Shown here: positions 1 through 64,000 of the stretch, one piece after another | How positions within the stretch are numbered: position 1 is the stretch's first letter | Layout of the letters: each line of letters begins with the position of its first letter | Origin: Diplonema papillatum | Taxonomy: Eukaryota > Euglenozoa > Diplonemea > Diplonemida > Diplonemidae | DNA: 64,000 nt | Assembly (NCBI GenBank): GCA_030068145.1 | Contig: JAPJBO010000239.1 | Location: 1 to 64,000 of the forward strand | Reading direction: 5' to 3' | Notes under the pieces: model-generated | Told to the model about the DNA's origin: nothing | Database searches by the model: none | Seen by the model: the letters and a program-made list of their open reading frames with translations, nothing else | Program-made: the position numbers and the translations under genes

Positions 1-1390
1 CGCTGAAGTTGGGACTCCCACACACTGAAATCAAGTGCTCCTAGGCAGACGAACTGTTAGTGTTGCGAACGAATCGCAAACACACTGAGATTGGGACCCC
101 ACACACTGAAAGCGACTGGGAACAACCTGAGCGATCTCTCTTAATAAAAGATTGAAGCGCCGAAGGCGCAACCACCCAATCCGACTTTGTACACGACAAC
201 AGGGAATCAGCGGGAAAGTGCACGAAAAGATGCTACGGCATAGTAGCCCACGAATCAGGGTTGTGCTGCCCCGACACTCAAACGACCTTCAAGTGCTTCA
301 AGGCCAGACGACAGTTTAATGTTGCAAACGAATCACAAACACGCTGAAGTTGGCACCCCACACACTGAAATCAAGTGCTCCTAGGCAGACGAATTGTTAG
401 TGTTGCAAACGAATCGCAAACTAACTGATATTGGGACCCCACACACTGAAATCGACTGAGAACAACCTGAGCGATCTCTCTTAATAAAAGATTCAAGCGC
501 CGAAGGCGCAACCACCGAAACCGATTTGTACACACGAAACAGACATCTTATGAATCAGCGAAAAGCGAGCAAAAAGGAGCCTGTAAACCCGGAACAAGTC
601 GGAAACCCCATCGAGGGAAAGTACGAGATGCAGGTGCTCCAAGGCCAGACGACTGTATAGTGTTGCAAACGAATCACGAACACGCTGAAGTTGGGACTCC
701 CACACACTGAAATCAAGTGCTCCTAGGCAGACGAATTGTTAGTGTTGCAAACGAATCGCAAACTAACTGATATTGGGACCCCACACACTGAAATCGACTG
801 AGAACAACCTGAGCGATCTCTCTTGATAAAAGATTCAAGCGCCGAAGGCGCAACCACCGAAACCGATTTGTACACACGAAACAGACATCTTATGAATCAG
901 CGAAAAGCGAGCAAAAAGGAGCCTGTAAACCCGGAACAAGTCGGAAACCCCATCGAGGGAAAGTACGAGATGCAGGTGCTCCAAGGCCAGACGACTGTAT
1001 AGTGTTGCGAACGAATCACAAACACGCTGAGATTGGGACCCCACACACTGAAATCGACTGAGAACATTCTGACCGATCTCTCTTAATAAAAGATTCTAGC
1101 GCCGAAGGCGCAAGCACCCAATCCGACTTTGTGTACAAAGTCGGATCGAAACAGAGATCTTATGAATCAACGAAAAGCGAGCAAAAAGTAGCCTGTAAAA
1201 CCGGAACAAGTCGGAAACCCCGTCGGGGGAAAGTACGACCTTCAAGTGCTCCAAGGCCAGACGAATCGCAAACTCACTGAAATTGAGACCCCTCACACTG
1301 AAATCGACTGGGAGCAACCTGAGCGATCTCTCTTAATAAAACATTGAAGCGCCCAATCCGACTTTGTACACACGAAACAGAGATTTTATA
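1..1390 (-). repeat. ~360-bp satellite, minus-oriented block
   Basis: Several imperfect copies of a roughly 360-bp unit lie in reverse orientation relative to the block at 2011-4560. Recurrent landmarks are a hairpin-like GCGCCGAAGGCGC, the string AACAACCTGAGCGATCTCTC and the phrase TTTCAGTGTGTGGGGTCCC read on the other strand. All ORFs here are translations of the repeat and show no domain. Unit boundaries are approximate because copies are internally rearranged. Confidence 0.85.
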
Positions 1391-2010
1391 AATCAACGAA
1401 AAGCTAGCGAAAAAGAGTGTGAAAACCCGGAAGAAGTCAAAATAGTACCTGTAGCTGCCACAAGACTCCTTCGCCAGCGCTGTTTGCGATGTGGAGGTGT
1501 TTTCTCTGTTAACATTCCTGTGTGGTGGAGTTGGGGTTGGTTTACCATCCTCCAAGCGAATGGATTGGAACAGCACTTGTAGCGTACAAATCCGGTTTGT
1601 CCTGCTTCATCGTAGCTGGCTGCGCAACAAGAACAAAAGTGTGGAAAGTAAGTAACTATGTATTTATTTGTCTCCCCATCCACCTATATGTGTGGCTGTC
1701 ATCAGAGAGAGAATAATTACGTTGTTGGTGCCGTGCGCCTACAACGACGCGGCCTTGTCGTAAACGATGATGATTGCGTCGATGATGGCGCAGCCGGGGG
1801 CGTTCTGGCTGGTGGGTGCGACCGCCTGCGAGTGTTAACAGGTTGTGTCGCTGGTTCTTTTGATCGCTTGGCCCACGGCGGCAGCTAGCACCTTGGCAGA
1901 GACTCTCAACTCCCGCTGAACAATACGTCTTGCGGATACTCGGGCACCGCATCATTGCTTGCCCAACATCCATTCGGTCTCCAGTAGCAAAGCACTTGTG
2001 AGATCGCTGT
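1391..2010. other. Unique spacer between the two satellite blocks
   Basis: About 600 bp that do not belong to the satellite unit separate the minus block (1-1390) from the plus block (2011-4560). The overlapping ORFs on both strands have no recognisable domain. The region works as the loop of a very large imperfect palindrome. I see no gene here. Confidence 0.6.
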
Positions 2011-4560
2011 TCAGTGTGGAGGTCGGATTGGGTGGTTGCGCCTTCGGCGCTTGAATATTTTATCAAGAGAGATCGCTCAGGTTGTTCTCAGTCGATTTCA
2101 GTGTGGGGTCCCGATCTCAGCGTGTTTGCGATTCGTTCCCAACACTAACAGTTCGTCTGCCTAGGAGCACTTGATTTCAGTGTGTTGGGGTCCCAACTTC
2201 AGTGTGCTTGCGATTCGTTTGCAACACTATACAGTCGTCTGGTCTTGGAGCACTTGAAGGTCGTATTTTCCCGTCTTTGTTCCTAGTTTTTCGCCGACTG
2301 TCTTTCCGACTTTTCCCGGGGTTTACACGCTCTTTTTCGCTCGCTTTTCGTTGATTCATAAGATCTCTGTTTCGTGTGTACCAAGTCGGATTGGGTGGTT
2401 GCGCCTTCGGCGCGAATCTTTTATTAAGAGAGATCGCTCAGGTTGTTCTCAGTCGATTTCAGTGTGTGGGGTCCCGATCTCAGCGTGTTTGCGATTCGTT
2501 CGCAACACTAACAGTTCGTCTGCCTAGGAGCACTGGACTTCAGTGTGTGGGAGACCCAACTTCAGCGTGTTTGCGATTCGTTTGCAACACTATACAGTCG
2601 TCTGGTCTTGCACTTGAAGGTCGTATTTTCCCGTCTTTGTTCCTAGTTTTTCGCCGACTGTCTTTCCGTCTTTTACCGGGTTTTACACGCTCTTTTTCGC
2701 TCGCTTTTCGTTGATTCATAAGATCTCTGTTTCGTGTGTACATAGTTGGATTGGGTGGTTGCGCCTTCGGCGCTTGAATATTTTATCAAGAGAGATCGCT
2801 CAGGTTGTTCTCAGTCGATTTCAGTGTGTGGGGTCCCGATCTCAGCGTGTTTGCGATTCGTTCGCAACACTAACAGTTCGTCTGCCTAGGAGCACTTGAT
2901 TTCAGTGTGTTGGGGTCCCAACTTCAGTGTGCTTGCGATTCGTTTGCAACACTATACAGTCGTCTGGTCTTGGAGCACTTGAAGGTCGTATTTTCAGTCG
3001 ATTTCAGTGTGTGGGGTCCCGATCTCAGCGTGTTTGCGATTCGTTCGCAACACTAACAGTTCGTCTGCCTAGGAGCACTGGACTTCAGTGTGTGGGAGAC
3101 CCAACTTCAGCGTGTTTGCGATTCGTTTGCAACACTATACAGTCGTCTGGTCTTGGAGCACTTGAAGGTCGTATTTTCAGTCGATTTCAGTGTGTGGGGT
3201 CCCGATCTCAGCGTGTTTGCGATTCGTTCGCAACACTAACAGTTCGTCTGCCTAGGAGCACTGGACTTCAGTGTGTGGGAGACCCAACTTCAGCGTGTTT
3301 GCGATTCGTTTGCAACACTATACAGTCGTCTGGTCTTGCACTTGAAGGTCGTATTTTCCCGTCTTTTTTCCAAGTTTTTCGCCGACTGTCTTTCCGACTT
3401 TTCCCGGGTTTTACACGCTCTTTTTCGCTCGCTTTTCGTTGATTCATAAGATCTCTGTTTCGTGTGTACATAGTTGGATTGGGTGGTTGCGCCTTCGGCG
3501 CTTGAATCTTTTATCAAGAGAGATCGCTCAGGTTGTTCTCAGTCGATTTCAGTGTGTGGGGTCCCGATCTCAGCGTGTTTGCGATTCGTTCGCAACACTA
3601 ACAGTTCGTCTGCCTAGGAGCACTGGACTTCAGTGTGTGGGAGACCCAACCTCAGCGTGTTTGCGATTCGTTTGCAACACTATACAGTCGTCTGGTCTTG
3701 GAGCACTTGAAGGTCGTATTTTCCCGTCTTTTTTCCAAGTTTTTCGCCGACTGTCTTTCCGACTATTCCCGGGTTTTACACGCTCTTTTTCGCTCGCTTT
3801 TCGTTGATTCATAAGATCTCGGTTTCATGTGTACCAAGTCGGTTTCGGTGGTTGCGCCTTCGGCGCTTGAATCTTTTATTAAGAGAGATCGCTCAGGTTG
3901 TTCTCAGTCGATTTCAGTGTGTGGGGTCCCAATCTCAGTGTGTTTGCGATTCGTTCGCAACACTAACAGTTCGTCTGCCTAGGAGCACTTGATTTCAGTG
4001 TGTGGGAGTCCCAACTTCAGTGTGTTTGCGATTCGTTTGCAACACTATACAGTCGTCTGATCTTGGAGCACTTCAAGGTCGTATTTTCCCGTCTTTCTCC
4101 CACGTTTTTCGCCGACTGTCTCCGACTTTTCCACGCTCTTTTTCGCTCGCTTTTCGTTGATTCATAAGATCTCTGTTTCGTGTGTACAAAGTCTGCTTCG
4201 GTGGTTGCGCCTTCGGCGCTTGAATCTTTTATCAAGAGAGATCGCTCAGGTTGTTCTCAGTCGATTTCAGTGTGTGGGGTCCCGATCTCAGCGTTTTTGC
4301 GATTCGTTCGCAACACTAACAGTTCGTCTGCCTAGGAGCACTTGATTTCCGTGTGTGGGAGTCCCAACTTCAGCGTGTTCGTGATTCGTTTGCAACACTA
4401 CAATCGTCTGGCCTTGGAGCACTTGAAGGTCTTTTTCCCGTCTTTTTTCCAAGTTTTTCGCCGACTGTTTTTTCAGACTTCCTCCAGGGTTTGTAAACAC
4501 TCTTTTTTGCTCGCTTTTCGCTGATTCGTAAGATCTCTGTTTCGTGTGTACATAGTTGGA
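2011..4560 (+). repeat. ~360-bp satellite, plus-oriented block
   Basis: Tandem copies of the same unit as 1-1390, now on the plus strand. The anchor TTGCGCCTTCGGCGC recurs near 2400, 2760, 3488, 3853 and 4205, giving periods of about 350-366 bp. One interval is about twice that because the region 2990-3180 holds extra internal duplications of the part with TTTCAGTGTGTGGGGTCCC. Copies differ by small substitutions and indels. No coding potential is supported. Confidence 0.9.
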
Positions 4561-4569
4561 TTGGGTGGT

Positions 4570-4845
4570 TTCGCTTTTTTTTTTTTTTGGCCCAAAAATT
4601 TTCGGAATTTTTTTCGGATTTTTTTTTTTTGGCCCAAAAAATTTTCGGGAAATTTTCGGATTTTTTTTTTGGCCCAAAAAATTTTTGGAATTTTTTTCGG
4701 ATTTTTTTTTTTGGCCCAAAAATTTTTCGGAATTTTTTTCGGATTTTTTTTTTGGCCAAAACTTTTCGGAATTTTTTTTTTTTGGAAATTTTTCGGATTT
4801 TTTTTTTGGCCTGAAAATATTTTCGGGAAAATTTGGTCACATTCC
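4570..4845. repeat. T-rich tandem repeat with GGCCCAAAAA
   Basis: About six imperfect units of roughly 45-55 bp made of a T-run, then GGCCCAAAAATTTTTCGG and a second T-run. Long ORFs in several frames (rich in Phe/Lys) are artefacts of this low-complexity sequence. Confidence 0.85.
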
Positions 4846-5125
4846 CAAAAAAGGTCGAGATAAGGGCGCAACCCCCAAAAAAGGTCGAGATAAGGGCGCA
4901 ACCCTCAAAAAAGGTCGAGATAAGGGAACAACCCCCAAAAAAGGTCGAGATAAGGGAACAAGCCAAAAACGGGCCAAAAAGGTAGAGATAAGGGCGCAGC
5001 TCAAAAAGGTAGAGATAAGGGCGCATCTCAAAAAGGTCGAGATAAGGGCGCAACCCAAAAACGGGCCAAAAAGGTCGAGATAAGGGCGCAACCCAGAAAT
5101 GGGCAAAAAAGGTATCGATAAGGTC
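4846..5125 (+). repeat. ~30-bp tandem repeat
   Basis: About nine units of AAAAAAGGTCGAGATAAGGG followed by CGCAACCC or AACAACCC, with small variants such as GGTAGAGATAAGG. The reverse-strand reading gives a repeated PLSRPFLG-like peptide, which is a by-product of the repeat. Confidence 0.9.
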
Positions 5126-5246
5126 TCATGAGACGGTATCGGGACCGCCGCCAAGGCCCCCTCAACCCGATAAAAAAAAACTCACTACCAGTGAGTTTTT
5201 CCGTTTTTCTCTCATTTTGACCAGTGAGAGAACGTATATTTTTGCC

Positions 5247-5281
5247 TTTTTCAAAAAGACACAAGGTTTTGACCCTGCATG
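5247..5281 (-). mobile_element. Solo right end of MITE family 1
   Basis: Ends with AAGACACAAGGTTTTGACCC followed by TGCATG and then TTAC, the same terminal inverted repeat found at both ends of complete copies (for example 8331-8542). No matching left end lies upstream, so this is a truncated relic. Confidence 0.75.
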
Positions 5282-5405
5282 TTACATTGAACCGCATTTT
5301 TTTTGCGGTTCAGTGTAACTTAGAGGTCAGGACCTCTAAGTTACATTGGACCGTGATTTTTGCGGTTCAATGTAACTTAGAGGTAGCGCTACGGCTAAGT
5401 TACAC
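5282..5405. repeat. Cluster of nested hairpins
   Basis: Three inverted repeats follow each other: TTACATTGAACCGCA paired with TGCGGTTCAGTGTAA, the palindrome AACTTAGAGGTC/GACCTCTAAGTT, and TTACATTGGACCG paired with CGGTTCAATGTAA. The last arm runs on into another AACTTAGAGGT. The whole could fold into a multi-stem structure. It directly follows a MITE end, so it may be part of another small transposon. Confidence 0.7.
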
Positions 5406-5599
5406 ATGCCTTCCGGGGGAATCATCTCTCCTGCTATTCTAGCCGCGTCATAAACTCGAAAGGGAAGAGAAATGCGAAGCAACGGGCTGGTAAAGGGAGG
5501 GAGGGCGGGTTCTTTAAACGCTTTACGTTTCACCCACCACAACCACTACCCCTGGATCATGGTGTATGCTTGGAAAGTCACACCAGTGCGGCCATATTC

Positions 5600-5695
5600 G
5601 GGTCGTTGATCCCCCCAAACCCGCAAACCCGGGCCCGGGTTTGCGGGGTTTGCGGGGTTTCCGGGTTTGCGGGTTTGCGGGCGGGTTTGCGGGCA
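5600..5695. repeat. G-rich GGGTTTGCGGG repeat
   Basis: Short array of variants of GGGTTTGCGG opening with the inverted repeat AACCCGGGCCCGGGTT. The same motif recurs in a much longer array at 33935-34350. Confidence 0.7.
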
Positions 5696-5698
5696 AGA

Positions 5699-5890
5699 GG
5701 GGAAACTGTGTCTTGTACTATGTACTTAACAAGAGAGGAACTCACGAGTGGGGCATTGCGCCGCTTGCACGTTTGCAGCGACCGTCAGCCGCCACCAAAA
5801 GTGATTGCTCTGTGCCGCCCCCCTAAACCCAACCTGTTCGGCTGTGTTGTTCAAGTGACTTGACTTGTCTGGATTCCCCCAGTGAACTGC
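5699..5890 (+). repeat. Inverted partner of repeat at 11612-11745
   Basis: The segment beginning GGAAACTGTGTCTTGTACTA and ending near GGGGGAATCC-complement is present in reverse complement at 11612-11745. The distal copy lacks about 55 bp found here. The pair brackets the tyrosine-recombinase element and several satellites, so these might be inverted terminal repeats of that element, or simply two copies of a dispersed repeat. Confidence 0.6.
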
Positions 5891-5991
5891 AAAGAAAGAG
5901 AGCGGCCTCAGACAGAGGTTCATCTTGTGGACCCGGGATGCGAACGATGTGCTCTGTAGTCAAGGCTACGAAGCCAATGTCCCAATAGGGC

Positions 5992-6255
5992 ATGTCTCAC
6001 ATTACTTGTCAGCAGTACAAAGTGAATGCGGCACAACCCGAGACTTCAAAACCGATAGAGGTGCCAGTCGAGAGTCGACACCTTTTCCGTTTTTCTGACT
6101 CTTCAGGGAACTGGTGGAGTTTAAACCGTCTCCCCATGGGCCATTGTTGTGCACCCGAGCTGATGCACACTCTGGCTGCTGTAGCGGCAGGTGATCCTGT
6201 GTATGTGAAGCCAGCTTTTGCGGCGAAAGGTGTGACTGTCCATGTGTGGTTTTGA
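5992..6255 (+). pseudogene. Reverse transcriptase fragment, DIRS/tyrosine-recombinase type
   Basis: A short ORF (87 codons) whose middle reads HLFRFSDSSGNWW, LNRLPMGHCCAPELMHTLAA and AGDPVYVK. This resembles the palm region of RTs from DIRS-like elements, where an LP.G...(S/P)ELM motif follows a FRF..G.W segment. It stops at HVWF, just where the HVY(V/I)DN catalytic motif should follow, so the catalytic aspartates are missing. It lies convergent with the recombinase ORF on the other strand. It is most likely the stump of a decayed element; the family assignment rests on motif resemblance only. Confidence 0.5.
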
Positions 6256-6589
6256 GGGCAGCAATCACTGCCACCGCCTGTTCTGTCTGGTGCACAGTTG
6301 CATCCATGATACGAGTGTATGTGTACCCAGGTGCCGGAAGGGGGTAGAGTACCTCTGGTCCCTCATGAGGCATAACCCCGTGGAGGTCATTGTGAGCGAC
6401 TGATGCTCGGACTGCATACTGGTCCCCATCTTGTTCTAACTTCCCCGCATGAAGGCGGTATGCTGCGGTGCTGCCAACTGGGCGCAAGGTATACACAATA
6501 ACTTTGCCTACCAGAGTACGACACCACACCTCATCAAACCTACGGAGCGCCGAAGGTGACATCCTCTCCCTCATCATCTCTATGTTCAT
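6002..6589 (-). CDS. Unrecognised ORF of the tyrosine-recombinase element
   Basis: An open frame of 195 codons starting at an ATG (MNIEMMRERMSPSALRRFDE), located just downstream of the recombinase ORF on the same strand. The composition looks protein-like over the first ~150 residues, but I recognise no domain. Its 3' part overlaps the plus-strand RT fragment, so at most one of the two is coding there. It may be an accessory ORF of the element or a chance reading. Confidence 0.3.
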   Translation of the reverse strand: MNIEMMRERMSPSALRRFDEVWCRTLVGKVIVYTLRPVGSTAAYRLHAGKLEQDGDQYAVRASVAHNDLHGVMPHEGPEVLYPLPAPGYTYTRIMDATVHQTEQAVAVIAALKTTHGQSHLSPQKLASHTQDHLPLQQPECASARVHNNGPWGDGLNSTSSLKSQKNGKGVDSRLAPLSVLKSRVVPHSLCTADK

Positions 6590-6735
6590 GGGTGGAACAC
6601 GCGAAACATGAAGAGGTGAATCCCTCTCCGTTTGAGACGCAGGCAGTCTTGTTTGTCTGGTCCGCCTTGTAACCGAGAACCTGTTTTGGCGATTTTGAAG
6701 AATGGGCTGGAAAGTGAGAGACAAAAGATACGCAT

Positions 6736-7554
6736 TCACAGCAGCACGGTCACCTTGTCGGTCGCCAACATCCGTGCCGTCGCCAGAGGGTCTCCGCCGT
6801 ACCGCAGGGTCACCTCTGCAAGTCCTTCTTTTACCTTGTGCTTTGCAAGACGAGATATCAAGACTTCGGGGATTTGGTGCCCTTCGACAATCCTCTGGAT
6901 CGCATGGGTGACTGCCCCCCTCTTGATGCTGTGCGCGCTGTACATTTTCATCTGGTGAGACATCTGCCAATGTGCGTTGAGTGTGCTTGTAGTCCAAGTG
7001 GTCAGCCTGTTGAAGGGGAGCTGTGATTTCAACAAGAGGCAAATGGCCGCTGTCAGGTCGCCCTTCACTACCGTCCATCTGGATTGAGTGAACGGCATTG
7101 CTGCTCTCCCTTTCGGGAGAGTGTACCAATCGATCACTACTTCGTCTTCGCGAATGTGGATGAAGTTCGCGGTGGCCAGCATTGACACCTCCGTCCATCT
7201 GGACGCTGTCTTCCACGCAATCAGCGCTGCAAGACACACACGAGGGCTCTGCCGGAATGCCCACGCCACGAGAACAGACTTCTCCATGGGAATTGCTTGA
7301 TGAAGGGGAATAGCCGCCCCACTGGCTCTGAGAGCTGCAGCCAAGCTGAGCAGCGGCTGATTGATCAAACCCATATGCCGGAACGTTCCAGAAAGTCCTT
7401 TGGCATATGTCAGCATCGCTTGCGGCCGCACCCCCGTAGCCAATACAAACAGGCATGCAGAGTCCGGGGTCGCTGGCATGTTGTTCTTTGACGTCCAAGC
7501 GATGAACCGCCTCCAAAGATTGCGGCGCTGTGCAGTCGTGGAAGCTGCCCACAT
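6736..7554 (-). CDS. Tyrosine recombinase of a DIRS/Kangaroo-like retroelement
   Basis: A 272-residue ORF with the layout of a tyrosine recombinase. An N-terminal helical part (about 1-60) contains RRNLWRRFIAW. The catalytic part has an arginine in TASRWTEVSML (R119), a basic residue in LPKGR, the box AHSIKRGAVTHA (H208 to R212), an LAKHK segment, and a tyrosine in LRYGG (Y252). In the family these residues join and cleave DNA through a phosphotyrosine. The usual HxxR arginine position is lysine here, followed directly by arginine, so activity is uncertain. In DIRS-like elements the recombinase integrates a circular cDNA. Here the ORF runs opposite to the RT fragment at 5992-6255, an arrangement reported for the Volvox element Kangaroo. 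No complete element remains. Confidence 0.7.
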   Translation of the reverse strand: MWAASTTAQRRNLWRRFIAWTSKNNMPATPDSACLFVLATGVRPQAMLTYAKGLSGTFRHMGLINQPLLSLAAALRASGAAIPLHQAIPMEKSVLVAWAFRQSPRVCLAALIAWKTASRWTEVSMLATANFIHIREDEVVIDWYTLPKGRAAMPFTQSRWTVVKGDLTAAICLLLKSQLPFNRLTTWTTSTLNAHWQMSHQMKMYSAHSIKRGAVTHAIQRIVEGHQIPEVLISRLAKHKVKEGLAEVTLRYGGDPLATARMLATDKVTVLL

Positions 7555-7634
7555 TCCTGCAACAAGATTCCGAAGTCTCGTAGTTGCTGTGGCGCGTGAA
7601 ACTACCTGCTCCCCAGTTTTCCGGAAGTGTGTAT

Positions 7635-7840
7635 CATGCAGGGTCAGAACCTTGTGTCTTTTTGGAAATGGCCAAAATTTTATTTCCAGAAAAAAAATGG
7701 GGTTTTTGAATTTTAAAAGTTTGGAACAAACTCTGCAATTTCAAAAAAATTCCTGAAAAATTTTCTGAAAATTTTTGAAAAAAAATCTCGGAAAATTCCC
7801 GAGTTTTTTGCACTGGGGCATGCCAAAATTTTCTATTTGG
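7635..7840 (+). mobile_element. Truncated MITE family 1 copy (left end)
   Basis: Starts CATGCAGGGTCAGAACCTTG after a GTAT that would be the target site. It contains the family's internal TTTGGAACAAACTCTGCA, but no right terminal repeat follows. Confidence 0.7.
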
Positions 7841-8082
7841 TTAAAAAAACGCGGCAGCCTTTCAGGAGACAGTTTCTGAAGTCAGTCACTTGTTCAGTTC
7901 ATTCTTTTCATTTCCTGTTCTACAGTTCAATCCTTTCCATTCATTTCAACTTTTTTTGTTCCCTCTACAATGTTCATCCTTTCCCTTCAGGTTTTGAGTA
8001 CCACAGGCCTGACAATCACCAGTGCAAGACCACCAGTGAAAGACAAGATGTGCGTTCATGAACTCTCAAACTCAACAGGAAA

Positions 8083-8290
8083 AATTTTTGACCCAAAATT
8101 TTTGACCCAAAATTTCGACCCAAAAATTTTGACCCAAAATTTTTGACCCAAAATTTTTGACCCAAATTTTTGACCCAAAATTTTGACCCAAAATTTTCGA
8201 CCCAAAATTTTTGACCCAAAATTTTGACCCAAATTTTTGACCCAAAAATTTTGACCCAAAATTTTGAACCCAAATTTTTGGGTCAAAAAT
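8083..8290. repeat. ~14-bp tandem repeat GACCCAAAATTTTT
   Basis: About 14 imperfect units of GACCCAAAATTTTT, variably with an extra A or C. A related array, with GACCAAAAATTTC units, occurs at 34790-35045. ORFs rich in QNFG(S/V)K are translations of the repeat. Confidence 0.9.
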
Positions 8291-8330
8291 CAATTTGCCT
8301 TGGGTGGATCTTTACTCCGTCGACCTTTAC

Positions 8331-8542
8331 CATGCAGGGTCAAAACCTTGTGTCTTTTTGAAAATGGCAAAAAAAAAAATTCCGGAAAAAAATTGGGTTT
8401 TTTGAATTTTAAAAGTTTGGAACAAACTCTGCAGTAATTTTTGAGGAAGTTGAGCAAATTTTTTTTTTTCCAAAAAATTTTTTAGGGCTCCATCGGCCCC
8501 GCAGGAGCGTTTTAAAAAGACACAAGGTTTTGACCCTGCATG
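8331..8542 (+). mobile_element. MITE family 1, complete copy
   Basis: A 212-bp element with terminal inverted repeats CATGCAGGGTCAAAACCTTG and its reverse complement, flanked by a perfect 4-bp duplication TTAC. Its interior has A/T-rich stretches and AACAAACTCTGCAGTAATTT but no ORF. It is non-autonomous; no matching transposase is visible in the window. Confidence 0.9.
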
Positions 8543-8650
8543 TTACTCCGCCGGACCTTTACTCCGCCGACCTTGACTCCGCCGACCTTGACTCCGCCGA
8601 TCTTCACCAATCTCTACCCCGGCGGAGTAGAGATTCGCCGGGGTAGAGAC
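8543..8650. repeat. 15-bp repeats ACTCCGCCGACCTT
   Basis: Five tandem variants of ACTCCGCCGACCTTG, followed by the inverted pair CCCCGGCGGAGTAGAG/GATTCGCCGGGGTAGAG. These sit between a MITE and the 38-bp satellite. Confidence 0.7.
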
Positions 8651-9570
8651 CTGCCTTGCGACTCTAACCGAAGGTTTTTGTAATGAAAATGGCTTGCGAC
8701 TCTAACCGAAGTTTTTTGTAATGAAAATGGCTTGCGACTCTAACCGAAGTTTTTCTCAATGAAAATGGCTTGCGACTCTAACCGAAGTTTTTTGTAATGA
8801 AAATGGCTTGCGACTCTAACCGAAGTTTTTTGTAATGAAAATGCTCTACGCGACTCTAACCGAAGTTTTTCTCAATGAAAATGGCTTGCGACTCTAACCG
8901 AAGTTTTTTGTAATGGAAATGCTCTACGCGACTCTAACCGAAGTTTTTCTCAATGAAAATGGCTTGCGACTCTAACCGAAGTTTTTTGTAATGGAAATGC
9001 TCTACGCGACTCTAACCGAAGTTTTTCTCAATGAAAATGGCTTGCGACTCTAACCGAAGTTTTTTGTAATGGAAATGCTCTACGCGACTCTAACCGAAGT
9101 TTTTCTCAATGAAAATGGCTTGCGACTCTAACCGAAGTTTTTTGTAATGGAAATGCTCTACGCGACTCTAACCGAAGTTTTTCTCAATGAAAATGGCTTG
9201 CGACTCTAACCGAAGTTTTTTGTAATGGAAATGCCTTGTGCGACTCTAACCGAAGTTTTTCTCAATGAAAATGGCTTGCGATTCTAACCGAAGTTTTTTG
9301 TATTGAAAATGGCTTGCGACTCTAACCGAAGTTTTTCTCAATGAAAATGGCTTGCGACTCTAACCGAAGTTTTTTGTAATGAAAATGGCTTGCGACTCTA
9401 ACCGAAGTTTTTTGTAATGGAAATGCCTTGTGCGACTCTAACCGAAGTTTTCCTCAATGAAAATGGCTTGCGACTCTAACCGAAGTTTTTTGTAATGAAA
9501 ATGCTCTACGCGACTCTAACCGAAGTTTTTCTCAATGAAAATGGCTTGCGACTCTAACCGAAGTTTTTCG
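8651..9570 (+). repeat. 38-bp satellite array
   Basis: About 24 units built on GCGACTCTAACCGAAGTTTT followed by TTGTAATGAAAATGGCTT or CTCAATGAAAATGGCTT. Two or three variants alternate (TTGTAATGGAAATGCTCTAC and CTCAATG types), suggesting higher-order duplication of a 76-bp dimer. Stop codons interrupt all frames. A few more units occur at 10478-10585. Confidence 0.95.
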
Positions 9571-9833
9571 AGACTGGAGGTCCTATGAACATGCAATGTG
9601 AATAGCCTCTATTCGAGCCAACCCCACTTTTCTCTACTGTACTGTTTTGTACTAGATAATAGCGCGGAGCTGGCTTTTTCCGTTTTTCGGATTTCATGCC
9701 TGTATGGTCCACTTCAACAGTGCGACGGTCTCCGGACCCACAGGTCCGCGGTTCGATCCCTGCGCGAAGTGTTTTTTTCGGTTTGAAGTTTTTGAGAATT
9801 TTTCGAGACTGGAGGTCCTATGAACATGCAATG
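9571..9833 (+). repeat. Segment bounded by direct repeats
   Basis: CGAGACTGGAGGTCCTATGA followed by ACATGCAATGT occurs at about 9570 and again at about 9804. The second copy also has an inverted partner, CCTCCAGTCTCG, near 10426, so 9804-10437 may be one small element with 12-bp terminal inverted repeats that contains the array described next. Confidence 0.6.
9710..9778 (+). other. tRNA-like segment with box-B motif
   Basis: CACTTC near 9710 can pair with GAAGTG near 9766. Between them are a GGACC/GGTCC hairpin and GGTTCGATCC, which resembles the Pol III B box, and seven T residues follow directly. A full cloverleaf could not be drawn because the T-stem pairs poorly. This could be a degenerate tRNA or the head of a SINE. 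Confidence 0.25.
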
Positions 9834-10430
9834 TTCACCAGAACTTTGCTTCACCCGAACTTCGCCCGAACTTTGCTTCGCCCGAACTTTGCTTCACCAG
9901 AACTTTGCTTCACCCGAACTTAGCTCACACCGAACTTAGCTTCGCCCGAACTTTGTTTCGCCCGATCTTAGCTTCACCAGAACTTTGCTTCACCCGAACT
10001 TTGCTTCCCCCAGAACTTAGCTTCGCCCGGACTTTGTTTCGCCCGAACTTAGCTTGACCCGAACTTTGCTTCGCCCGAACTTTGCTTCACCAGAACTTAG
10101 CTTCGCCCGAACTTTGCTTCACCCGAACTTAGCTTCGCCGAACTTTGTTTCGCCCGATCTTAGCTTCACCAGAACGTCCGAACTTTGCTTCACCCAGAAC
10201 TTAGCTTCGCCCGGACTTTGTTTCGCCCGAACTTAGCTTCACCTTCGCCCGAACTTTGCTTCACCAGAACTTTGCTCACCCGAACTTAGCTTCGCCCGAA
10301 CTTTGCTTCGCCCGAACTTTGTTTCGCCCGAACTTAGCTTCACCCGAACTTTGCTTCACCAGAACTTAGCATTGCCCGAACTTAGCTTCGCCCGAACTTT
10401 GCTGTTCCCCGAACTTTAACTGCTGCCTCC
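9834..10430 (+). repeat. ~17-bp tandem repeat CTTCGCCCGAACTTTG
   Basis: About 35 imperfect units of CTTCRCCCGAACTTTG and CTTCACCAGAACTTAG. The translation repeats short peptides such as FARTLL, which have no significance. Confidence 0.9.
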
Positions 10431-10477
10431 AGTCTCGCCACGCGCCGGCCTTAGCCGAGCGCACGTACTTTGTAGTG

Positions 10478-10585
10478 GAAATGCCTTGTGCGACTCTAAC
10501 CGAAGTTTTTCTCAATGAAAATGGCTTGCGACTCTAACCGAAGTTTTTTGTAATGGAAATGCCTTGTGCGACTCTAACCGAAGAG
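10478..10585 (+). repeat. Isolated units of the 38-bp satellite
   Basis: Three units identical in type to the array at 8651-9570. The 17-bp array and its flanks probably interrupted the satellite. Confidence 0.85.
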
Positions 10586-10977
10586 CTGCCCTCAACTTGG
10601 GAGGCTCAAGCAAGTACTCAAGAGAACAGCATCAGAGCCAGGCGCCTGGCTGCACCGTCTGACCGTGCGGCGTGTCACGGCGTGCCACGCTGACGTTCGG
10701 GGCTAATCGCGGTGACAGAACTGTAGTAGCTGGCCAGATGCTACAGCCGAGAGTCAGGCGAGACAACTGATCTCATCAGACTCATGATCCGTTTCTTGGC
10801 CTGACATACCAGTGACCACGGTCATTCTCCACTGTCCTTGTTGAGGCTGTGTCACACTGTGACTGTCACAGTGTCAGTCACTGAGTGACCGGACAGTGTC
10901 GCGGCAGCCGTAAACTGCACACCCACCGCACGTCTGCAGGATTCACCTCCAGATTCGGGGACCAGAACACAGGGTAT
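10586..10977. other. Non-coding stretch
   Basis: No gene is seen. The only structure is a short palindrome-rich part near 10850 (CACTGTGACTGTCACAGTG). Confidence 0.5.
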
Positions 10978-11188
10978 CATGCAGGGTCAAACCCTTGTGT
11001 CTTTTTAAAACGCTCCCACAGGGCCGATGGCCCCCAAAAAAAAAATTTGGAAAAAAAAAAATTGCTCAACGTCATCAAAAATTACTGCAGAGTTTGTTCC
11101 AAAATTTTAAAATTAAAAAATCCCAATTTTTTTCCAGAACCAAAATTTTGGCCATTTTCAAAAAGACACAAGGTTTTGACCCTGCATG
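10978..11188 (+). mobile_element. MITE family 1, complete copy
   Basis: A 211-bp copy with terminal inverted repeats starting CATGCAGGGTC and a perfect 4-bp duplication GTAT on both sides. It is inverted in internal orientation relative to the copy at 8331-8542. Confidence 0.9.
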
Positions 11189-11454
11189 GTATCGCTGTAG
11201 CTGTCCGACTCCGAGTGCCTGGAGTGGAGAGCCTGGTCCAGTTACCTCTGGACAATGGAGCAGCAGCTGCAGCAAGGAACAGCAGCAGGACCGGGACTAC
11301 TGGCTCAGTGGAGGGAAGGCGCCGCTGTCACGCGGCTGCGAGTCAGCCACAGTCACAGCTGATTTCACTTACGCAGTGAAGCCTGCAGTGAAGGAAGCTG
11401 TGTCCACCGTCGTGCAACCGGTGTGTGTGCAACCAGTTGCGGTGCAGGCGTGGG

Positions 11455-11575
11455 CACAACGACAGTTGATGACTTTAGGAAGGAATCAGCCATTCTTGCG
11501 TGAGCTGCAGATTCCGTCTGTCGGCAACAGTGTCCGACTGTGTCGCCACCTTGGGTTGTTAGCCCACCGTCCTCC
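11455..11575 (+). repeat. Dispersed repeat, partner at 32943-33055
   Basis: The stretch containing ATGACTTTAGGAAGGAATCA and GGTTGTTAGCCCACCGTCC is found in reverse complement at 32943-33055. No ORF is conserved between the two, so it is a dispersed non-coding repeat. Confidence 0.6.
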
Positions 11576-11611
11576 GCGGTTCTGGCCATCTGTCTTGTAA
11601 TCTGGGTTCAG

Positions 11612-11745
11612 TTCTCGCAGTTCACTGGGGGAATCCAGACAAGTCAAGTCACTTGAACAACACATGGGTTTAGGGGGGCGGCACAGAGCAATCACTCGTG
11701 AGTTCCTCTCTTGTTAAGTACATAGTACAAGACACAGTTTCCCCT
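11612..11745 (-). repeat. Inverted partner of 5699-5890
   Basis: Reverse complement of the repeat at 5699-5890, lacking about 55 bp of it. See that entry for the possible link to the tyrosine-recombinase element. Confidence 0.6.
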
Positions 11746-12069
11746 CTTCTTCCCGTTCTGGTTGAATAACTCTGCGCCTAGCTGTTGACACTGACGGATT
11801 CCGAGTTTGGTTTCCTATCCGAGGCTATCGGGCACTGGTTCGGTTTCGGGTTGAGGTTCGGTTTCGGGTTCGGTTCTGCCACCATCACTCCTCAGAACTT
11901 CTGGGTTCGGGTTCGATTTCGGCTTTGGCTCGCCGTGCCAGGCGTGGGCGTCAACTCGCGACACGTGATGTCTCCATGTCACTGCCAATGTCAGCGTGGA
12001 CGCATGCAGTGGCAATAGCAACAGCAACAGGAGTCCAGCGTCCGGCTGGACGAAAAGTTTTTTTTTTTC
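11746..12069. repeat. GGTTTCGGGTTCGG-rich stretch, no gene
   Basis: Contains degenerate GGTTCGGTTTCGGGTT repeats between about 11830 and 11930. No coding function is supported. Confidence 0.45.
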
Positions 12070-12155
12070 GCCGTAGGTATCCGGATGGTCGAGCCAACCA
12101 CCCTTGGGTTTCAAGGTGAGTGGTCGGGGGTTCAAGCCCCTCCTCGGCAAGTTTT
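12070..12155 (+). other. tRNA-like/SINE-head-like segment
   Basis: GCCG near 12071 can pair with CGGC near 12150. The segment contains CCTTG/CAAGG as a possible anticodon-type hairpin and GGGGGTTCAAGCCCC, which pairs well as a T-arm with a good B box. The acceptor and D-arms are imperfect. It lies directly upstream of the 5'-truncated LINE copy. It may be a tRNA pseudogene with an extended variable arm or a SINE head. Confidence 0.3.
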
Positions 12156-12179
12156 CCAGCATTTTCCTCGATTCAAATT

Positions 12180-12290
12180 TGTCAAAACAAATTTGTGCCC
12201 TTATATCCCAGTTTGGGATATAAGGGCACAAAATTTGTTTGAAGTGGGATATAAGGGCACAAATTTGTTTTGAGTGGGATATAAGGGCAT
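12180..12290. repeat. Palindromic AT-rich repeat
   Basis: GTGCCCTTATATCCCA and TGGGATATAAGGGCAC form a near-perfect inverted repeat, followed by two more direct copies of GGGATATAAGGGCA separated by CAAATTTGTTT. The palindrome abuts the LINE copy A junction. Confidence 0.75.
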
Positions 12291-12299
12291 TACACCCCT

Positions 12300-14512
12300 A
12301 AATTTTCAGGAGAAGGGCCATCTGACGGACCCCAGTACATGCCTGGCATATAGGGTGACGACGGCGTTCTACGCGGCGTGCGAGAGGATGCCACGACTTC
12401 TGCCTCTGATGGAGAGCATCCGGGGAAGGTACGCCGAGGGGGACCTACCCCTGGGGCCAGTTGGACTGGCGATGAGGAGCATGGAGGAGTGTGGACACAT
12501 ATGGGGACCAGGGCCCCTGTCTCGCACGCTGAGGAATGGTACAATGTTTGACCCGATAGCCTCGACACCCTCGAAGAGGGGGCATGAGGTGAGGGCGAAT
12601 TTGAGGGCGAAGACGTGGTCCCGTCTGGTAGCGAGGCGGCCGGGATTTGAGGGTGCAGAGGGCTGACCTGGAGCGGACGAACTCCTTCTGGAGGATGCGT
12701 GAATGTCCCGCGCACACCGCGAGGCTTATACGTATAGCGTTGGCGGGAGGAGTGAACACGGCTGAGTTCACGTCGCGGATGAGGCAGGCCGGAGCTGAGC
12801 CGCAGGCGCCCAGCTGCAAGCACTGTGGAAGCGGCGACACCGACGGACGAGAAACACGTATTCTGGGACTGTACGGCGACGAGAGGCACATGCCGAGCTG
12901 ATGGCGGCCAACCGGGCCGACCGGCCCAGATGCACGCTGGAACACGGAGTGGTAGTACCCGAGAATGCCCACTTCTCGAGGCGGCTCCCGGAGATGATGG
13001 CTGAAATCCTTGCGGAACGGGCAGGGCTCGAAGCACGAGGCTGGGTAGCCAGGAACCCCACGACCCCCTGGTCGAGAGCGGATGCGATGCCTGCCGAGAA
13101 GCTCGACCACCCCTTTGCGCGGATTGCCCCGGCATGGGCGTGGGAGCTGGGGACTACCGACGTTTTATGCGTTGGTAGCGTGGCTGTCAGACATGGAGTG
13201 GACCGAGAACGGGCAGGCGTCAATGCTAGAGCTTGCCATCGACTTTGAACTCTTTTCAGGCCTCAGCATACCGCTGCACGAGAATGCACCGAAGGGGGTG
13301 AGGGAGCGAGGAAACGTCCTGCGCTGCATGATCAGCGCGTTGGACAAGCTGGCGACACAGCAAGGGCTGGGGAGTTGCGAGAGAGGCGAGAGAGTATGCC
13401 CGACGACGTCGCTGTCGTTCATGGGCATCACGGGGATATCGGGGGTGCGGCCCAGGCCCCGCTTTCGCGAGGCACACACGGGGACGATCCTCGAAGAGCA
13501 GGTGAAGGGAAGCGATGTAGGGACGCAGTGCCCGACGTACCCGGACTGGACGGCCGAGAGAGCGGCGAGGTGGGCCCTGCCTGCCCCACCACAGCTGCAC
13601 CCCGACCCCGTGCATATGCCGGGTGTCGGAGTAGAGAAAGCACTCGTCACCTGCGCGACCCACCACAAGGGGAAGTGTGAGGCGTGCCGAGCACTCGTCC
13701 GAAGGGACGTACCCACGGTAGAGATGTGCTGTCGGCACCATCACCACGCTGACGATGGGCAGCCGATCGCGGTGTGCGTGGAGCACAGCACGACGAAATG
13801 CGGCGAGTGCAAGACGGCGGCGGCGTGCTGCCGCAGCGGGCATCATGCCTGCCGCACGCATGGCAGAGGAACCTGCCAAGAATGCAGGAGGCTCCCTACG
13901 TTGACGCAGAGGAGACCGGCAGCGTGCTGCCGCCGCGGCCACCACCAACCCAACGAACCGAACGCCCCGGCAACCCCCGGACACAGCAAAAAGAAGAAGA
14001 GACCCCTCTCACCCACCCAGGTGGGCGTACAACGAGAAACGCCGGCGGGAAAGCGCGCGGCGCAGGCGCCGCCCGCCGTAGCGAAGCAGAAGACGGCGAC
14101 GACCGGACGGGCGGCCAAGAGGCCACCAACGCCAGGAACCAGCGAACGACCAGAGGGTGCTCGGCATTTCGAAGGAGAGCCCGATTGCCGGCCGCAAGCG
14201 GAAGAAGGCGAAGGCGACCACACCCGAGTCAGGGGTGCAACGAAGAAAGAGGGAGGCCCTTAAAGCAAGCAGCTACCAGAAACGTCCGACGTCCCCAAGC
14301 ACTCCAGTGCCCTCGAGAGTGAAAAACGTGCAAGCCTGTCCGCACCTGTGCCCCCACGCAATCTCCAGAACCGCAAGAAAGCCCAGCTCCCCTGGCGCCA
14401 CAAGTACTCGACCTTGACGACGCAATGACAGGTGACGATGTCATAAAGTAACCTTAAGCGGCGACACAGTGCATGTTAATCCGTGTGGCTCATGTACTTA
14501 AAAGAACTCAAC
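12300..14512 (+). mobile_element. LINE copy A (5'-truncated)
   Basis: Begins at a position equivalent to 16500 of copy B (NFQEKGHLTDP) and runs to the shared 3' end CATGTACTTAAAAGAACTCAA. The RT domain is absent. The remaining coding sequence is broken by at least two frameshifts (near 12655 and in the 12845-12900 deletion) and becomes continuous only after about 13150. 5' truncation is the common outcome of target-primed reverse transcription. There is no poly-A tail; the end is non-adenylate, shared exactly with copy B. Confidence 0.85.
13082..14263 (+). pseudogene. LINE copy A C-terminal ORF remnant
   Basis: A 393-codon frame covering the C-terminal part of the LINE protein. It includes the segment ENGQASMLELAIDFELFSG, a Cys/His-rich repeat block (CATHHKGKCEACRAL, MCCRHHHH, KCGECKTAAACCRSGHH, TCQECRRL, CCRRGHH) and a basic, proline-rich tail. 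It starts in frame only from about 13150, and the upstream reading frame is shifted. It matches copy B residue for residue over most of its length. No RT motif is present, so it cannot be functional alone. Confidence 0.7.
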
Positions 14513-15189
14513 CACACAACAACAAGGACGGGCCAGAGCCGGAGTACGAGCCGTTTCGGGATCCGTCTCAATAGCCAAGTTGCTTTTCCCTCTGAAACCG
14601 AGAAGCCTTTGTTTGGGCCACCCGACCTTCCAAAAAGGGGGGGTCCGGGGGGCGGAGGGTGCACATTCCTGAAGCCAACAGCCCATTTCAAATTCATCCA
14701 CCACTCAGATACTGTGTGCTGGTAAATCATTGGCACGAGTTGATGCAGACCGGAGATTACACGGAACAAGGCACTTGTGTCAACTCAGAAAGAATCTGTC
14801 AAGAACTCCGGGCTGCTTCTGAGCCTCGACTCCCTCACTCGGCCTAACCCACGCCTCCACCGGACCCCCACGACTTTTTTCATCGAAGGTCGTTTTTTGC
14901 ACTTTTTTTTTTTTACTTTTTGAGCCGCCCGGATTTCCGAATTCCGTCAGCTGACGGAATTTGGAATGGGAAGCTAATGCCCTGACCCTGTTATTATTTG
15001 ACACACGGCAGTCTGGATGCAGTTCAGAGCGAAACGTTGTCGCCTTTTCAGTGTGGGCACACTTTGGTGTGAGGAATCCAGGTTCTCTGTTGTCCAGCGA
15101 ATTTGGAAAACTGAGGCAAAATGAAGCTAATAGCCTGAACAGGGTCAAATAATAAAAAAAAATGACAGCCAGGCGTGTGTCAAAGAAAT
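14513..15189. other. Spacer between LINE copies
   Basis: No gene is seen. The segment 14940-15160 contains AGCTAATGCCCTGACCCTGT near its start and AGCTAATAGCCTGAACAGGG near its end, plus TTATTATTTGAC and its inverse, so it is probably a small degenerate mobile element. A CCGGGG/G-rich stretch lies near 14640. Confidence 0.4.
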
Positions 15190-15410
15190 GTTATTATTCG
15201 ACCCCCCCCTTTAACACAGAGTCTAAAATCGAGAGAGCAAGAAGATGAGCTGGTCACGGAACTCCTCCCGTCCCGGTTCCGGGATCACATCGGCCCACAT
15301 ATGATGGAAGCCGGAACAATCACGGGGGAGGAGCTACGAATTCTGCTGAGGAAGAAGCCGAAGAAAAGCGCGTCAGGGGTGGATGGCTGGCGTATGGCTG
15401 AACTGCGGGA

Positions 15411-18326
15411 TTGCCGCTCCCCCTGCTGAATGCACTTGCGGACGTCATGAACCTGGTCGAAGCAACTGGAGACTGGCCGGCAAGCATGACAACTGCGCTG
15501 GTGTCGATGGTGCCGAAGGATGAGAGTCAAGACCCGCTGCACACAAGACCGATAACCGTCACATCCGCCGTGTACCGCCTATGGGCCTGCCGCAGGCTGG
15601 CGGACATAGTACTGTGGCAAGAGGAATGGATCGAAGAAGGACAGAAAGGCTTTCGACCAGGTCACCGGATCGAGGACGTCTTGATGGAAATTGGGCTCGA
15701 GATGGAGGACGCCTTGTTAGACGGGGAGCCGCTCTACGGTGTGGCGCTGGACTTCCGGAAATGCTTCGACATGGTCCCACGAGAGATAGTACTGCGCTTA
15801 GCCGAGGACTTAGGATTGCACAATCGGGTTCTCAAGCCGCTGAGGGCTATCTACAGACTGCTCGCGAGACGCTTCAAGCTACCATTAGGGGTGGGCAGGG
15901 AGTTCAGTGTGACCAACGGTATCCTTCAAGGGTGCCCTGTATCCGTCATACTCATCAATGCCCTGCTGTCGGTAGTGATGAAAGCGGTCAAGAAAGAAGC
16001 GGAGGGTGTGAGTCCAAAGTCATACGCGGACGACGCCACACTGCTGTCCAGGCTGTCGGAGGCCGCCCTGCAAAAGGGAGTGGACGTAGTAGACGAGTTC
16101 TGCACACTCACCGGTATGGAGCTAAACCTCCAGAAGACGGTCGCGTTCTCGACGAGACGTAGGCATCAGTCGACTCTCAAACTCCGCAGCGTGGATGCGC
16201 TGCTGCGGTTTAGCAAATCCGTCAAGTGCCTCGGGGTCCTAGTCTCGACGGCGAAGAATAGGACGGAAAGGTCCGACTCGGAGAGGGTGGAGAAGGCGGC
16301 TGCCCTGGCGGAAGGCCTCCGCCATGCGCCGTTCCGGTACGAAAAGCGGGTCCGGATTGTGCAGTCGAATGTGCTACCGGCGGCGCTGTCAGGCTGCTCT
16401 TTCGCGCCGGTATCGAAGGTGGCGATGAAACGGCTGACGACGTCGGTGATGGGACTGATCTGGGGTGGATCCAACCCGAAGCGCGCGAGGGAGATGGTCC
16501 TAAACTTTCAGGAGAAGGGCCACCTGACGGATCCCGGTACATGCCTAGCATATAGGGTGACGACAGCGTTTTACGCGGCGTGCGAGAGGTTGCCACGACT
16601 GCTGCCTCTGATGGAGAGCATCCGGGGAAGATACGCCGAGGGGGACCTACCCCTGGGGCCAGTTGGACTGGCGATGAGGAGCATGGGGGAGTGTGGACAC
16701 GTATGGGGACCCGGGCCCCTGTCTCGCACGCTGAGGAATGGTGCAACATATGACCCGTTAGCCTCGGCACCTTCGAAGAGGGGACATGAAGTTAGGGCGG
16801 ACTTGAGGGCGAAGACGTGGTCCCGACTGGTGGCGAGGCGGCCGGGATTTGAGGGCATACAGAGAGCCGACCTGGAGCGGACGAACACCTTCTGGAGGAT
16901 GCGTGAATGTCCCGCGCACACCGCGAGGCTTATACGTGTAGCGTTGGCGGGGGGGGTGAACACGGCTGAGTACACGTCGCGGATGAGGCAGGCCGGAGCT
17001 GAGCCGCAGGCGCCCAGCTGCAAGCACTGTGGAAGCGGCGACACCGAGGACGAGAAACACGTATTCTGGGACTGCGGAGCGTACTCGCACATACGGCGAC
17101 GAGAGGCACATGCCGAGCTGATGGCAGCCAACCGGGCCGACTGGCCCAGATGCACGCTGGAACACGGAGTGGTAGTACCCGAGAATGCCCAATTCTCGAG
17201 GCGGCTCCAGGAGATGTTGGCTGAAATCCTTGCGGAACGGGCTGGGCTCGAAGCACGTGGCTGGGTGGCCAGGAACCCCACGACCCCCTGGTCGAGAGCG
17301 AATGCGATGCCTGCCGAGAAATTTGACCACCCCTTCGCGCGGATTGCCCCGGCATGGACGTGGGAGCGGAACAAGACCTGGGGACTACCGACGTTTTATG
17401 CGTTGGTAGCGTGGCTGTCGGACATGCAATGGACCGAGAACGGGCAGGCGTCAATGCTGGAGCTTGCGATCGACTTTGAACTCTTCTCGGGCCTCAGCAT
17501 GCCGCTGCACGGGAATGCGCCGAAGGGGGTGAGAGAACGGGGAAACGTCCTGCGCTGCATGATGAGCGCGTTGGACAAGCTGGCGGCACAGCAAGGGCTG
17601 GGAAGCTGCATGAGAGGAGAGAGGGTGTGCCCGACGACGTCGCTGTCGTTCATGGGCATCACGGGGATATCGGGTATACGGCCCAGGCCACGCTTTCGCG
17701 AGGCACACACGGGGACGATACTTGAGGAACAAGTGAAAGGAAGCGATGTAGGGACGCAGTGCCCGACGTACCCTGACTGGACGATCGGGAGAGCGGCGAG
17801 GTGGGCCCTGCCTGCCCCACCACAACTGCACCCAGACCCCGTGCATATGCCGGGTGTCGGTATAGAGAAGGCACTCGTCACGTGCGCGACCCATCACAAA
17901 GGGAAGTGTGAGGCGTGCAGAGCACTCGTCCGAAGGGACGTTCCCACGGTAGAGATGTGCTGCCGGCACCATCACCACGCGAACGATGGGCAGCCGATCG
18001 CGGTGTGCACAGAGCACAGCACGTCGAAGTGCGGCGAGTGCAAGACGGCGGCGGCGTGTTGCCGCAGCGGGCATCATGCCTGCCGCACGCATGGCAGAGG
18101 AACCTGCCAAGAGTGCAAAAGGCTCCCTACGCTGACGCAGAGGCGACCGGCGGCATGTTGCAGCCGCGGCCACCACCAGTCCCAAGCCGAACGTCCAGTC
18201 AACCCCCGGACGCAACAAGAAGAAGAGGCCCTCCTCACCCACCCAGGTGGGTGTACAGCGGGAGACGCCACTAGGAAAGCGAGCGGCGCGAGCGCCGCTC
18301 GCGGCAACGAAAAAGGAGACGGCGAC
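15411..18326 (+). CDS. Non-LTR retrotransposon reverse transcriptase polyprotein
   Basis: Copies element RNA into DNA at a nicked target. The RT core is clear: motif A ALDFRKCFD (about 15745), motif B NGILQGCPVS (about 15917), motif C SYADDATLL (about 16018) and motif D GMELNLQKT (about 16114). A zinc-knuckle-like CKHCGSGDTEDEKHVFWDC lies near 17025, as in other LINE proteins after the thumb. Next come a region with no family I recognise (LPTFYALVAWLSDMQW, ENGQASMLELAIDFELFSG) and a Cys/His-rich repeat block near 17880-18170. The open frame continues to 18572, but the residues after 18326 come from the inverted segment. The natural N-terminus lies upstream, across a frameshift near 15405, so this copy is probably inactive. 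No RNase H or endonuclease motif is visible. Confidence 0.85.
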
Positions 18327-18712
18327 TTCTGCTTCGCTACGGCGGGCGGCGCCTGCGCCGCGCGCTTTCCCGCCGGCGTTTCACGTTGTACGCCCCCCTG
18401 GGTGGGTGAGAGGGGTCTCTTCTTTTTGCTGTGTCCGGGGGTTGCCGGGGCGTTAGGTTCGTTTGGTTGGTGGTGGCCGCGGCGGCAGCACGCTGCCGGT
18501 CTCCTCTGCGTCAACGTAGGGAGCCTCCTGCATTCTTGGCAGGTTCCTCTGCCATGCGTGCGGCAGGCATGATGCCCGCTGCGGCAGCACGCCGCCGCCG
18601 TCTTGCACTCGCCGCACTTCGTCGTGCTGTGCTCCACGCACACGGCGATCGGCTGCCCATCGTCAGCGTGGTGATGGTGCCGACAGCACATCTCTACCGT
18701 GGGTACGTCCCG
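18327..18712 (-). repeat. Inverted LINE segment inside copy B
   Basis: Reverse complement of the Cys/His-rich coding region, making a ~390-bp-arm palindrome with 17930-18326. The inverted segment follows copy A (13712-14097) more closely than copy B: it carries copy A's GCGGGAAAGCGCGCGGCGCA where copy B differs. It was therefore probably copied from copy A or a sister element. Confidence 0.8.
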
Positions 18713-19132
18713 GACGGGCGACCAAGAGGCCGCCACCAACGCCAGGCACCGGCGAACGACCAGCGTTGAAAAAGAGGGTGCTCGGCACCCCGAAGGAGAG
18801 CCCGATCGCCGGCCGCAAGCGGAAGAAGGCGAAGGCGACCACACCCGAGTCAGGGGTGCAACGAAGAAGAGGATGGCCCTTAAAGCAAACAGCTACCAGA
18901 AACGTTCGACGTCCCCAAGCACTCCAGTGCCCTCGAGAGTGAAAAACGTGCAAGATTGTCCGCACCTGTGCCCCTCCACGCAATCTCCAGAACCGCAAGA
19001 AAGCCCAGCGCCCCTGGCGCCACAAGTACTCGACCTTGACGACGCAATGACAGGTGACGACGTCATAAAGTAACCTTAAGCGGCGACACAGTGCATGCTA
19101 ATCCATGTGGTTCATGTACTTAAAAGAACTCA

Positions 19133-19531
19133 ATGCTTAACAGTGCTCACGTGGGCCCTCGTGATGTTCGCATCACGACAGTGACATGGTCGTTACCTGG
19201 TCGGGTTTCGCTCGCGACCGTTTCCTGAACAATCCTTCACTAAATCCGCGGTTAAATATCCTGGCCTCAGTGCAAACCCAAGAAACATTTTCCCCCTTTA
19301 ACCATACAGGATAATCCCTGGAAGTCGTCAAAAATATTCAAATATGGGCTCCGCCCATGCAGGCGTACATCTATGATTTACCCGGTATCACGGGTATCCG
19401 GGTATACCCGGGCATCTATGCCGATCCGACCAATTCATTGCAATATCGTGGGTCATCGTCCAGTTTTTCCTGTGAACGTTTCGACATCCTGAACAAGAAC
19501 AGACGGGAGGGTGAGTGGGTGGTGCGCCAAC
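19133..19531 (+). promoter_or_regulatory. 5' flank of the kinesin gene
   Basis: About 400 bp between the LINE 3' end and the first in-frame ATG. A GGGTATCCGGGTATACCCGG repeat near 19390 is self-complementary. No TATA box or transcription start can be assigned with confidence. A good splice-donor-like GAG|GTGAGT occurs at 19508-19516, so an upstream non-coding or coding exon is possible. Confidence 0.3.
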
Positions 19532-20062
19532 ATGTCCACGCCTTTTGAAGTCCTCAGACGAAGGGCAGGCAGCCAGCGCCTGGCCCTGGATCGAAGCAAC
19601 GGCGGGGCGGTGCCGCCCAGAAAGGTATATAGCAGGGTGGTACCCCCACCACCTCCGGCACCCGTGCCCCAAGGGGAAGCTGATGTAGCCATCGATTCGC
19701 CGACAGCACCTTCCTCTTCGTCACCTGTTCCCAAGGCCCCATCCGTGCTCGCCACTGTTGGTAAAATGAAAGAGGCTGTCCATGTATGCCCGCGCTTCGC
19801 ACCGACTCGAGACAAACACGGCACGCCGCTGGTTTTCGAAGCATCCAGCGGAGACCTCAGTATATCGACCAATACAGAGACGCAGGACGGCAAGGCAGAT
19901 GTGGAGCACAGGCGGTATAAATTCGCGCATGTGTTTCAACCTGATACTACTGAAGATGAGCTCTTCTCGCACATGTGGACCGAAGCCTTTTCGAAGCTCA
20001 AGCAGGGCTACCATGCAACGATTTTGTGCTATGGGCAGACGGGCTCCGGGAAGACGCACACA
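19532..20062 (+). CDS. N-terminal-motor kinesin, exon 1 of 9
   Basis: Kinesins are ATP-driven microtubule motors. This exon gives residues 1-177 of an inferred 1,549-residue protein: a ~75-residue Ser/Pro-rich extension, then the first motor strand MKEAVHVCPRFAP and the P-loop GQTGSGKT (168-175), which binds ATP. It ends at ACA|GTATGT. I joined nine exons (19532-20062, 22600-23610, 23949-24662, 51082-51319, 52021-52368, 52882-53129, 53755-53811, 54048-54344, 56337-57542). All junctions are GT-AG and the phase is continuous across every one (531+1011+714+238+348+248+57+297+1206 nt). The start is the first ATG in frame before the motor. The subfamily is not assigned. Confidence 0.85.
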
Positions 20063-20507
20063 GTATGTTTTTGCTCATTCGAATCAGAATACTACCTGCT
20101 CGTCCGGAGGGAGATACCTATTTCCCCCCGGGAAAGATAAATATCGATCGTTTTTTTCCCGCAGAGGTATTCTTGCTCCCGAGCCGTCAGGCGAAAACGG
20201 AGCCAAAAAGCATGAAGGGGGAAAAGGGTCCGGGAAAAGGGTCCCGAGAAATGGGGGTTCTCCTGAGGTTGGGGGTTACAGGATAGACGGTGATTCTGGC
20301 GGCTTTAACTATGTCGTCTATAATGGTGGCGTTTCTATTTCTGGCGGATCAGGGGTTCGAATTTTCTTGTTACCTACCCCCCCCGTGCATAAGATGGATG
20401 AATAATTCGGGTTTTGGCGGTATCCATCTTAATCAAGGGGGGTATCCATCTTAAGCACGGGGGCACTGTAGACTACAATGTAGTCGCCTTACACGGGGGG
20501 TGTTTAA

Positions 20508-21262
20508 CATGCAGGGTCAAGACCTTGTGTCTTTTTTTGGCCACCAAAAAATTTCCGGAAAAAAAATGGGGTTTTAAATTTTAAAGTTCTGGGACAAAAA
20601 ACTGCGGTAATTTTTGAGGAAGTTGAGCAATTTTTTTCCATTTCTTTTTTTTTTTTTTTGGGGTCCGTTCAGGGCCTTATATATAAAAATTCCTCCCACG
20701 TAACTGTCCATAAGTTGCTCGGAGTTACTAAAAATCCCAGTTGCGGCACAACTGCACGTTTATGTATCCGACAGGGTGCACCTCTTTGGTTGTCACTACT
20801 GTCCATCACAGAGACTGTCCTTCGGAAGCAAAAGAGCCATGCGAAGAAGGCGAGTGTTAGGGTACTGTAGCAGTGTGCCAGGATCATTCAAGAACACTTG
20901 GCAGTAATCTGCAACAGCAGGGCGGACAGCCGCGGTCTTCGCTTTCTTGGCAACACGTCATGAAACAATTCACAAGCCAGAAATACCAGCGCCGCAGGCG
21001 CGGAAATTTTTTCAAGCTATTGGGCCAGTCGCAGGTTCCAAAATTGAGGCTGTACGTTGCTTCAACGATGATCCAAAGGTGCAGTATCCGGTGCTGTGTA
21101 CTGCTAGTGTGACTGCTGTACTGTAGCATTACTACTGGGCCCCTCAGCCAGGGCATTCTGTGCTTTTTTTTTTTTTTGTTGCTCGGACTTGGTCCGAGCA
21201 CCAGACCCATATTTAAGCCACTGGGTCCGTTTAAAAAAGACACAAGGTTTTGACCCTGCATG
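20508..21262 (+). mobile_element. MITE family 1 copy, middle level of nest
   Basis: Family-1 terminal inverted repeats (CATGCAGGGTC and inverse) flanked by a perfect 4-bp duplication TTAA. It is longer than other copies because it contains a further element at 20670-21223 within its GGGGTCC region. Confidence 0.9.
20670..21223 (-). mobile_element. hAT-like non-autonomous element, innermost level
   Basis: A 554-bp element with ends CAGGGCCTTATATAT and, inverted, CAGTGGCTTAAATAT, flanked by the perfect 8-bp duplication GGTCCGTT. An 8-bp target site and CAG(G/T)G termini are typical of hAT transposons. A second copy in opposite orientation is at 25614-26093 and a partial third at 29999-30540. 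A strong hairpin GCTCGGAC/GTCCGAGC lies near the right end. No transposase is encoded. Confidence 0.9.
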
Positions 21263-22164
21263 TTAAGATGGATTGGCATTCTCGCCCGTTATCCATCTTA
21301 GTCAAGGGGGTTTGGCTATCCATCTTATGCACGGGGGTCAGTAGGTATTTATTTATTTGACTCCGAGAACTCCGCTCACTGCTCCGACCACGTGTGGTCG
21401 CTCGGATTGGCGCCGCTCAAGCGGCCACCTTATGTCACTCGTTTGTTCGTAAAAATTGCTCCGTTCTTCTCCCTGACTTGTCCTGGATTAGGATGACACA
21501 TACTACTACTACTAGAGGTAGTGTAGCGGCTTGTGCAGTCTATCGACACAGATTGTTGCTGCATAACAAGTTCGAACAACTACTACTGGCTCCGAGGAGC
21601 TGGAGGAGGAGCCGAGCGCTAGCTAGCGAGCGGGCACTACTTTTCATCAAGGAATCAATCTGGGTGTACTGAGGGGGAAACCTTGTCAATATTCAGCGTG
21701 TTCTGGTTCGCCAATCAATGTCCGCCAGATGCTCTTTGCTGCGGTAGCCCGAAGCCTAATATTTGGAGAATTGTTCTCGGGCGCTTCTGCGTTGTTTTTG
21801 CTGCCGTGCGCACGGTGTTCTGCTTTGCGCGATTGGTAGTTGGTTTATCTTGCGTGGGCCTTGCGCAAGCACAACTGGCCGTAGTGGATGGCAGGCACAT
21901 AGTTCCAGATGACGAAGAAGCCTACCACACCCATTCTTCCTGTCCTGCTTAGCGTTGAGTACGGTGTCGGTGAAGTCCTTCATCAACTGCTCCTCCTTCA
22001 TGCCCCCCATCTCCGCAGTGCACCCCTTCGTCTGAGCTTCGATGCATACCCAACCTTTGGTCTCAGTTTGGATTCCGGGGGCAGACGACGCTCTTTGCCG
22101 GCAGGCTTACAGAACGAACGAAGGGGAGATGACGCTTTTAATTGGGCAGCGTTGGTTGTGGCGT

Positions 22165-22215
22165 TTTTAATTCTGGCGGACAGGCAAATCCGCCAGAATA
22201 AAAAACGCCAGCATT
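22165..22215. repeat. Long hairpin GGCGTTTTTAATTCTGGCGG
   Basis: GGCGTTTTTAATTCTGGCGG and its near-exact inverse CCGCCAGAATAAAAAACGCC are separated by about 10 nt. A similar GGCGG/TTTTAATT hairpin occurs in intron 6 near 53305-53395 and single arms occur near 20300-20345, suggesting a small palindromic repeat family (MITE-like). Confidence 0.7.
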
Positions 22216-22447
22216 CGCGCAGCACTGCCGGACGCTTTGAGGAAGAGTTCTGCACCTGAATCACCGCTCTGGCGCTGCTCACGGGCTGGGAGTGTGCACA
22301 TTTTGCCGATTTGTCTTCGTTTCCTGTCATAATTTGCCTCTGGCTACAATAAAAGTTGGCCGCCAAAAAAAGGTTTGCGAAAAAATTAGAATGGCGCTTT
22401 CTTTCGTTTGTGCGCACTGACGGAACTCACCTGCTTTGGTAAGTTTC

Positions 22448-22485
22448 ATGTAGTACGCTGCCAACTACAAATTCTTAGTAGTTGG
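22448..22485. repeat. 13-bp hairpin near the end of intron 1
   Basis: CGCTGCCAACTAC and GTAGTTGGCAGCG are exact inverse complements with a 10-nt loop, about 115 nt upstream of exon 2. Confidence 0.7.
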
Positions 22486-22599
22486 CAGCGTTTGTAGCGT
22501 TTTTGTTCCAACAATGCATTGTTAGCACAAAACCGATTCTTATTTCAAAAGCGGCGCTGTACTTTGTAGAATTTCCATCACGGACTCTCAACAATTCAG

Positions 22600-23610
22600 G
22601 TTAACAACATGTTACCTCGCATGACTGAGGCCTGCTTCGAGTGGCTCCGAGGAGAAGGCAGCGACTACACAGTGCAAGTTTGCTATCTCCAAATTTATCT
22701 GGACTCCGTGTACGATCTTCTCAGTGGAACAAAAGCCGACAAGAGGGGGGAGGTATTGGATCACAAGGGAAAGACGCTGGACGCCTTGCCAAAACGGTAC
22801 GTTCAAGTGACAACAGCAGCAGAAGCGGTATCTCTAGTCAAGAAAGGCAGCCGATGGAGGGCCACAAATCAGCACGCATTGAATGACCGCAGTAGTCGGT
22901 CACACACATTGTACTTCTTGACTATAGTTCGGAATCATGCAGAATCGGGGTCTTCCATTGAGTCGACTCTGCTTTTGGTGGACTTGGCGGGCAGTGAGCG
23001 GGCGCATAAGACCAAAGCTTCCGGAGAGGTCTTCCAAGAAGGCAAAGCTATCAACAAGGCGTTGACAACCCTCGGACGAGTGATGGAAGCACTCTCGAAG
23101 GGAGACAAGAGCGTGCCGTACCGGGAGAACATTTTGACGATGTACCTCAAAGAGACACTGACCAACTCGTTTTTTGCGTTGATCTGCTGCTGTTCGTCAG
23201 ACGGGCGCGACGCTGACGAAACCAGGTGCACGCTAAAGTTTGGGTCCGTTGCGAAAAATGTATTGATTACTCGCAAGGCCAATGAGTTAATCAAGCTCCG
23301 GGCCGTCGCGCGCGAGAAGAAGCAGGAACATGCTCGCGAACTCACGGAAATGGCAAAGCATCACCACGAGCAAATCAGACAGCTCCAGAAGCAGATGCAA
23401 GAACACGAGGCAAACCGGACGCACTGGAAAGAAAAGGTCAGCGCCATGGAGCAGCAGCTCGAGCGTCAGCGTGCGAAACTCACTGGCGTTGAGACGGCCG
23501 CGAAGGATCTAGCAGACAAACTGTCCAACAAAGAAGCCGACTTTGAGAGTACCGTTTCCGCTTTGACAGCTATCAAGGAGAGGTACGCAGAGCTCGTCGA
23601 AGAGGTGAAG
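22600..23610 (+). CDS. Kinesin exon 2: main part of the motor domain
   Basis: Residues 178-514. Switch I is NDRSSRSH (272-279) and switch II is DLAGSE (305-310), followed by INKALTTLGRVMEAL, VPYRENILTMYLKETL and the motor end LKFGSVAKN (about 390-398). A coiled coil starts at about residue 400. The acceptor is CAATTCAG|GTT and the donor AAG|GTGTGC, both phase 0. The link from P-loop to LPRM is about eight residues shorter than in conventional kinesins, so either loop 5 is short or a tiny exon in intron 1 was missed. Confidence 0.85.
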
Positions 23611-23948
23611 GTGTGCCTGAAGATTTTTCCAACCTTCCATGTCAGCAGGCCCGATTTCCTGCAGCTCAAAAAAGCAAAACATGAATCAGTCTATGAGCGA
23701 GTGCATAAAAATGATCTTGTGGATCTCATTCCAGTCCCTGAACCAACGAAACCGCGCACGAAACCTGCAAAAACGTGAGCCGGCGCGATCACTGTTCCTC
23801 ATGCAATCACACGGTATCTGCTCAAGAACCCGCGTCTCCAAAGTTACTTCGTTCCGTACGCTCCACATTTTTTGCTTTCCCTGAAGTACCCAGTAGCCTT
23901 TAGTGTCTCCGCGGTGCAGTGTAATAGCTCTTACCTTGCTCTGTACAG

Positions 23949-24662
23949 CTGGAACAAGAAGCCCGTGTAGCTGCCGAAGCGACGACCGAAGCATTGCGCG
24001 CGAAGGAAGAGATGGCGTCTCTGCGTGCGGAGGAATTCGAGCGGGCGCTAGCCGAGAAGCAGCGAGAGATCGATGAAACAACGTCTATGATGCAACGAGC
24101 GCAGACTGAGGTCTCTGGGAAGCAACATGAAATTGACGAAGCTTTGTCCTCGATGCAGCGAGTCCAAGCGGACCTCGTTGGGAAGCAGAAGGAGCTTGCC
24201 GAGGTGCGACAGCAGATGGCGGAAGCCGCCGAGGTGCAAGAAAAGCACCTGCTGCAGCGCGAGATGGAGCTGGCCGACGAGATTGGTGGCAAGGAGCGCT
24301 GTCTTGAGGCCGCCCAGCACACGGTCCAGAGACTCAACGAAGAGCACCAAGCGCTTCGCGAAGAACTGGCGCTTGTTCAACAGGAATTAGATGCCGTGCG
24401 CTCGCAGCTCGAGACGATGCAAGAGGAGCTGGCCGACGCCAAGAGGCTGGCGGCGCATATTAAGAGCGACAGGGATCACAAGAGTGAGATGGCCAGCCGG
24501 TACCAAAGCGAAGCTAAGAGGCTCGCAGCTGCTGTGCACGAACGGGAGTCGGAGGCCGAGTCGCTCCGAAAGGAAGCGGAAGCCGTCCACCGTAAAGCAG
24601 ACGCTGAAGTTAAGCAAGTCCGCCGCCTTCAGAGATTACTGACCCAGCAGCAGGACGAGAAG
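23949..24662 (+). CDS. Kinesin exon 3: coiled coil
   Basis: Residues 515-752, almost entirely charged heptad-like sequence (for example LEQEARVAAEATTEALRAK, RLLTQQQDEK at the end). The acceptor is TGTACAG|CTG and the donor AAG|GTGTGT, phase 0 at both ends. Coiled coils here would dimerise the motor. The reading frame closes a few codons after the donor, supporting the exon end. Confidence 0.85.
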
Positions 24663-25094
24663 GTGTGTATTCGTATTTCGATGAGACCGAGTCCGATACA
24701 ATGTGGCTTGCAACATGTTGCTCCGCGTCATTCACGGACTGGCTGTGATGTTATTGACCGCTTCCCTCCAGCTCCCGATGACTGGAGTGGCGCATGTGGT
24801 CATCAACGCCCCTGCCTCGGATCGGATCGCTCTGAAGACAGAATTAGCTCCTGCAATTGGCACGGACGCAAAGGCCCGTGACCTTGCGAGTTGCAAGCGA
24901 ACACGCGAAATGATAGAAGCGTTTTTTGAAGCTAGTTCCGAGCCCCCACGCGCAACCAACTGGAGTGGTGAGGCTCGAGGGACATTCCGGGGGTCACCCT
25001 GTTTTTACAAAGTGCCAATCTTTTAACGAAGCACAGAAAGTATGGCCTTCCGCCAAACAACGTGTTTGCTATCCCCCTTCTGCCAACAATTCAT
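24663..25094. other. Start of giant intron 3
   Basis: An open frame continues past the exon 3 donor in one phase but has no domain. I see no gene here. Intron 3 runs from 24663 to 51081. Confidence 0.5.
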
Positions 25095-25165
25095 CAGGGG
25101 ATTAGCTTCTATATCCACATTTGGACTGTCAGTCCAAATTTGGAAAGGCCGCCGAGAAAAAAAGA
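25095..25165 (+). repeat. Dispersed repeat with A-rich tail, partner at 28457-28530
   Basis: AGCTTCTATATCCACATTTGGA through TTTGGAAAGGCCGCCG, followed by an A-rich run, is repeated in the same orientation at 28457-28530. Two direct copies ending in poly-A suggest a SINE or LINE 3' end. Confidence 0.6.
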
Positions 25166-25184
25166 AATAAAAAAGGGCAAACTA

Positions 25185-25425
25185 CCTTAAATGTCCGGGT
25201 ATAGTTTCAAATCCCCCTTATACGTCCGACATATTTTCATTTTGACACCGTAGTTTCGAAATGCCCCTTATATGCCCAACACATCCTTGACCTTACCCTT
25301 ATATGTCCAACATATTTTCAAAATGCCCCTTATATGTCCGACATAGCTTCAATGATGTTTTCTCGCATGTCCTTATATGTCCGACATATTTTCAGAATGC
25401 CCCTTATATGTCCGACAAGCGCCAT
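25185..25425. repeat. Tandem CCCCTTATATGTCCGACATA repeat
   Basis: About six imperfect 35-45-bp units with CCCCTTATATGTCCGACATA and TTTTCAAAATG, followed by a 12-C run at about 25430 and a (CATC)n stretch. Confidence 0.8.
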
Positions 25426-25613
25426 AAAGCCCCCCCCCCCCCAGGCATCTTGTTAAGAACCATCCATCCATCCATCAGCCGGCTGACCCCCCCCTCCCCC
25501 CCCCTCAGGCTATTTTCACTGTGGAGGGGGGAGACGCTACCTGTCACACTCCAAGGTGGTCACCACGGTGGGCAGAGAAGTAGCTTCATATACCCTATGT
25601 TGACCCCATACGA

Positions 25614-26093
25614 CAGTGGCTTATATATGGGTCTGGTGCTCGGACCAAGTCCGAGCAACCAAAAAAAAAAAAAAAGGACAGAATGCCCCGGCTGAGGGGC
25701 CCAGTAGTAGTGCTACAGTACAGCAGTCACACTAGCAGTACACAGCACCGGTTACTGCACCTTTGGATCATCGTTGAAGCAACGTACAGCCTCAATTTCG
25801 GAACCTGCGACTGGCCCAATAGCTTGAAAAAATTTTCGGCGCCTGCGGCGCTGGTATTTCTGGCTTGTGTATTGTTTCATGACGTGTTGCCGGCACACTG
25901 CTACAGTACCCCAACACTCGCTTTCTTCGCATGGCTCTTTTGCTTCCGAAGGTGATGGACAGTAGTGCCAACCACAAAAAGGTGCACCCTGTCGGATACA
26001 TAAACGTGCAGTTGTGCCGCAACTGGGATTTTTAGTAACTCCGAGCAACTTGTGGACAGTTACGTGGGAGGAATTTTTATATATAAGGCCCTG
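25614..26093 (+). mobile_element. hAT-like non-autonomous element, second copy
   Basis: A 480-bp inverted relative of 20670-21223, ending CAGTGGCTTATATAT and ATATATAAGGCCCTG. It is flanked by 8-bp duplications CCATACGA and CCATACCA (one mismatch). It supports the TSD length and termini of the family. Confidence 0.9.
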
Positions 26094-26190
26094 CCATACC
26101 AGCCTACTAGCTTGGGGGGGGTCAGCTGGTCGCCAGACCAGAGTTGGTCTGGAACCTGGTCTGGGTCAAAAAAAAAAAAAATCTCAGCTA

Positions 26191-27261
26191 CCGTCCCGCT
26201 CTTAATTTATGAATTTCTAATTTATGAATACAGCCAAAAATAAATAATTATTCATAAATTAGAAATTCACTAAACAGGACCCCACAAATTAAAATCATGG
26301 CTTCCGTCCCTGAGCTCTTCAGGGCCGTTGACGAAAGGGCGCTTGACGACAGCGTTGTCGAACTTGGGAGAAAGCCGGCTACCAAACGAACGGTCCTTTC
26401 GGCGGATGAAATTCGGAAGCTGACCTGGAGAAAACGGTGGGGTAGCACCATGGGGAAAATTACCCTACAAGCGCCACGTCAAGTACCAGTGCCTTGCTCA
26501 AGATATTGACCGCCTGAACCGTGAATCCATCGTGTACTCATGGGCCGCCTCTGGTGTGCACCGAGCACTCGGTCTTCAGCAACCCGTGGACTCAAAAGGA
26601 GCCCCCATCACTGTCGTGTTTGACAAGTACAAAGCCCTCTACGACGAGGAGAAAAACTGGGACAAGGATCTTGTCGAGACTGTTGAGGAGGAAGGCAATT
26701 CTGACATCACCTTGCCAATCTCAAGCCAAGAGATGGCCCCAGCGGCAGTGCCCGCGACACGTTCAACGCAGCCTGCTGCAAAGCCTCCGGGCAAACGCGG
26801 ACCAGGGCGCCCTCCGTCGAAGGCGAAACCCCCTCCGAAGAATCAACCAACACTGAACTCTTTCTTCGCGAAGAAACGAACCCTCGAAGCGTGTGCTGAA
26901 GGCGAGCCTGAAGCGCAGAGGGTTAAGGACGAGTGAACTGGCAAGCCTTTCCCCCCTTTTCCCGCTAACGTTATCTCGGCCGTACTCTTCACCAACGGTT
27001 TTGCCCTGCAGCTAGCGAGTCTTTCGCCATTTTTCTTTTACGTTTTCGGCCTGACAACGTACCGTTCTGTCTGTACCGTACCGTCTGTACCGTACCGTGT
27101 ACTGTACCGTCTGCTGTACCTCAGTTTCAAAATGTCGGGACGAAATTAATTAATTTCAGTCCAAAATCTTCGGGCCGATGAAAAAATAGTTATTCATAAA
27201 TTAAAACCCCCGCTAATTAAGAGCGCGCGAATAAAGAGCCTATAAATTAAGAGCGGGACGG
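26191..27261 (+). mobile_element. TA-flanked DNA transposon with 19-bp inverted repeats
   Basis: The left end CCGTCCCGCTCTTAATTTA is matched exactly by the right end TAAATTAAGAGCGGGACGG, and TA flanks both sides, the target site of the Tc1/mariner/pogo superfamily. Sub-terminal TTATGAAT/ATTCATAA repeats lie inside both ends. The element is 1,071 bp and carries one ORF region (26297-26936) with no complete DDE transposase. Confidence 0.85.
26297..26936 (+). pseudogene. AT-hook/PIP-box-like protein of the TA transposon
   Basis: The coding region starts MASVPELFRAVDERAL and needs one frameshift near 26430-26455 to join LPYKRHVKYQCLAQDIDRL and the second frame, which ends in a stop at 26936. The C-terminal part has an AT-hook (KRGPGRPPSK), which binds A/T minor grooves, and QPTLNSFFAKKR, which fits the PCNA-interaction consensus Q-x-x-h-x-x-F-F. 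The Drosophila pogo transposase is known to bind PCNA through a similar C-terminal motif. No DDE catalytic domain can be seen, so this is either a truncated transposase or an accessory DNA-binding protein. Confidence 0.55.
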
Positions 27262-27430
27262 TATTATTATTTTCCCGGAGGAACCGGCTACCCACAGTGT
27301 ACTACACACTGTGTACTACAGTGTGTACAGGGTACCACAGTGTACTACTACCGTGCACCACGGGGTACCACAGTGGTACCACGGGGTACCACATTGGTGC
27401 CACCGTGTGGCACCAATGTGGAGAAGCACA
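27262..27430. repeat. GTAC-rich short repeats
   Basis: Variants of GGTACCACAGTG and GTGTACTACA, many self-complementary, between the TA transposon and the hAT remnant. Confidence 0.6.
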
Positions 27431-27973
27431 TCGACCAACATGTTTGCGCTGCTACACAATGCAACCGCTACCAGAACAGGATTGGGAGAAAGTGGAAAAT
27501 GGGGCCAAAGAAAGTGCATGACATTCGCGGTCTACAGAAACTGGGCTCGTTTTTTCGCTCAGCTAATGTGCCTGTGCGGGAGGTGGTGCTGCCGACGGAA
27601 GGTGTCATCGAACCTTTCGACGGCATTTCCAGAGACAAACAATCTGTTTGCCATTGCTGTTGTCCTGCCAATGGGGACAGCATCGGTCGAGCGTGTCTTT
27701 TCAAACATGAAAAGGGTGTTGACAAAAGCCAGGAAGAGGCTTCACGAGCAGACGCTGACCGACGTGCTAATGCTCGGGCTCAATGGCCCGTATGAACGTG
27801 GCAGCGGCATCCCGAGGAGCGCTATGGAGGCGTACCTCAATGCGTGGATTGCGAGCCCAAGAACGCTGAACTTCGCCACGTGGCCGGAGTATGAAGCGTG
27901 CGTCGACAAAGTGGGGGTCATGCGCAAAAATATGATGACTAACCCAAGGCTGCTGCAATCGGCCCTTCATTGA
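27431..27973 (+). pseudogene. hAT transposase C-terminal remnant
   Basis: Residues LPMGTASVERVFSNMKRVLT and LTDVLMLGLNG match the hAT C-terminal dimerisation region, where (S/A)xxERVFS is diagnostic. The upstream part reads in another frame (EKHIDQHVCAATQCNRYQ, LQKLGSFFRSANVP), so a frameshift lies near 27650. Only the terminal part of the transposase survives. It could be a source family for the hAT-like non-autonomous elements nearby, but no direct link is shown. Confidence 0.65.
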
Positions 27974-28265
27974 CGCTGTTGTAGGCCCACTCGTCCCTTT
28001 GTTTCCCACTGACGCTGTTGTAGGCCCACTCGTCCCTTTGTTTCCCACTGACGCTGTTGTAGGCCCACTCGTCCCTTTGTTTCCCACTGACGCTGTTGTA
28101 GGCCCACTCGTCCCTTTGTTTCCCACTGACGCTGTTGTAGGCCCACTCGTCCCTTTGTTTCCCACTACTCGTCCCTTTGTTTCCCACTGACGCTGTTGTA
28201 GGCCCACTCGTCCCTTTGTTTACCACTGACGCTGTTGTAGGCCCACTCGTCCCTTTGTTTCCCGT
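27974..28265 (+). repeat. 39-bp minisatellite
   Basis: Seven or eight nearly identical units of TGACGCTGTTGTAGGCCCAC then TCGTCCCTTTGTTTCCCAC, one shortened to 14 bp. It directly follows the hAT remnant stop codon. Confidence 0.95.
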
Positions 28266-28456
28266 AGCAGGCGTATGGTTTCTTCGTTCTTCGTCCACCA
28301 TCCACCGCTATCCGGTACGACTTCGCTCTGCAGGCATTCGTTGCCGAACGGGGGTGTCTGCCCTCCTGTGCACAAAAATTGGATACAGACCAGTTTACCA
28401 GTTCTGGGCTCGGGGGTCGAGGTCAGAGCTAGTATGCTGTGCCATACGACATCCAG

Positions 28457-28545
28457 GGGATAAGCTTCTATATCCACATTTGGACCGTCGGTCAGAATTT
28501 GGAAAGGCCGCCGGGAAAAAAAAAAAAAAAAAAAAAAAAATGGCA
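28457..28545 (+). repeat. Dispersed repeat ending in poly-A
   Basis: Direct copy of 25095-25165 followed by a run of more than 20 A. Confidence 0.6.
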
Positions 28546-28950
28546 CTACCGTGCAGGGGTGTTTCTAAATCGGGACCCGGTACCCGCTTTTCCTGGAAAA
28601 AACTTTTTTTCCCGGTTTCGTTGCTGGGGGCTTCGTAACCAAAAAAACTTTTTTTCCCGGTTTCACTCTCCTTGGTATTACCCTTTTCCCCCAATGTTTT
28701 TTAGCCAAAAAAATATTGTATCCACTCAACTTTGTTGTTGCGGACGCAATCGTCCAATCGAAGAAACAGAAACGCCTCGTTATTGGGCTCAGCCCGCCGC
28801 GTTGTGGACGAGGGGGTTGTATGCCTGCCGGGTTATTTGCATTGCATATAGCCTGTCTGTGTCCGGTGTAATAGAGACATAGTCGAGCAAGCCGCTATAA
28901 TCGGGGCAACCCAGGCGTGGTCAACTAAACTCAGCTTCAGCGGGGGGTAG
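28546..28950. other. Non-coding stretch
   Basis: Contains a direct duplication of a 20-bp AAAAAACTTTTTTTCCCGGT-type block (about 28598 and 28643). I see no gene. Confidence 0.45.
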
Positions 28951-29625
28951 GTGGATTGGCTCAACAAGCTCTGTGCAGCATCCTCTGTGGCATTCATTAC
29001 GGTAGGTTATTCCCTACTTCCCATCACACGAACAATCATAGAGAGGGGTAACACCAACACAATTACCGGGTATACCAAATGGTGCGCAGGACAGCTCTCT
29101 CCGTCTAGTGTCGTTGTTGAAAGTGCCTTCTCCTTGCTCAGAATGCTGCGTGGTTTGTACAGAACCACTGTTGGTGCGCAGACGATCTCACAGGAGCTGG
29201 TAATTTGCTGCCTCCTGCCGCAAGGCGCTGCCGAGCGCACGGAGCTGTTTCACGAAGCCACCACTGCCTTTCTTGTTCAGAAGCCCCGCCGCTTTACAAA
29301 GCGCAGGTCTCAAGGAGTACTCTCTGGCACTGGCACAGTGGACTACAACGAAGCTATCAACATCCTCTACCCAGTTCCACAGGCCCAGGAAGACGAAGAC
29401 CCGTATGGCCTCGCCGCCGAACCCGATGGTTCTGACTTGGAAGATGATGCCTTGTCCATCGTAAGCCTCGCCACGACTGACTTCGATGACACAGCTCCCT
29501 CGCAAGGGCAACGAGAGACAACAGTCTCCCAGCCACGTGTGACCTTCTCACAAGTTTTGGACGAGGACGAGAGTGATGACGAGCAACCGGAAAAGCGGAG
29601 ACGCACTGCACCCTCTTCCGAATAG
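28951..29625 (+). pseudogene. hAT-like dimerisation-region ORF with acidic tail
   Basis: A 224-codon open frame beginning at a GTG. SSVVVESAFSLLRMLRG resembles the hAT dimerisation motif (xxxESxFS). It is followed by a long acidic tail (DEDESDDEQPEKRRR). It lacks the catalytic region, so it is either a fragment of a transposase or a domesticated remnant. The match is weaker than at 27431-27973. Confidence 0.45.
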
Positions 29626-29639
29626 GCGCATTCTTGCGC

Positions 29640-29880
29640 GCCCTTGGAACCTTGGCGGGGGCTTGTACACCCCCCCCCCCCCTTGGAGCCTTGGCGTCCA
29701 GCAGACACAAAATCAGGCCCAAATTAGCCCGAATTACCACCGCGGGGGCTTGTACACCCCCCCCTTGGAGCCTTGCAGCGCCCATTTTGCACTGGCGAAA
29801 CCGGGAAAAAAACCGGGACCCGCATCGCCTAAAACCCAAAATACCCCCGGAACCCCGGGCACCCCTGGTTATAGCCAGCG
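29640..29880. repeat. Duplicated CTTGTACACCCCCCCC block
   Basis: GCGGGGGCTTGTACACCCCC CC-type blocks with CTTGGAGCCTTG occur twice (about 29655 and 29740). The region includes a 14-C tract. Confidence 0.65.
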
Positions 29881-29998
29881 GTCAGGTGTCGTGGGTGGGC
29901 AGCGGTAGTGGGTGGTCATGGGTGGGAGGTTGTGCAGTGGGTGGTGCGGTGGGCAGTGGTGGTGGTGGGTATGTAGTGGGCAGTGAGTGGGTGGATGA
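29881..29998 (+). repeat. GTGGGTGG-type minisatellite
   Basis: Irregular GTGGGTGG/CAGTGGGTGGT units. No gene. Confidence 0.7.
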
Positions 29999-30540
29999 TG
30001 CTACACTACGGTTACTGCACCTTTGGATCATCGTTCTAGCAATGTACACCCTCAAATTTGGAACCTGCTGCACTGGCCCATTAGCTTGGCAAAAATTTCC
30101 GCGCCTGCGGCGCTGGCATTTTTGGCTTGTGTATTGTTTCATGTCTTGTTTTTCGCCAAGAAGACCGCAGTTGTCCGCCCTGCTCTGTGGTGGGCAGTAG
30201 TGACAACCACAAAGAGGAGCACCCTGTCGCGTACATGAAAGTGCACGTGACTCGCACCAACTTTGCCGCAGTCCCTGTGACTACAAAGCGGCTATTCTTG
30301 CTGTTTGGATACCTGCAGCGCTGACCCATTAGCTTGAAAAAATTTCCGCGCCTGCGGCGCTGGTATTAGCTTACGTAATGTTACATGTCGTGTTGCTTGC
30401 CAAGAAAGACCGCAGCTGTCAGCCCTGCTGTCACAGATAACCGCCAGGCGACACTTGCCTTCTTCGCATGGCTTTTTTGCTTCCCGAAGGACAGTCTCTG
30501 TGGTGGACAGTAGTGACAACTACAAAGCGGCTAGCAATTC
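29999..30540 (+). mobile_element. Partial, rearranged copies of the hAT-like element
   Basis: ACTGCACCTTTGGATCATCG through GCGCCTGCGGCGCTGGCATT matches the interior of 25614-26093. A second, shorter overlapping copy follows from about 30320. Neither terminus is preserved. Confidence 0.75.
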
Positions 30541-30908
30541 TTGCTGTGTGGCGCTACCTTCGATGAGCAAAACCCACTTGCACGTGCCGCATTTCGTCCG
30601 AACACCCCACACCCTCACCACAGTGTAGGTCTGAGCTCCACACGCACCAAGGACCCTGAAAAGTGCTCTGTACAACATTTGGTAGGATTTTACGGGCTCA
30701 GAGCTCAAGCTACTTCCCTGACGGTGGGCGGTCAGAAATTTTTATTTTATTTTTTTTGCCCCAAATACCCCAAATACCACACTTTGGAAAATTTTTGTGG
30801 GCCCACTTTTGGCAGGGAATTTTGACCATTTTACCTTAGAGAATTTGACCACCCAGGCTCCAAGGCAACTGCACTGTATACATATAGAGGGGGGGGGGCG
30901 GCTAAGTT
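30541..30908. other. Non-coding stretch
   Basis: No gene is seen. A G-tract of about 10 precedes the next element. Confidence 0.4.
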
Positions 30909-32190
30909 GGATGGAAACGCCGTTTCTTTTAGTTTTTTCGAAATATGGAAACGGAAACGGAAACGGAAACGGAAACGTTTCCGTTTCTTTTAAAAGAAAC
31001 ACCGGAAGGTCATGCTGAGGGGTCCTATAGGATACCACTTCGCGGGTCCTTCTGTGTGTCCGTCAGGTGTCCGTTTCCAGCCAAATTTTGGCTTTCCTTT
31101 CAGAGGGCGGGAGCACCTTCTTCTTTTGATCTACTAGCGGGCACTTCTTTTCCTCCGTCTTCTGGCGGGCTCTCTGACTCTTCAGGGCCCTTCCTGGGCT
31201 GTTCTTCGACTTGGCTCGGCCCCTTCTTGTGTGTCGTCGCGGTCTCGTTTGTGCAGAGCAGTCGCTGATGCTCACCGCTTTCTTTCATCGGCGATCTGAC
31301 ACGAGCAAATAGGTAACCACAAGCTAATGATGCAGAATGTCGTCACATGCGGATGCTGAGGTTTTCTGACACCAGATTCCACTCTTCTGTGCCTACCACT
31401 TCGTCCTCTGCTGCTTCCAACCCACGTTCTCATGTTTACTTGTATCGGCGGCCGTGCCGAGTGGGGCTTTTTGAATCTGCCGTCCTCTTCTGCATTGTCG
31501 GTGGGGTTCTTCCTGCCGTCGCTGTCTATGCTCCGACAACACCGCCCGATGGTGCCCCTTCCGGTGACGGTTGCCACCCGTCGTCGTATGCAAGGTGCAC
31601 TGTGGCAAGCGATGTTTAACGCACACGTTACTGCGTGGCCATCGCTTTTCTGGCGGGTTCAACATTGCCCCGGCATACGTGTGCCCTTCTCACCTCCTGA
31701 TGCTGATTGCACTCCCTCTTTGTCTTACGCCGCCGAAAACCCCCGGTCTTGTAGCCTGTGGCGCGGCGGTGCTCCCGCTGTCCTGAACGACCGTATCTGT
31801 ATAGCCTATTATTGGAAGCGGATGTGCTTTCCCGATCGTCTTCAGCGCGTTGGCCAACGGCCTCGCATAACAGAGCATCGTCGCCACAACAGCCATTGGT
31901 ATAAAGAGCTGCAGACCTCAAAGTCATCACAACCGGATGCGTGTGGTTGCGTCTGCTCCACGCGGTCGCAACTCTTATGCTTCTTTCCTCCCTCTTTTTC
32001 GGAGCCACCTTGTCCATGGTTTCCCACTGGATTGCGGGGTCCGCCGTTCGACACACATTTCCGGTCGGACCTTCAGCCAGTATACTAGTGGCATACCAGC
32101 CGTTTCTTTTGAAAAGAAACGGCGTTTCCATCCACCGCCAAAAAGAAGGAAACGGAAACGGAAACGGAAACGTTTCCAACGTTTCCATCC
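30909..32190. mobile_element. Foldback element with (GGAAAC)n arms
   Basis: The left end GGATGGAAACGCCGTTTCTT and right end (AACGTTTCCATCC) are inverse. Both arms contain runs of GGAAAC (30945-30980 and 32150-32180), plus the block GATGGAAACGCCGTTTCTTTT in opposite orientations. The interior (about 31000-32090) has overlapping ORFs on both strands with no recognised domain. No flanking duplication is obvious. Confidence 0.7.
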
Positions 32191-32209
32191 TACATAGCCC
32201 TAGGGGGGG

Positions 32210-32450
32210 GGAGGGACAGGGTCTTTATTAGCGGCCCAGGGTCTTTATCCGCGGAAAAAAAGTCTTTATTCGCGCCCGAAAAGTCTTTATTCGCGCACAA
32301 AAAGTCTTTATTCGCGCACAAAAAGTCTTTATTCGCGCCCAAAAAGTCTTTATTCGCGCAAAAGTGGCTTTTTACGCGGAAAAAGCGCTCTTTTCGCGGG
32401 AAAAAAGTCTCTATTAGCGCTCGCTAATAGAGACTTTTTCCGAAGTTTCA
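32210..32450 (+). repeat. ~21-bp tandem repeat AAAAAGTCTTTATTCGCGC
   Basis: About eight units of AAAAAGTCTTTATTCGCGCNC. It ends in the palindrome TCTCTATTAGCG/CGCTAATAGAGA. Related units AAAAAGTCTCTATCCGCGGG recur at 35055-35105. Confidence 0.85.
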
Positions 32451-32529
32451 GAAAAATTTGCACGGCGGTCAAAAAATTCGTCAAATTTTTGGGCTAAATT
32501 TTTGGGTCTCAAATACCCCGAGATGGACA

Positions 32530-33865
32530 ACCGACTCCAGATACACAAACTCTTTCGAACGCTGCACACGGGTATCCTTCAAGTGACCTCTAACTATCAT
32601 GTTGCATAAGGCGTTATCCGGATCTGAAAGCCGAAGACTTTGTAACACTTTACCGCAACCGAAGTCGCGAACCGGGTTCGGCTTGCACTGCAAAAGCAGC
32701 ATAATTGTGTCTTGCGCACGAGCGCGGAAATCCGCCACCCGCCATTCGGCTAGATATTGCAAGAACACAATTGCGAAGCGTACTGCAAACGGATAGTGTT
32801 ACAAAGGCGAACGAATCATGCGGGAACCTATGGAGGGGCCCCTCGACAGCTTTCAGAACACGGCAGAGTGAGCCACGATACGGATAAGCGTGTGCACATT
32901 CTACTTCCGGTTGATCTGCATTTCCCGAACGCAAGCGAAGGACGGTGGGCTAACAACCCAAATGGCCACAGACGGAGTCTGAGGCTCTCCACATTACATC
33001 ACGCAAGAATGGCTGATTCCTTCCTGAAGTCATCGGCTGTCTTTGTGCCCACAGGAAGCGCGAACTGAACGCAAGGACCTTCCAGACGTGGAACACTGTA
33101 CGGAGAGAAGACCACGCAACGGAGCAGGCGCCCACAAGCAGTTTCTAACAGGACTAATCCCTCACACCGAAGTGATCATGAGTTGCCTTAACGAAACGAA
33201 CCTTGTGGAGCTGAACTCAGGCTGATAGGTGGGCCGTCTACAACTTAGCACCGGTCAGCAAGTAAACGTATCCGACCCCTGGCACAGAAGGCACGCGGTG
33301 GCTATCGGTAAACTGCATCGCGCACTCAGACAGAATTGACAGCATGTACTTGGAACCCCTTCTCACGATCAGTAACCTGGACGACAATTACGCCGGAAGA
33401 AAGAAAGGACTGACGAATATCCTCGGGCTGCTTCGAAAATCTTCACACAAAATACATGGGTCAAAAGGGATTCCCCCCCAGAAAAAAAAGACACCAGATA
33501 CGCAAACTCTTTCGAACGCTGCACACGGGTATCCTTCAAGTGACCTCTAACTATCTGTTGCATACGCGTATCCGGATCTGAAAGCCGAAGACTTCGTAAC
33601 ACTTTACCGCAACCGAAGTCGCGAACCGGGTTCGGCTTGCACTGCAAAAGCAGCATAATTGTGTCTTGCGCCCGAGCGCGGAAATCCGCCACCCGCCATT
33701 CGGCTAGAGTGCAAGAACACAATTGCGAAGCGTACTACAAACGGATAGTGTTACAAAGGCGAACGAATCATGCGAGAACCTATGGAGGGGCCCCTCGACA
33801 GCTTTCAGAACACGGCATAGTAAGTCAAGAGTCGGATAAGCGTGTGCACATTCTACTCCCGTTTG
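32530..33865. repeat. Direct duplication of a ~370-bp segment
   Basis: The sequence around ACGCAAACTCTTTCGAACGC / GGGTATCCTTCAAGTGACC / CAGAACACGGCA is present at about 32535-32905 and again at 33495-33865 with small changes. Intervening DNA includes the repeat shared with 11455-11575. The minus-strand frame in both copies encodes EWRVADFRARAQDTIMLLLQ, but no domain is recognised. Confidence 0.7.
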
Positions 33866-33934
33866 ATCTGCATTTTCCACCTTACCCCCCTTTCTTTGAT
33901 CTGCTGTGTGTATTTGCAAAACAGTTCCGGCACG

Positions 33935-34350
33935 GCGGGTTTGCGGGTTTGGGTTTGCGGGTTGCGGGTTTGCGGGGTTTGCGGGTTAGGGTGCGCGGGT
34001 TTGCGGGGTTTGCGGGTTAGGGTATGCGGGTTTGCGGGTCTCGGTATGCGGGTATTAGGGTTGGCGGGTTCGGGTATGCGGGTTTGCGGGGTTTGCGGGT
34101 TAGGGTATGCGGGTATGCGGGTTTGCGGGGTTTGCGGGTTAGGGTATGCGGGTTTGCGGGTTGGGTTGCGGGTTTGGGTATGCGGGTTTGCGGGTTTGCG
34201 GGTTAGGGTACGCGGGTTGCGGGTTCGGGTATGCGGGTCTTATGCGGGTTTGCGGGTTCGGGTATGCGGGTTTGCGGGTTTGCGGGGTTTGCGGGTTAGG
34301 GTATGCGGGTTTGCGGGGTTTGCGGGTTAGGGTATGCGGGTTTGCGGGTC
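33935..34350 (+). repeat. G-rich array GGGTATGCGGGTTTGCGG
   Basis: More than 20 variants of GGGTTTGCGG, GGGTATGCGG and GGGTTAGGGTATGC. GGGTTAGGG stretches inside resemble telomere-type repeats. G-quadruplex formation on the plus strand is plausible. Related to 5600-5695. Confidence 0.85.
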
Positions 34351-34789
34351 TGGGTATGCCAGCCTCCAGTGATAAGAGGCGCTCTGCTGTGGCGGCCCTA
34401 ACTATCGTCATCGGGCACGATGGTCGCTGGAGCTTGGGGGCTTCTGGTGGAAGTGGCGCAGGGTGTAGGGCTGCAGCCTGACGGTTTGGAGGTTGTTGAT
34501 CGGGGGGATGGGAAGCTGGTTTGGAAGTGGCGGTGCAGGTGGCATGGTGGCGAACCCCCTCCCGCAAGATCTCGAGCTTGGGAAGTAGAAACTCGCTATC
34601 GGTTAGTCGTGATGAAAGAGTATAGTGTACAAAGCAATTTACGTGTACAGCAAAGCGATTTACAATAGTTGCGTTGATCAAAGCAGCTTGAGGATCCGGG
34701 ATTCAAGGGTCGTATCTGGGTCGTATCTGTGGTTATCAGGGTGTGTGTTTATCAATGGGGGTTGGTCTGTGTTCTGGGTTTGGGCAATT
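34351..34789. other. Non-coding stretch
   Basis: No gene is seen. Confidence 0.4.
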
Positions 34790-35045
34790 TTTTGACCAGA
34801 AAATTTCGACCAAAAAATTTCGACGAAAATTTTGGCCAAACTTTTTCGACCAAAAATTTTGACCAAAATTTTTGACCAAAAAATTTCGACCATAAAATTT
34901 TGGCCAAAATTTTTCGACCAAAATTTTTGGCCAAAAAATTTCGACCAAAAATTTTGACCAAAAACTTTCGACCAAAAATTTCGACCAAAAATTTTGACCA
35001 AAAACTTTCGACCAAAAATTTCGACCAAAAATTTTCGACCCAACT
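34790..35045. repeat. ~15-bp tandem repeat GACCAAAAATTTC
   Basis: About 16 units of TTTCGACCAAAAATT and variants, followed by two units of AAAAAGTCTCTATCCGCGGG. Related to 8083-8290. Confidence 0.9.
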
Positions 35046-36098
35046 TTCACAACTTTTTCCGCGGGAAAAAGTCTCTATCCGCGGGAAAAAGTCTCTATTC
35101 GCGCCGAAATAGCTATTTATTACCTGTTAATAATGTGTGCCTTGCCTGCCTCATGCTCTTCCGCACTTACTACTAGTAGCTCTCAATGCCCGATAGACAG
35201 TGCGTTGTGAATTCAAGCTAATCCGAGGCGGTGATTTTTATTGTCGTTGTGAACAACCGAAGATGCGAAAGAAGCTGCTTTCACAAATAGTACACCGGCT
35301 ACGTTACTGTGCGGTAGACCCGACGTGTAGAAACCAGAACCTGCTGGTGTCCCACCCGACGAAAGCTTTGAGCAGTTGATCGGTGGGCTCAATGGTCGTT
35401 AGCACGTCCCGAAACTACAAAGAAACGTGACTTCCAGGCATTCGAAATGCCTGGACAAAGCACCACGACGTGTTGACTGGCACACAACGCGCGCGCCACA
35501 GGCTACAAGACTGGTTTTCCGCGGCGGCGTGAAAGAGGAAGCACGCAATGGGAGAGTGCCTCCAACACTAGAAAGCGGAGCACATAGCAGTGAGCAACGA
35601 CACTATTTGTGGAATGTGCGCAACACAAAGCCTTGCATGCAAACAGTTCACAGGCGGACAAAGCCAGCACCTGTTGCACATTCATGTTGGGAAGCTCGGC
35701 AAGAATCGTGGGTTTTAGGGAACCCACTACTGTAAATGCACTGTGTCCGGTGCGATGCCAAGGCGATAGGAGCGCTATGAACGACAAACCGAATCTACGG
35801 ACCAGAGTTTGAATGTGGTCGGAAGCCCGCATTATTCCAGTGTCTGAAACCTGTCACGACATGTCTCTGACCTCACCGTGCAGGGATAGCACTGTCGTTT
35901 GCACTGTGTTTGCTAAGCCATACAAGCTCAGGGACTTTCCCAAGAAACCAACCAAAGCCCTCGCAACTCGGCCTGTCTCGCGAAAACTGGGGTTGCCCAG
36001 GCGGTTTGTGGTGTCTGGGCACCGGTGGTCACGGTAGTGCCGTGGAACCCCTCGAAAACTCTCAAAACACCCAGGACTTGGGTGGATTTTGTCTAAAT
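35046..36098. other. Non-coding stretch
   Basis: Only short ORFs on both strands with no recognisable domain. No RNA gene found. Confidence 0.4.
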
Positions 36099-36215
36099 CA
36101 CTAGTCATTTTTACTAGTGCACTAGTCATTTTTACTAGTGGCACTAGTCATTTTACTAGTCAAAATTTTGACTAGTAAAACCACTAGTCAAAGTCAAAAA
36201 AGTCCTTGACTAGTG
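36099..36215. repeat. ACTAGT repeat
   Basis: Six or more variants of ACTAGTCATTTTTACTAGTG, each self-complementary at its ACTAGT ends. Confidence 0.85.
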
Positions 36216-36231
36216 CACCGTGAGTGAAGCT

Positions 36232-37053
36232 GGTAAACGTTGAGTAAACGCGTTTACTCCAAAATGAGTAAACGTAAACGTTTATAAACGGTAAACGTTT
36301 ACGTTTACTCGTGGTAAACGTTTACTCGCCTACAGAGCACGGTTAGACCATACTTGGCCTCTTGGCAACCCACGTTCCATCAGGCTGGCCATCTCTTGTA
36401 TGGCGGTGTCAAGCATCACCCCACCGAGTTCTTCGGGCGTTGGGGGTGTACTCATCATGTGCTGATAGCCCGCACAGGACTGAAACCATGGTCAGGAACG
36501 AACGACCAGTAGCCTTGTTAAACCCGATGGCTTCTTCATAGAAGAAGTCCCTGATGGCTTCGTGGGCGTCCACTGAAGTGGGGAGTTAGGAATTGCACCA
36601 TATTCAGCTGCTTCGTCTTGGCTTTCTCGTTTTTCACAAACAAAACTACGCATTTCTTCTGCTGCCTTCAGCTTGACGACGAAGGCGGGTGTGTGCTACC
36701 ACCATGGGATCTTTTGGAGCGCAGCCGCCAATGCCGCTGCCTTGGCCGAGCAGAGGCGGTGGAGAAGGCCTTATCGCAGAACTTGCAGGTTACCTTGTGC
36801 ATCTTCGATCCGGGTACTTCCGTGATTGTCACCCCCTCCCAGGCGTCTCCTTTGCGCTTGTTCGCCTTTTGTGACGAAAGGTCCGTCTGGATGTATACTT
36901 AGTTGCCCCTCTTCCTTGATTGATTGCGTTTCCAGTGGATGCCGACCTTTATACAGTAAACGCTTACACAACGTTTACTCAACGTTTACTCAACGTTTAC
37001 TCCAAAATGAGTAAACGTAAACGGTTATAAACGGTAAACGTTTACCGTTTACC
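36232..37053. mobile_element. Foldback element with (GTAAACG)n arms
   Basis: The left arm (36232-36335) and right arm (36955-37053) are both made of GAGTAAACG, GGTAAACGTTTAC and similar palindromic words. The ends GGTAAACG and CGTTTACC are inverse. The interior of about 620 bp has no recognised ORF. It sits directly against the next foldback element. Confidence 0.65.
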
Positions 37054-37093
37054 TGGAACACTGCCCTAGGGGGTGCGACTCTGGTTAGGAACC

Positions 37094-38377
37094 CTGTACG
37101 TTTAATTATTTTCAGTGTATTTTCGTACTCCTGAGGCGTGCTCGGGGGTTTCTTCCCCCGAAACAGGTTGTTGGCGATTTTTGACCCCAAGGCTGGTGAG
37201 GGGGACGCCGAGAAACACGAAAGAAGGGCTAAAAGTGGTGAAAATGGGGCATTTTGGCCAGTCTGGCAGTGTGGCTAGATGTGGCTGATTCCCAATGTGA
37301 TCCTTGGAACACCCGCGGAACACCTTCAAGCGTCCCCGGAACACCTCGGAGTGTCCCCGGAACACCTCGGAGTGTCCCCGGAACACCTCGGAGTGTCCCC
37401 GGAACACCTCGGAGCGTCCCCGGAACACCCCGGAGTGTCCCCGGAACACCTCGGAGCGTCCCCGGAACACCTCGGAGCGTCCCCGGAACACCTCGGAGCG
37501 TCCCCGGAACACCCCGGAGTGTCCCCGGAACACCTCGGAGCGTCCCCGGAACACCTCGGAGCGTCCCCGGAACACCCCGGAGTGTCCCCGGAACACCTCG
37601 GAGCGTCCCCGGAACACCTCGGAGCGTAACAACAAGCACGCGTACAGGATGGGTATCATGGAAGGGATCATGGAAGAAGTGGGGATCATGAAAGAAGCAG
37701 GAGTGGAGATATTTACTATTACTATTGATGTTAGGTCCAATGACGATGTGCTCTTGCTTCTCTCCCTTTTCTTGGCTGTATACGCACAACAGAAATCCGA
37801 GGTGTTCCGGGGACGCTCCGAGGTGTTCCGGGACAGGCCGCACCGGACCTACCCGGGACAGGCCGCACCGGGCCTACCCGGCAGCCGAGGCAACATAGAC
37901 CGCACCGGGTCTACCCGGCAGCCGAAGCAAGATAGGCCCACCGGGCGGCAGGGGAAGGTGTTCCGGGGACGCTCCGAGGTGTTCCGGGGACGCTCCGAGG
38001 TGTTCTGGGGACACTCCGAGGTGTTCCGGGGACACTCCGAGGTGTTCCGGGGACGCTCCGAGGTGTTCTGGGGACACTCCGAGGTATTCTGGGGACACTC
38101 CGAGGTGTTCCGGGGACGTTTCAAGCTGTTCCGGGGACGCTCGAAGGTGTTCCGGGGGTGTTCCAAGGATCGCATTGGGAATCAGCCACATCTAGCCACA
38201 CTGCCAGACTGGCCAAAATGCCCCATTTTCACCACTTTTAGCCCTTCTTTCGTGTTTCTCGGCGTCCCCCTCACCAATCTTGGGGTCAGAAGTCGCCAAA
38301 AACCTGTTTCCGGGGTGGAAAACACCCGAGCACGCCTCAGGAGTACGAAAAAACACTGAAAATAATTAAACGTACAG
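37094..38377. mobile_element. Foldback element with (CCGGAACACCTCGGAGYGT)n arms
   Basis: The outer ends CTGTACGTTTAATTATTTTC and its inverse are followed by ~190 bp of matching unique sequence in each arm. Then comes an array of 24-bp units CCCCGGAACACCTCGGAGTG (left, 37310-37625) or its complement (right, 37795-38165). The central ~170 bp is unique. The long proline/arginine-rich ORFs on both strands (for example 37304-38359) are readings of the array. Confidence 0.8.
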
Positions 38378-38877
38378 AAGACCCCTAGTTAAATGGCTGG
38401 AGTCGCACCCCCTACGCTCCCCCCCCCCAATGTTGGCACCCTACCTGTTTTTTTGTTTTTTTGTTTTTTTGTTTTTTTGTTTTTTTGCTGTTTTTTTGCT
38501 CTGGAGGTTTGTGTTTTTTTGCCCTGGTGGTCTGCTGGTGCACTCTTGCTGGCTCGGGTGAGCCAGGGTCTTCCACATGCAGGCCAGCGGTCTGGTGAGG
38601 TGGCATTTCGAGTACTTATCAGAAGCTTTTGAAGCAGTCTGCAGAACTATCAGGATTGTTGAGCAGTAGCTGAATGGGCTTGGCAGGCAGAATGTGAAAA
38701 GCTGGGCGTTTTTTGGTGGCCTAGGTGCAGTGTAGCAAGGTTCGGCCGGGCGTGTGCACGAGTATTTGGGTTCACCAGGAGGGCCTTGTTTTTTGTTTTT
38801 TTGCGTTTTTTTGTTTTTTTGTTTTTTTGTTTTTTTGCTGTTTTTTTGCTCCAGGATTCGTTTTTTTGCCTACATTG
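38378..38877. repeat. (T7G)n microsatellites
   Basis: TTTTTTTG tracts at about 38447-38490 and 38785-38850, otherwise no structure. No gene seen. Confidence 0.7.
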
Positions 38878-38896
38878 CCCCCCCCCCCCCCCCCCC

Positions 38897-39528
38897 AGGG
38901 GTACCTGTAATCCGGGGCCCGGGCCCTGGAAAATTATCCAGGGTTTTTGGCCCTGAACGATTACCAAAGGAAAAACTCTCTGGTACGAGATGCAATTCGT
39001 TTACAATTCCATTCCAGGGCCCCAGACTGTCCTTGAGCTCAACGGATTCAAAAGCGTTCAAAAACGTCCTCGGAATGTATTTTTCGACACAGCCACAAAA
39101 CCTGAAGGAGGTTTTCAGGTTCTGGCAGGTCTAGCTGGCTACCACGGCTCAGCCACCTAAGGTCACAGGTGGCAAGGTGGGCGTTGAAAAAAAAAATTTT
39201 TTTTTGGGCCGGAATCCCTAAAAACCCGCATTTCGGAAAGTTTTAGTCCCACATTTTTCCCAGGGCATTTTGACCATTTCACCTTAGAGCCTCCGCCCGC
39301 TCAGCCCCTATGGTAAATGCACGACTGTGAGCTTTTTTTATCAATTTTATCAAGTTTATTTCTTGATTTTCTCTCGTCTTGCTCTCCGCTTGTTGTGGAA
39401 GCTGCAATATTGAAGATTCCATCCTTGGATGGCGTGATTACCGTGGGCCTGGACCCTATCTGGACCCTAGCGCTAACCCGGGGCCCGGGGCCTGGGCCCC
39501 GGAGACCCTGGATTTACAGGTACCCTTG
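38897..39528. mobile_element. MITE with GGTACCTGTAA termini
   Basis: AGGGGTACCTGTAATCC followed by GGGGCCCGGGCCC at the left is inverted at the right (GGGCCC.., GGATTTACAGGTACCCTTG). It is preceded by a 19-C tract and followed by a C-tract into which the Penelope-like element is inserted. Confidence 0.7.
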
Positions 39529-39537
39529 CCCCCCCCC

Positions 39538-39914
39538 TTTTTTTAATCTGACGAAGGAAGGATGCGATAAACATTGGAACCAGAAAGTTGTGAAAGCACC
39601 GGAACAGGACCGAAAGTCCCCGTCCAAAGGACCCACTGAAGAGCTCTAACTTTGGATTGGTATGCGTTCAAGAGCGAAACCAGAGACAAAGAACGAGGTG
39701 CTCACAACACCGCGGTGAAAAAAAGAAAAAAAGAAAAAAAGAATACAGAGGAATAGTCCCTCAAGGTTCCAGACCCTACCTGCGGAGTCTTACACTCCCT
39801 GCGACCCTTTTCCCTTTCCCCTATTTTATTTTACACTTTCTTCGACGAAGACTTGATGCTAGCATCAAACATGCATGCGAGGCAGTACTCTGCCTAAACA
39901 TTAAACTAAGTTTT
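39538..39914 (+). repeat. PLE1 left pseudo-LTR
   Basis: 377 bp beginning TTTTTTTAATCTGACGAAGG and ending AAACTAAGTTTT, then six C. It holds a hammerhead-like core (CTGAAGA, a 5-bp stem GCTCT/AGAGC, then GAAA; 39636-39679) and two hairpins near its end (TTGATGCTAGCATCAA and AGGCAG/CTGCCT). The start of the ORF lies about 1 kb downstream. Confidence 0.8.
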
Positions 39915-40966
39915 CCCCCCGACAGAGTCTGCCGGCCCTCTGAGGGCACAGGTCTCACTCTGCTCTCCAAGACGGAGAAGACATCGATTCTCAGAAAATA
40001 TGGGAATACCCAAAAACCTACGAAGATAGGAAAAACCCCCAACCGACTGTGACAAAGCAGCACCGGCAACGGGAACCAGACCCAAATAGCACCGAGCTGA
40101 CAGAGACCCCACCTCCGACCTCACAAAAAATGTGAAGTTTGGAAAGGACCGCGTTGTCTACGCGGGAAAAGGTTGACTGTCAGTCATTCTCTTCCCTCCT
40201 TCAAACCCAACAAGACCAGTCTTCCGGATGGTAAACGGAAAGCGAACCATACAGCCTTTCCCCTCCCCACCTATCGGATGCAAATGTGACGTCCCAACGC
40301 TTCTCTGCAGCAACGGCGACTGAAGTCCGGAAGCAAAACCCCGCATCCCTTTGTTGGCCGCGTTGCCGGATCTATAAACAGCGCTTCCGAGTGCCGTAAC
40401 GAACCGGCCCCCAGCAAAGTAAAAGTTTTATTTAAACCCGCCCCACACCCCGCGTCAGAGAGGAAGGATGTCTACCTTCCAGCAACCCACTTCTCCCCAC
40501 CCGTTTGGAACAGAGACGATACTAGCTGACCGCAAGCCGATTTCTCGACAGTGGCTCTTGTTGGGGCAGCCATTAACAACTGACGGGAGGAAGCAAACAG
40601 TCAAACTTTACCGTCTCCCCCGAACAAACCCCACTTTCACCCCATCACAACCCCCAACAGGGTTCACAGAAGAGCACAGGTGTCATCCACACCCGTGTGA
40701 GGCAAAGCCAGGGAAACCATAACCCCGGGCGACAACCAAAAACCCGAAACACAACCGAACAAAAGGATGTTGCAACCACACGATGGCCCCTTGCCGTGTG
40801 ACCGTAAAAGAAAACCGCAGGACCGCCTTTGGACCCGTCAGCCTGACACGCTGGCAGACTCAAAGTAAAAACCCCCTTTACCGTTCCGAAACCGACACAG
40901 AAAGTGCCTAAGAAGCACATACTACGACGGCTTAGTGGATCGTCCGCAACCACCGAGTCCGATAAC
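39915..40966 (+). other. PLE1 5' leader
   Basis: About 1 kb between the left pseudo-LTR and the first in-frame ATG. Short ORFs only. No structure recognised. Confidence 0.5.
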
Positions 40967-43900
40967 ATGAAAGTGAACTACTTTGATGACGAACTCGAGG
41001 GAACAACCGGTAAGACAATCGTTGGAATTCCGATTCGGACAGATGACGAATGTCTTATTTTCCGACAAAGCCATTCCCAGGAAGGACCTGAACTTGTTGG
41101 TCGATTCCCAATGAAACGAACGGAAGGAAAGGAAGAGAAAAGCTGCGACGAAGGTCTTTCCAGACCCCAAACAGCCCCAAAACAAAGGACCCGGGTCGCC
41201 GCACAGCACCCGGGTCACACCAACCGACAAAAAGAGCGCGAACAAAAGAGGCCAAAAAAAGAAACCCTCAGAGCACAAAAAAGCCGCACAAAATCGGATC
41301 AACGACCACAGGACTCTGAGGCAAAAAAACCAAAAAAACAAAAAACCAAAAACGAACAACGCGCCCATAAAAAAGAGAAAAAAGATCGGCAAAAAACAAA
41401 ACGGCCCAAGTCAGACACCCGCTTCCTCGCCGCCTTCGTCAACACCCGCAACAATCCATACAACGACGACGGACATGCAGAACGAAGACGAAATGCGATC
41501 CAGCTTTTTTGGAAGCGCAACGGTAAGAAGGTAACAGACGGGCGAACGAAGTGCGGGATCGACACAAAGAACGTCGCTGACGACGGAACAGGTGTCATCT
41601 ACGTGCTCGTGAACGAAGGGGGCACAGCCCTCTACGTTGGGCAGACGTCGAAGACGGCCGAGACGCGTAACAACAAGCACTGGGAGAACCGTAACTCCAA
41701 GCGCAACCGCGTTGCACAACAACTTCGCAAACGAGGCCGTAAACTGTACGCATGCCCGATCCAGAACGTCCCGGAGCGACTCTACACGCAACCAGCAGAC
41801 TTCCCGCGGGTAGCGCTACCGATTGAGGACTTCTGGATAAAGTGGCTCAACCCTCCCCTGAACATGACGAATCGACGCCAAGGGGAAAAGGTTGGCCACA
41901 AGCCGCATAAAAAGAAGAAACGACAGCGCCCACCACAGCGTCTCCGAAAACGGCGCAGCGATGGCAACACCTGGCACCGCATGCGGGACGGCAAGCTCGA
42001 AATCGACACCTCGCCAGGCTTTTGTTCTGGGTTGCGGAAACAACTGGACCACCTCATCAGGCTTCCCCCTGACCAGTTGGGGATGTATGACTTGTCCACT
42101 TGGCACCCGAACCGCGCCCTACGCCTCCGCACCTGGCTGAGAACCTTCATACAGGGCGAGAGCGTAACAGACAACGTGAGAACTCTCGAACGACTTCTCA
42201 GTCAACGCATCAGGAACCGGACCGAGAAGAAAGCAGCACCTCCCCGCCGATACTTCAAGCTGACCCACCAACACCCGGCACAAGACCGCACGGCAATCGC
42301 TGGTGTCCTTTCTCGAACAAGGATTCGCGAGGCATGCCCCAACCCGGCGGTTCTCGATAATCTCATGGTGAGCAACCGCCTGAAACCACCGTTGGCGACA
42401 CTCCTGTGCAACTTCACCGAGGTCAGCTACGAGACGCACCACCCGACAAACACCGAGGCGACCTGTCCGTGCAAACAACACATACAGACTAGTCACCTCG
42501 ACGGACACGCTCTGGGGCTAGCAACGGACCTGAAGACAGACGAGGCCCTTTTGTCACTTTTCCGCAAGGGACGAAAGTACCGAGTAGCCAGCAGCCCTAT
42601 GTCACTCTACGATTCGATGCGGTTCGACGTCGAAGAGTTCGTTACCAATAACTTTAGGAAGTCAAGCGAGAGCGAGAAATCGCATTTTGCAGCAACACTG
42701 ACAGAAGAGTTCGACACCGTTCTTGGAACGCTCAACGCACACACGGACGAGCCGCACCTCCGAGATGCCCTGCGGACGCTGAAGAAACTGCAAGAACACC
42801 TTGTCATTCTTCCTGTAGACAAAACTGCACACGATTTCGGTTTCATCTGCAAGGAAAAGTACAAGGAACTCATTCGAAAAGAGCTACACCAAAGCTCAGC
42901 CTACAAACATGTTGACACCTCGATGGCAGACATTCTCCAGCAACACCAAACCTTCAACAAGTCCCACAACTTCACCCACTCCAACATCCTGCCATATCTA
43001 TATGGTACTCCGAAGCTACACAAACCCGAGCCTCGGATGCGGTACATTGCCGGCGTTTCAGAGAAGGGAAACACGGAGAAAACGGACGAACAGCAGGCAA
43101 AAGCTGAAAAAACTCCCAACAAGAAGCAACCGAAGACGCGCGCCTCAACAACACCAGCCCACCAAGAGACATCGGGCATCCTAAAACTGGTTCTAGCCAC
43201 ACTGCAAGGCAAGGACGAAGCGTCTCGGGCAAAGACGGGGATACGTCGCTTCTTCGTCGTCGAATCAATTGACGGCGTAGCCGTTCACATTAAGACAAAC
43301 TACGCACGGCTACGCCAGAAGGTCCCACGTACATTCGATTTCAAAGAAATGTACACAAAGATTCCGCAACAGCGAATTGTAGAGTACGTCATGCTCGCTG
43401 TGTCGGAAGCATTCGAGTACGCGAAGGCGGAACGTGGTTGTGACCTGAAGGCACGACGGTCGAAGCAGCAGTTCGAGTTCAGCAATGCTGACGCGATGGA
43501 CGCGACAGCATACAACGTCGAGGAGATCCGGGAATTGGTCGAATTCATTGTCGGCAACACGTTTGTGACGAACGGTGGTCAATGTTACCAGCAGGTAACT
43601 GGAATTCCAATGGGCGGTAACGCAAGCCCAGATCTGGCGAATCTGTATTGCTACTGGTGTGAAAAGCTTTACATCGATAGCCTGATCACGGAAGGACGCC
43701 ATGAAGAAGCCAGAGCCCACGCCGACAGCGTCAGGTTCATCGATGACTTCCTGACTTGGAGTGCACGACCACCACCGGAAGCAATCTACGGCATGGAATA
43801 TTCGGAAACGTCGAAAGACGTTGACGACGTAGTCTTCTTGGGAATGCGCGTTAGAGTTGAGAGGGGTAACAAGGCCAACTTCATCCGACTCTCCGTTCTG

Positions 43901-45193
43901 GACAAGGGTGAAGAGTTTCCATGGTACCCCATCAAATACACGCATGCCGAGTCGACGGTCCCGCGAAACACCGGAACCTCGATATTCAAAGGTGCCCTGA
44001 TACGAGCAGCCCGCATCTGCAACAACATGCCTGATCTCAAAGTCGAGATCATGAAGGTGTATTACCGGTTGCGAGATCGTGGGTTCTCCGGACGTGAACT
44101 GCGACACACGTTCGATACTTTTGTCGTGCAGACATACGGCAAGTACGAACTGGACGCACGGGTGCTGACACAGTTTTACCACTATGTTGGGAAAGCCTAT
44201 GACGAAGGACGCCCAACGAACGAAGAGAAGCCGTTCATCAACACCCGACAGCCGAACCGACCCACCTCCCCACCACATCAGACGCCCAACCCGCCCGAGC
44301 CCGAAAACACCACAACGACGGTCTCGCCCTCAAACGAACCAACAGGTTCTCCCAAACGCAACCGCAACGGCATCACCAACGTTCGCAACACGTGCTTCTT
44401 TGCCGCCAGCGTCCAATTTCTGGCACGCAAACGAAACTTCCGGAACCAACTCGAAACTATTGAGCGTCCGGATGAAGAACAGTTGAAAATCCGTCGACTT
44501 TTCACGGATTTTGATGCTGGCCGTGACATCCATGGTTCGATGGCAGAAATTCGAAGTCTCGTTTTCGGCACAACTGAGAACGACTCCGAACACCGTGATG
44601 CCCACGAACTGCTGACATGGATGAGAAGCTGCGTGAGGGGGGATAACAATGACCCAACGATGGTTACATACTCACGGCGAACCACCTGTAAAGTGTGTCA
44701 GGAGACCTCGACAGCGGTGCCGGTGTTAGAACCATTTCTCCTTGTAGAGCTCAAAAACAGGGAGAACTCCTACACCGAGACGGTTGAAGCTCTTGTAAAC
44801 AAAGTAAAGAACAAGAGAGCAGCCGATGTCGACCTCGACTGTACAACATGCCGAAAAAAGACGGTAGGCTCCTCGAAAGAGGTCTATGCCTTTCCAAATA
44901 TGATGGACGTGGCACTGAAACGGGCCCAACGGTCGAAGAGGACAGGCGAGGAGATAAAAGTGAAAGCCCGCACACCAATCCAATCAACCATTGGGATTGG
45001 CGAAGACACGTACATGGTGACGGGTTTCATAATCCACACTGGAAAAGTACATGCTGGGCACTATTACACCATTATGAAAGAAGCAGACGAATGGGTGTGT
45101 TATGACGACCAGCAAGTATCAGTGCTCTCATGGGAAGCATGTGCCGGAAAGTTCGTTTCGAACGGTTACATCGTCTCCCTTGAGAAGATATAA
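40967..45193 (+). CDS. GIY-YIG/reverse transcriptase/USP polyprotein of PLE1
   Basis: A 1,408-residue ORF; the frame is open 21 codons further upstream without ATG. Domains in order: (1) a Lys-rich region (~60-170). (2) GIY-YIG endonuclease (~208-301) with GVIYVL, LYVGQT, a conserved arginine in TAETR and IEDFWIKWLNPPLN. (3) RT of Penelope type with YGTPKLHKPEPRMRYIAG (~673-690), FDFKEMYTKIP, GIPMGGNASPDLAN and RFIDDFLTW (43732-43758). (4) A linker, then a ubiquitin-specific protease fold with the Cys box GITNVRNTCFFAASVQFL, a HRDAHELL box, two CxxC pairs (CKVC, CTTC) and the His box VHAGHYYTIMKEADEWVCYDD. The N-terminal endonuclease is the permuted order of the Naiad/Chlamys group. All catalytic motifs look intact. 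The USP domain would cleave ubiquitin from targets; its role in the element is unknown. Confidence 0.9.
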   Translation: MKVNYFDDELEGTTGKTIVGIPIRTDDECLIFRQSHSQEGPELVGRFPMKRTEGKEEKSCDEGLSRPQTAPKQRTRVAAQHPGHTNRQKEREQKRPKKETLRAQKSRTKSDQRPQDSEAKKPKKQKTKNEQRAHKKEKKDRQKTKRPKSDTRFLAAFVNTRNNPYNDDGHAERRRNAIQLFWKRNGKKVTDGRTKCGIDTKNVADDGTGVIYVLVNEGGTALYVGQTSKTAETRNNKHWENRNSKRNRVAQQLRKRGRKLYACPIQNVPERLYTQPADFPRVALPIEDFWIKWLNPPLNMTNRRQGEKVGHKPHKKKKRQRPPQRLRKRRSDGNTWHRMRDGKLEIDTSPGFCSGLRKQLDHLIRLPPDQLGMYDLSTWHPNRALRLRTWLRTFIQGESVTDNVRTLERLLSQRIRNRTEKKAAPPRRYFKLTHQHPAQDRTAIAGVLSRTRIREACPNPAVLDNLMVSNRLKPPLATLLCNFTEVSYETHHPTNTEATCPCKQHIQTSHLDGHALGLATDLKTDEALLSLFRKGRKYRVASSPMSLYDSMRFDVEEFVTNNFRKSSESEKSHFAATLTEEFDTVLGTLNAHTDEPHLRDALRTLKKLQEHLVILPVDKTAHDFGFICKEKYKELIRKELHQSSAYKHVDTSMADILQQHQTFNKSHNFTHSNILPYLYGTPKLHKPEPRMRYIAGVSEKGNTEKTDEQQAKAEKTPNKKQPKTRASTTPAHQETSGILKLVLATLQGKDEASRAKTGIRRFFVVESIDGVAVHIKTNYARLRQKVPRTFDFKEMYTKIPQQRIVEYVMLAVSEAFEYAKAERGCDLKARRSKQQFEFSNADAMDATAYNVEEIRELVEFIVGNTFVTNGGQCYQQVTGIPMGGNASPDLANLYCYWCEKLYIDSLITEGRHEEARAHADSVRFIDDFLTWSARPPPEAIYGMEYSETSKDVDDVVFLGMRVRVERGNKANFIRLSVLDKGEEFPWYPIKYTHAESTVPRNTGTSIFKGALIRAARICNNMPDLKVEIMKVYYRLRDRGFSGRELRHTFDTFVVQTYGKYELDARVLTQFYHYVGKAYDEGRPTNEEKPFINTRQPNRPTSPPHQTPNPPEPENTTTTVSPSNEPTGSPKRNRNGITNVRNTCFFAASVQFLARKRNFRNQLETIERPDEEQLKIRRLFTDFDAGRDIHGSMAEIRSLVFGTTENDSEHRDAHELLTWMRSCVRGDNNDPTMVTYSRRTTCKVCQETSTAVPVLEPFLLVELKNRENSYTETVEALVNKVKNKRAADVDLDCTTCRKKTVGSSKEVYAFPNMMDVALKRAQRSKRTGEEIKVKARTPIQSTIGIGEDTYMVTGFIIHTGKVHAGHYYTIMKEADEWVCYDDQQVSVLSWEACAGKFVSNGYIVSLEKI

Positions 45194-45263
45194 ACACTTT
45201 CACTCAGTGGAAGCAGTGCCCCGTGGCGGTTGGTTACGAGCCACAACCCAAACCAGAACCCCC

Positions 45264-45640
45264 TTTTTTTAATCTGACGAAGGAAGGATGCGATAAACAT
45301 TGGAACCAGAAAGTCGTGAAAGCACCGGAACAGGACCGAAAGTCCCCGTCCAAAGGACCCACTGAAGAGCTCTAACTTTGGATTGGTATGCGTTCAAGAG
45401 CGAAACCAGAGACAAAGAACGAGGTGCTCACAACACCGCGGTGAAAAAAAGAAAAAAAGAAAAAAAGAATACAGAGGAATAGTCCCTCAAGGTTCCAGAC
45501 CCTACCTGCGGAGTCTTACACTCCCTGCGACCCTTTTCCCTTTCCCCTATTTTATTTTACACTTTCTTCGACGAAGACTTGATGCTAGCATCAAACATGC
45601 ATGCGAGGCAGTACTCTGCCTAAACATTAAACTAAGTTTT
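45264..45640 (+). repeat. PLE1 right pseudo-LTR
   Basis: Same 377 bp as 39538-39914. An open frame runs through it into the PLE2 ORF downstream, so the frame starting at 45383 is a fusion artefact in its first ~90 codons. Confidence 0.8.
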
Positions 45641-47995
45641 CCCCCCTCGTACCATTTAGGTGAAAACCATCAGAAACGCTGTTTTACTTTCAAGCTATCG
45701 ACGGAGCTAAGTTCGCAGCAGGCAGCGTATTCCGCGCAGGACCTCAAAGCTCTCCTTGCCTTCTGCCTAGCGAACACGTATGTACTGGTGAATGGCACCC
45801 TCATGCGGCAAATACTGGGCATCCCGATGGGTGCTAACGCCTCCCCGGACATTGCAAATCTCTTCTGCTACGCAAAGGAGAAAAGGTACATGCTGAAGCT
45901 CCTGGCTGAAAAGGAAATCCGACGGGCTACACTCCTCAGCATGACGCGCCGTTTCATCGATGACCTACTGTGCTTCGGGACGAAACCCCCGCCCGAATCC
46001 ATCTACAGCATGCGATACAAGCAGACGAACACATGCGTAGGGGATTCCACCTTCCTTGGCATACGAATAAGACACGAAGTCTCCGACGCGTCTGGAAGGA
46101 GGTACATGCGACTGTCGGTTCTGGACAAAGCGAAAGCCTACCCATACCGCCCCCTCGCGTACACGTCGGTCCTCTCGACGGCCCCGTCCAACTTCGGTTC
46201 GAGTATCCTCATTGGGGCCCTCGTTCGTAACGGTAGGATCGCCAACAACCTGTATGACTTCAAAACTGAGATGAACAACACGGTTTTGAAACTCATGCGA
46301 CGCGGTTACCGTAAGAGCGTACTAAAGAGCGGTTTCCGCAAGTGGCTACTAGATACGTATCCGGAGGCTAAGTTTGGCGAGCATTGCGGGAAAGTGCGTG
46401 CACATTTCTTTTGGCTGATCCACGAGGTGGAACGTGTCCTGTTGATGCTAGAACCGGCCGCGATGGACCAGGCGATTGAGCGCCTTCTGGCTGAGAAGCC
46501 CTTTGTGAAGTACAGAGGCCACCCCCAACCCGTTCCAGAAGCCGACTCCCCCCCACCGCCATCCCCCGAGACGTCGGCCCGACAGGCAGACTCGACCACC
46601 CCCCCTGAGTCCACACGGAAGGGCCACAAACGAAAGGCTGAAGGGGACGAGCAACGTGACTCGAAGCGACGCCGGGCGAATGCCTGTAAACCAGCTCATG
46701 CAGTTCCCCCGACATCCACACGCTGCCAATCGGTCATCTGTGCAAGTCCGCCTTTCGTGAAGCATGATCCGGCACTGTTTGGTCCTGCCGGCCTCCCAAA
46801 TCTGGGGAATACGTGCTTCCTTGGTGCTGTGCTGCAACTCCTCATACGGGTTGAACCGATCAGGGAGATGTACTGGAGCCTTGCTCAGGACCGCCTCAAC
46901 TGCTGTGGGTTCCTCCGGGACTTCCTGGCTTACTTTGCCGTATTAGCAAGCTCGCGCGACAGCGGGGACCAGCGCAGCCAGGACTGTCGAAGAATGGGTG
47001 TGCAGGCCGTCTTAAACATGTTCCCAAACTTCTGCGATGCGCTGCAGCACGATGCACACGAAGCATTGGTAGCGATCCTGAACGCGACTGAGACGACGCT
47101 GGGACCGGACGAAACCGAGGCCCCCTGCCCGGGCTACCAGCTCTTCTTAGCATGCGTGGAGAACCGTTGGACCAACACGACACGATGTGAGGCATGTGGA
47201 CGAACTAGTTCCAGCCCTCAGGCGGTACAATGTCTGCAGATCCCCTGCGGAAAAAGGCTGGAAGATTCTCTCTGCGTACGCGGGTTTGTAAATCCGAAGA
47301 GAGGGTGCGACTGCGAAGCTGTAGGGACTGTGGCAGAGGATACGAACCTCCGGCTAACGGCTGATTGTGTACTGATGCAATTTGGCATCTACACGAGAAA
47401 TGGCGCTAGACGCCGGAATGACGTTGGGTTACCTCTCCTCTTAGAGCTACCGGGCCACCTACTGCGCCTCGCTGCAGTCGTGGTGCACTTGGGGGAGAGT
47501 ACGGCTAGTGGGCACTTCGTCACGTACGTTGCGCAAGACTCAGGTTGGATCCTCTTCGACGATCTACGGGTCAGCCTCGTCGAGGACATTCCTTGGGACA
47601 ATGTTTACCTCGCGGCCTTTGTCCGGGTCCCCCAGATTGCCCACAGCGTGACTGTCCGTGCGCCGTCACCCTCCATGATACTTCCTGCTCAAGATCAGCT
47701 ACGCGGCTCGTCTACGCCCCCAAATTCTGCCGGTGTTGTGGTGAACCGACAGTCGGAAGAATCACCTAACCTGCTCTACCCTTCTGGTAGTCCATTGCCC
47801 TGCCCGCCCTTGCCGGACTCCTTATGCCCGACCCCGCATGGTCAGCTGTTGGAGCAGCAGTGGGCGGGATCCCCTGCGCTGCGGTGTCAACACTGCGCCA
47901 TCGAGTGTACCAAAGATGGGCAGAAGTTTCAGGGTTTGAAGGGACTCCGTGCACATGAGAGACGTTGCCGCCTCGCGAGTGAAAGACTCTGAACC
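45641..47995 (+). mobile_element. Penelope-like element PLE2, 5'-truncated
   Basis: Starts at the C-tract junction with TCGTACCATTTAGGTGAAAA, a match to the end of the MITE at 49192-49831, and then enters coding sequence between RT motifs A and B. Its protein is only distantly similar to PLE1, so it belongs to a different family or subfamily. Confidence 0.75.
45650..47992 (+). CDS. RT (partial)/USP/zinc-finger polyprotein of PLE2
   Basis: An open frame continuous with the upstream pseudo-LTR; the element's own coding starts near 45650, probably at RCFTFKLS. It holds RT motif B (LGIPMGANASPDIANLFCY) and C (RRFIDDLLCFG), but motif A and everything upstream, including any GIY-YIG domain, are missing. 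A Pro/Lys-rich linker leads to a canonical USP: Cys box GLPNLGNTCFLGAVLQLL, LQHDAHEALVAIL, CEACG and CDC zinc ligands, and His box SGHFVTYVAQDSGWILFDD. A C-terminal C2H2-type finger follows (LRCQHCAIEC, LRAHERRC). The protease residues look intact. Truncation of the RT makes the copy incapable of autonomous movement. Confidence 0.85.
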   Translation, partial: YHLGENHQKRCFTFKLSTELSSQQAAYSAQDLKALLAFCLANTYVLVNGTLMRQILGIPMGANASPDIANLFCYAKEKRYMLKLLAEKEIRRATLLSMTRRFIDDLLCFGTKPPPESIYSMRYKQTNTCVGDSTFLGIRIRHEVSDASGRRYMRLSVLDKAKAYPYRPLAYTSVLSTAPSNFGSSILIGALVRNGRIANNLYDFKTEMNNTVLKLMRRGYRKSVLKSGFRKWLLDTYPEAKFGEHCGKVRAHFFWLIHEVERVLLMLEPAAMDQAIERLLAEKPFVKYRGHPQPVPEADSPPPPSPETSARQADSTTPPESTRKGHKRKAEGDEQRDSKRRRANACKPAHAVPPTSTRCQSVICASPPFVKHDPALFGPAGLPNLGNTCFLGAVLQLLIRVEPIREMYWSLAQDRLNCCGFLRDFLAYFAVLASSRDSGDQRSQDCRRMGVQAVLNMFPNFCDALQHDAHEALVAILNATETTLGPDETEAPCPGYQLFLACVENRWTNTTRCEACGRTSSSPQAVQCLQIPCGKRLEDSLCVRGFVNPKRGCDCEAVGTVAEDTNLRLTADCVLMQFGIYTRNGARRRNDVGLPLLLELPGHLLRLAAVVVHLGESTASGHFVTYVAQDSGWILFDDLRVSLVEDIPWDNVYLAAFVRVPQIAHSVTVRAPSPSMILPAQDQLRGSSTPPNSAGVVVNRQSEESPNLLYPSGSPLPCPPLPDSLCPTPHGQLLEQQWAGSPALRCQHCAIECTKDGQKFQGLKGLRAHERRCRLASERL

Positions 47996-49191
47996 GTCGT
48001 TTGGGCCTCATCGAATTCCTGACTGTTGGCTGGTCTATTTTACGCTCTGCACCCGTTCACCCTGACTAACGGGAAACAACTCGAAGTGTTCTATACGGGT
48101 GAATGCGCACTATCATGAGAGGATGAAGGCACGCATATCCCGCCTGGCCCTGTGCTAGGCGTAGTTTTAGGTTGTACTTATTTCCGAACAACCTACCACG
48201 AGCTTATCCACCCACACACCCAACTTTTTCCCCTTTCTTCTAAATTCTTTTTTTTTTCTTTTTTTTTTTTTGGAGCGCGGGACACTGTACTTGCCATGTT
48301 GGTACAGCGGGGCTGCCGGTATCCGGTTGCTTCCGGAGCGGTAGTCCAAAGAAATGCTTCTTCAGCACACAGTGAACGCCACCTCACTGCGACCTGGGCT
48401 GGCCTGCATCTGAGTGCAGGTCCGACCAGGTAAAAAAACCCGCGATGCAGTGACTCTTCCCCCTGCATCAGGGTGGATTCGCTTCGTCCGGTCGCGCCCC
48501 ACCAGATGCAATTACGATCCTCGCCACCCCTTGGGCTATAGAAAAGCTCAAGCGGTGGAAGAGGTCCTGGCAGGCGGCCGAAGCGGTCCGGTCTTCACGG
48601 AGGGCGTTCGCGCGGGCGATGTGCCGCAGCTCCGTGATTGCTCCTGGGCACCAGGCCCCGAACGTGTCTACAACTAGCGGCACCGCTCGCCACTCCCGCG
48701 GGTCCGGCTCATTTGCGATGATCCTGTTGTAGACACGCTCCTTTAGACACGCTCCTTTAGACACGCTCCTGTTGTAGACACGCTTTTTTTTTTTTTCCCC
48801 GCTGATGACTAACGGACCGTCGGACCCGTCCCAACGGGGATACTTATGGAAGTTACAATGAAGGCTTAGACCGGTACGGGCTACATGGCAACTCCTGCTC
48901 AACATGTAGAACGTGGGGAGCCCTTGGTCACATTCAATACGGGTGTGATCGTGGTGTCGGTCGCAACAGTCGTTTGGTAGCCAAAGAGAGAGATAGAGAG
49001 AAAAAGAGCGCCAGAGAGAAAAGAAAAGATAACGTTATCTTCCGGAAAAGAAGGGTTACGCGAACCCCCGAAAAAAAATAATAACAAAAAAACAAAAACC
49101 GAAAAAAAAAAAAAAAATACAAACCGACGAAGACCCCAAAAACCTTTTTCAACCTCTCCAATTCCCTTCAAGCTAGACCATTATACAACGA
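47996..49191. other. Non-coding stretch after PLE2
   Basis: No gene is seen. It includes a T-tract near 48250, a three-fold repeat of TTTAGACACGCTCC near 48735-48785 and an A-rich stretch near 49060-49120. The first ~150 bp could be the PLE2 3' UTR. Confidence 0.4.
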
Positions 49192-49831
49192 CCCCCCCCC
49201 CCCCCCCCCCCTCGTACTATTTAGGTGAAAAACATCAGATATCTCCTGAAAAAGCTAAAAGTACACTCCCCAAAGTTTCAGAGTGACTCGTACTATTTAG
49301 CCACTATTTAACCACTATTCAACTACCATTCAACCAGTGGCATGTAGAGTGAGCCTCATGAGGTCTCACTCTAAGTGATGCAACCACATTTTTCTTGGTT
49401 GTCGCTAAAACTGAACTGGGGGGTCTCCGCCGAAATCTTCCGTTTTTCTAATTCTAAGTGACGCTGAAACCGCACTTTTCAGTCACAGTGGACAAAAGTG
49501 CATGGGTGTCACTAGAGTGAGGCTCACTCTAAGTGACCAGTGACTGTCTAATGGGCTCAAAAGGACTAAACACACACTGTGCTCGCAGCAGCTCTCGCAT
49601 TGCTGATGCAGTAGCGGTGGTGAACCTTGACGAATCAGTGATGATGGACCTGGACACGCTCTCGTCGTCTTGTCCTTCACCTGCATCAAAGAGAAAACGG
49701 GGAAGGGACCTGTCCAGCGAGCGCTCTTAGCCGGACCTAAAACTTAAAAGTCGTTGCGGCTGGGGGCACCCCTTAAAACTTTTTAAAAACAACACTCGTA
49801 CTATTTACCTAAATAGTACGAGGGGGGGGGT
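49192..49831. mobile_element. MITE with CTCGTACTATTTAGGT termini and poly-C ends
   Basis: The left end is 20 C followed by TCGTACTATTTAGGT; the right end is ACCTAAATAGTACGA followed by nine G. The inner sequence contains repeated ACTCTAAGTGA words with inverted partners near 49350-49530. No ORF of interest. Confidence 0.8.
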
Positions 49832-50106
49832 TTTAGATTGTTTGCCTTCTAACCCAAACTGATGACACCTTTTCCGCTCAGTCCCTTGCCTTCTGCGTCA
49901 TGGCTGTCGTCTTGAGCTAGGCAACCGACAGCAACGAAGCCAGTTTGACTACCGCACCGCTTTGTGCTTGCCCCTTTTCGCACACAAACAACCCTTCCGC
50001 GCACGCCAGCCGGCGTGCTCAGAGACGCGCCTCCCAGGAGGGGGCGGAAGCGACCCTGCAGGCGTCCCCGAAGCCCGCATCCCCGGCAGGCCGCGACAGT
50101 GCATAT
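49832..50106. other. Non-coding stretch
   Basis: No gene is seen. Confidence 0.4.
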
Positions 50107-50472
50107 CATGCAGGGCCAAACTTTTTGGTACACGGCCACCAATTTTCTTCCGGAAAAAAAATTGGGGTTTTCAAGTTTTAAAATTTTGGAACAAACTCTG
50201 CAATAATTTTTGATGAAGTTGAGAATTTTTTTTAGCCACATGCAATGTGTGAGGAAACTGAACCGTTCAAGTAGGACCTTCTGATCATGATCATTTGCCA
50301 AATTTGCCACCTGAAACCACGTCCAGGATTTGGTGCGGTCAACGAAAACTCTAGTTTCTTTTTCTACTTTCTCCTACTCTCGCGGTGTACGGTTTTTTTT
50401 CCAATTTTTTTTTTGGGGTCCATCGGCCCTGCGGGAGCGTTTTAAAAAGACACAAGGTTTTGACCCTGCATG
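50107..50472 (+). mobile_element. MITE family 1 copy with internal insertion
   Basis: Family termini CATGCAGGGCC and GACCCTGCATG, flanked by the 4-bp duplication ATAT. About 150 bp of unrelated sequence (about 50235-50395) interrupts the middle. Confidence 0.85.
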
Positions 50473-51081
50473 ATATGAGTTCGCGTCTAAACTCTTCTCT
50501 ACTCGTCTAAACTCGTAGCAGGTTATCCTCATTGTGGAACACTGCGTTTGATCTTCGTGTGCTACTTTCGTTCATCACAGCCCCAGGTGCGACTGCTTCT
50601 TTTTCTCTAGCCCCCTGTTCTCCAAGAACTCTGTCGCCGAACTGCTCGCTTCGGCTACTCCGCGGTGGTTGCGGTTGGAAGATTCGATGGTGGCCGACCG
50701 CCTGCAAGAAGGAGAAACTAAGAGAAGTCGCAACGGCGTACAAGGCTGGTTAGGTCCGGGACACTTGACCTTTTTGACATGATACTGCTGATCTCAAGTT
50801 CGCGAACCTCATCGAAGTCATTCTGCTCCTCTTCTTTATCTTTACCAGCATCATCGTCAGACTTGTCCGCTTACAGTGCTCATGAGTGCTTGTTCTCACT
50901 GGGCAACAGCTCCGTGACGTCTTCGTTTCCTCCGTGTTTGTTCTTCCTCGGAGTGGCTGTACTGACGGCCTCGGCGTTTCTGACTTCTTTCACGAGACGC
51001 TCTCCGAATAAATCTTTTGTAAACCGATCCTGCAGTTGCACTTCCAGTTCGTCCCAATCGTACACTGAAATTACAACGCAG
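50473..51081. other. End of intron 3
   Basis: No mobile element recognised. The acceptor TTACAACGCAG lies at its end. Confidence 0.5.
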
Positions 51082-51319
51082 GCCATCGCTGATAGAGAAG
51101 TGGCGGTGCTCGAATCCGGCTTGGTGCAGGCGGAACACAAGGTCGAAGCGGCAGAAACCGAAGCAGCACGGAAACACCGGCGCATCAGTGATCTCGAGTC
51201 GGAGGTGCGAGAAGAGCGCTTGAAGTATGAGGAAGATACGCTATTCCTCCAGGCACACATTGACACACTGGAGACTAGACAGGTCGACGGCACCCGTGAC
51301 AAGCAGCGCCTGCAACATG
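51082..51319 (+). CDS. Kinesin exon 4: coiled coil
   Basis: Starts AIADREVAVLESGLVQAEHK after ...ACGCAG and ends CATG|GTATGT, phase 1. Its phase-0 start fits exon 3 exactly, although 26.4 kb separates them. The strongly heptad-like sequence and continuous frame are the case for joining them; no transcript confirms it. Confidence 0.75.
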
Positions 51320-51360
51320 GTATGTGAAGTTACTCTAAGTTGTAAAGGATGGTCCGGCCT

Positions 51361-51480
51361 TGCGTTCCGCAAGCGGAACGCGTGCGAAAATCACGTACGG
51401 AATTCCGCACGTTATTAAAATGGTGCTCTTCGTGCGGGATTCCGTACGTGTTTCCGCGTGTTTGCCGCACGCGTTTCCGC
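51361..51480. repeat. Inverted-repeat cluster in intron 4
   Basis: TTGCGTTCCGCAAGCGGAACGC is self-complementary. ACGTACGGAATTCCGCACG and GTGCGGGATTCCGTACGT are near-inverse around a short spacer. Likely a tiny MITE. Confidence 0.65.
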
Positions 51481-51695
51481 AACACAACGATATACTATAC
51501 AATAATAACGAAAAGAACTTTCCACGTTTCATGCGGGTCGTTAACAGCAACGGGCAAGCTCTACAAAAGGGTCCAGCGTGCACCTGAGGTTTTCCGCCAA
51601 GAAATAGAGTAACACCGCAGTTTTTCGGCTAAGTTGGATCGAAAACATTGCTCTGTTGTGGTGGTCCTTGCGCGGGAACTCATCGGCCGTTGCGT

Positions 51696-51745
51696 AGCAT
51701 TTGTAAAAAGGCAAAGCATACTCGCTTTTCGGTAAAGCGAGTATG
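51696..51745. repeat. Hairpin in intron 4
   Basis: CATACTCGCTTT and AAAGCGAGTATG are exact inverse complements with a 5-nt loop. Confidence 0.7.
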
Positions 51746-52020
51746 AAGACGTTTTAAAGGGGGGAAGAGGAGCAAAACACATGATTGTTTTCCGATAAGA
51801 CTGGTTGACTCCAAATAATAGGCAGAATGCGTCCTCCATTACCAGAAACAAGGATGGTGCTTCTGTGTGTTCCTTTGCCTGTGCGAACCGTGCAGCCAAC
51901 CGATATTCCCTAACCCGCAACCCCGGGTTGCACAGGAAGGCGGTGCGTTTGCAGGACTGTGCAGAAACGAATTGTTTTGTTTGACTAATGTTCAACTGTT
52001 GCTTTCGGAGATCCGTTAAG

Positions 52021-52368
52021 AGGTCGAGACCACAGCCAACGTCACAACAGGCAACGAAGAGCTTCGGACGAAGATCGAAGCTATGCAACGTGAAGCCGAG
52101 AGCACCAAGGTGCAGTTGGAATGCGACATCAAGAACCTCCGCGAGGATCTGCAGAACGAGCGTAAGTCGCTGCACCACACGAAGGCGGAAAGCTTCCGCA
52201 TTCAGGAACAGAACCTGGACATGGAAGTCGAACTTTGCTCGCTGAAGTCCTCGATGGAAGGCCAGCTTCGGCGGATGGAAGACCTTCGCGAGCAAGATGA
52301 GGAGCATCATGACCGCGTCCTGTCTCAACTACAACGGCTGCTCCAGGAGGTGCAGAAGGAGCGCGACG
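52021..52368 (+). CDS. Kinesin exon 5: coiled coil
   Basis: Acceptor CCGTTAAG|AG; the G carried from exon 4 completes GAG (Glu). It encodes EVETTANVTTGNEELRTK and a long heptad region with many Glu/Lys/Leu residues, ending at GACG|GTACTT (phase 1). Confidence 0.8.
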
Positions 52369-52414
52369 GTACTTTCTTTTCCTCGCCTTTTGTGGGGGTA
52401 CCAGGGAAAGCCTG

Positions 52415-52503
52415 CTACACGGGAGCCAAGCTTCACGTGTTCGGCGGTACTGCAGAGCCACGGGCCTACGGGTCCCGATTTCCCAAACTAAAGCATCAAG
52501 GCG
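52415..52503 (+). repeat. Intron 5 arm of an inverted repeat around exon 6
   Basis: About 85 nt around GGGAGCCAAGCTTCACGTGT and CAAACTAAAGCATCAA. The near-inverse copy lies at 53458-53545 in intron 6, so the two arms flank exon 6. Confidence 0.8.
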
Positions 52504-52881
52504 TCACAGGGCAGAGCGGACGGGGTTGTGGCACTGTGCTGCCTCCGACTCAAGCTCTGCAAGCTGTGGTTGACCGTCACGTTCCTGGGCCAGGAGCGGC
52601 CTTTTTCTTCTTCTCTTCTTTTGTACCCTGTTACGTTTGTATGATTTTTTGACTGGCGAGCGCTGTATTCAAGCAAAGCTTCATCCGGCACACACAAACC
52701 GGATCCCGGGATTGACAGACGCGAGCGGAACCTGCACGCTCACCGCAGAATATGCATTTCTAGAAGGTACTGCACGCAACAGCCCCTGGGCCAGTCCTTC
52801 ATTGTCCTGGGGGTTTGAGCAGGCTTTCAGTTTGGAGAAAAGAGGTCCCAGACCCTATCATTTTCCTTCCCTCTACCGCAG

Positions 52882-53129
52882 ATGTCCAAGAAGAGGTGGG
52901 CGAGCTCCGCACGCAGTTGCAGATCCTGCAGCAGAAGTACCTCGTGCAGCTGGACGAGGCGAACGCGGCGAGAGCGGACCAGCAGCGGCTGCGCGGCCGT
53001 GTCGACACCTCGGAGTCGCACCTTGCGAAGGAGAAGGCGGTCGGCGATGCTCTCAACGGCGAGCTCAAGCGGCTCGCGAGCGCACTCGAGTCGCAGGCTC
53101 TTACCGAAGAGGAGAAAAACATCCTGGAG
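52882..53129 (+). CDS. Kinesin exon 6: coiled coil
   Basis: AT after TACCGCAG completes GAT with the G of exon 5. It encodes VQEEVGELRTQLQILQQKY and ends EEKNILE at GAG|GTATGT, phase 0. Confidence 0.8.
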
Positions 53130-53299
53130 GTATGTACCTTCTTTCCCTCATTCCTTTGGGCTGGCTACAGGGCTGCAGCGTTTTTGCGACTGCGTCCGTC
53201 TTTCGGACCGGCCGAGCGGAGTGAGTTGGCTTGCTTTCACTGACAAACCTTGATGCGGTTTGGTGGGTTCGAACATCGATTCCAGCACAAGCGGTCATT

Positions 53300-53397
53300 T
53301 CGGCGTTTTTAATTTTGGCGGTTTGGGGGCCGCCGGCACAAAACGACAACCGACGCGCGCCGCCGGAAACACCAACACGAAACCGCCAAAATTATTC
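53300..53397. repeat. GGCGG-type palindrome in intron 6
   Basis: TTTTAATTTTGGCGGTTT and AAACCGCCAAAATTATT are inverse, about 50 nt apart. Same style as the hairpin at 22165-22215. Confidence 0.6.
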
Positions 53398-53457
53398 AGG
53401 GGGATTGACTTCCTGTTGCAGATTTGAACCAGGGTCCAAGCCTTCCACTGGCAAACG

Positions 53458-53545
53458 TTGATGCTTTAGTTTGGGAAATCGGTAGCCACTTGACCCGTGG
53501 CTCTGCAGTACGCCGAACACGTGAAGCTTGGCTCCCGTGCTGCAG
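53458..53545 (-). repeat. Intron 6 arm of the inverted repeat around exon 6
   Basis: Reverse complement of 52415-52503, differing by a few substitutions and a ~10-nt length variation. Confidence 0.8.
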
Positions 53546-53754
53546 GCTCGCATGCCCGCTCATGCCGTAATGGATTCCATCCCACTTTGAAGAGAGCAAT
53601 AGTCCAACGTGCTTCTGGACGGGACAAGACGAACGCGTCAAAGTCTTTGTATCCATCCAACCTGATTTGCCAACCTCAGGGCAAGCTTGCGAAAAACACG
53701 TCAACCGGTCGAAAAGGTAAAGCTCTCGTCCTCCTTGACTCAAATGCACCACAG

Positions 53755-53811
53755 GAGGAGGTACAAGTCACCCGCGAGCAACTCGCCGATTCCGCTGGCA
53801 CTATTTCTCTG
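53755..53811 (+). CDS. Kinesin exon 7 (57 nt)
   Basis: Acceptor GCACCACAG|GAG and donor CTG|GTGTGT, phase 0 on both sides, giving EEVQVTREQLADSAGTISL. The small size and ordinary composition make this the least certain exon; skipping it would also keep frame. Confidence 0.55.
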
Positions 53812-54047
53812 GTGTGTATCTTGTTTGCTTGAACCTCAACGCTGCGCAGAAATGGATGTCAAGCTCAGAGTACGCGTGCATGTAGTTGCGGACAAGAATT
53901 GTTGCGCACTATGCAGTCCTATCCCTGCCACAACGTGCGCCTGCCCGCCATTGCACCATATCTGAGAGGAGCTCCAATTGCCCGTCAGCGATTGCCCTGT
54001 TGAACACCAGGCTAATGCACAGATTGAGAACCGCAACCTTATCACAG

Positions 54048-54344
54048 ATGGAGAAGGAGCTTCAAGTGCTTGTTCAGAGGCATGAGGCGGCGGTATCGCT
54101 GTCCGACACGCAGACAAAGAAGTGTGCCGAGCTATCAGACGACTGCCTGCGGGGCATGAAGGAGCTGCGTGGGGCTCGCAGTGAAATCGAGGCGCAGGCG
54201 AAGAACGTGCAGGTGCTGCAAAAGACGAACGAGCGCATGCTGCTCGACCGGCGGCGACTCGTGCACGAAGAAGCCAAGATACGCTACGCCGGAAACGAGC
54301 TGCGCGGACGCGAAGAGGAGCTTAAGAGACTGCAGAGCTACCAG
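54048..54344 (+). CDS. Kinesin exon 8: coiled coil
   Basis: Acceptor TTATCACAG|ATG; encodes MEKELQVLVQRHEAAVSL to EELKRLQSYQ. The donor CAG|GTCCGA is weak but keeps phase 0 with exon 9. Confidence 0.75.
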
Positions 54345-54462
54345 GTCCGAGCGCCACTTTTTTCTCTTGCCTTTTGAGAGCCAGCAGGTTTGAGCAGGCG
54401 CTCCTCGCGAGTGCAGAAGTCGTGATCCTGACTCGGGTCCAAGGGGGGGCTGCTAAGGTCCT

Positions 54463-54573
54463 GCTTGGTAGGAAATACTTGAGGAGGCTGCCAGCTACAA
54501 AATATCAAAGGAGGTAAATGTCTTGTAGCCCACACTAAGCACAGCACAAGGCAGCCCCTCGAGTATTTTTTAC
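54463..54573 (+). repeat. Dispersed repeat in intron 8, partner at 62051-62150
   Basis: GAGGAGGCTGCCAGCTACAA, AAATATCAAAGGAGG and CAAGGCAGCCCCTCGAGTA are shared in the same orientation with 62051-62150. Confidence 0.7.
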
Positions 54574-54609
54574 GTAGGCGCCGGCTTGGAAGGAAACGCC
54601 ATGGTATTT

Positions 54610-54975
54610 GCGGACGGCAGCCGTCCGCCCGACGGCTGCTCTCTCAATACAGGGTAATCAACACAAGTCTGCTACCGTAACCAACACAAGTCTGCTACCG
54701 GACGGCTTCACGCGGCCAAGAACCCACGCCGCTTCCTTCCAATCCCGCCCATAGCCCGTGGTTACAGGTCCGCGATAGAGCTTTCTATCTCGCTGAAAGA
54801 ACCGCTTCGGTCCCTCCACTCAAGAGCCTCGCCAGATTCAGAACGTCTTAGCTGAGTGAACCACATCTACTCTGATCAACCCCGATAGCCGTAGAGTACT
54901 CGGCGTGCACGGCCTGCCAGCCGTCCGGCGGACGTCCGCCCGTCCGCAAAAATTACTGCTTTAGGCGGACGGCTC
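54610..54975. mobile_element. Possible MITE with GCGGACGG termini (intron 8)
   Basis: TTTGCGGACGGCAGCCGTCCGCC at the left and GGCGGACGTCCGCCCGTCCGCAAA at the right are broadly inverse. There is an internal direct repeat of CACAAGTCTGCTACCG. Boundaries are uncertain. Confidence 0.5.
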
Positions 54976-55396
54976 AAAGACCTCAAGATCGATAGCGCCC
55001 GTGACACCGCGCTCGCAGGCCTGCGAGGCTATCATGCCGCTGGGGGCAGCGGCCTACCTAACTAACTTTGCTGAAAATTCAGGTGGGGCAGGAATCATCA
55101 CCCTGCGATTTCAGTCAAGAAGGCAGAGGAGAAACAAGCTCGGGATCTTGACAAATGTTGTGGAAGAAGAAACAAGAAAGCAGCCGACCAGTGGCTGGGA
55201 GAAGCTGGCTTGGGGAAGACTCTATTTGGGCGCTTCTCAGCATTGCTGACAAGCCTGACAAGGTAATGATCAATGCCAAAGTTGCTGTCTTAGGCGGCCC
55301 GGTGCAGTCAGAGCTGCACAACACGAACAACCCCAAGAAGCGCAGATAATCCCCAACCGCTCCACCTTAGGGCAAGCAAACCCACGGCTTCGGTAC

Positions 55397-55609
55397 CATG
55401 CAGGGTCAAAACTTTGTGTCTTTTTAAAACGCTCCCGCGGGGCCGATGGACCCCAAAAAAAAAAGTTGGAAAAAAAAGTTTTTGCTCAACTTCCTCAAAA
55501 ATTACTGCAGAGTTTGTTCCAAAATTTTAAAATTCAAAAAACCCAATTTTTTTCCGGATTTTTTTTTTTTTGCCATTTCCAAAAAGACACAAGGTTTTGA
55601 CCCTGCATG
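55397..55609 (+). mobile_element. MITE family 1 copy (intron 8)
   Basis: 213 bp with family termini CATGCAGGGTC and GACCCTGCATG, flanked by GTAC on the left and TTAC on the right (one mismatch from a duplication). Confidence 0.85.
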
Positions 55610-55639
55610 TTACACCACACCAGGGGTAACAGCAATTTT

Positions 55640-56330
55640 CCACTGAAAAAAACACACCACGAGGGAATGTACTTGGTGTCGGTCACAAACAGTCCCGGAC
55701 ATGGCTAGCCAGAACCATATAGCCCTTTCTTGCTCTAAGAGAACCCATTCATGACACCCTAAACCCCCGGAATTTCAAGCGAACTTTAACTCTACAAACG
55801 GATGGGGGGAAAAAAAAAGCCGCTGCGAAATGAATCGGCCGGCAAGCCGGCAGATAGCGCGCACACTGCGCATAACTGGATCTCTGAGTGCGTGAGCCCC
55901 TCCGAAGAAAGGTCCATCACACTAGCGCGCACACTGCGGGAAACACACAAAAAAAACAGGCCACACCCCTCGGAGGAATGTACTTGGGCACAAACAGTCC
56001 CGGACATGGCTAGCCATCACCCATAACAAAACTGTGGACACCAAAGAAACGACACACTCTCAACAGCCCTTTCTTTCTTGCTCTATAAGAACTCATCCAA
56101 CAACGGTCACACGGAGACCCTAGCGGAATTTCAAGCGAACTTCAACTCTAAAATAAGTCGAATAGTCGGCAATAGACAACAAAGACACACGCACAAGCCC
56201 ACGTATTGCCACTACCGCAGATACGATACGCACACTAATATACGATACCTTAAAGGAACGTTTTCGACAATGGTCACCCGGAGACTATAACACCCCGGAT
56301 CGCTAAGGGAACTTGCACTCTTACAACACA
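55640..56330. repeat. Degenerate tandem duplications before exon 9
   Basis: Blocks with CAGTCCCGGACATGGCTAGCCA (about 55695 and 55995), AGCCCTTTCTT..TTGCTCTA and GGAATTTCAAGCGAACTT recur two or three times up to the exon 9 acceptor. Confidence 0.65.
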
Positions 56331-56336
56331 CAACAG

Positions 56337-57542
56337 GTGAAAGCGACGGTCATGGAGCGGAAGCTCACTACGCTCGGGGCAATGAACCAGCGGTTGGCCG
56401 AGAGGACCAAGGCAGAGGCGATGCAGACGAAGCGCCTAGCGGCAGAACTCGCGCAGAGGGACCGGGAGCTGCAGGCCATCACGGAGAAGTACCAGAAGGA
56501 AAAGCTCGCGAAGAAGAGGGAGCAAGACCACGCGGATGCCCGCATCAAGAGCCTCGAGGAGAAGGTCGTCCAGCTGCGCAGCGGCATCGAGAAGCAGTCG
56601 ACCACCATGCAGCTCATCTCGCACTCCCTCAAAGAGACCGAACGCGAGCGCTGGGTGCTCAAGCACGTCTTGGACCAGAAGGACACGTTCGACTTCATCC
56701 GAAAGGGGACGGGGATCCAGCAGAAATCGTCCGTCTCCCCCCTCGCGACGAGCACAGAGAGGCTCAACTTCTCGACGACGGTCCCGACGAGCCCCGCTGC
56801 GAGGCAGGCCTCGACTTCGTCGCTCCGCGGCTTTTCGCACCCGCCGTCCCGCAGTGCTTCGCGGTCGCCGAACGGGCAACCTGCGTTCGACGCGCCCGGC
56901 CGCGCGTGGCCGCGGCACCCGCCCTTCCGCAACCCGCGGCTCTCGCCGTGTGAGTCGTCAATCCTCGGGGACACCACCGTGAAGACGGTCGCGTCCACCG
57001 ACACGTCAGCGTCGCGATTGGTCAGCTCGCTGTCCGCGCATCCGAAGCCCGGAAACCGTGCCCGCCGCGCGGTGTCTCCCACGACATCGGGAGCCACCCC
57101 GACGTCATTTTCACCCAAGGCGCGCTCCCCGGGGCCGTCTACGACGCCGCCGCCCAGGGGCTGGCGGGCGGTGCCGCCGATCTCCGGGCTGTCCGGTACG
57201 GTGTCGACGCCGCAGTACAACGGGCTAACGCCGGCGTCGACATCGCCGGCTCCGCGCTCCGGCGGCCTGTCGACGGACCGGGCGGTGTCGCCGCTGAACC
57301 CGTTCCGGAGGTTGATCTCGAAGGGGACGCTCCGCGGGGGCAGCCCAGGCGGCGTGTACTCGCAGGCGTCGACGGGCAGGAGCGCCGACGACTCGTCGTC
57401 GGCGCGGAAGCCGGCCCGCAAGGTGTACGCCTCCAAGCGTGTCGCGTCCGCGGCCTACGGAAGGCCGATCCCCGTGGCGATCCTTCGCCCGAAGAAAGCC
57501 ACAGACCGGTCCCTGACTGCGCCGCAGGTGATTTCCTTCTGA
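56337..57542 (+). CDS. Kinesin exon 9: end of coiled coil and C-terminal tail
   Basis: Residues 1149-1549. Acceptor CACAACAG|GTG in phase 0. The first ~120 residues finish the coiled coil (VKATVMERKLTTLGAMNQRL). The remaining ~280 are Ser/Pro/Ala/Arg-rich and likely disordered, typical of a kinesin tail that could bind cargo or be phosphorylated. The stop is at 57540-57542. GC content and third-position GC are visibly higher than in surrounding non-coding DNA. Confidence 0.8.
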   Translation: MKATVMERKLTTLGAMNQRLAERTKAEAMQTKRLAAELAQRDRELQAITEKYQKEKLAKKREQDHADARIKSLEEKVVQLRSGIEKQSTTMQLISHSLKETERERWVLKHVLDQKDTFDFIRKGTGIQQKSSVSPLATSTERLNFSTTVPTSPAARQASTSSLRGFSHPPSRSASRSPNGQPAFDAPGRAWPRHPPFRNPRLSPCESSILGDTTVKTVASTDTSASRLVSSLSAHPKPGNRARRAVSPTTSGATPTSFSPKARSPGPSTTPPPRGWRAVPPISGLSGTVSTPQYNGLTPASTSPAPRSGGLSTDRAVSPLNPFRRLISKGTLRGGSPGGVYSQASTGRSADDSSSARKPARKVYASKRVASAAYGRPIPVAILRPKKATDRSLTAPQVISF

Positions 57543-57900
57543 GGTGTCCTGCAGACAAGTCGCTCTAGAACGTACCACGAACCCCAAACGAATAAGAGTG
57601 GCACACTTTGTTACAATCCAGCAGTTTTTTTTGACGGACAGGGCGATGTTGCGGCAGAACCCGTCCAGAGAAAGGGTGCATCTCGAAGGAAACGAACTGC
57701 GGAGGCGTGTACTCGCAGGCGTCGACGGGCAGGAGCGCCGACGACTCGTCGTCGGCACGGAAGCCGGCCCGCAAGGTGTACGCCTCCAAGCGCGTCGCGT
57801 CCGCGGCCTACGGAAGGCCGATCCCCGTGGCGATCCTTCGCCCGAAGAAAGCCACAGACGGTCCCTGACTGCGCCGCAGGTGATTTCCTTCTGAGGAGGT
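57543..57900 (+). repeat. Degenerate tandem copy of the exon 9 3' end
   Basis: From about 57640 the sequence repeats 57275-57541. The last ~185 bp (from GGCGTGTACTCGCAGGCGTC to the stop region) are nearly identical, while the first part is diverged and shortened. Not part of the gene model. Confidence 0.8.
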
Positions 57901-59044
57901 GTCCTACACATCGCTGCGTCTCTAGTCTTGCCTCAAGAGTGCCCCATTTGTTGTTCAAATCCGTGTGCCCTGAGGGTCATCTGGAGGCTGAAACTCACCA
58001 GAGTTTCAAGTAAACCTTCGCTCCAGGAAAGTCAGGTCAGTTCCTGTCCCGCAGTCCAGGTCACCACAGAACCTTTTGCAAAGCAAGTGAGGACACCTGT
58101 ATGATACAAGCAGAACCCAGGGACAGAACTGTCCTGGCCGCCAATAGAAGTCTTCTGGCATCCGATGCGAAACGTGCAAAAAATTAAGAGCAAAATCCAA
58201 AAGCTTCAGTCTGAAAAAAAGAGAAAAAAACTAGCCCGAAAAAAGACGGTGCGATCCGATTCTCCTTAGTTGCGTATTTGTTTTGCAAACCAACCTCCCC
58301 TCCGGGGATGAAAATCTTCCCCCGCCGGCCCACACATTATCGCCAGGATAATAGTGGTGCATCCGCCCAGGCGGGTGCAGTGTTGAGCGAGGCGGGGAAG
58401 TGCCAACAACCCCCTCTCTTTGCATGTCTTCAGCTTTAGGACCTCCCAGACCGAACTCGCGTATTTCGCGACCCAATCGCCTTTCAAGACCTCCCCCCAC
58501 AGCACACAATCTCCCCGTTTGGGTTTCGTGCTTGGGGGGGTGTCAGTACCACTTCTTTGTATGCAGTGTCACGCCCCCTAGCTTCCAAGTCCAGGTGGCA
58601 CGGCACCTTCGATTGTTTTGATGAAGTCGGCTCAGCGCAATACGTTCTATCCCGCTATATTGCGTTTCTTGGGGTTGACGAAATACGTTGGCGGCTCGGC
58701 CCGAGTACAATAGTTTGCAGCGCGGAATTGAAAAATTCTGCGCCCGTGTAGCTTCATTCTCCGTCGCCAATGTGCGCCGATCACATACAGGCGTACATAT
58801 GCACGGTAAAGATGGAAACCACTCAAAAAACCGTCACTAAAAGGCAATGCGAAGACGAAATTAAAGTAAAGTTAATGTTGTCGACAACGACGACATGGCG
58901 AAAAGCAAAATAATGAACCAAACCTACGCAGTTCTTTTCGCGCAACTGTGAGGGCTCGCCCTTCCGGCCCGACGCCAACCAGTGAAAGTCAATAGGTTCA
59001 CATCGAAAGGCCCACCGAACGTCCCCGCGCCCCCCCCTCCCCCC
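57901..59044. other. Intergenic stretch after the kinesin gene
   Basis: No gene or RNA recognised. Short ORFs on both strands have no domain. Confidence 0.45.
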
Positions 59045-59123
59045 ATGTTTGATGCTAGCATCAAACATGCATGAGAGGCAGTGTCCTGCCTAAACATTAA
59101 ACTAAGTTCCCCCCCCCCCCCCC
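59045..59123 (+). repeat. Fragment of a PLE pseudo-LTR 3' end
   Basis: A perfect 24-bp palindrome centred on TGATGCTAGCATCA, then AGGCAG/CTGCCT, then AAACATTAAACTAAGTT and 15 C. This matches 39853-39914 and 45579-45640 in sequence and layout, including the poly-C junction. Only the 3' end is present. Confidence 0.75.
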
Positions 59124-59204
59124 AGCCCCTTCGAAGCCTGAGGATGAGTGTCCGAACCACCGGTTCTGTGCACGTAGCGGGGCGCTTCATTGAAAAGTCT
59201 ACGC

Positions 59205-61377
59205 CGCATAGATGGCCGTTATATAACGTTATATAACGTTATATAACGTTATTCCCGGAGTTATTTGTTACCCCCCCCCTAAATCCAGAAAAACCGTTAT
59301 TGACCGTTATAAAACCGTTATTTGCCATTTTTGGTCGAAAAATAACGTTATTTGACCGTTATAACGTTATATAACGTTATAATAACGGTATAATAACGTT
59401 ATATAACGTTATAATAACGGTATATAACGTTATAATAACGTTATATAACGTTATATAACGTTATATAACGTTATATAACGTTATATAACGTTATTATAAC
59501 GTATATAACGGTTTTTTACCAGTCCATGGGAGCTCACACTGTCCTCCAGATTTTGGTCATTTTTGGCCATTTTTGCCACATTTTCCAGATTTTGGCCAAT
59601 TTTGGTTATTTTTGCCAATTTTTCCAGACTTTGGTCAATGTTGACCAGTTTTGCCGTGTTTTCCAGATTTTGGCCCATTTTGGCCGTTTTTACCGATTTG
59701 GCCAGGATTGGCCATTTTTGCCATGTTTTCAAAAATTTGGCTATTTTTGCCGATTTTTCCAGGTTTTGGTCATTTTTGGCCAGTTTTGCCATGTTTTCCA
59801 GACTTTGCCCATTTTGGCCGTTTTTGCCGATTTTTCCAGGGTTTTGGTCATTTATGCCCTGCCCCTCACCAGAGCTATTGCTGTCTGAGTTTCTTAAACC
59901 CGCACAAGCTCGAACAGGCAGTCCGTGCGCGGAAAAAAAAAAAGGTCGAAAGACACCAATCTGTACGCCCATTCGGGATCGTCGGAAACACAAAAACACG
60001 TGTACCGCCCCACCCGCTTCGATTTCAGCCACACTAGTCTTTCCAAAGGGAATATCGACTATGCCTGCGAAAAGCTCCCCGAAGGTCCAGCCGAAGCCGA
60101 AGGCTCAACCTAAAGCTCAGCCGAAAGCTCAGCCGAAGACCCCAGGTACACAGCGCAAACGGCCTCGCGCCGAAAGTACGGATAGCAACAGCAGCAGCAG
60201 CAGCGCCTCGGTTGCAAAGGCGCGACGCGGAAGGAAGAAGGTGGCGGAAACGCTGCGCGTCGAGGCCTTGTCCCGCGACCTGGCATTGACTGGCCCCAGC
60301 GTTCTCCCTGTCACGAAACCACCAAGTAAGAGCCCGGAACAACGATTCATCGACCGGATCAAGAAAACCGACCCCGGGCTGGCTGGGTTCTACGGGAAGC
60401 GCCAGCTGTGACTGCTCGACTTTGCATGTCTCGTGCTCATCATGCACCCATATTTGGTACTGGGACCTTGTCTGACTGGCATAGTACGCAACGGTCTGCC
60501 GAGTGGACAAGCTTGGACAAGTTGGACTCCAGTGGCCGGATCATGCTGGTGACATCTGCTGCCTCACGAAGGACACTGCAAACGACCGTTACGGGCCACC
60601 GACTGAGGGACACGCGCCGGAAACCCAAAACTGCAGACATCCACATCCCAAGAACAACATCGCACAGTGAAAGAGTCATGTGAATCCGGAAGGATCGCGT
60701 TTGTCGCGCTTGGGTGGAAGTCCGCAAGAAAATAAGTAAAAGAGAAAAAGCTCTGGGGAGGGGCTATACGGACCCCTGAGGACCGGTTACTACGAATTCT
60801 TTTCGGACCAGGGTTTGTTTCCGAACAGTTTTTGTGACCGGGATCCAAAAATCGGCAAAAGTCTGGAAAAATTGGCAAAAATGGCCGAAATTGACCAAAA
60901 TCTGGAAAATCGGGAAATCTGGAAAAATCGGAAAAAATGGCCGAAATTGACTGATCTGGATAAATCGGCCAGAGTGGCCAAAATCTCAAAATTGTCCAAA
61001 ATCTTGAAAAATCGGCAAAAATGGCCGAAATCTGGAAAACTCGGCAAAGATTGCCGAAATCTGGAAAAAATCGGCAAAATGGCCAAAACCTGAGAAAATC
61101 GGCAAAAGTCTGGAAAAATTGGCTAAGATTGACCAAAATCTGGCAAAAATGGCCAAAATCGGAAAAAATGGCCGAAATGGACCAAAATGAGGAAAAAATG
61201 ACAAAAATCTGGAAACATGGCCAAAATCGGAAAAATTCTAAAAACCGTTATTTGCGTTATTTTTTCCGTTATTTTGCGTTTTCGACCGTTATATAACGTT
61301 ATATAACGTTATATAACGTTATCACCGTTATAACGTTATATAACGTTATATAACGTTATCAACCGGCCATCTATGCG
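59205..61377 (+). mobile_element. Foldback element with ATAACGTTAT arms and a small ORF
   Basis: The ends CGCATAGATGGCCG and CGGCCATCTATGCG are exact inverses. Each is followed inward by an array of TATAACGTTA palindromes (59220-59515 and 61250-61360), then by TTTTGGCCA/TTTTCCAGA-type 30-bp repeats in opposite orientation (59530-59850 and 60850-61240). The centre (about 59860-60780) is unique and holds the ORF at 60061. No target duplication is evident. 2.17 kb in total. Confidence 0.8.
60061..60411 (+). CDS. Small basic protein of the foldback element
   Basis: A 116-residue ORF starting at an ATG. The first ~30 residues are Lys/Pro/Gln repeats (KAQPKAQPKAQPK), then a basic/serine segment (KRPRAESTDSNSSSSSASVA, ARRGRKK), then a more ordered C-terminus (EQRFIDRIKKTDPGLAGFYG). 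No family is recognised. The composition suggests a nuclear or nucleic-acid-binding protein. The frame is open upstream through the repeats, so the start is chosen as the first ATG outside the repeat. No transposase motif is visible. Confidence 0.5.
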   Translation: MPAKSSPKVQPKPKAQPKAQPKAQPKTPGTQRKRPRAESTDSNSSSSSASVAKARRGRKKVAETLRVEALSRDLALTGPSVLPVTKPPSKSPEQRFIDRIKKTDPGLAGFYGKRQL

Positions 61378-62050
61378 TATGTAGTACGGCAGCTCCTTTG
61401 ACCTGCGGCAGGGGCCTTCGCCTCCTCCTACTCCCTGCACAAGGTTGAAGACCGCGTCTGGACAACCATCGTGCAGGAACCCGGAGTTTCATCCCTAAAA
61501 GAGGTGCTCGAAAGAGGCCGCGTTCATCTGCACGATGTTTCCGAAAGAAAACGGTGTCCACCTTATACAGCAACGGAACCGTGGCCAGCCCTCCCCTTTC
61601 TTTCAGCTTCGGGCTCAATCGCCTGGATGCCCCATACTGTACTGTTTTGTCATCGCCAAGTTCCGTCCGCTTCCTCCCGCGGCGCTTTCAACTCCTGTCA
61701 TCCCCCCTTCCTTTCTCGAGTTCAAACACGCATCTTTCTCTCTCAGCGCGCGCCCTGTGGCCCCGCCGCATTCTTCCGGTAGACACAGCCCTGCGCTGCA
61801 GAGGGCAAGATATATCAAAGTTCCCGCAACTCAAAACCCAAAACATGCCATTGTACGGCGCAGCCACCTCCCTGCGAATAGAACCGATAGACGACACCTA
61901 AGTGGTGACGACGACTCTTTGCACAATATCTAAAGCCCGCACCGAAGCGCCGTTACTGTGGCTCAACGCCCAGCCAGCGGGTGGCTTTGTGCCCTGATGC
62001 CTGCAATCTGTCGCGAAGGGGGGGGTTTTTTTTTTTTGTATATGCACCTG
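61378..62050. other. No gene seen
   Basis: Overlapping plus-strand ORFs of about 100-130 codons around 61470-61933 have Ser/Pro/Arg-rich translations without a domain. Not supported as genes. Confidence 0.4.
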
Positions 62051-62150
62051 CTTTTGTAGGAAATGCTTAGGAGGCTGCCAGTTGCAAAATATCAAAGGAG
62101 GTCTCCTTCGAAGTAAGCACAAGGCAGTCCCTCGAGTACTTTTTGCTTGA
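62051..62150 (+). repeat. Dispersed repeat, partner at 54463-54573
   Basis: See 54463-54573; same orientation. Ends with CAAGGCAGTCCCTCGAGTAC. Confidence 0.7.
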
Positions 62151-64000
62151 TTCTCGGCACTGCCTTAATTTCTGGAGCTACCCCAGCGACTACATTGTCT
62201 ACTACCAAGACGTCATAAATACCATTTCATCAATGCCGCTGAACGACGCAGCCATGGATGAAGAAGGCGCAGCGGGGGTAGTCTTCTGCAGATGAAGTGT
62301 TGTATGGTTGCGCTTATCTACCAGGGCTAGAATCGCCACTTTTTTTGGGGGTTCGTTCGCCACTTTTTTGGGATCGTTGGTGTTTTTCTTGCTCCACGGT
62401 TTGTTTTCTTCCGAGGGCATGCAACTCTTGCGTGAGAACAATTGACGGAGCCTCTTAAGTCTTGTGCAGCCCGCAATTGCGGGAGTCGAAAGACCTAGCG
62501 CAACATAAAGCCCCCCCTTTGTGAGAAAAAGCGAAGAGTGAAAGAACCTTCTTCACCTGTTTTGACCTCCACCTGCTTTGTGGAAAATACTTGCCCTCTG
62601 CAATTTTGAAGATAGGAAACGTGCCGTGTCCCACACGAACCACAAACACAGGTAGAACTTGGTTTAGTGCCGGGCGTATGCGTTCAACACAGTCATCATC
62701 AACCCGTAGAGCACATAGCCATACTAAGCGTGTTACGTCTGACATCCCCCCCAATGTGGGCGGCATGGAAAAAAGGAGGACTATTTTACCGGCACCACAA
62801 AGTCCAAGAATACCGTGGAAAGAAAGAATACCCAAAGCACCGCCAGTAACAGTTTCTCAAGCGAACTTTCCTTTCATGTCTAAGAGGCATGAAAAGACGC
62901 TGAGAACCAGGCAAAGTTGTAGACAACGAAATAGCAAGGAGCTCCTGCCTAACCACCAAACTACGATTTCCCCCCGCGCAGTTGCGTTCGAAGCTTCTTT
63001 TGGGGCTGTTGCCGGCGGCCCGGTGCAACCTTTTCCAGGTGCAGGCTCAGTTGCGGCTCTGAATGAAGTTCCTGGTCTCTCCCCCTGCTCGGCCAGGCAT
63101 CTGCACCGAATCGAGGGTCGGACCGCCTGCCATTCGCCGAAAACGCTGCGGGTTTCACGAGGTTAGTGCAAATGGCAAAGCACCTACGACAAGTTCGCTC
63201 ATCTATGTTGGACCCAAAGTTTGGACCCAAAATTTGGAGTATCACCTGAGCCTTCCTGCAGCAAGGCCAGTCAGCAGCTTCGTAAAAAGAGTTTAAGAGC
63301 AGCACCACAAGGGGTAGGCTTGCATTGTCAAAGGCTAGGGTTACTTGATAACGTCGTCCGAAGACGATCTCAATGTGATGGACGATGATGATGACGAGGA
63401 CCGGCTGGTGATATCCATTCTTTGTACGCTGCCGTGCGCTTTTTCTTGAATTTCCCCGCCGGCGGCTCTGCCGAGGCAGTCGCTCGGGGGGACGATCTCG
63501 ACGTGGATGAGGATGATGGTGAGGTCTGGTGATATCCAGCTCCATCCAAGAGTTTAAGAGCAGGAGGCTATCAATCCCCGACCTTCCAAACCACAAACTT
63601 GCCCCCCAAAAGAAAAGAAAAAAAGTTCGCAAAAAAAAAGAGGAAAAACGTCGCGAGACATCAAGCTGATCGATATATCGGTAACATAACAAAACCGCAG
63701 CGTTCCTGGAATCCAGCTTTCCCGCTTTGTACCCGCAAGGCTTCGTCAACTCGGTCCGGAACCGAAGAGTTTGTCGGCAAGGAGATTCAGTTCGTTTTGT
63801 GCGAGATTCAGTTTTTTCTGCGAGTCCGGCCGGCGATGTCCATTTTTGCCGCATTCGAGTAGTCGGCCATGATATGCTGCTTTGCACCATAATTCTTGCG
63901 GGTTGCCCTGCATTGTCGGGAGTGCGCGGTCACTTCTCCGCACTACGATCTCAAGCGCAGAAGGATACGTCTGTGCCCCTGAAACCACCACACCGCTGTC
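62151..64000. other. No gene seen at the right end of the window
   Basis: Several ORFs of 80-310 codons on both strands overlap, but none has a recognisable domain and none shows consistent splice structure. A short direct duplication ending TGGTGATATCCA occurs near 63363-63415 and 63492-63538. A gene continuing beyond the window cannot be excluded. Confidence 0.4.

Follow-up and report, generated by a model that had tools for sequence, protein, structure and literature searches.

Why would a retroelement carry a deubiquitinase? The question is raised by a locus of the marine protist Diplonema papillatum (GenBank assembly GCA_030068145.1, contig JAPJBO010000239.1), of which we analyzed positions 1 to 64,000 of the forward strand; this whole stretch of 64,000 nucleotides is the window referred to below. 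It contains, at 40967..45193 (+), a single uninterrupted frame of 1,408 codons, with its ATG at 40967 and its stop codon at 45191-45193, exactly as delimited in an earlier model-made reading of the letters (the sequence-only reading). This ATG is the earliest of the frame, which stays open 40 codons further upstream. The encoded protein of 1,408 aa comprises a basic N-terminal extension, a GIY-YIG endonuclease, a Penelope-type reverse transcriptase (RT), a linker, and a ubiquitin-specific protease (USP), and represents what we call family A.

Structure of the family A element

The endonuclease domain covers residues 209-296 (41591..41854, +; Pfam PF01541, E 5.2e-6, 27.1 bits for a cut-off of 22.6) and shows the residues GVIY, YVG, R234, H238, E287, and N299. 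In the related family B, the GIY-YIG scores straddle the same cut-off of 22.6 (20.1, 22.6, and 23.0 bits). The RT region spans about residues 370-1085 (42074..44221, +) and includes DKT at 618, PYLYGTPKLHK at 676, FDF at 791, GIPMGGNASP at 879, and RFIDDF at 926, which we take to be RT motifs, as well as FLG. This region is homologous to the metagenomic proteins P0012 and P0013, the latter matching the window protein at E 3.3e-16 and itself matching RVT_1 at 1.8e-9 and GIY-YIG at 1e-7 (Pfam). Because the window protein is below the cut-off for RVT_1 (E 0.092, 12.9 bits vs 29.6), its RT assignment relies on the motifs and on the homology to P0013, which together identify the RT of family A as Penelope-type. 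The profile search proposed in the sequence-only reading recovered GIY-YIG and UCH (E 3.5e-18), with RVT_1 below its cut-off; the RFIDDFL motif and the permuted order that it had described are both present, the nuclease (209-296) preceding the RT motifs (618-957).

The USP (UCH) match covers residues 1135-1391 (44369..45139, +; Pfam PF00443, E 3.5e-18) and scores 66.6 bits for a cut-off of 23.9; the domain itself continues to about the end of the protein. By family, the UCH scores are 60.0-66.6 bits in A, 72.8-82.4 in B, and 53.6 in C. The best PDB match by phmmer is USP21 (9.5e-6), an alignment profile best matches USP46/USP12 (USP46 at 2.4e-27), and a low-confidence predicted structure (mean pLDDT 62) matches USPs, with USP7, USP1, and USP46 among the best. 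The predicted catalytic residues are Cys1143 (codon 44393..44395, +), located in the Cys box NVRNTCF together with Asn1138, and His1365 (codon 45059..45061, +), located in the His box HAGHYYT, with the USP landmark Asp1380 encoded at 45104-45106 (+). DAHE occurs at residue 1211, and two CxxC pairs, at residues 1241 and 1292 (44687..44851, +), match the pattern of the fingers zinc site of USPs. The sequence-only reading had recognized a USP from its Cys box, DAHELL box, two CxxC pairs, and His box, and had regarded the lack of a significant UCH match as fatal to this assignment; the landmarks are all located and the match is significant. Each of the 11 full-length loci inspected (9 of A, 2 of B) retains the catalytic Cys, His, and Asp/Asn and the oxyanion Asn, as well as the endonuclease, RT, and USP signature motifs.

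Two pseudo-LTRs (pLTRs) of 388 bp flank the frame, at 39533..39920 (+) and 45259..45646 (+), with 99.7% identity (1 mismatch) and a repeat unit of 5,726 bp; they are absent from the sequence-only reading. The pLTR ends are common to near-identical copies with different flanks. A tandem array on contig C510 contains three units at 5,726-bp spacing, the similarity of the first unit beginning within its 5' part. The hallmarks of Penelope-like elements (PLEs) are present, i.e. pLTRs, head-to-tail tandem copies, and 5' truncation, with a partial tandem also after the full-length family-B copy L021. No target-site duplication was recognized by eye at the junctions, which are mostly C-rich, and no Rfam match to a hammerhead ribozyme was found between 38800 and 48500 at E up to 1, a search that a divergent or minimal hammerhead could escape. 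Twelve family-A copies are identical or one residue apart, and 21 further copies show 73-82% identity. Judged from its sequence, the family A element is a young, structurally intact, permuted PLE of Diplonema papillatum, with the order GIY-YIG, RT, USP.

A second PLE with a USP, not mentioned in the sequence-only reading, lies just downstream. After a 25-bp filler (45647..45671, +), a 5'-truncated family-B copy occupies 45672..49211 (+), with 99.9% and 98.4% identity to L021; a 519-bp insertion breaks it at 48265-48783. Its frame (45383-47992) includes its own USP (46790..47587, +; Pfam PF00443, E 1.1e-20), followed by a C2HC zinc-finger-like motif at 47885..47968 (+), a position transferred from L021; full-length family B consists of GIY-YIG, RT, and USP plus this zinc finger. 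An insertion of element A into element B is unsupported, B beginning 25 bp past the 3' pLTR of A. Given this spacing, and since nothing in the window matches the 5' part of L021, the boundary is more likely a 5'-truncation or partial-tandem junction.

Deubiquitinases of the related families

The C-terminal slot that holds the USP in A and B holds a USP-like domain in family C and an OTU domain in families D and E (25.6 and 36.2 bits, respectively, for a cut-off of 23.3; one copy read of each). By sequence comparison, these five families belong to a group of PLEs in this genome that carry a deubiquitinase in this slot. In families B to E, unlike A, the same kind of C2HC finger comes after the deubiquitinase. 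In the one copy of family C that was read, the Cys box is TTRNSCF, with another residue in place of the oxyanion Asn, and an Asn stands at the last triad position, and the OTU of family E reads GNGNC; given these deviations near the catalytic center, some copies may have an altered activity. Four LINE families read from this genome carry an N-terminal OTU. As controls, the papain profile yielded 26 matches (40 scored; frames of 211-499 aa) and the Ulp1 profile 5 (7 scored; frames of 283-673 aa), none of them in frames of retroelement length, whereas 95 of the 149 UCH matches fall into three groups of identical score.

Comparison of coding sequences shows that the USP evolves under purifying selection in both A and B, with dN/dS ratios, rough since dS is often above 1, of 0.11-0.25 among the A subfamilies and 0.22 in B. 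The corresponding values are 0.06-0.15 and 0.07 for the RT core, 0.23-0.41 and 0.34 for the linker, and 0.63 for the spacer past the USP of B. The dN of the USP exceeds that of the RT core 1.4-2.7 times in A and about 3 times in B, which indicates a weaker constraint on the USP than on the RT. Between the OTU domains of D and E, synonymous sites are saturated.

In a USP tree of 26 rows (16 host loci fetched, L030 left out, family C absent), A and B are each monophyletic (100/100) on long branches. The best tree groups A with the host row L038 (90/89), and a clade of A plus B is statistically acceptable (p-AU 0.104), so that the tree is compatible with a single capture of the USP as well as with repeated captures. 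In an RT tree of A to E, where two metagenomic outgroups lie on long branches and the family-C row retained its N-terminal extension, the USP group has a support of only 42/39. Among the matches of three protein searches (two of which scored the 7,999 and 7,975 top word-sharing candidates), we found no PLE with a USP outside Diplonema; P0022, the sole non-Diplonema match that has a USP, lacks an RT according to Pfam, and its match to family B is convincing only in the USP.

Possible roles of the deubiquitinase

Two unrelated deubiquitinase folds occur on related retroelements, and we argue on this basis that ubiquitin removal is what is selected on these elements. The presence of a USP in some related PLE families, and of an unrelated OTU at the same position in others, lends indirect support to the core proposal of the sequence-only reading that deubiquitination is used by the element. 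We consider it fairly probable that the USP of this permuted PLE, tethered to the ribonucleoprotein (RNP), protects the element by deubiquitination, delaying ubiquitin-dependent removal until integration. The element protein would cut DNA and reverse-transcribe its own RNA at the target, in the manner proposed for other PLEs; the USP on the same RNP would strip ubiquitin from that protein or from its immediate partners, and the RNP would thereby gain time to integrate before ubiquitin-dependent degradation or extraction.

A rather unlikely alternative is that the deubiquitinase serves not self-protection but the removal of ubiquitin from chromatin or repair factors where the target is cut (e.g. 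H2A/H2B, PCNA, or FANCD2), which would facilitate integration or direct the repair. USP46/USP12, USP7, and USP1, which act in chromatin and repair, are indeed among the best matches of the alignment profile (USP46/USP12) or of the predicted structure (USP7, USP1, and USP46). A repair role was also proposed by Bao et al. for the OTU and Ulp1 domains of Ginger transposases (PMC2836005). The long basic N-terminal extension in A and a stretch in the linker of B that resembles a bipartite NLS by eye suggest a nuclear protein, consistent with such targets.

It is very unlikely that the USP is in practice no ubiquitin hydrolase, acting instead as a polyprotein-processing protease or as a non-catalytic binding module. 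Proteases are often found in retroelement and viral polyproteins, and families C and E deviate beside the catalytic center; however, no ubiquitin-like domain that a USP could cleave was found by Pfam in the A or C frames, none of the 11 A and B loci examined has lost the Cys, His, or Asp motif, and what the OTU in the same slot has in common with the USP is deubiquitination, not a processing site. Practically no credence is left for a functionless passenger, i.e. a host USP exon fused to a PLE by transduction or by misassembly (the assembly chimera that the sequence-only reading had named as a danger): GenBank gene models do call such copies ubiquitin carboxyl-terminal hydrolases, but this explanation is already contradicted by the USP fusion frame being stop-free in 33 of 33 scored family-A copies (scored from 4,249 first-look candidates) and by the flanks of the 12 near-identical copies, 7 left and 8 right being readable outside the tandem array and all different, which together rule out a misassembly, as well as by the presence of the USP in all subfamilies down to 73% identity, its purifying selection among these diverged subfamilies, and its recurrence in further PLE families. 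For annotation, GenBank models label some elements as ubiquitin hydrolases, and some put element sequence under host-gene names.

Comparison with known elements

The N-terminal position of GIY-YIG in one ORF with a Penelope-type RT is reportedly that of the permuted Naiad/Chlamys PLEs of Craig et al. 2021, a likeness that we draw from nuclease order. The elements described here differ by their C-terminal USP or OTU and by the C2HC finger of B to E. Ectocarpus is likewise reported to have PLEs of the Chlamys group (PMC12477816). Canonical Penelope/Poseidon elements, as far as the available text of PMC11167929 describes them, likewise combine GIY-YIG and a telomerase-like RT in one ORF, with pLTRs and tandem arrays, but they carry the nuclease at the C terminus and include a hammerhead ribozyme, whereas our element has no Rfam match; "protease" occurs once in that text, as a reagent. 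Transposases with a deubiquitinase or SUMO protease at their C terminus are described in PMC2836005, namely Ginger1 with OTU or Ulp1, and a Trichomonas transposase_11 with peptidase C19, the closest printed precedent we found for a mobile element with a USP; those are DNA transposons with OTU and Ulp1 as alternatives, whereas ours are retroelements with USP and OTU. The consulted part of PMC6431247 describes Helentrons with OTU, the giant Gypsy Burro with ubiquitination-linked domains, and Terminons, which are PLEs with captured ORFs too, but whose named cargo there (exonucleases, esterases/lipases, Rep, and others) includes no deubiquitinase. No PLE bearing a USP or OTU was found in the open-access literature searched; one may have been published outside it.

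Some DNA transposons have already been described as carrying a deubiquitinase or a SUMO protease. We tentatively suggest, at slightly less than even confidence, that ubiquitin signalling is a main barrier to retroelements in diplonemids and is answered by exchangeable deubiquitinase cassettes: permuted PLEs would have captured or swapped USP and OTU in one C-terminal slot, before a C2HC finger in four of the five families, and APE-type LINEs would have gained an N-terminal OTU independently. If so, this genome would have more deubiquitinase copies on retroelements than among host genes. Diplonema papillatum is reported to accept gene replacement. In such a host, a single genome combines near-identical intact copies with related PLEs whose shared slot is occupied by either of two unrelated deubiquitinase folds, which makes it directly testable whether ubiquitin is a barrier to retrotransposition and whether these elements carry their own antidote.

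The family-A element and its copies

The family-A element, a permuted Penelope-like element (PLE), has an open frame of 1,408 codons on the forward strand (40967-45193), in which Pfam places a GIY-YIG nuclease at residues 209-296 (E 5.2e-6) and a UCH domain, the ubiquitin-specific protease (USP), at residues 1135-1391 (E 3.5e-18), each passing its curated threshold. RVT_1 reaches only E 0.092, under the Pfam cut-off, and the reverse transcriptase (RT) was identified from its motifs and from homology to the metagenomic protein P0013, which has GIY-YIG at its N terminus and an RVT_1 match of E 1.8e-9. Residue inspection located the catalytic landmarks of nuclease, RT and USP. Two pseudo-LTRs (pLTRs) of 388 bp, at 39533-39920 and 45259-45646, differ by one mismatch and the repeat unit is 5,726 bp, the spacing at which three family-A units lie head to tail on another contig. 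This layout corresponds to the pLTR anatomy reported for PLEs (PMC11167929). Outside Diplonema, the closest relative recovered for family A is P0012 (E 4.1e-54), a metagenomic protein of 1,104 aa on a 3.7-kb contig, in which Pfam recognised no deubiquitinase.

We scored 33 family-A copies, out of 4,249 first-look candidates in the 271-Mb assembly, and none has an internal stop. Twelve are essentially identical (nine identical, three with one change) and 21 show 73-82% identity. The near-identical copies share the same termini wherever these are visible, their junctions are mostly C-rich, and the flanks that could be read beyond the tandem array, seven left and eight right, are all different. 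Common termini with differing flanks mark these 12 copies as independent insertions of an element that was active recently. The terms "Penelope" and "ubiquitin" do not occur in the main text of the D. papillatum genome paper.

Deubiquitinase domains in other retroelement families

A 5'-truncated copy of a second PLE family, family B, occupies 45672-49211, starting 25 bases past the 3' pLTR of the family-A element, and also has a USP (UCH E 1.1e-20). Near its 3' end, directly after a T-rich run, lies a 519-bp insertion (48265-48783). The full-length family-B locus L021 has the order GIY-YIG, RT, USP, C2HC finger; its GIY-YIG domain scores 20.1 bits, under the cut-off of 22.6, and those of the relatives P0015 and P0017 score 22.6 and 23.0 bits. 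Among 52 candidates scored of 4,582 in a genome search with the window's family-B protein, partial copies are numerous in the set of long matches, and one long match has an internal stop.

Beyond A and B, a GIY-YIG profile search, which scored 150 of 225 candidates and gave 127 matches, returned recurrent frames of 2,210, 1,457 and 1,544 aa. Families C, D and E are each represented here by one copy: L043 (C) has a UCH match (E 3.2e-14) and two C2HC fingers, and L044 (D) and L045 (E) have OTU matches (E 1.9e-5 and 9.8e-9) with one finger each. Family A lacks a C2HC finger of the kind found in B to E. Across the nuclease-RT region, identity among A, B, C and D/E is 29-37%; D and E share 60%, and all five families share 19-28% with the two metagenomic outgroups. 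The same slot thus holds a USP or USP-like domain in three PLE lineages and an OTU in one.

An OTU profile search scored 150 of 656 candidates, and its 150 matches are mostly long frames that recur. In the four families read from these (L046, L047, L049, L050), Pfam finds an N-terminal OTU, an APE-type endonuclease, RVT_1, and either RNase H or RVT_3; they are LINE-type elements that carry the OTU at the opposite end from that in PLEs. Adjacent OTU matches are spaced 7,548-7,550 bp in three contigs and 6,111 bp in a fourth, which suggests tandem copies.

Enrichment, origin and selection

The UCH profile search gave 149 matches (149 scored of 935 candidates), of which 95 form three equal-score groups (11 at 85.9, 43 at 85.3 and 41 at 76.5 bits) and another 17 lie within the same range, excluding one row on contig C2681 and one on C70. 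All four loci read from these 112 rows, L022 (76.5), L042 (85.3), L040 (81.1) and L041 (80.7 bits), are family B. Most of the 34 rows with higher scores resemble host genes, but one, L039, groups with family B in the USP tree. This locus (contig C9:546020-546900; 702-aa frame) has the highest USP score among rows clustering with family B, 114 bits, and, as the first branch within that family, could be an early-branching copy. The papain (Peptidase_C1) search gave 26 matches (40 scored), every frame being 211-499 aa long, and the Ulp1 search five (seven scored), with frames of 283-673 aa. Set against the UCH groups, these controls, each one family in one genome, indicate that retroelements are enriched in deubiquitinase folds and not in cysteine proteases generally or in Ulp1-type SUMO proteases.

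In a tree of 26 USP domains, A and B stand on separate long branches, and a single origin of their USPs is not rejected (p-AU 0.104). Because USP and OTU are different families, at least two captures are needed across the PLE families.

Pairwise Nei-Gojobori dN/dS was estimated among family-A subfamilies (15 pairs from six loci, which form four distinct lineages since L013/L015 and L016/L017 are almost identical). The USP ranges over 0.11-0.25, the RT core over 0.06-0.15, the nuclease over 0.05-0.10, the linker over 0.23-0.41 and the N-terminal extension over 0.27-0.62; these ratios are rough because dS often exceeds 1. In family B (L021 versus L022), values were 0.22 for the USP, 0.07 for RT, 0.14 for the nuclease, 0.34 for the linker, 0.63 for the spacer after the USP and 0.08 for the finger (31 codons). 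In both families, these values show that the USP is maintained by selection on the element, though less strictly than the RT.

Precedents, neighbouring features and annotation

Ginger1 transposons with OTU and Ulp1 and a Trichomonas transposase with peptidase C19 have been published (PMC2836005), as have Helentrons with OTU and Terminon PLEs with captured ORFs (PMC6431247). A term search found neither "protease" nor "ubiquitin" in the main text of a rotifer PLE paper (PMC3846280), and no PLE with USP or OTU was found among the literature search matches listed.

Elsewhere in the window, a 1,053-aa frame at 15411-18572 matches RVT_1 (E 7.6e-21), with no GIY-YIG or UCH match in Pfam, and belongs to another retroelement; the segment 16499-18326 repeats 12297-14100 at 90%. 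A kinesin motor domain frame at 22609-23778 (Pfam E 9.1e-50) is probably a host gene. Tandem repeats occur at 37304-38188, part of which has a 21-bp unit whose frame stays open, and at 8652-9569.

Seven GenBank Diplonema models (P0005, P0008, P0009, P0010, P0015, P0017, P0018) are element copies or sequence under gene names: ubiquitin hydrolase 26 or 16 for element copies, and the host-gene names UNC93-like protein 3, dynein intermediate chain 2, STIP1-like and rRNA-processing protein 12 on element sequence. These names are probably annotation artefacts, and such mis-named models would inflate counts of host deubiquitinases.
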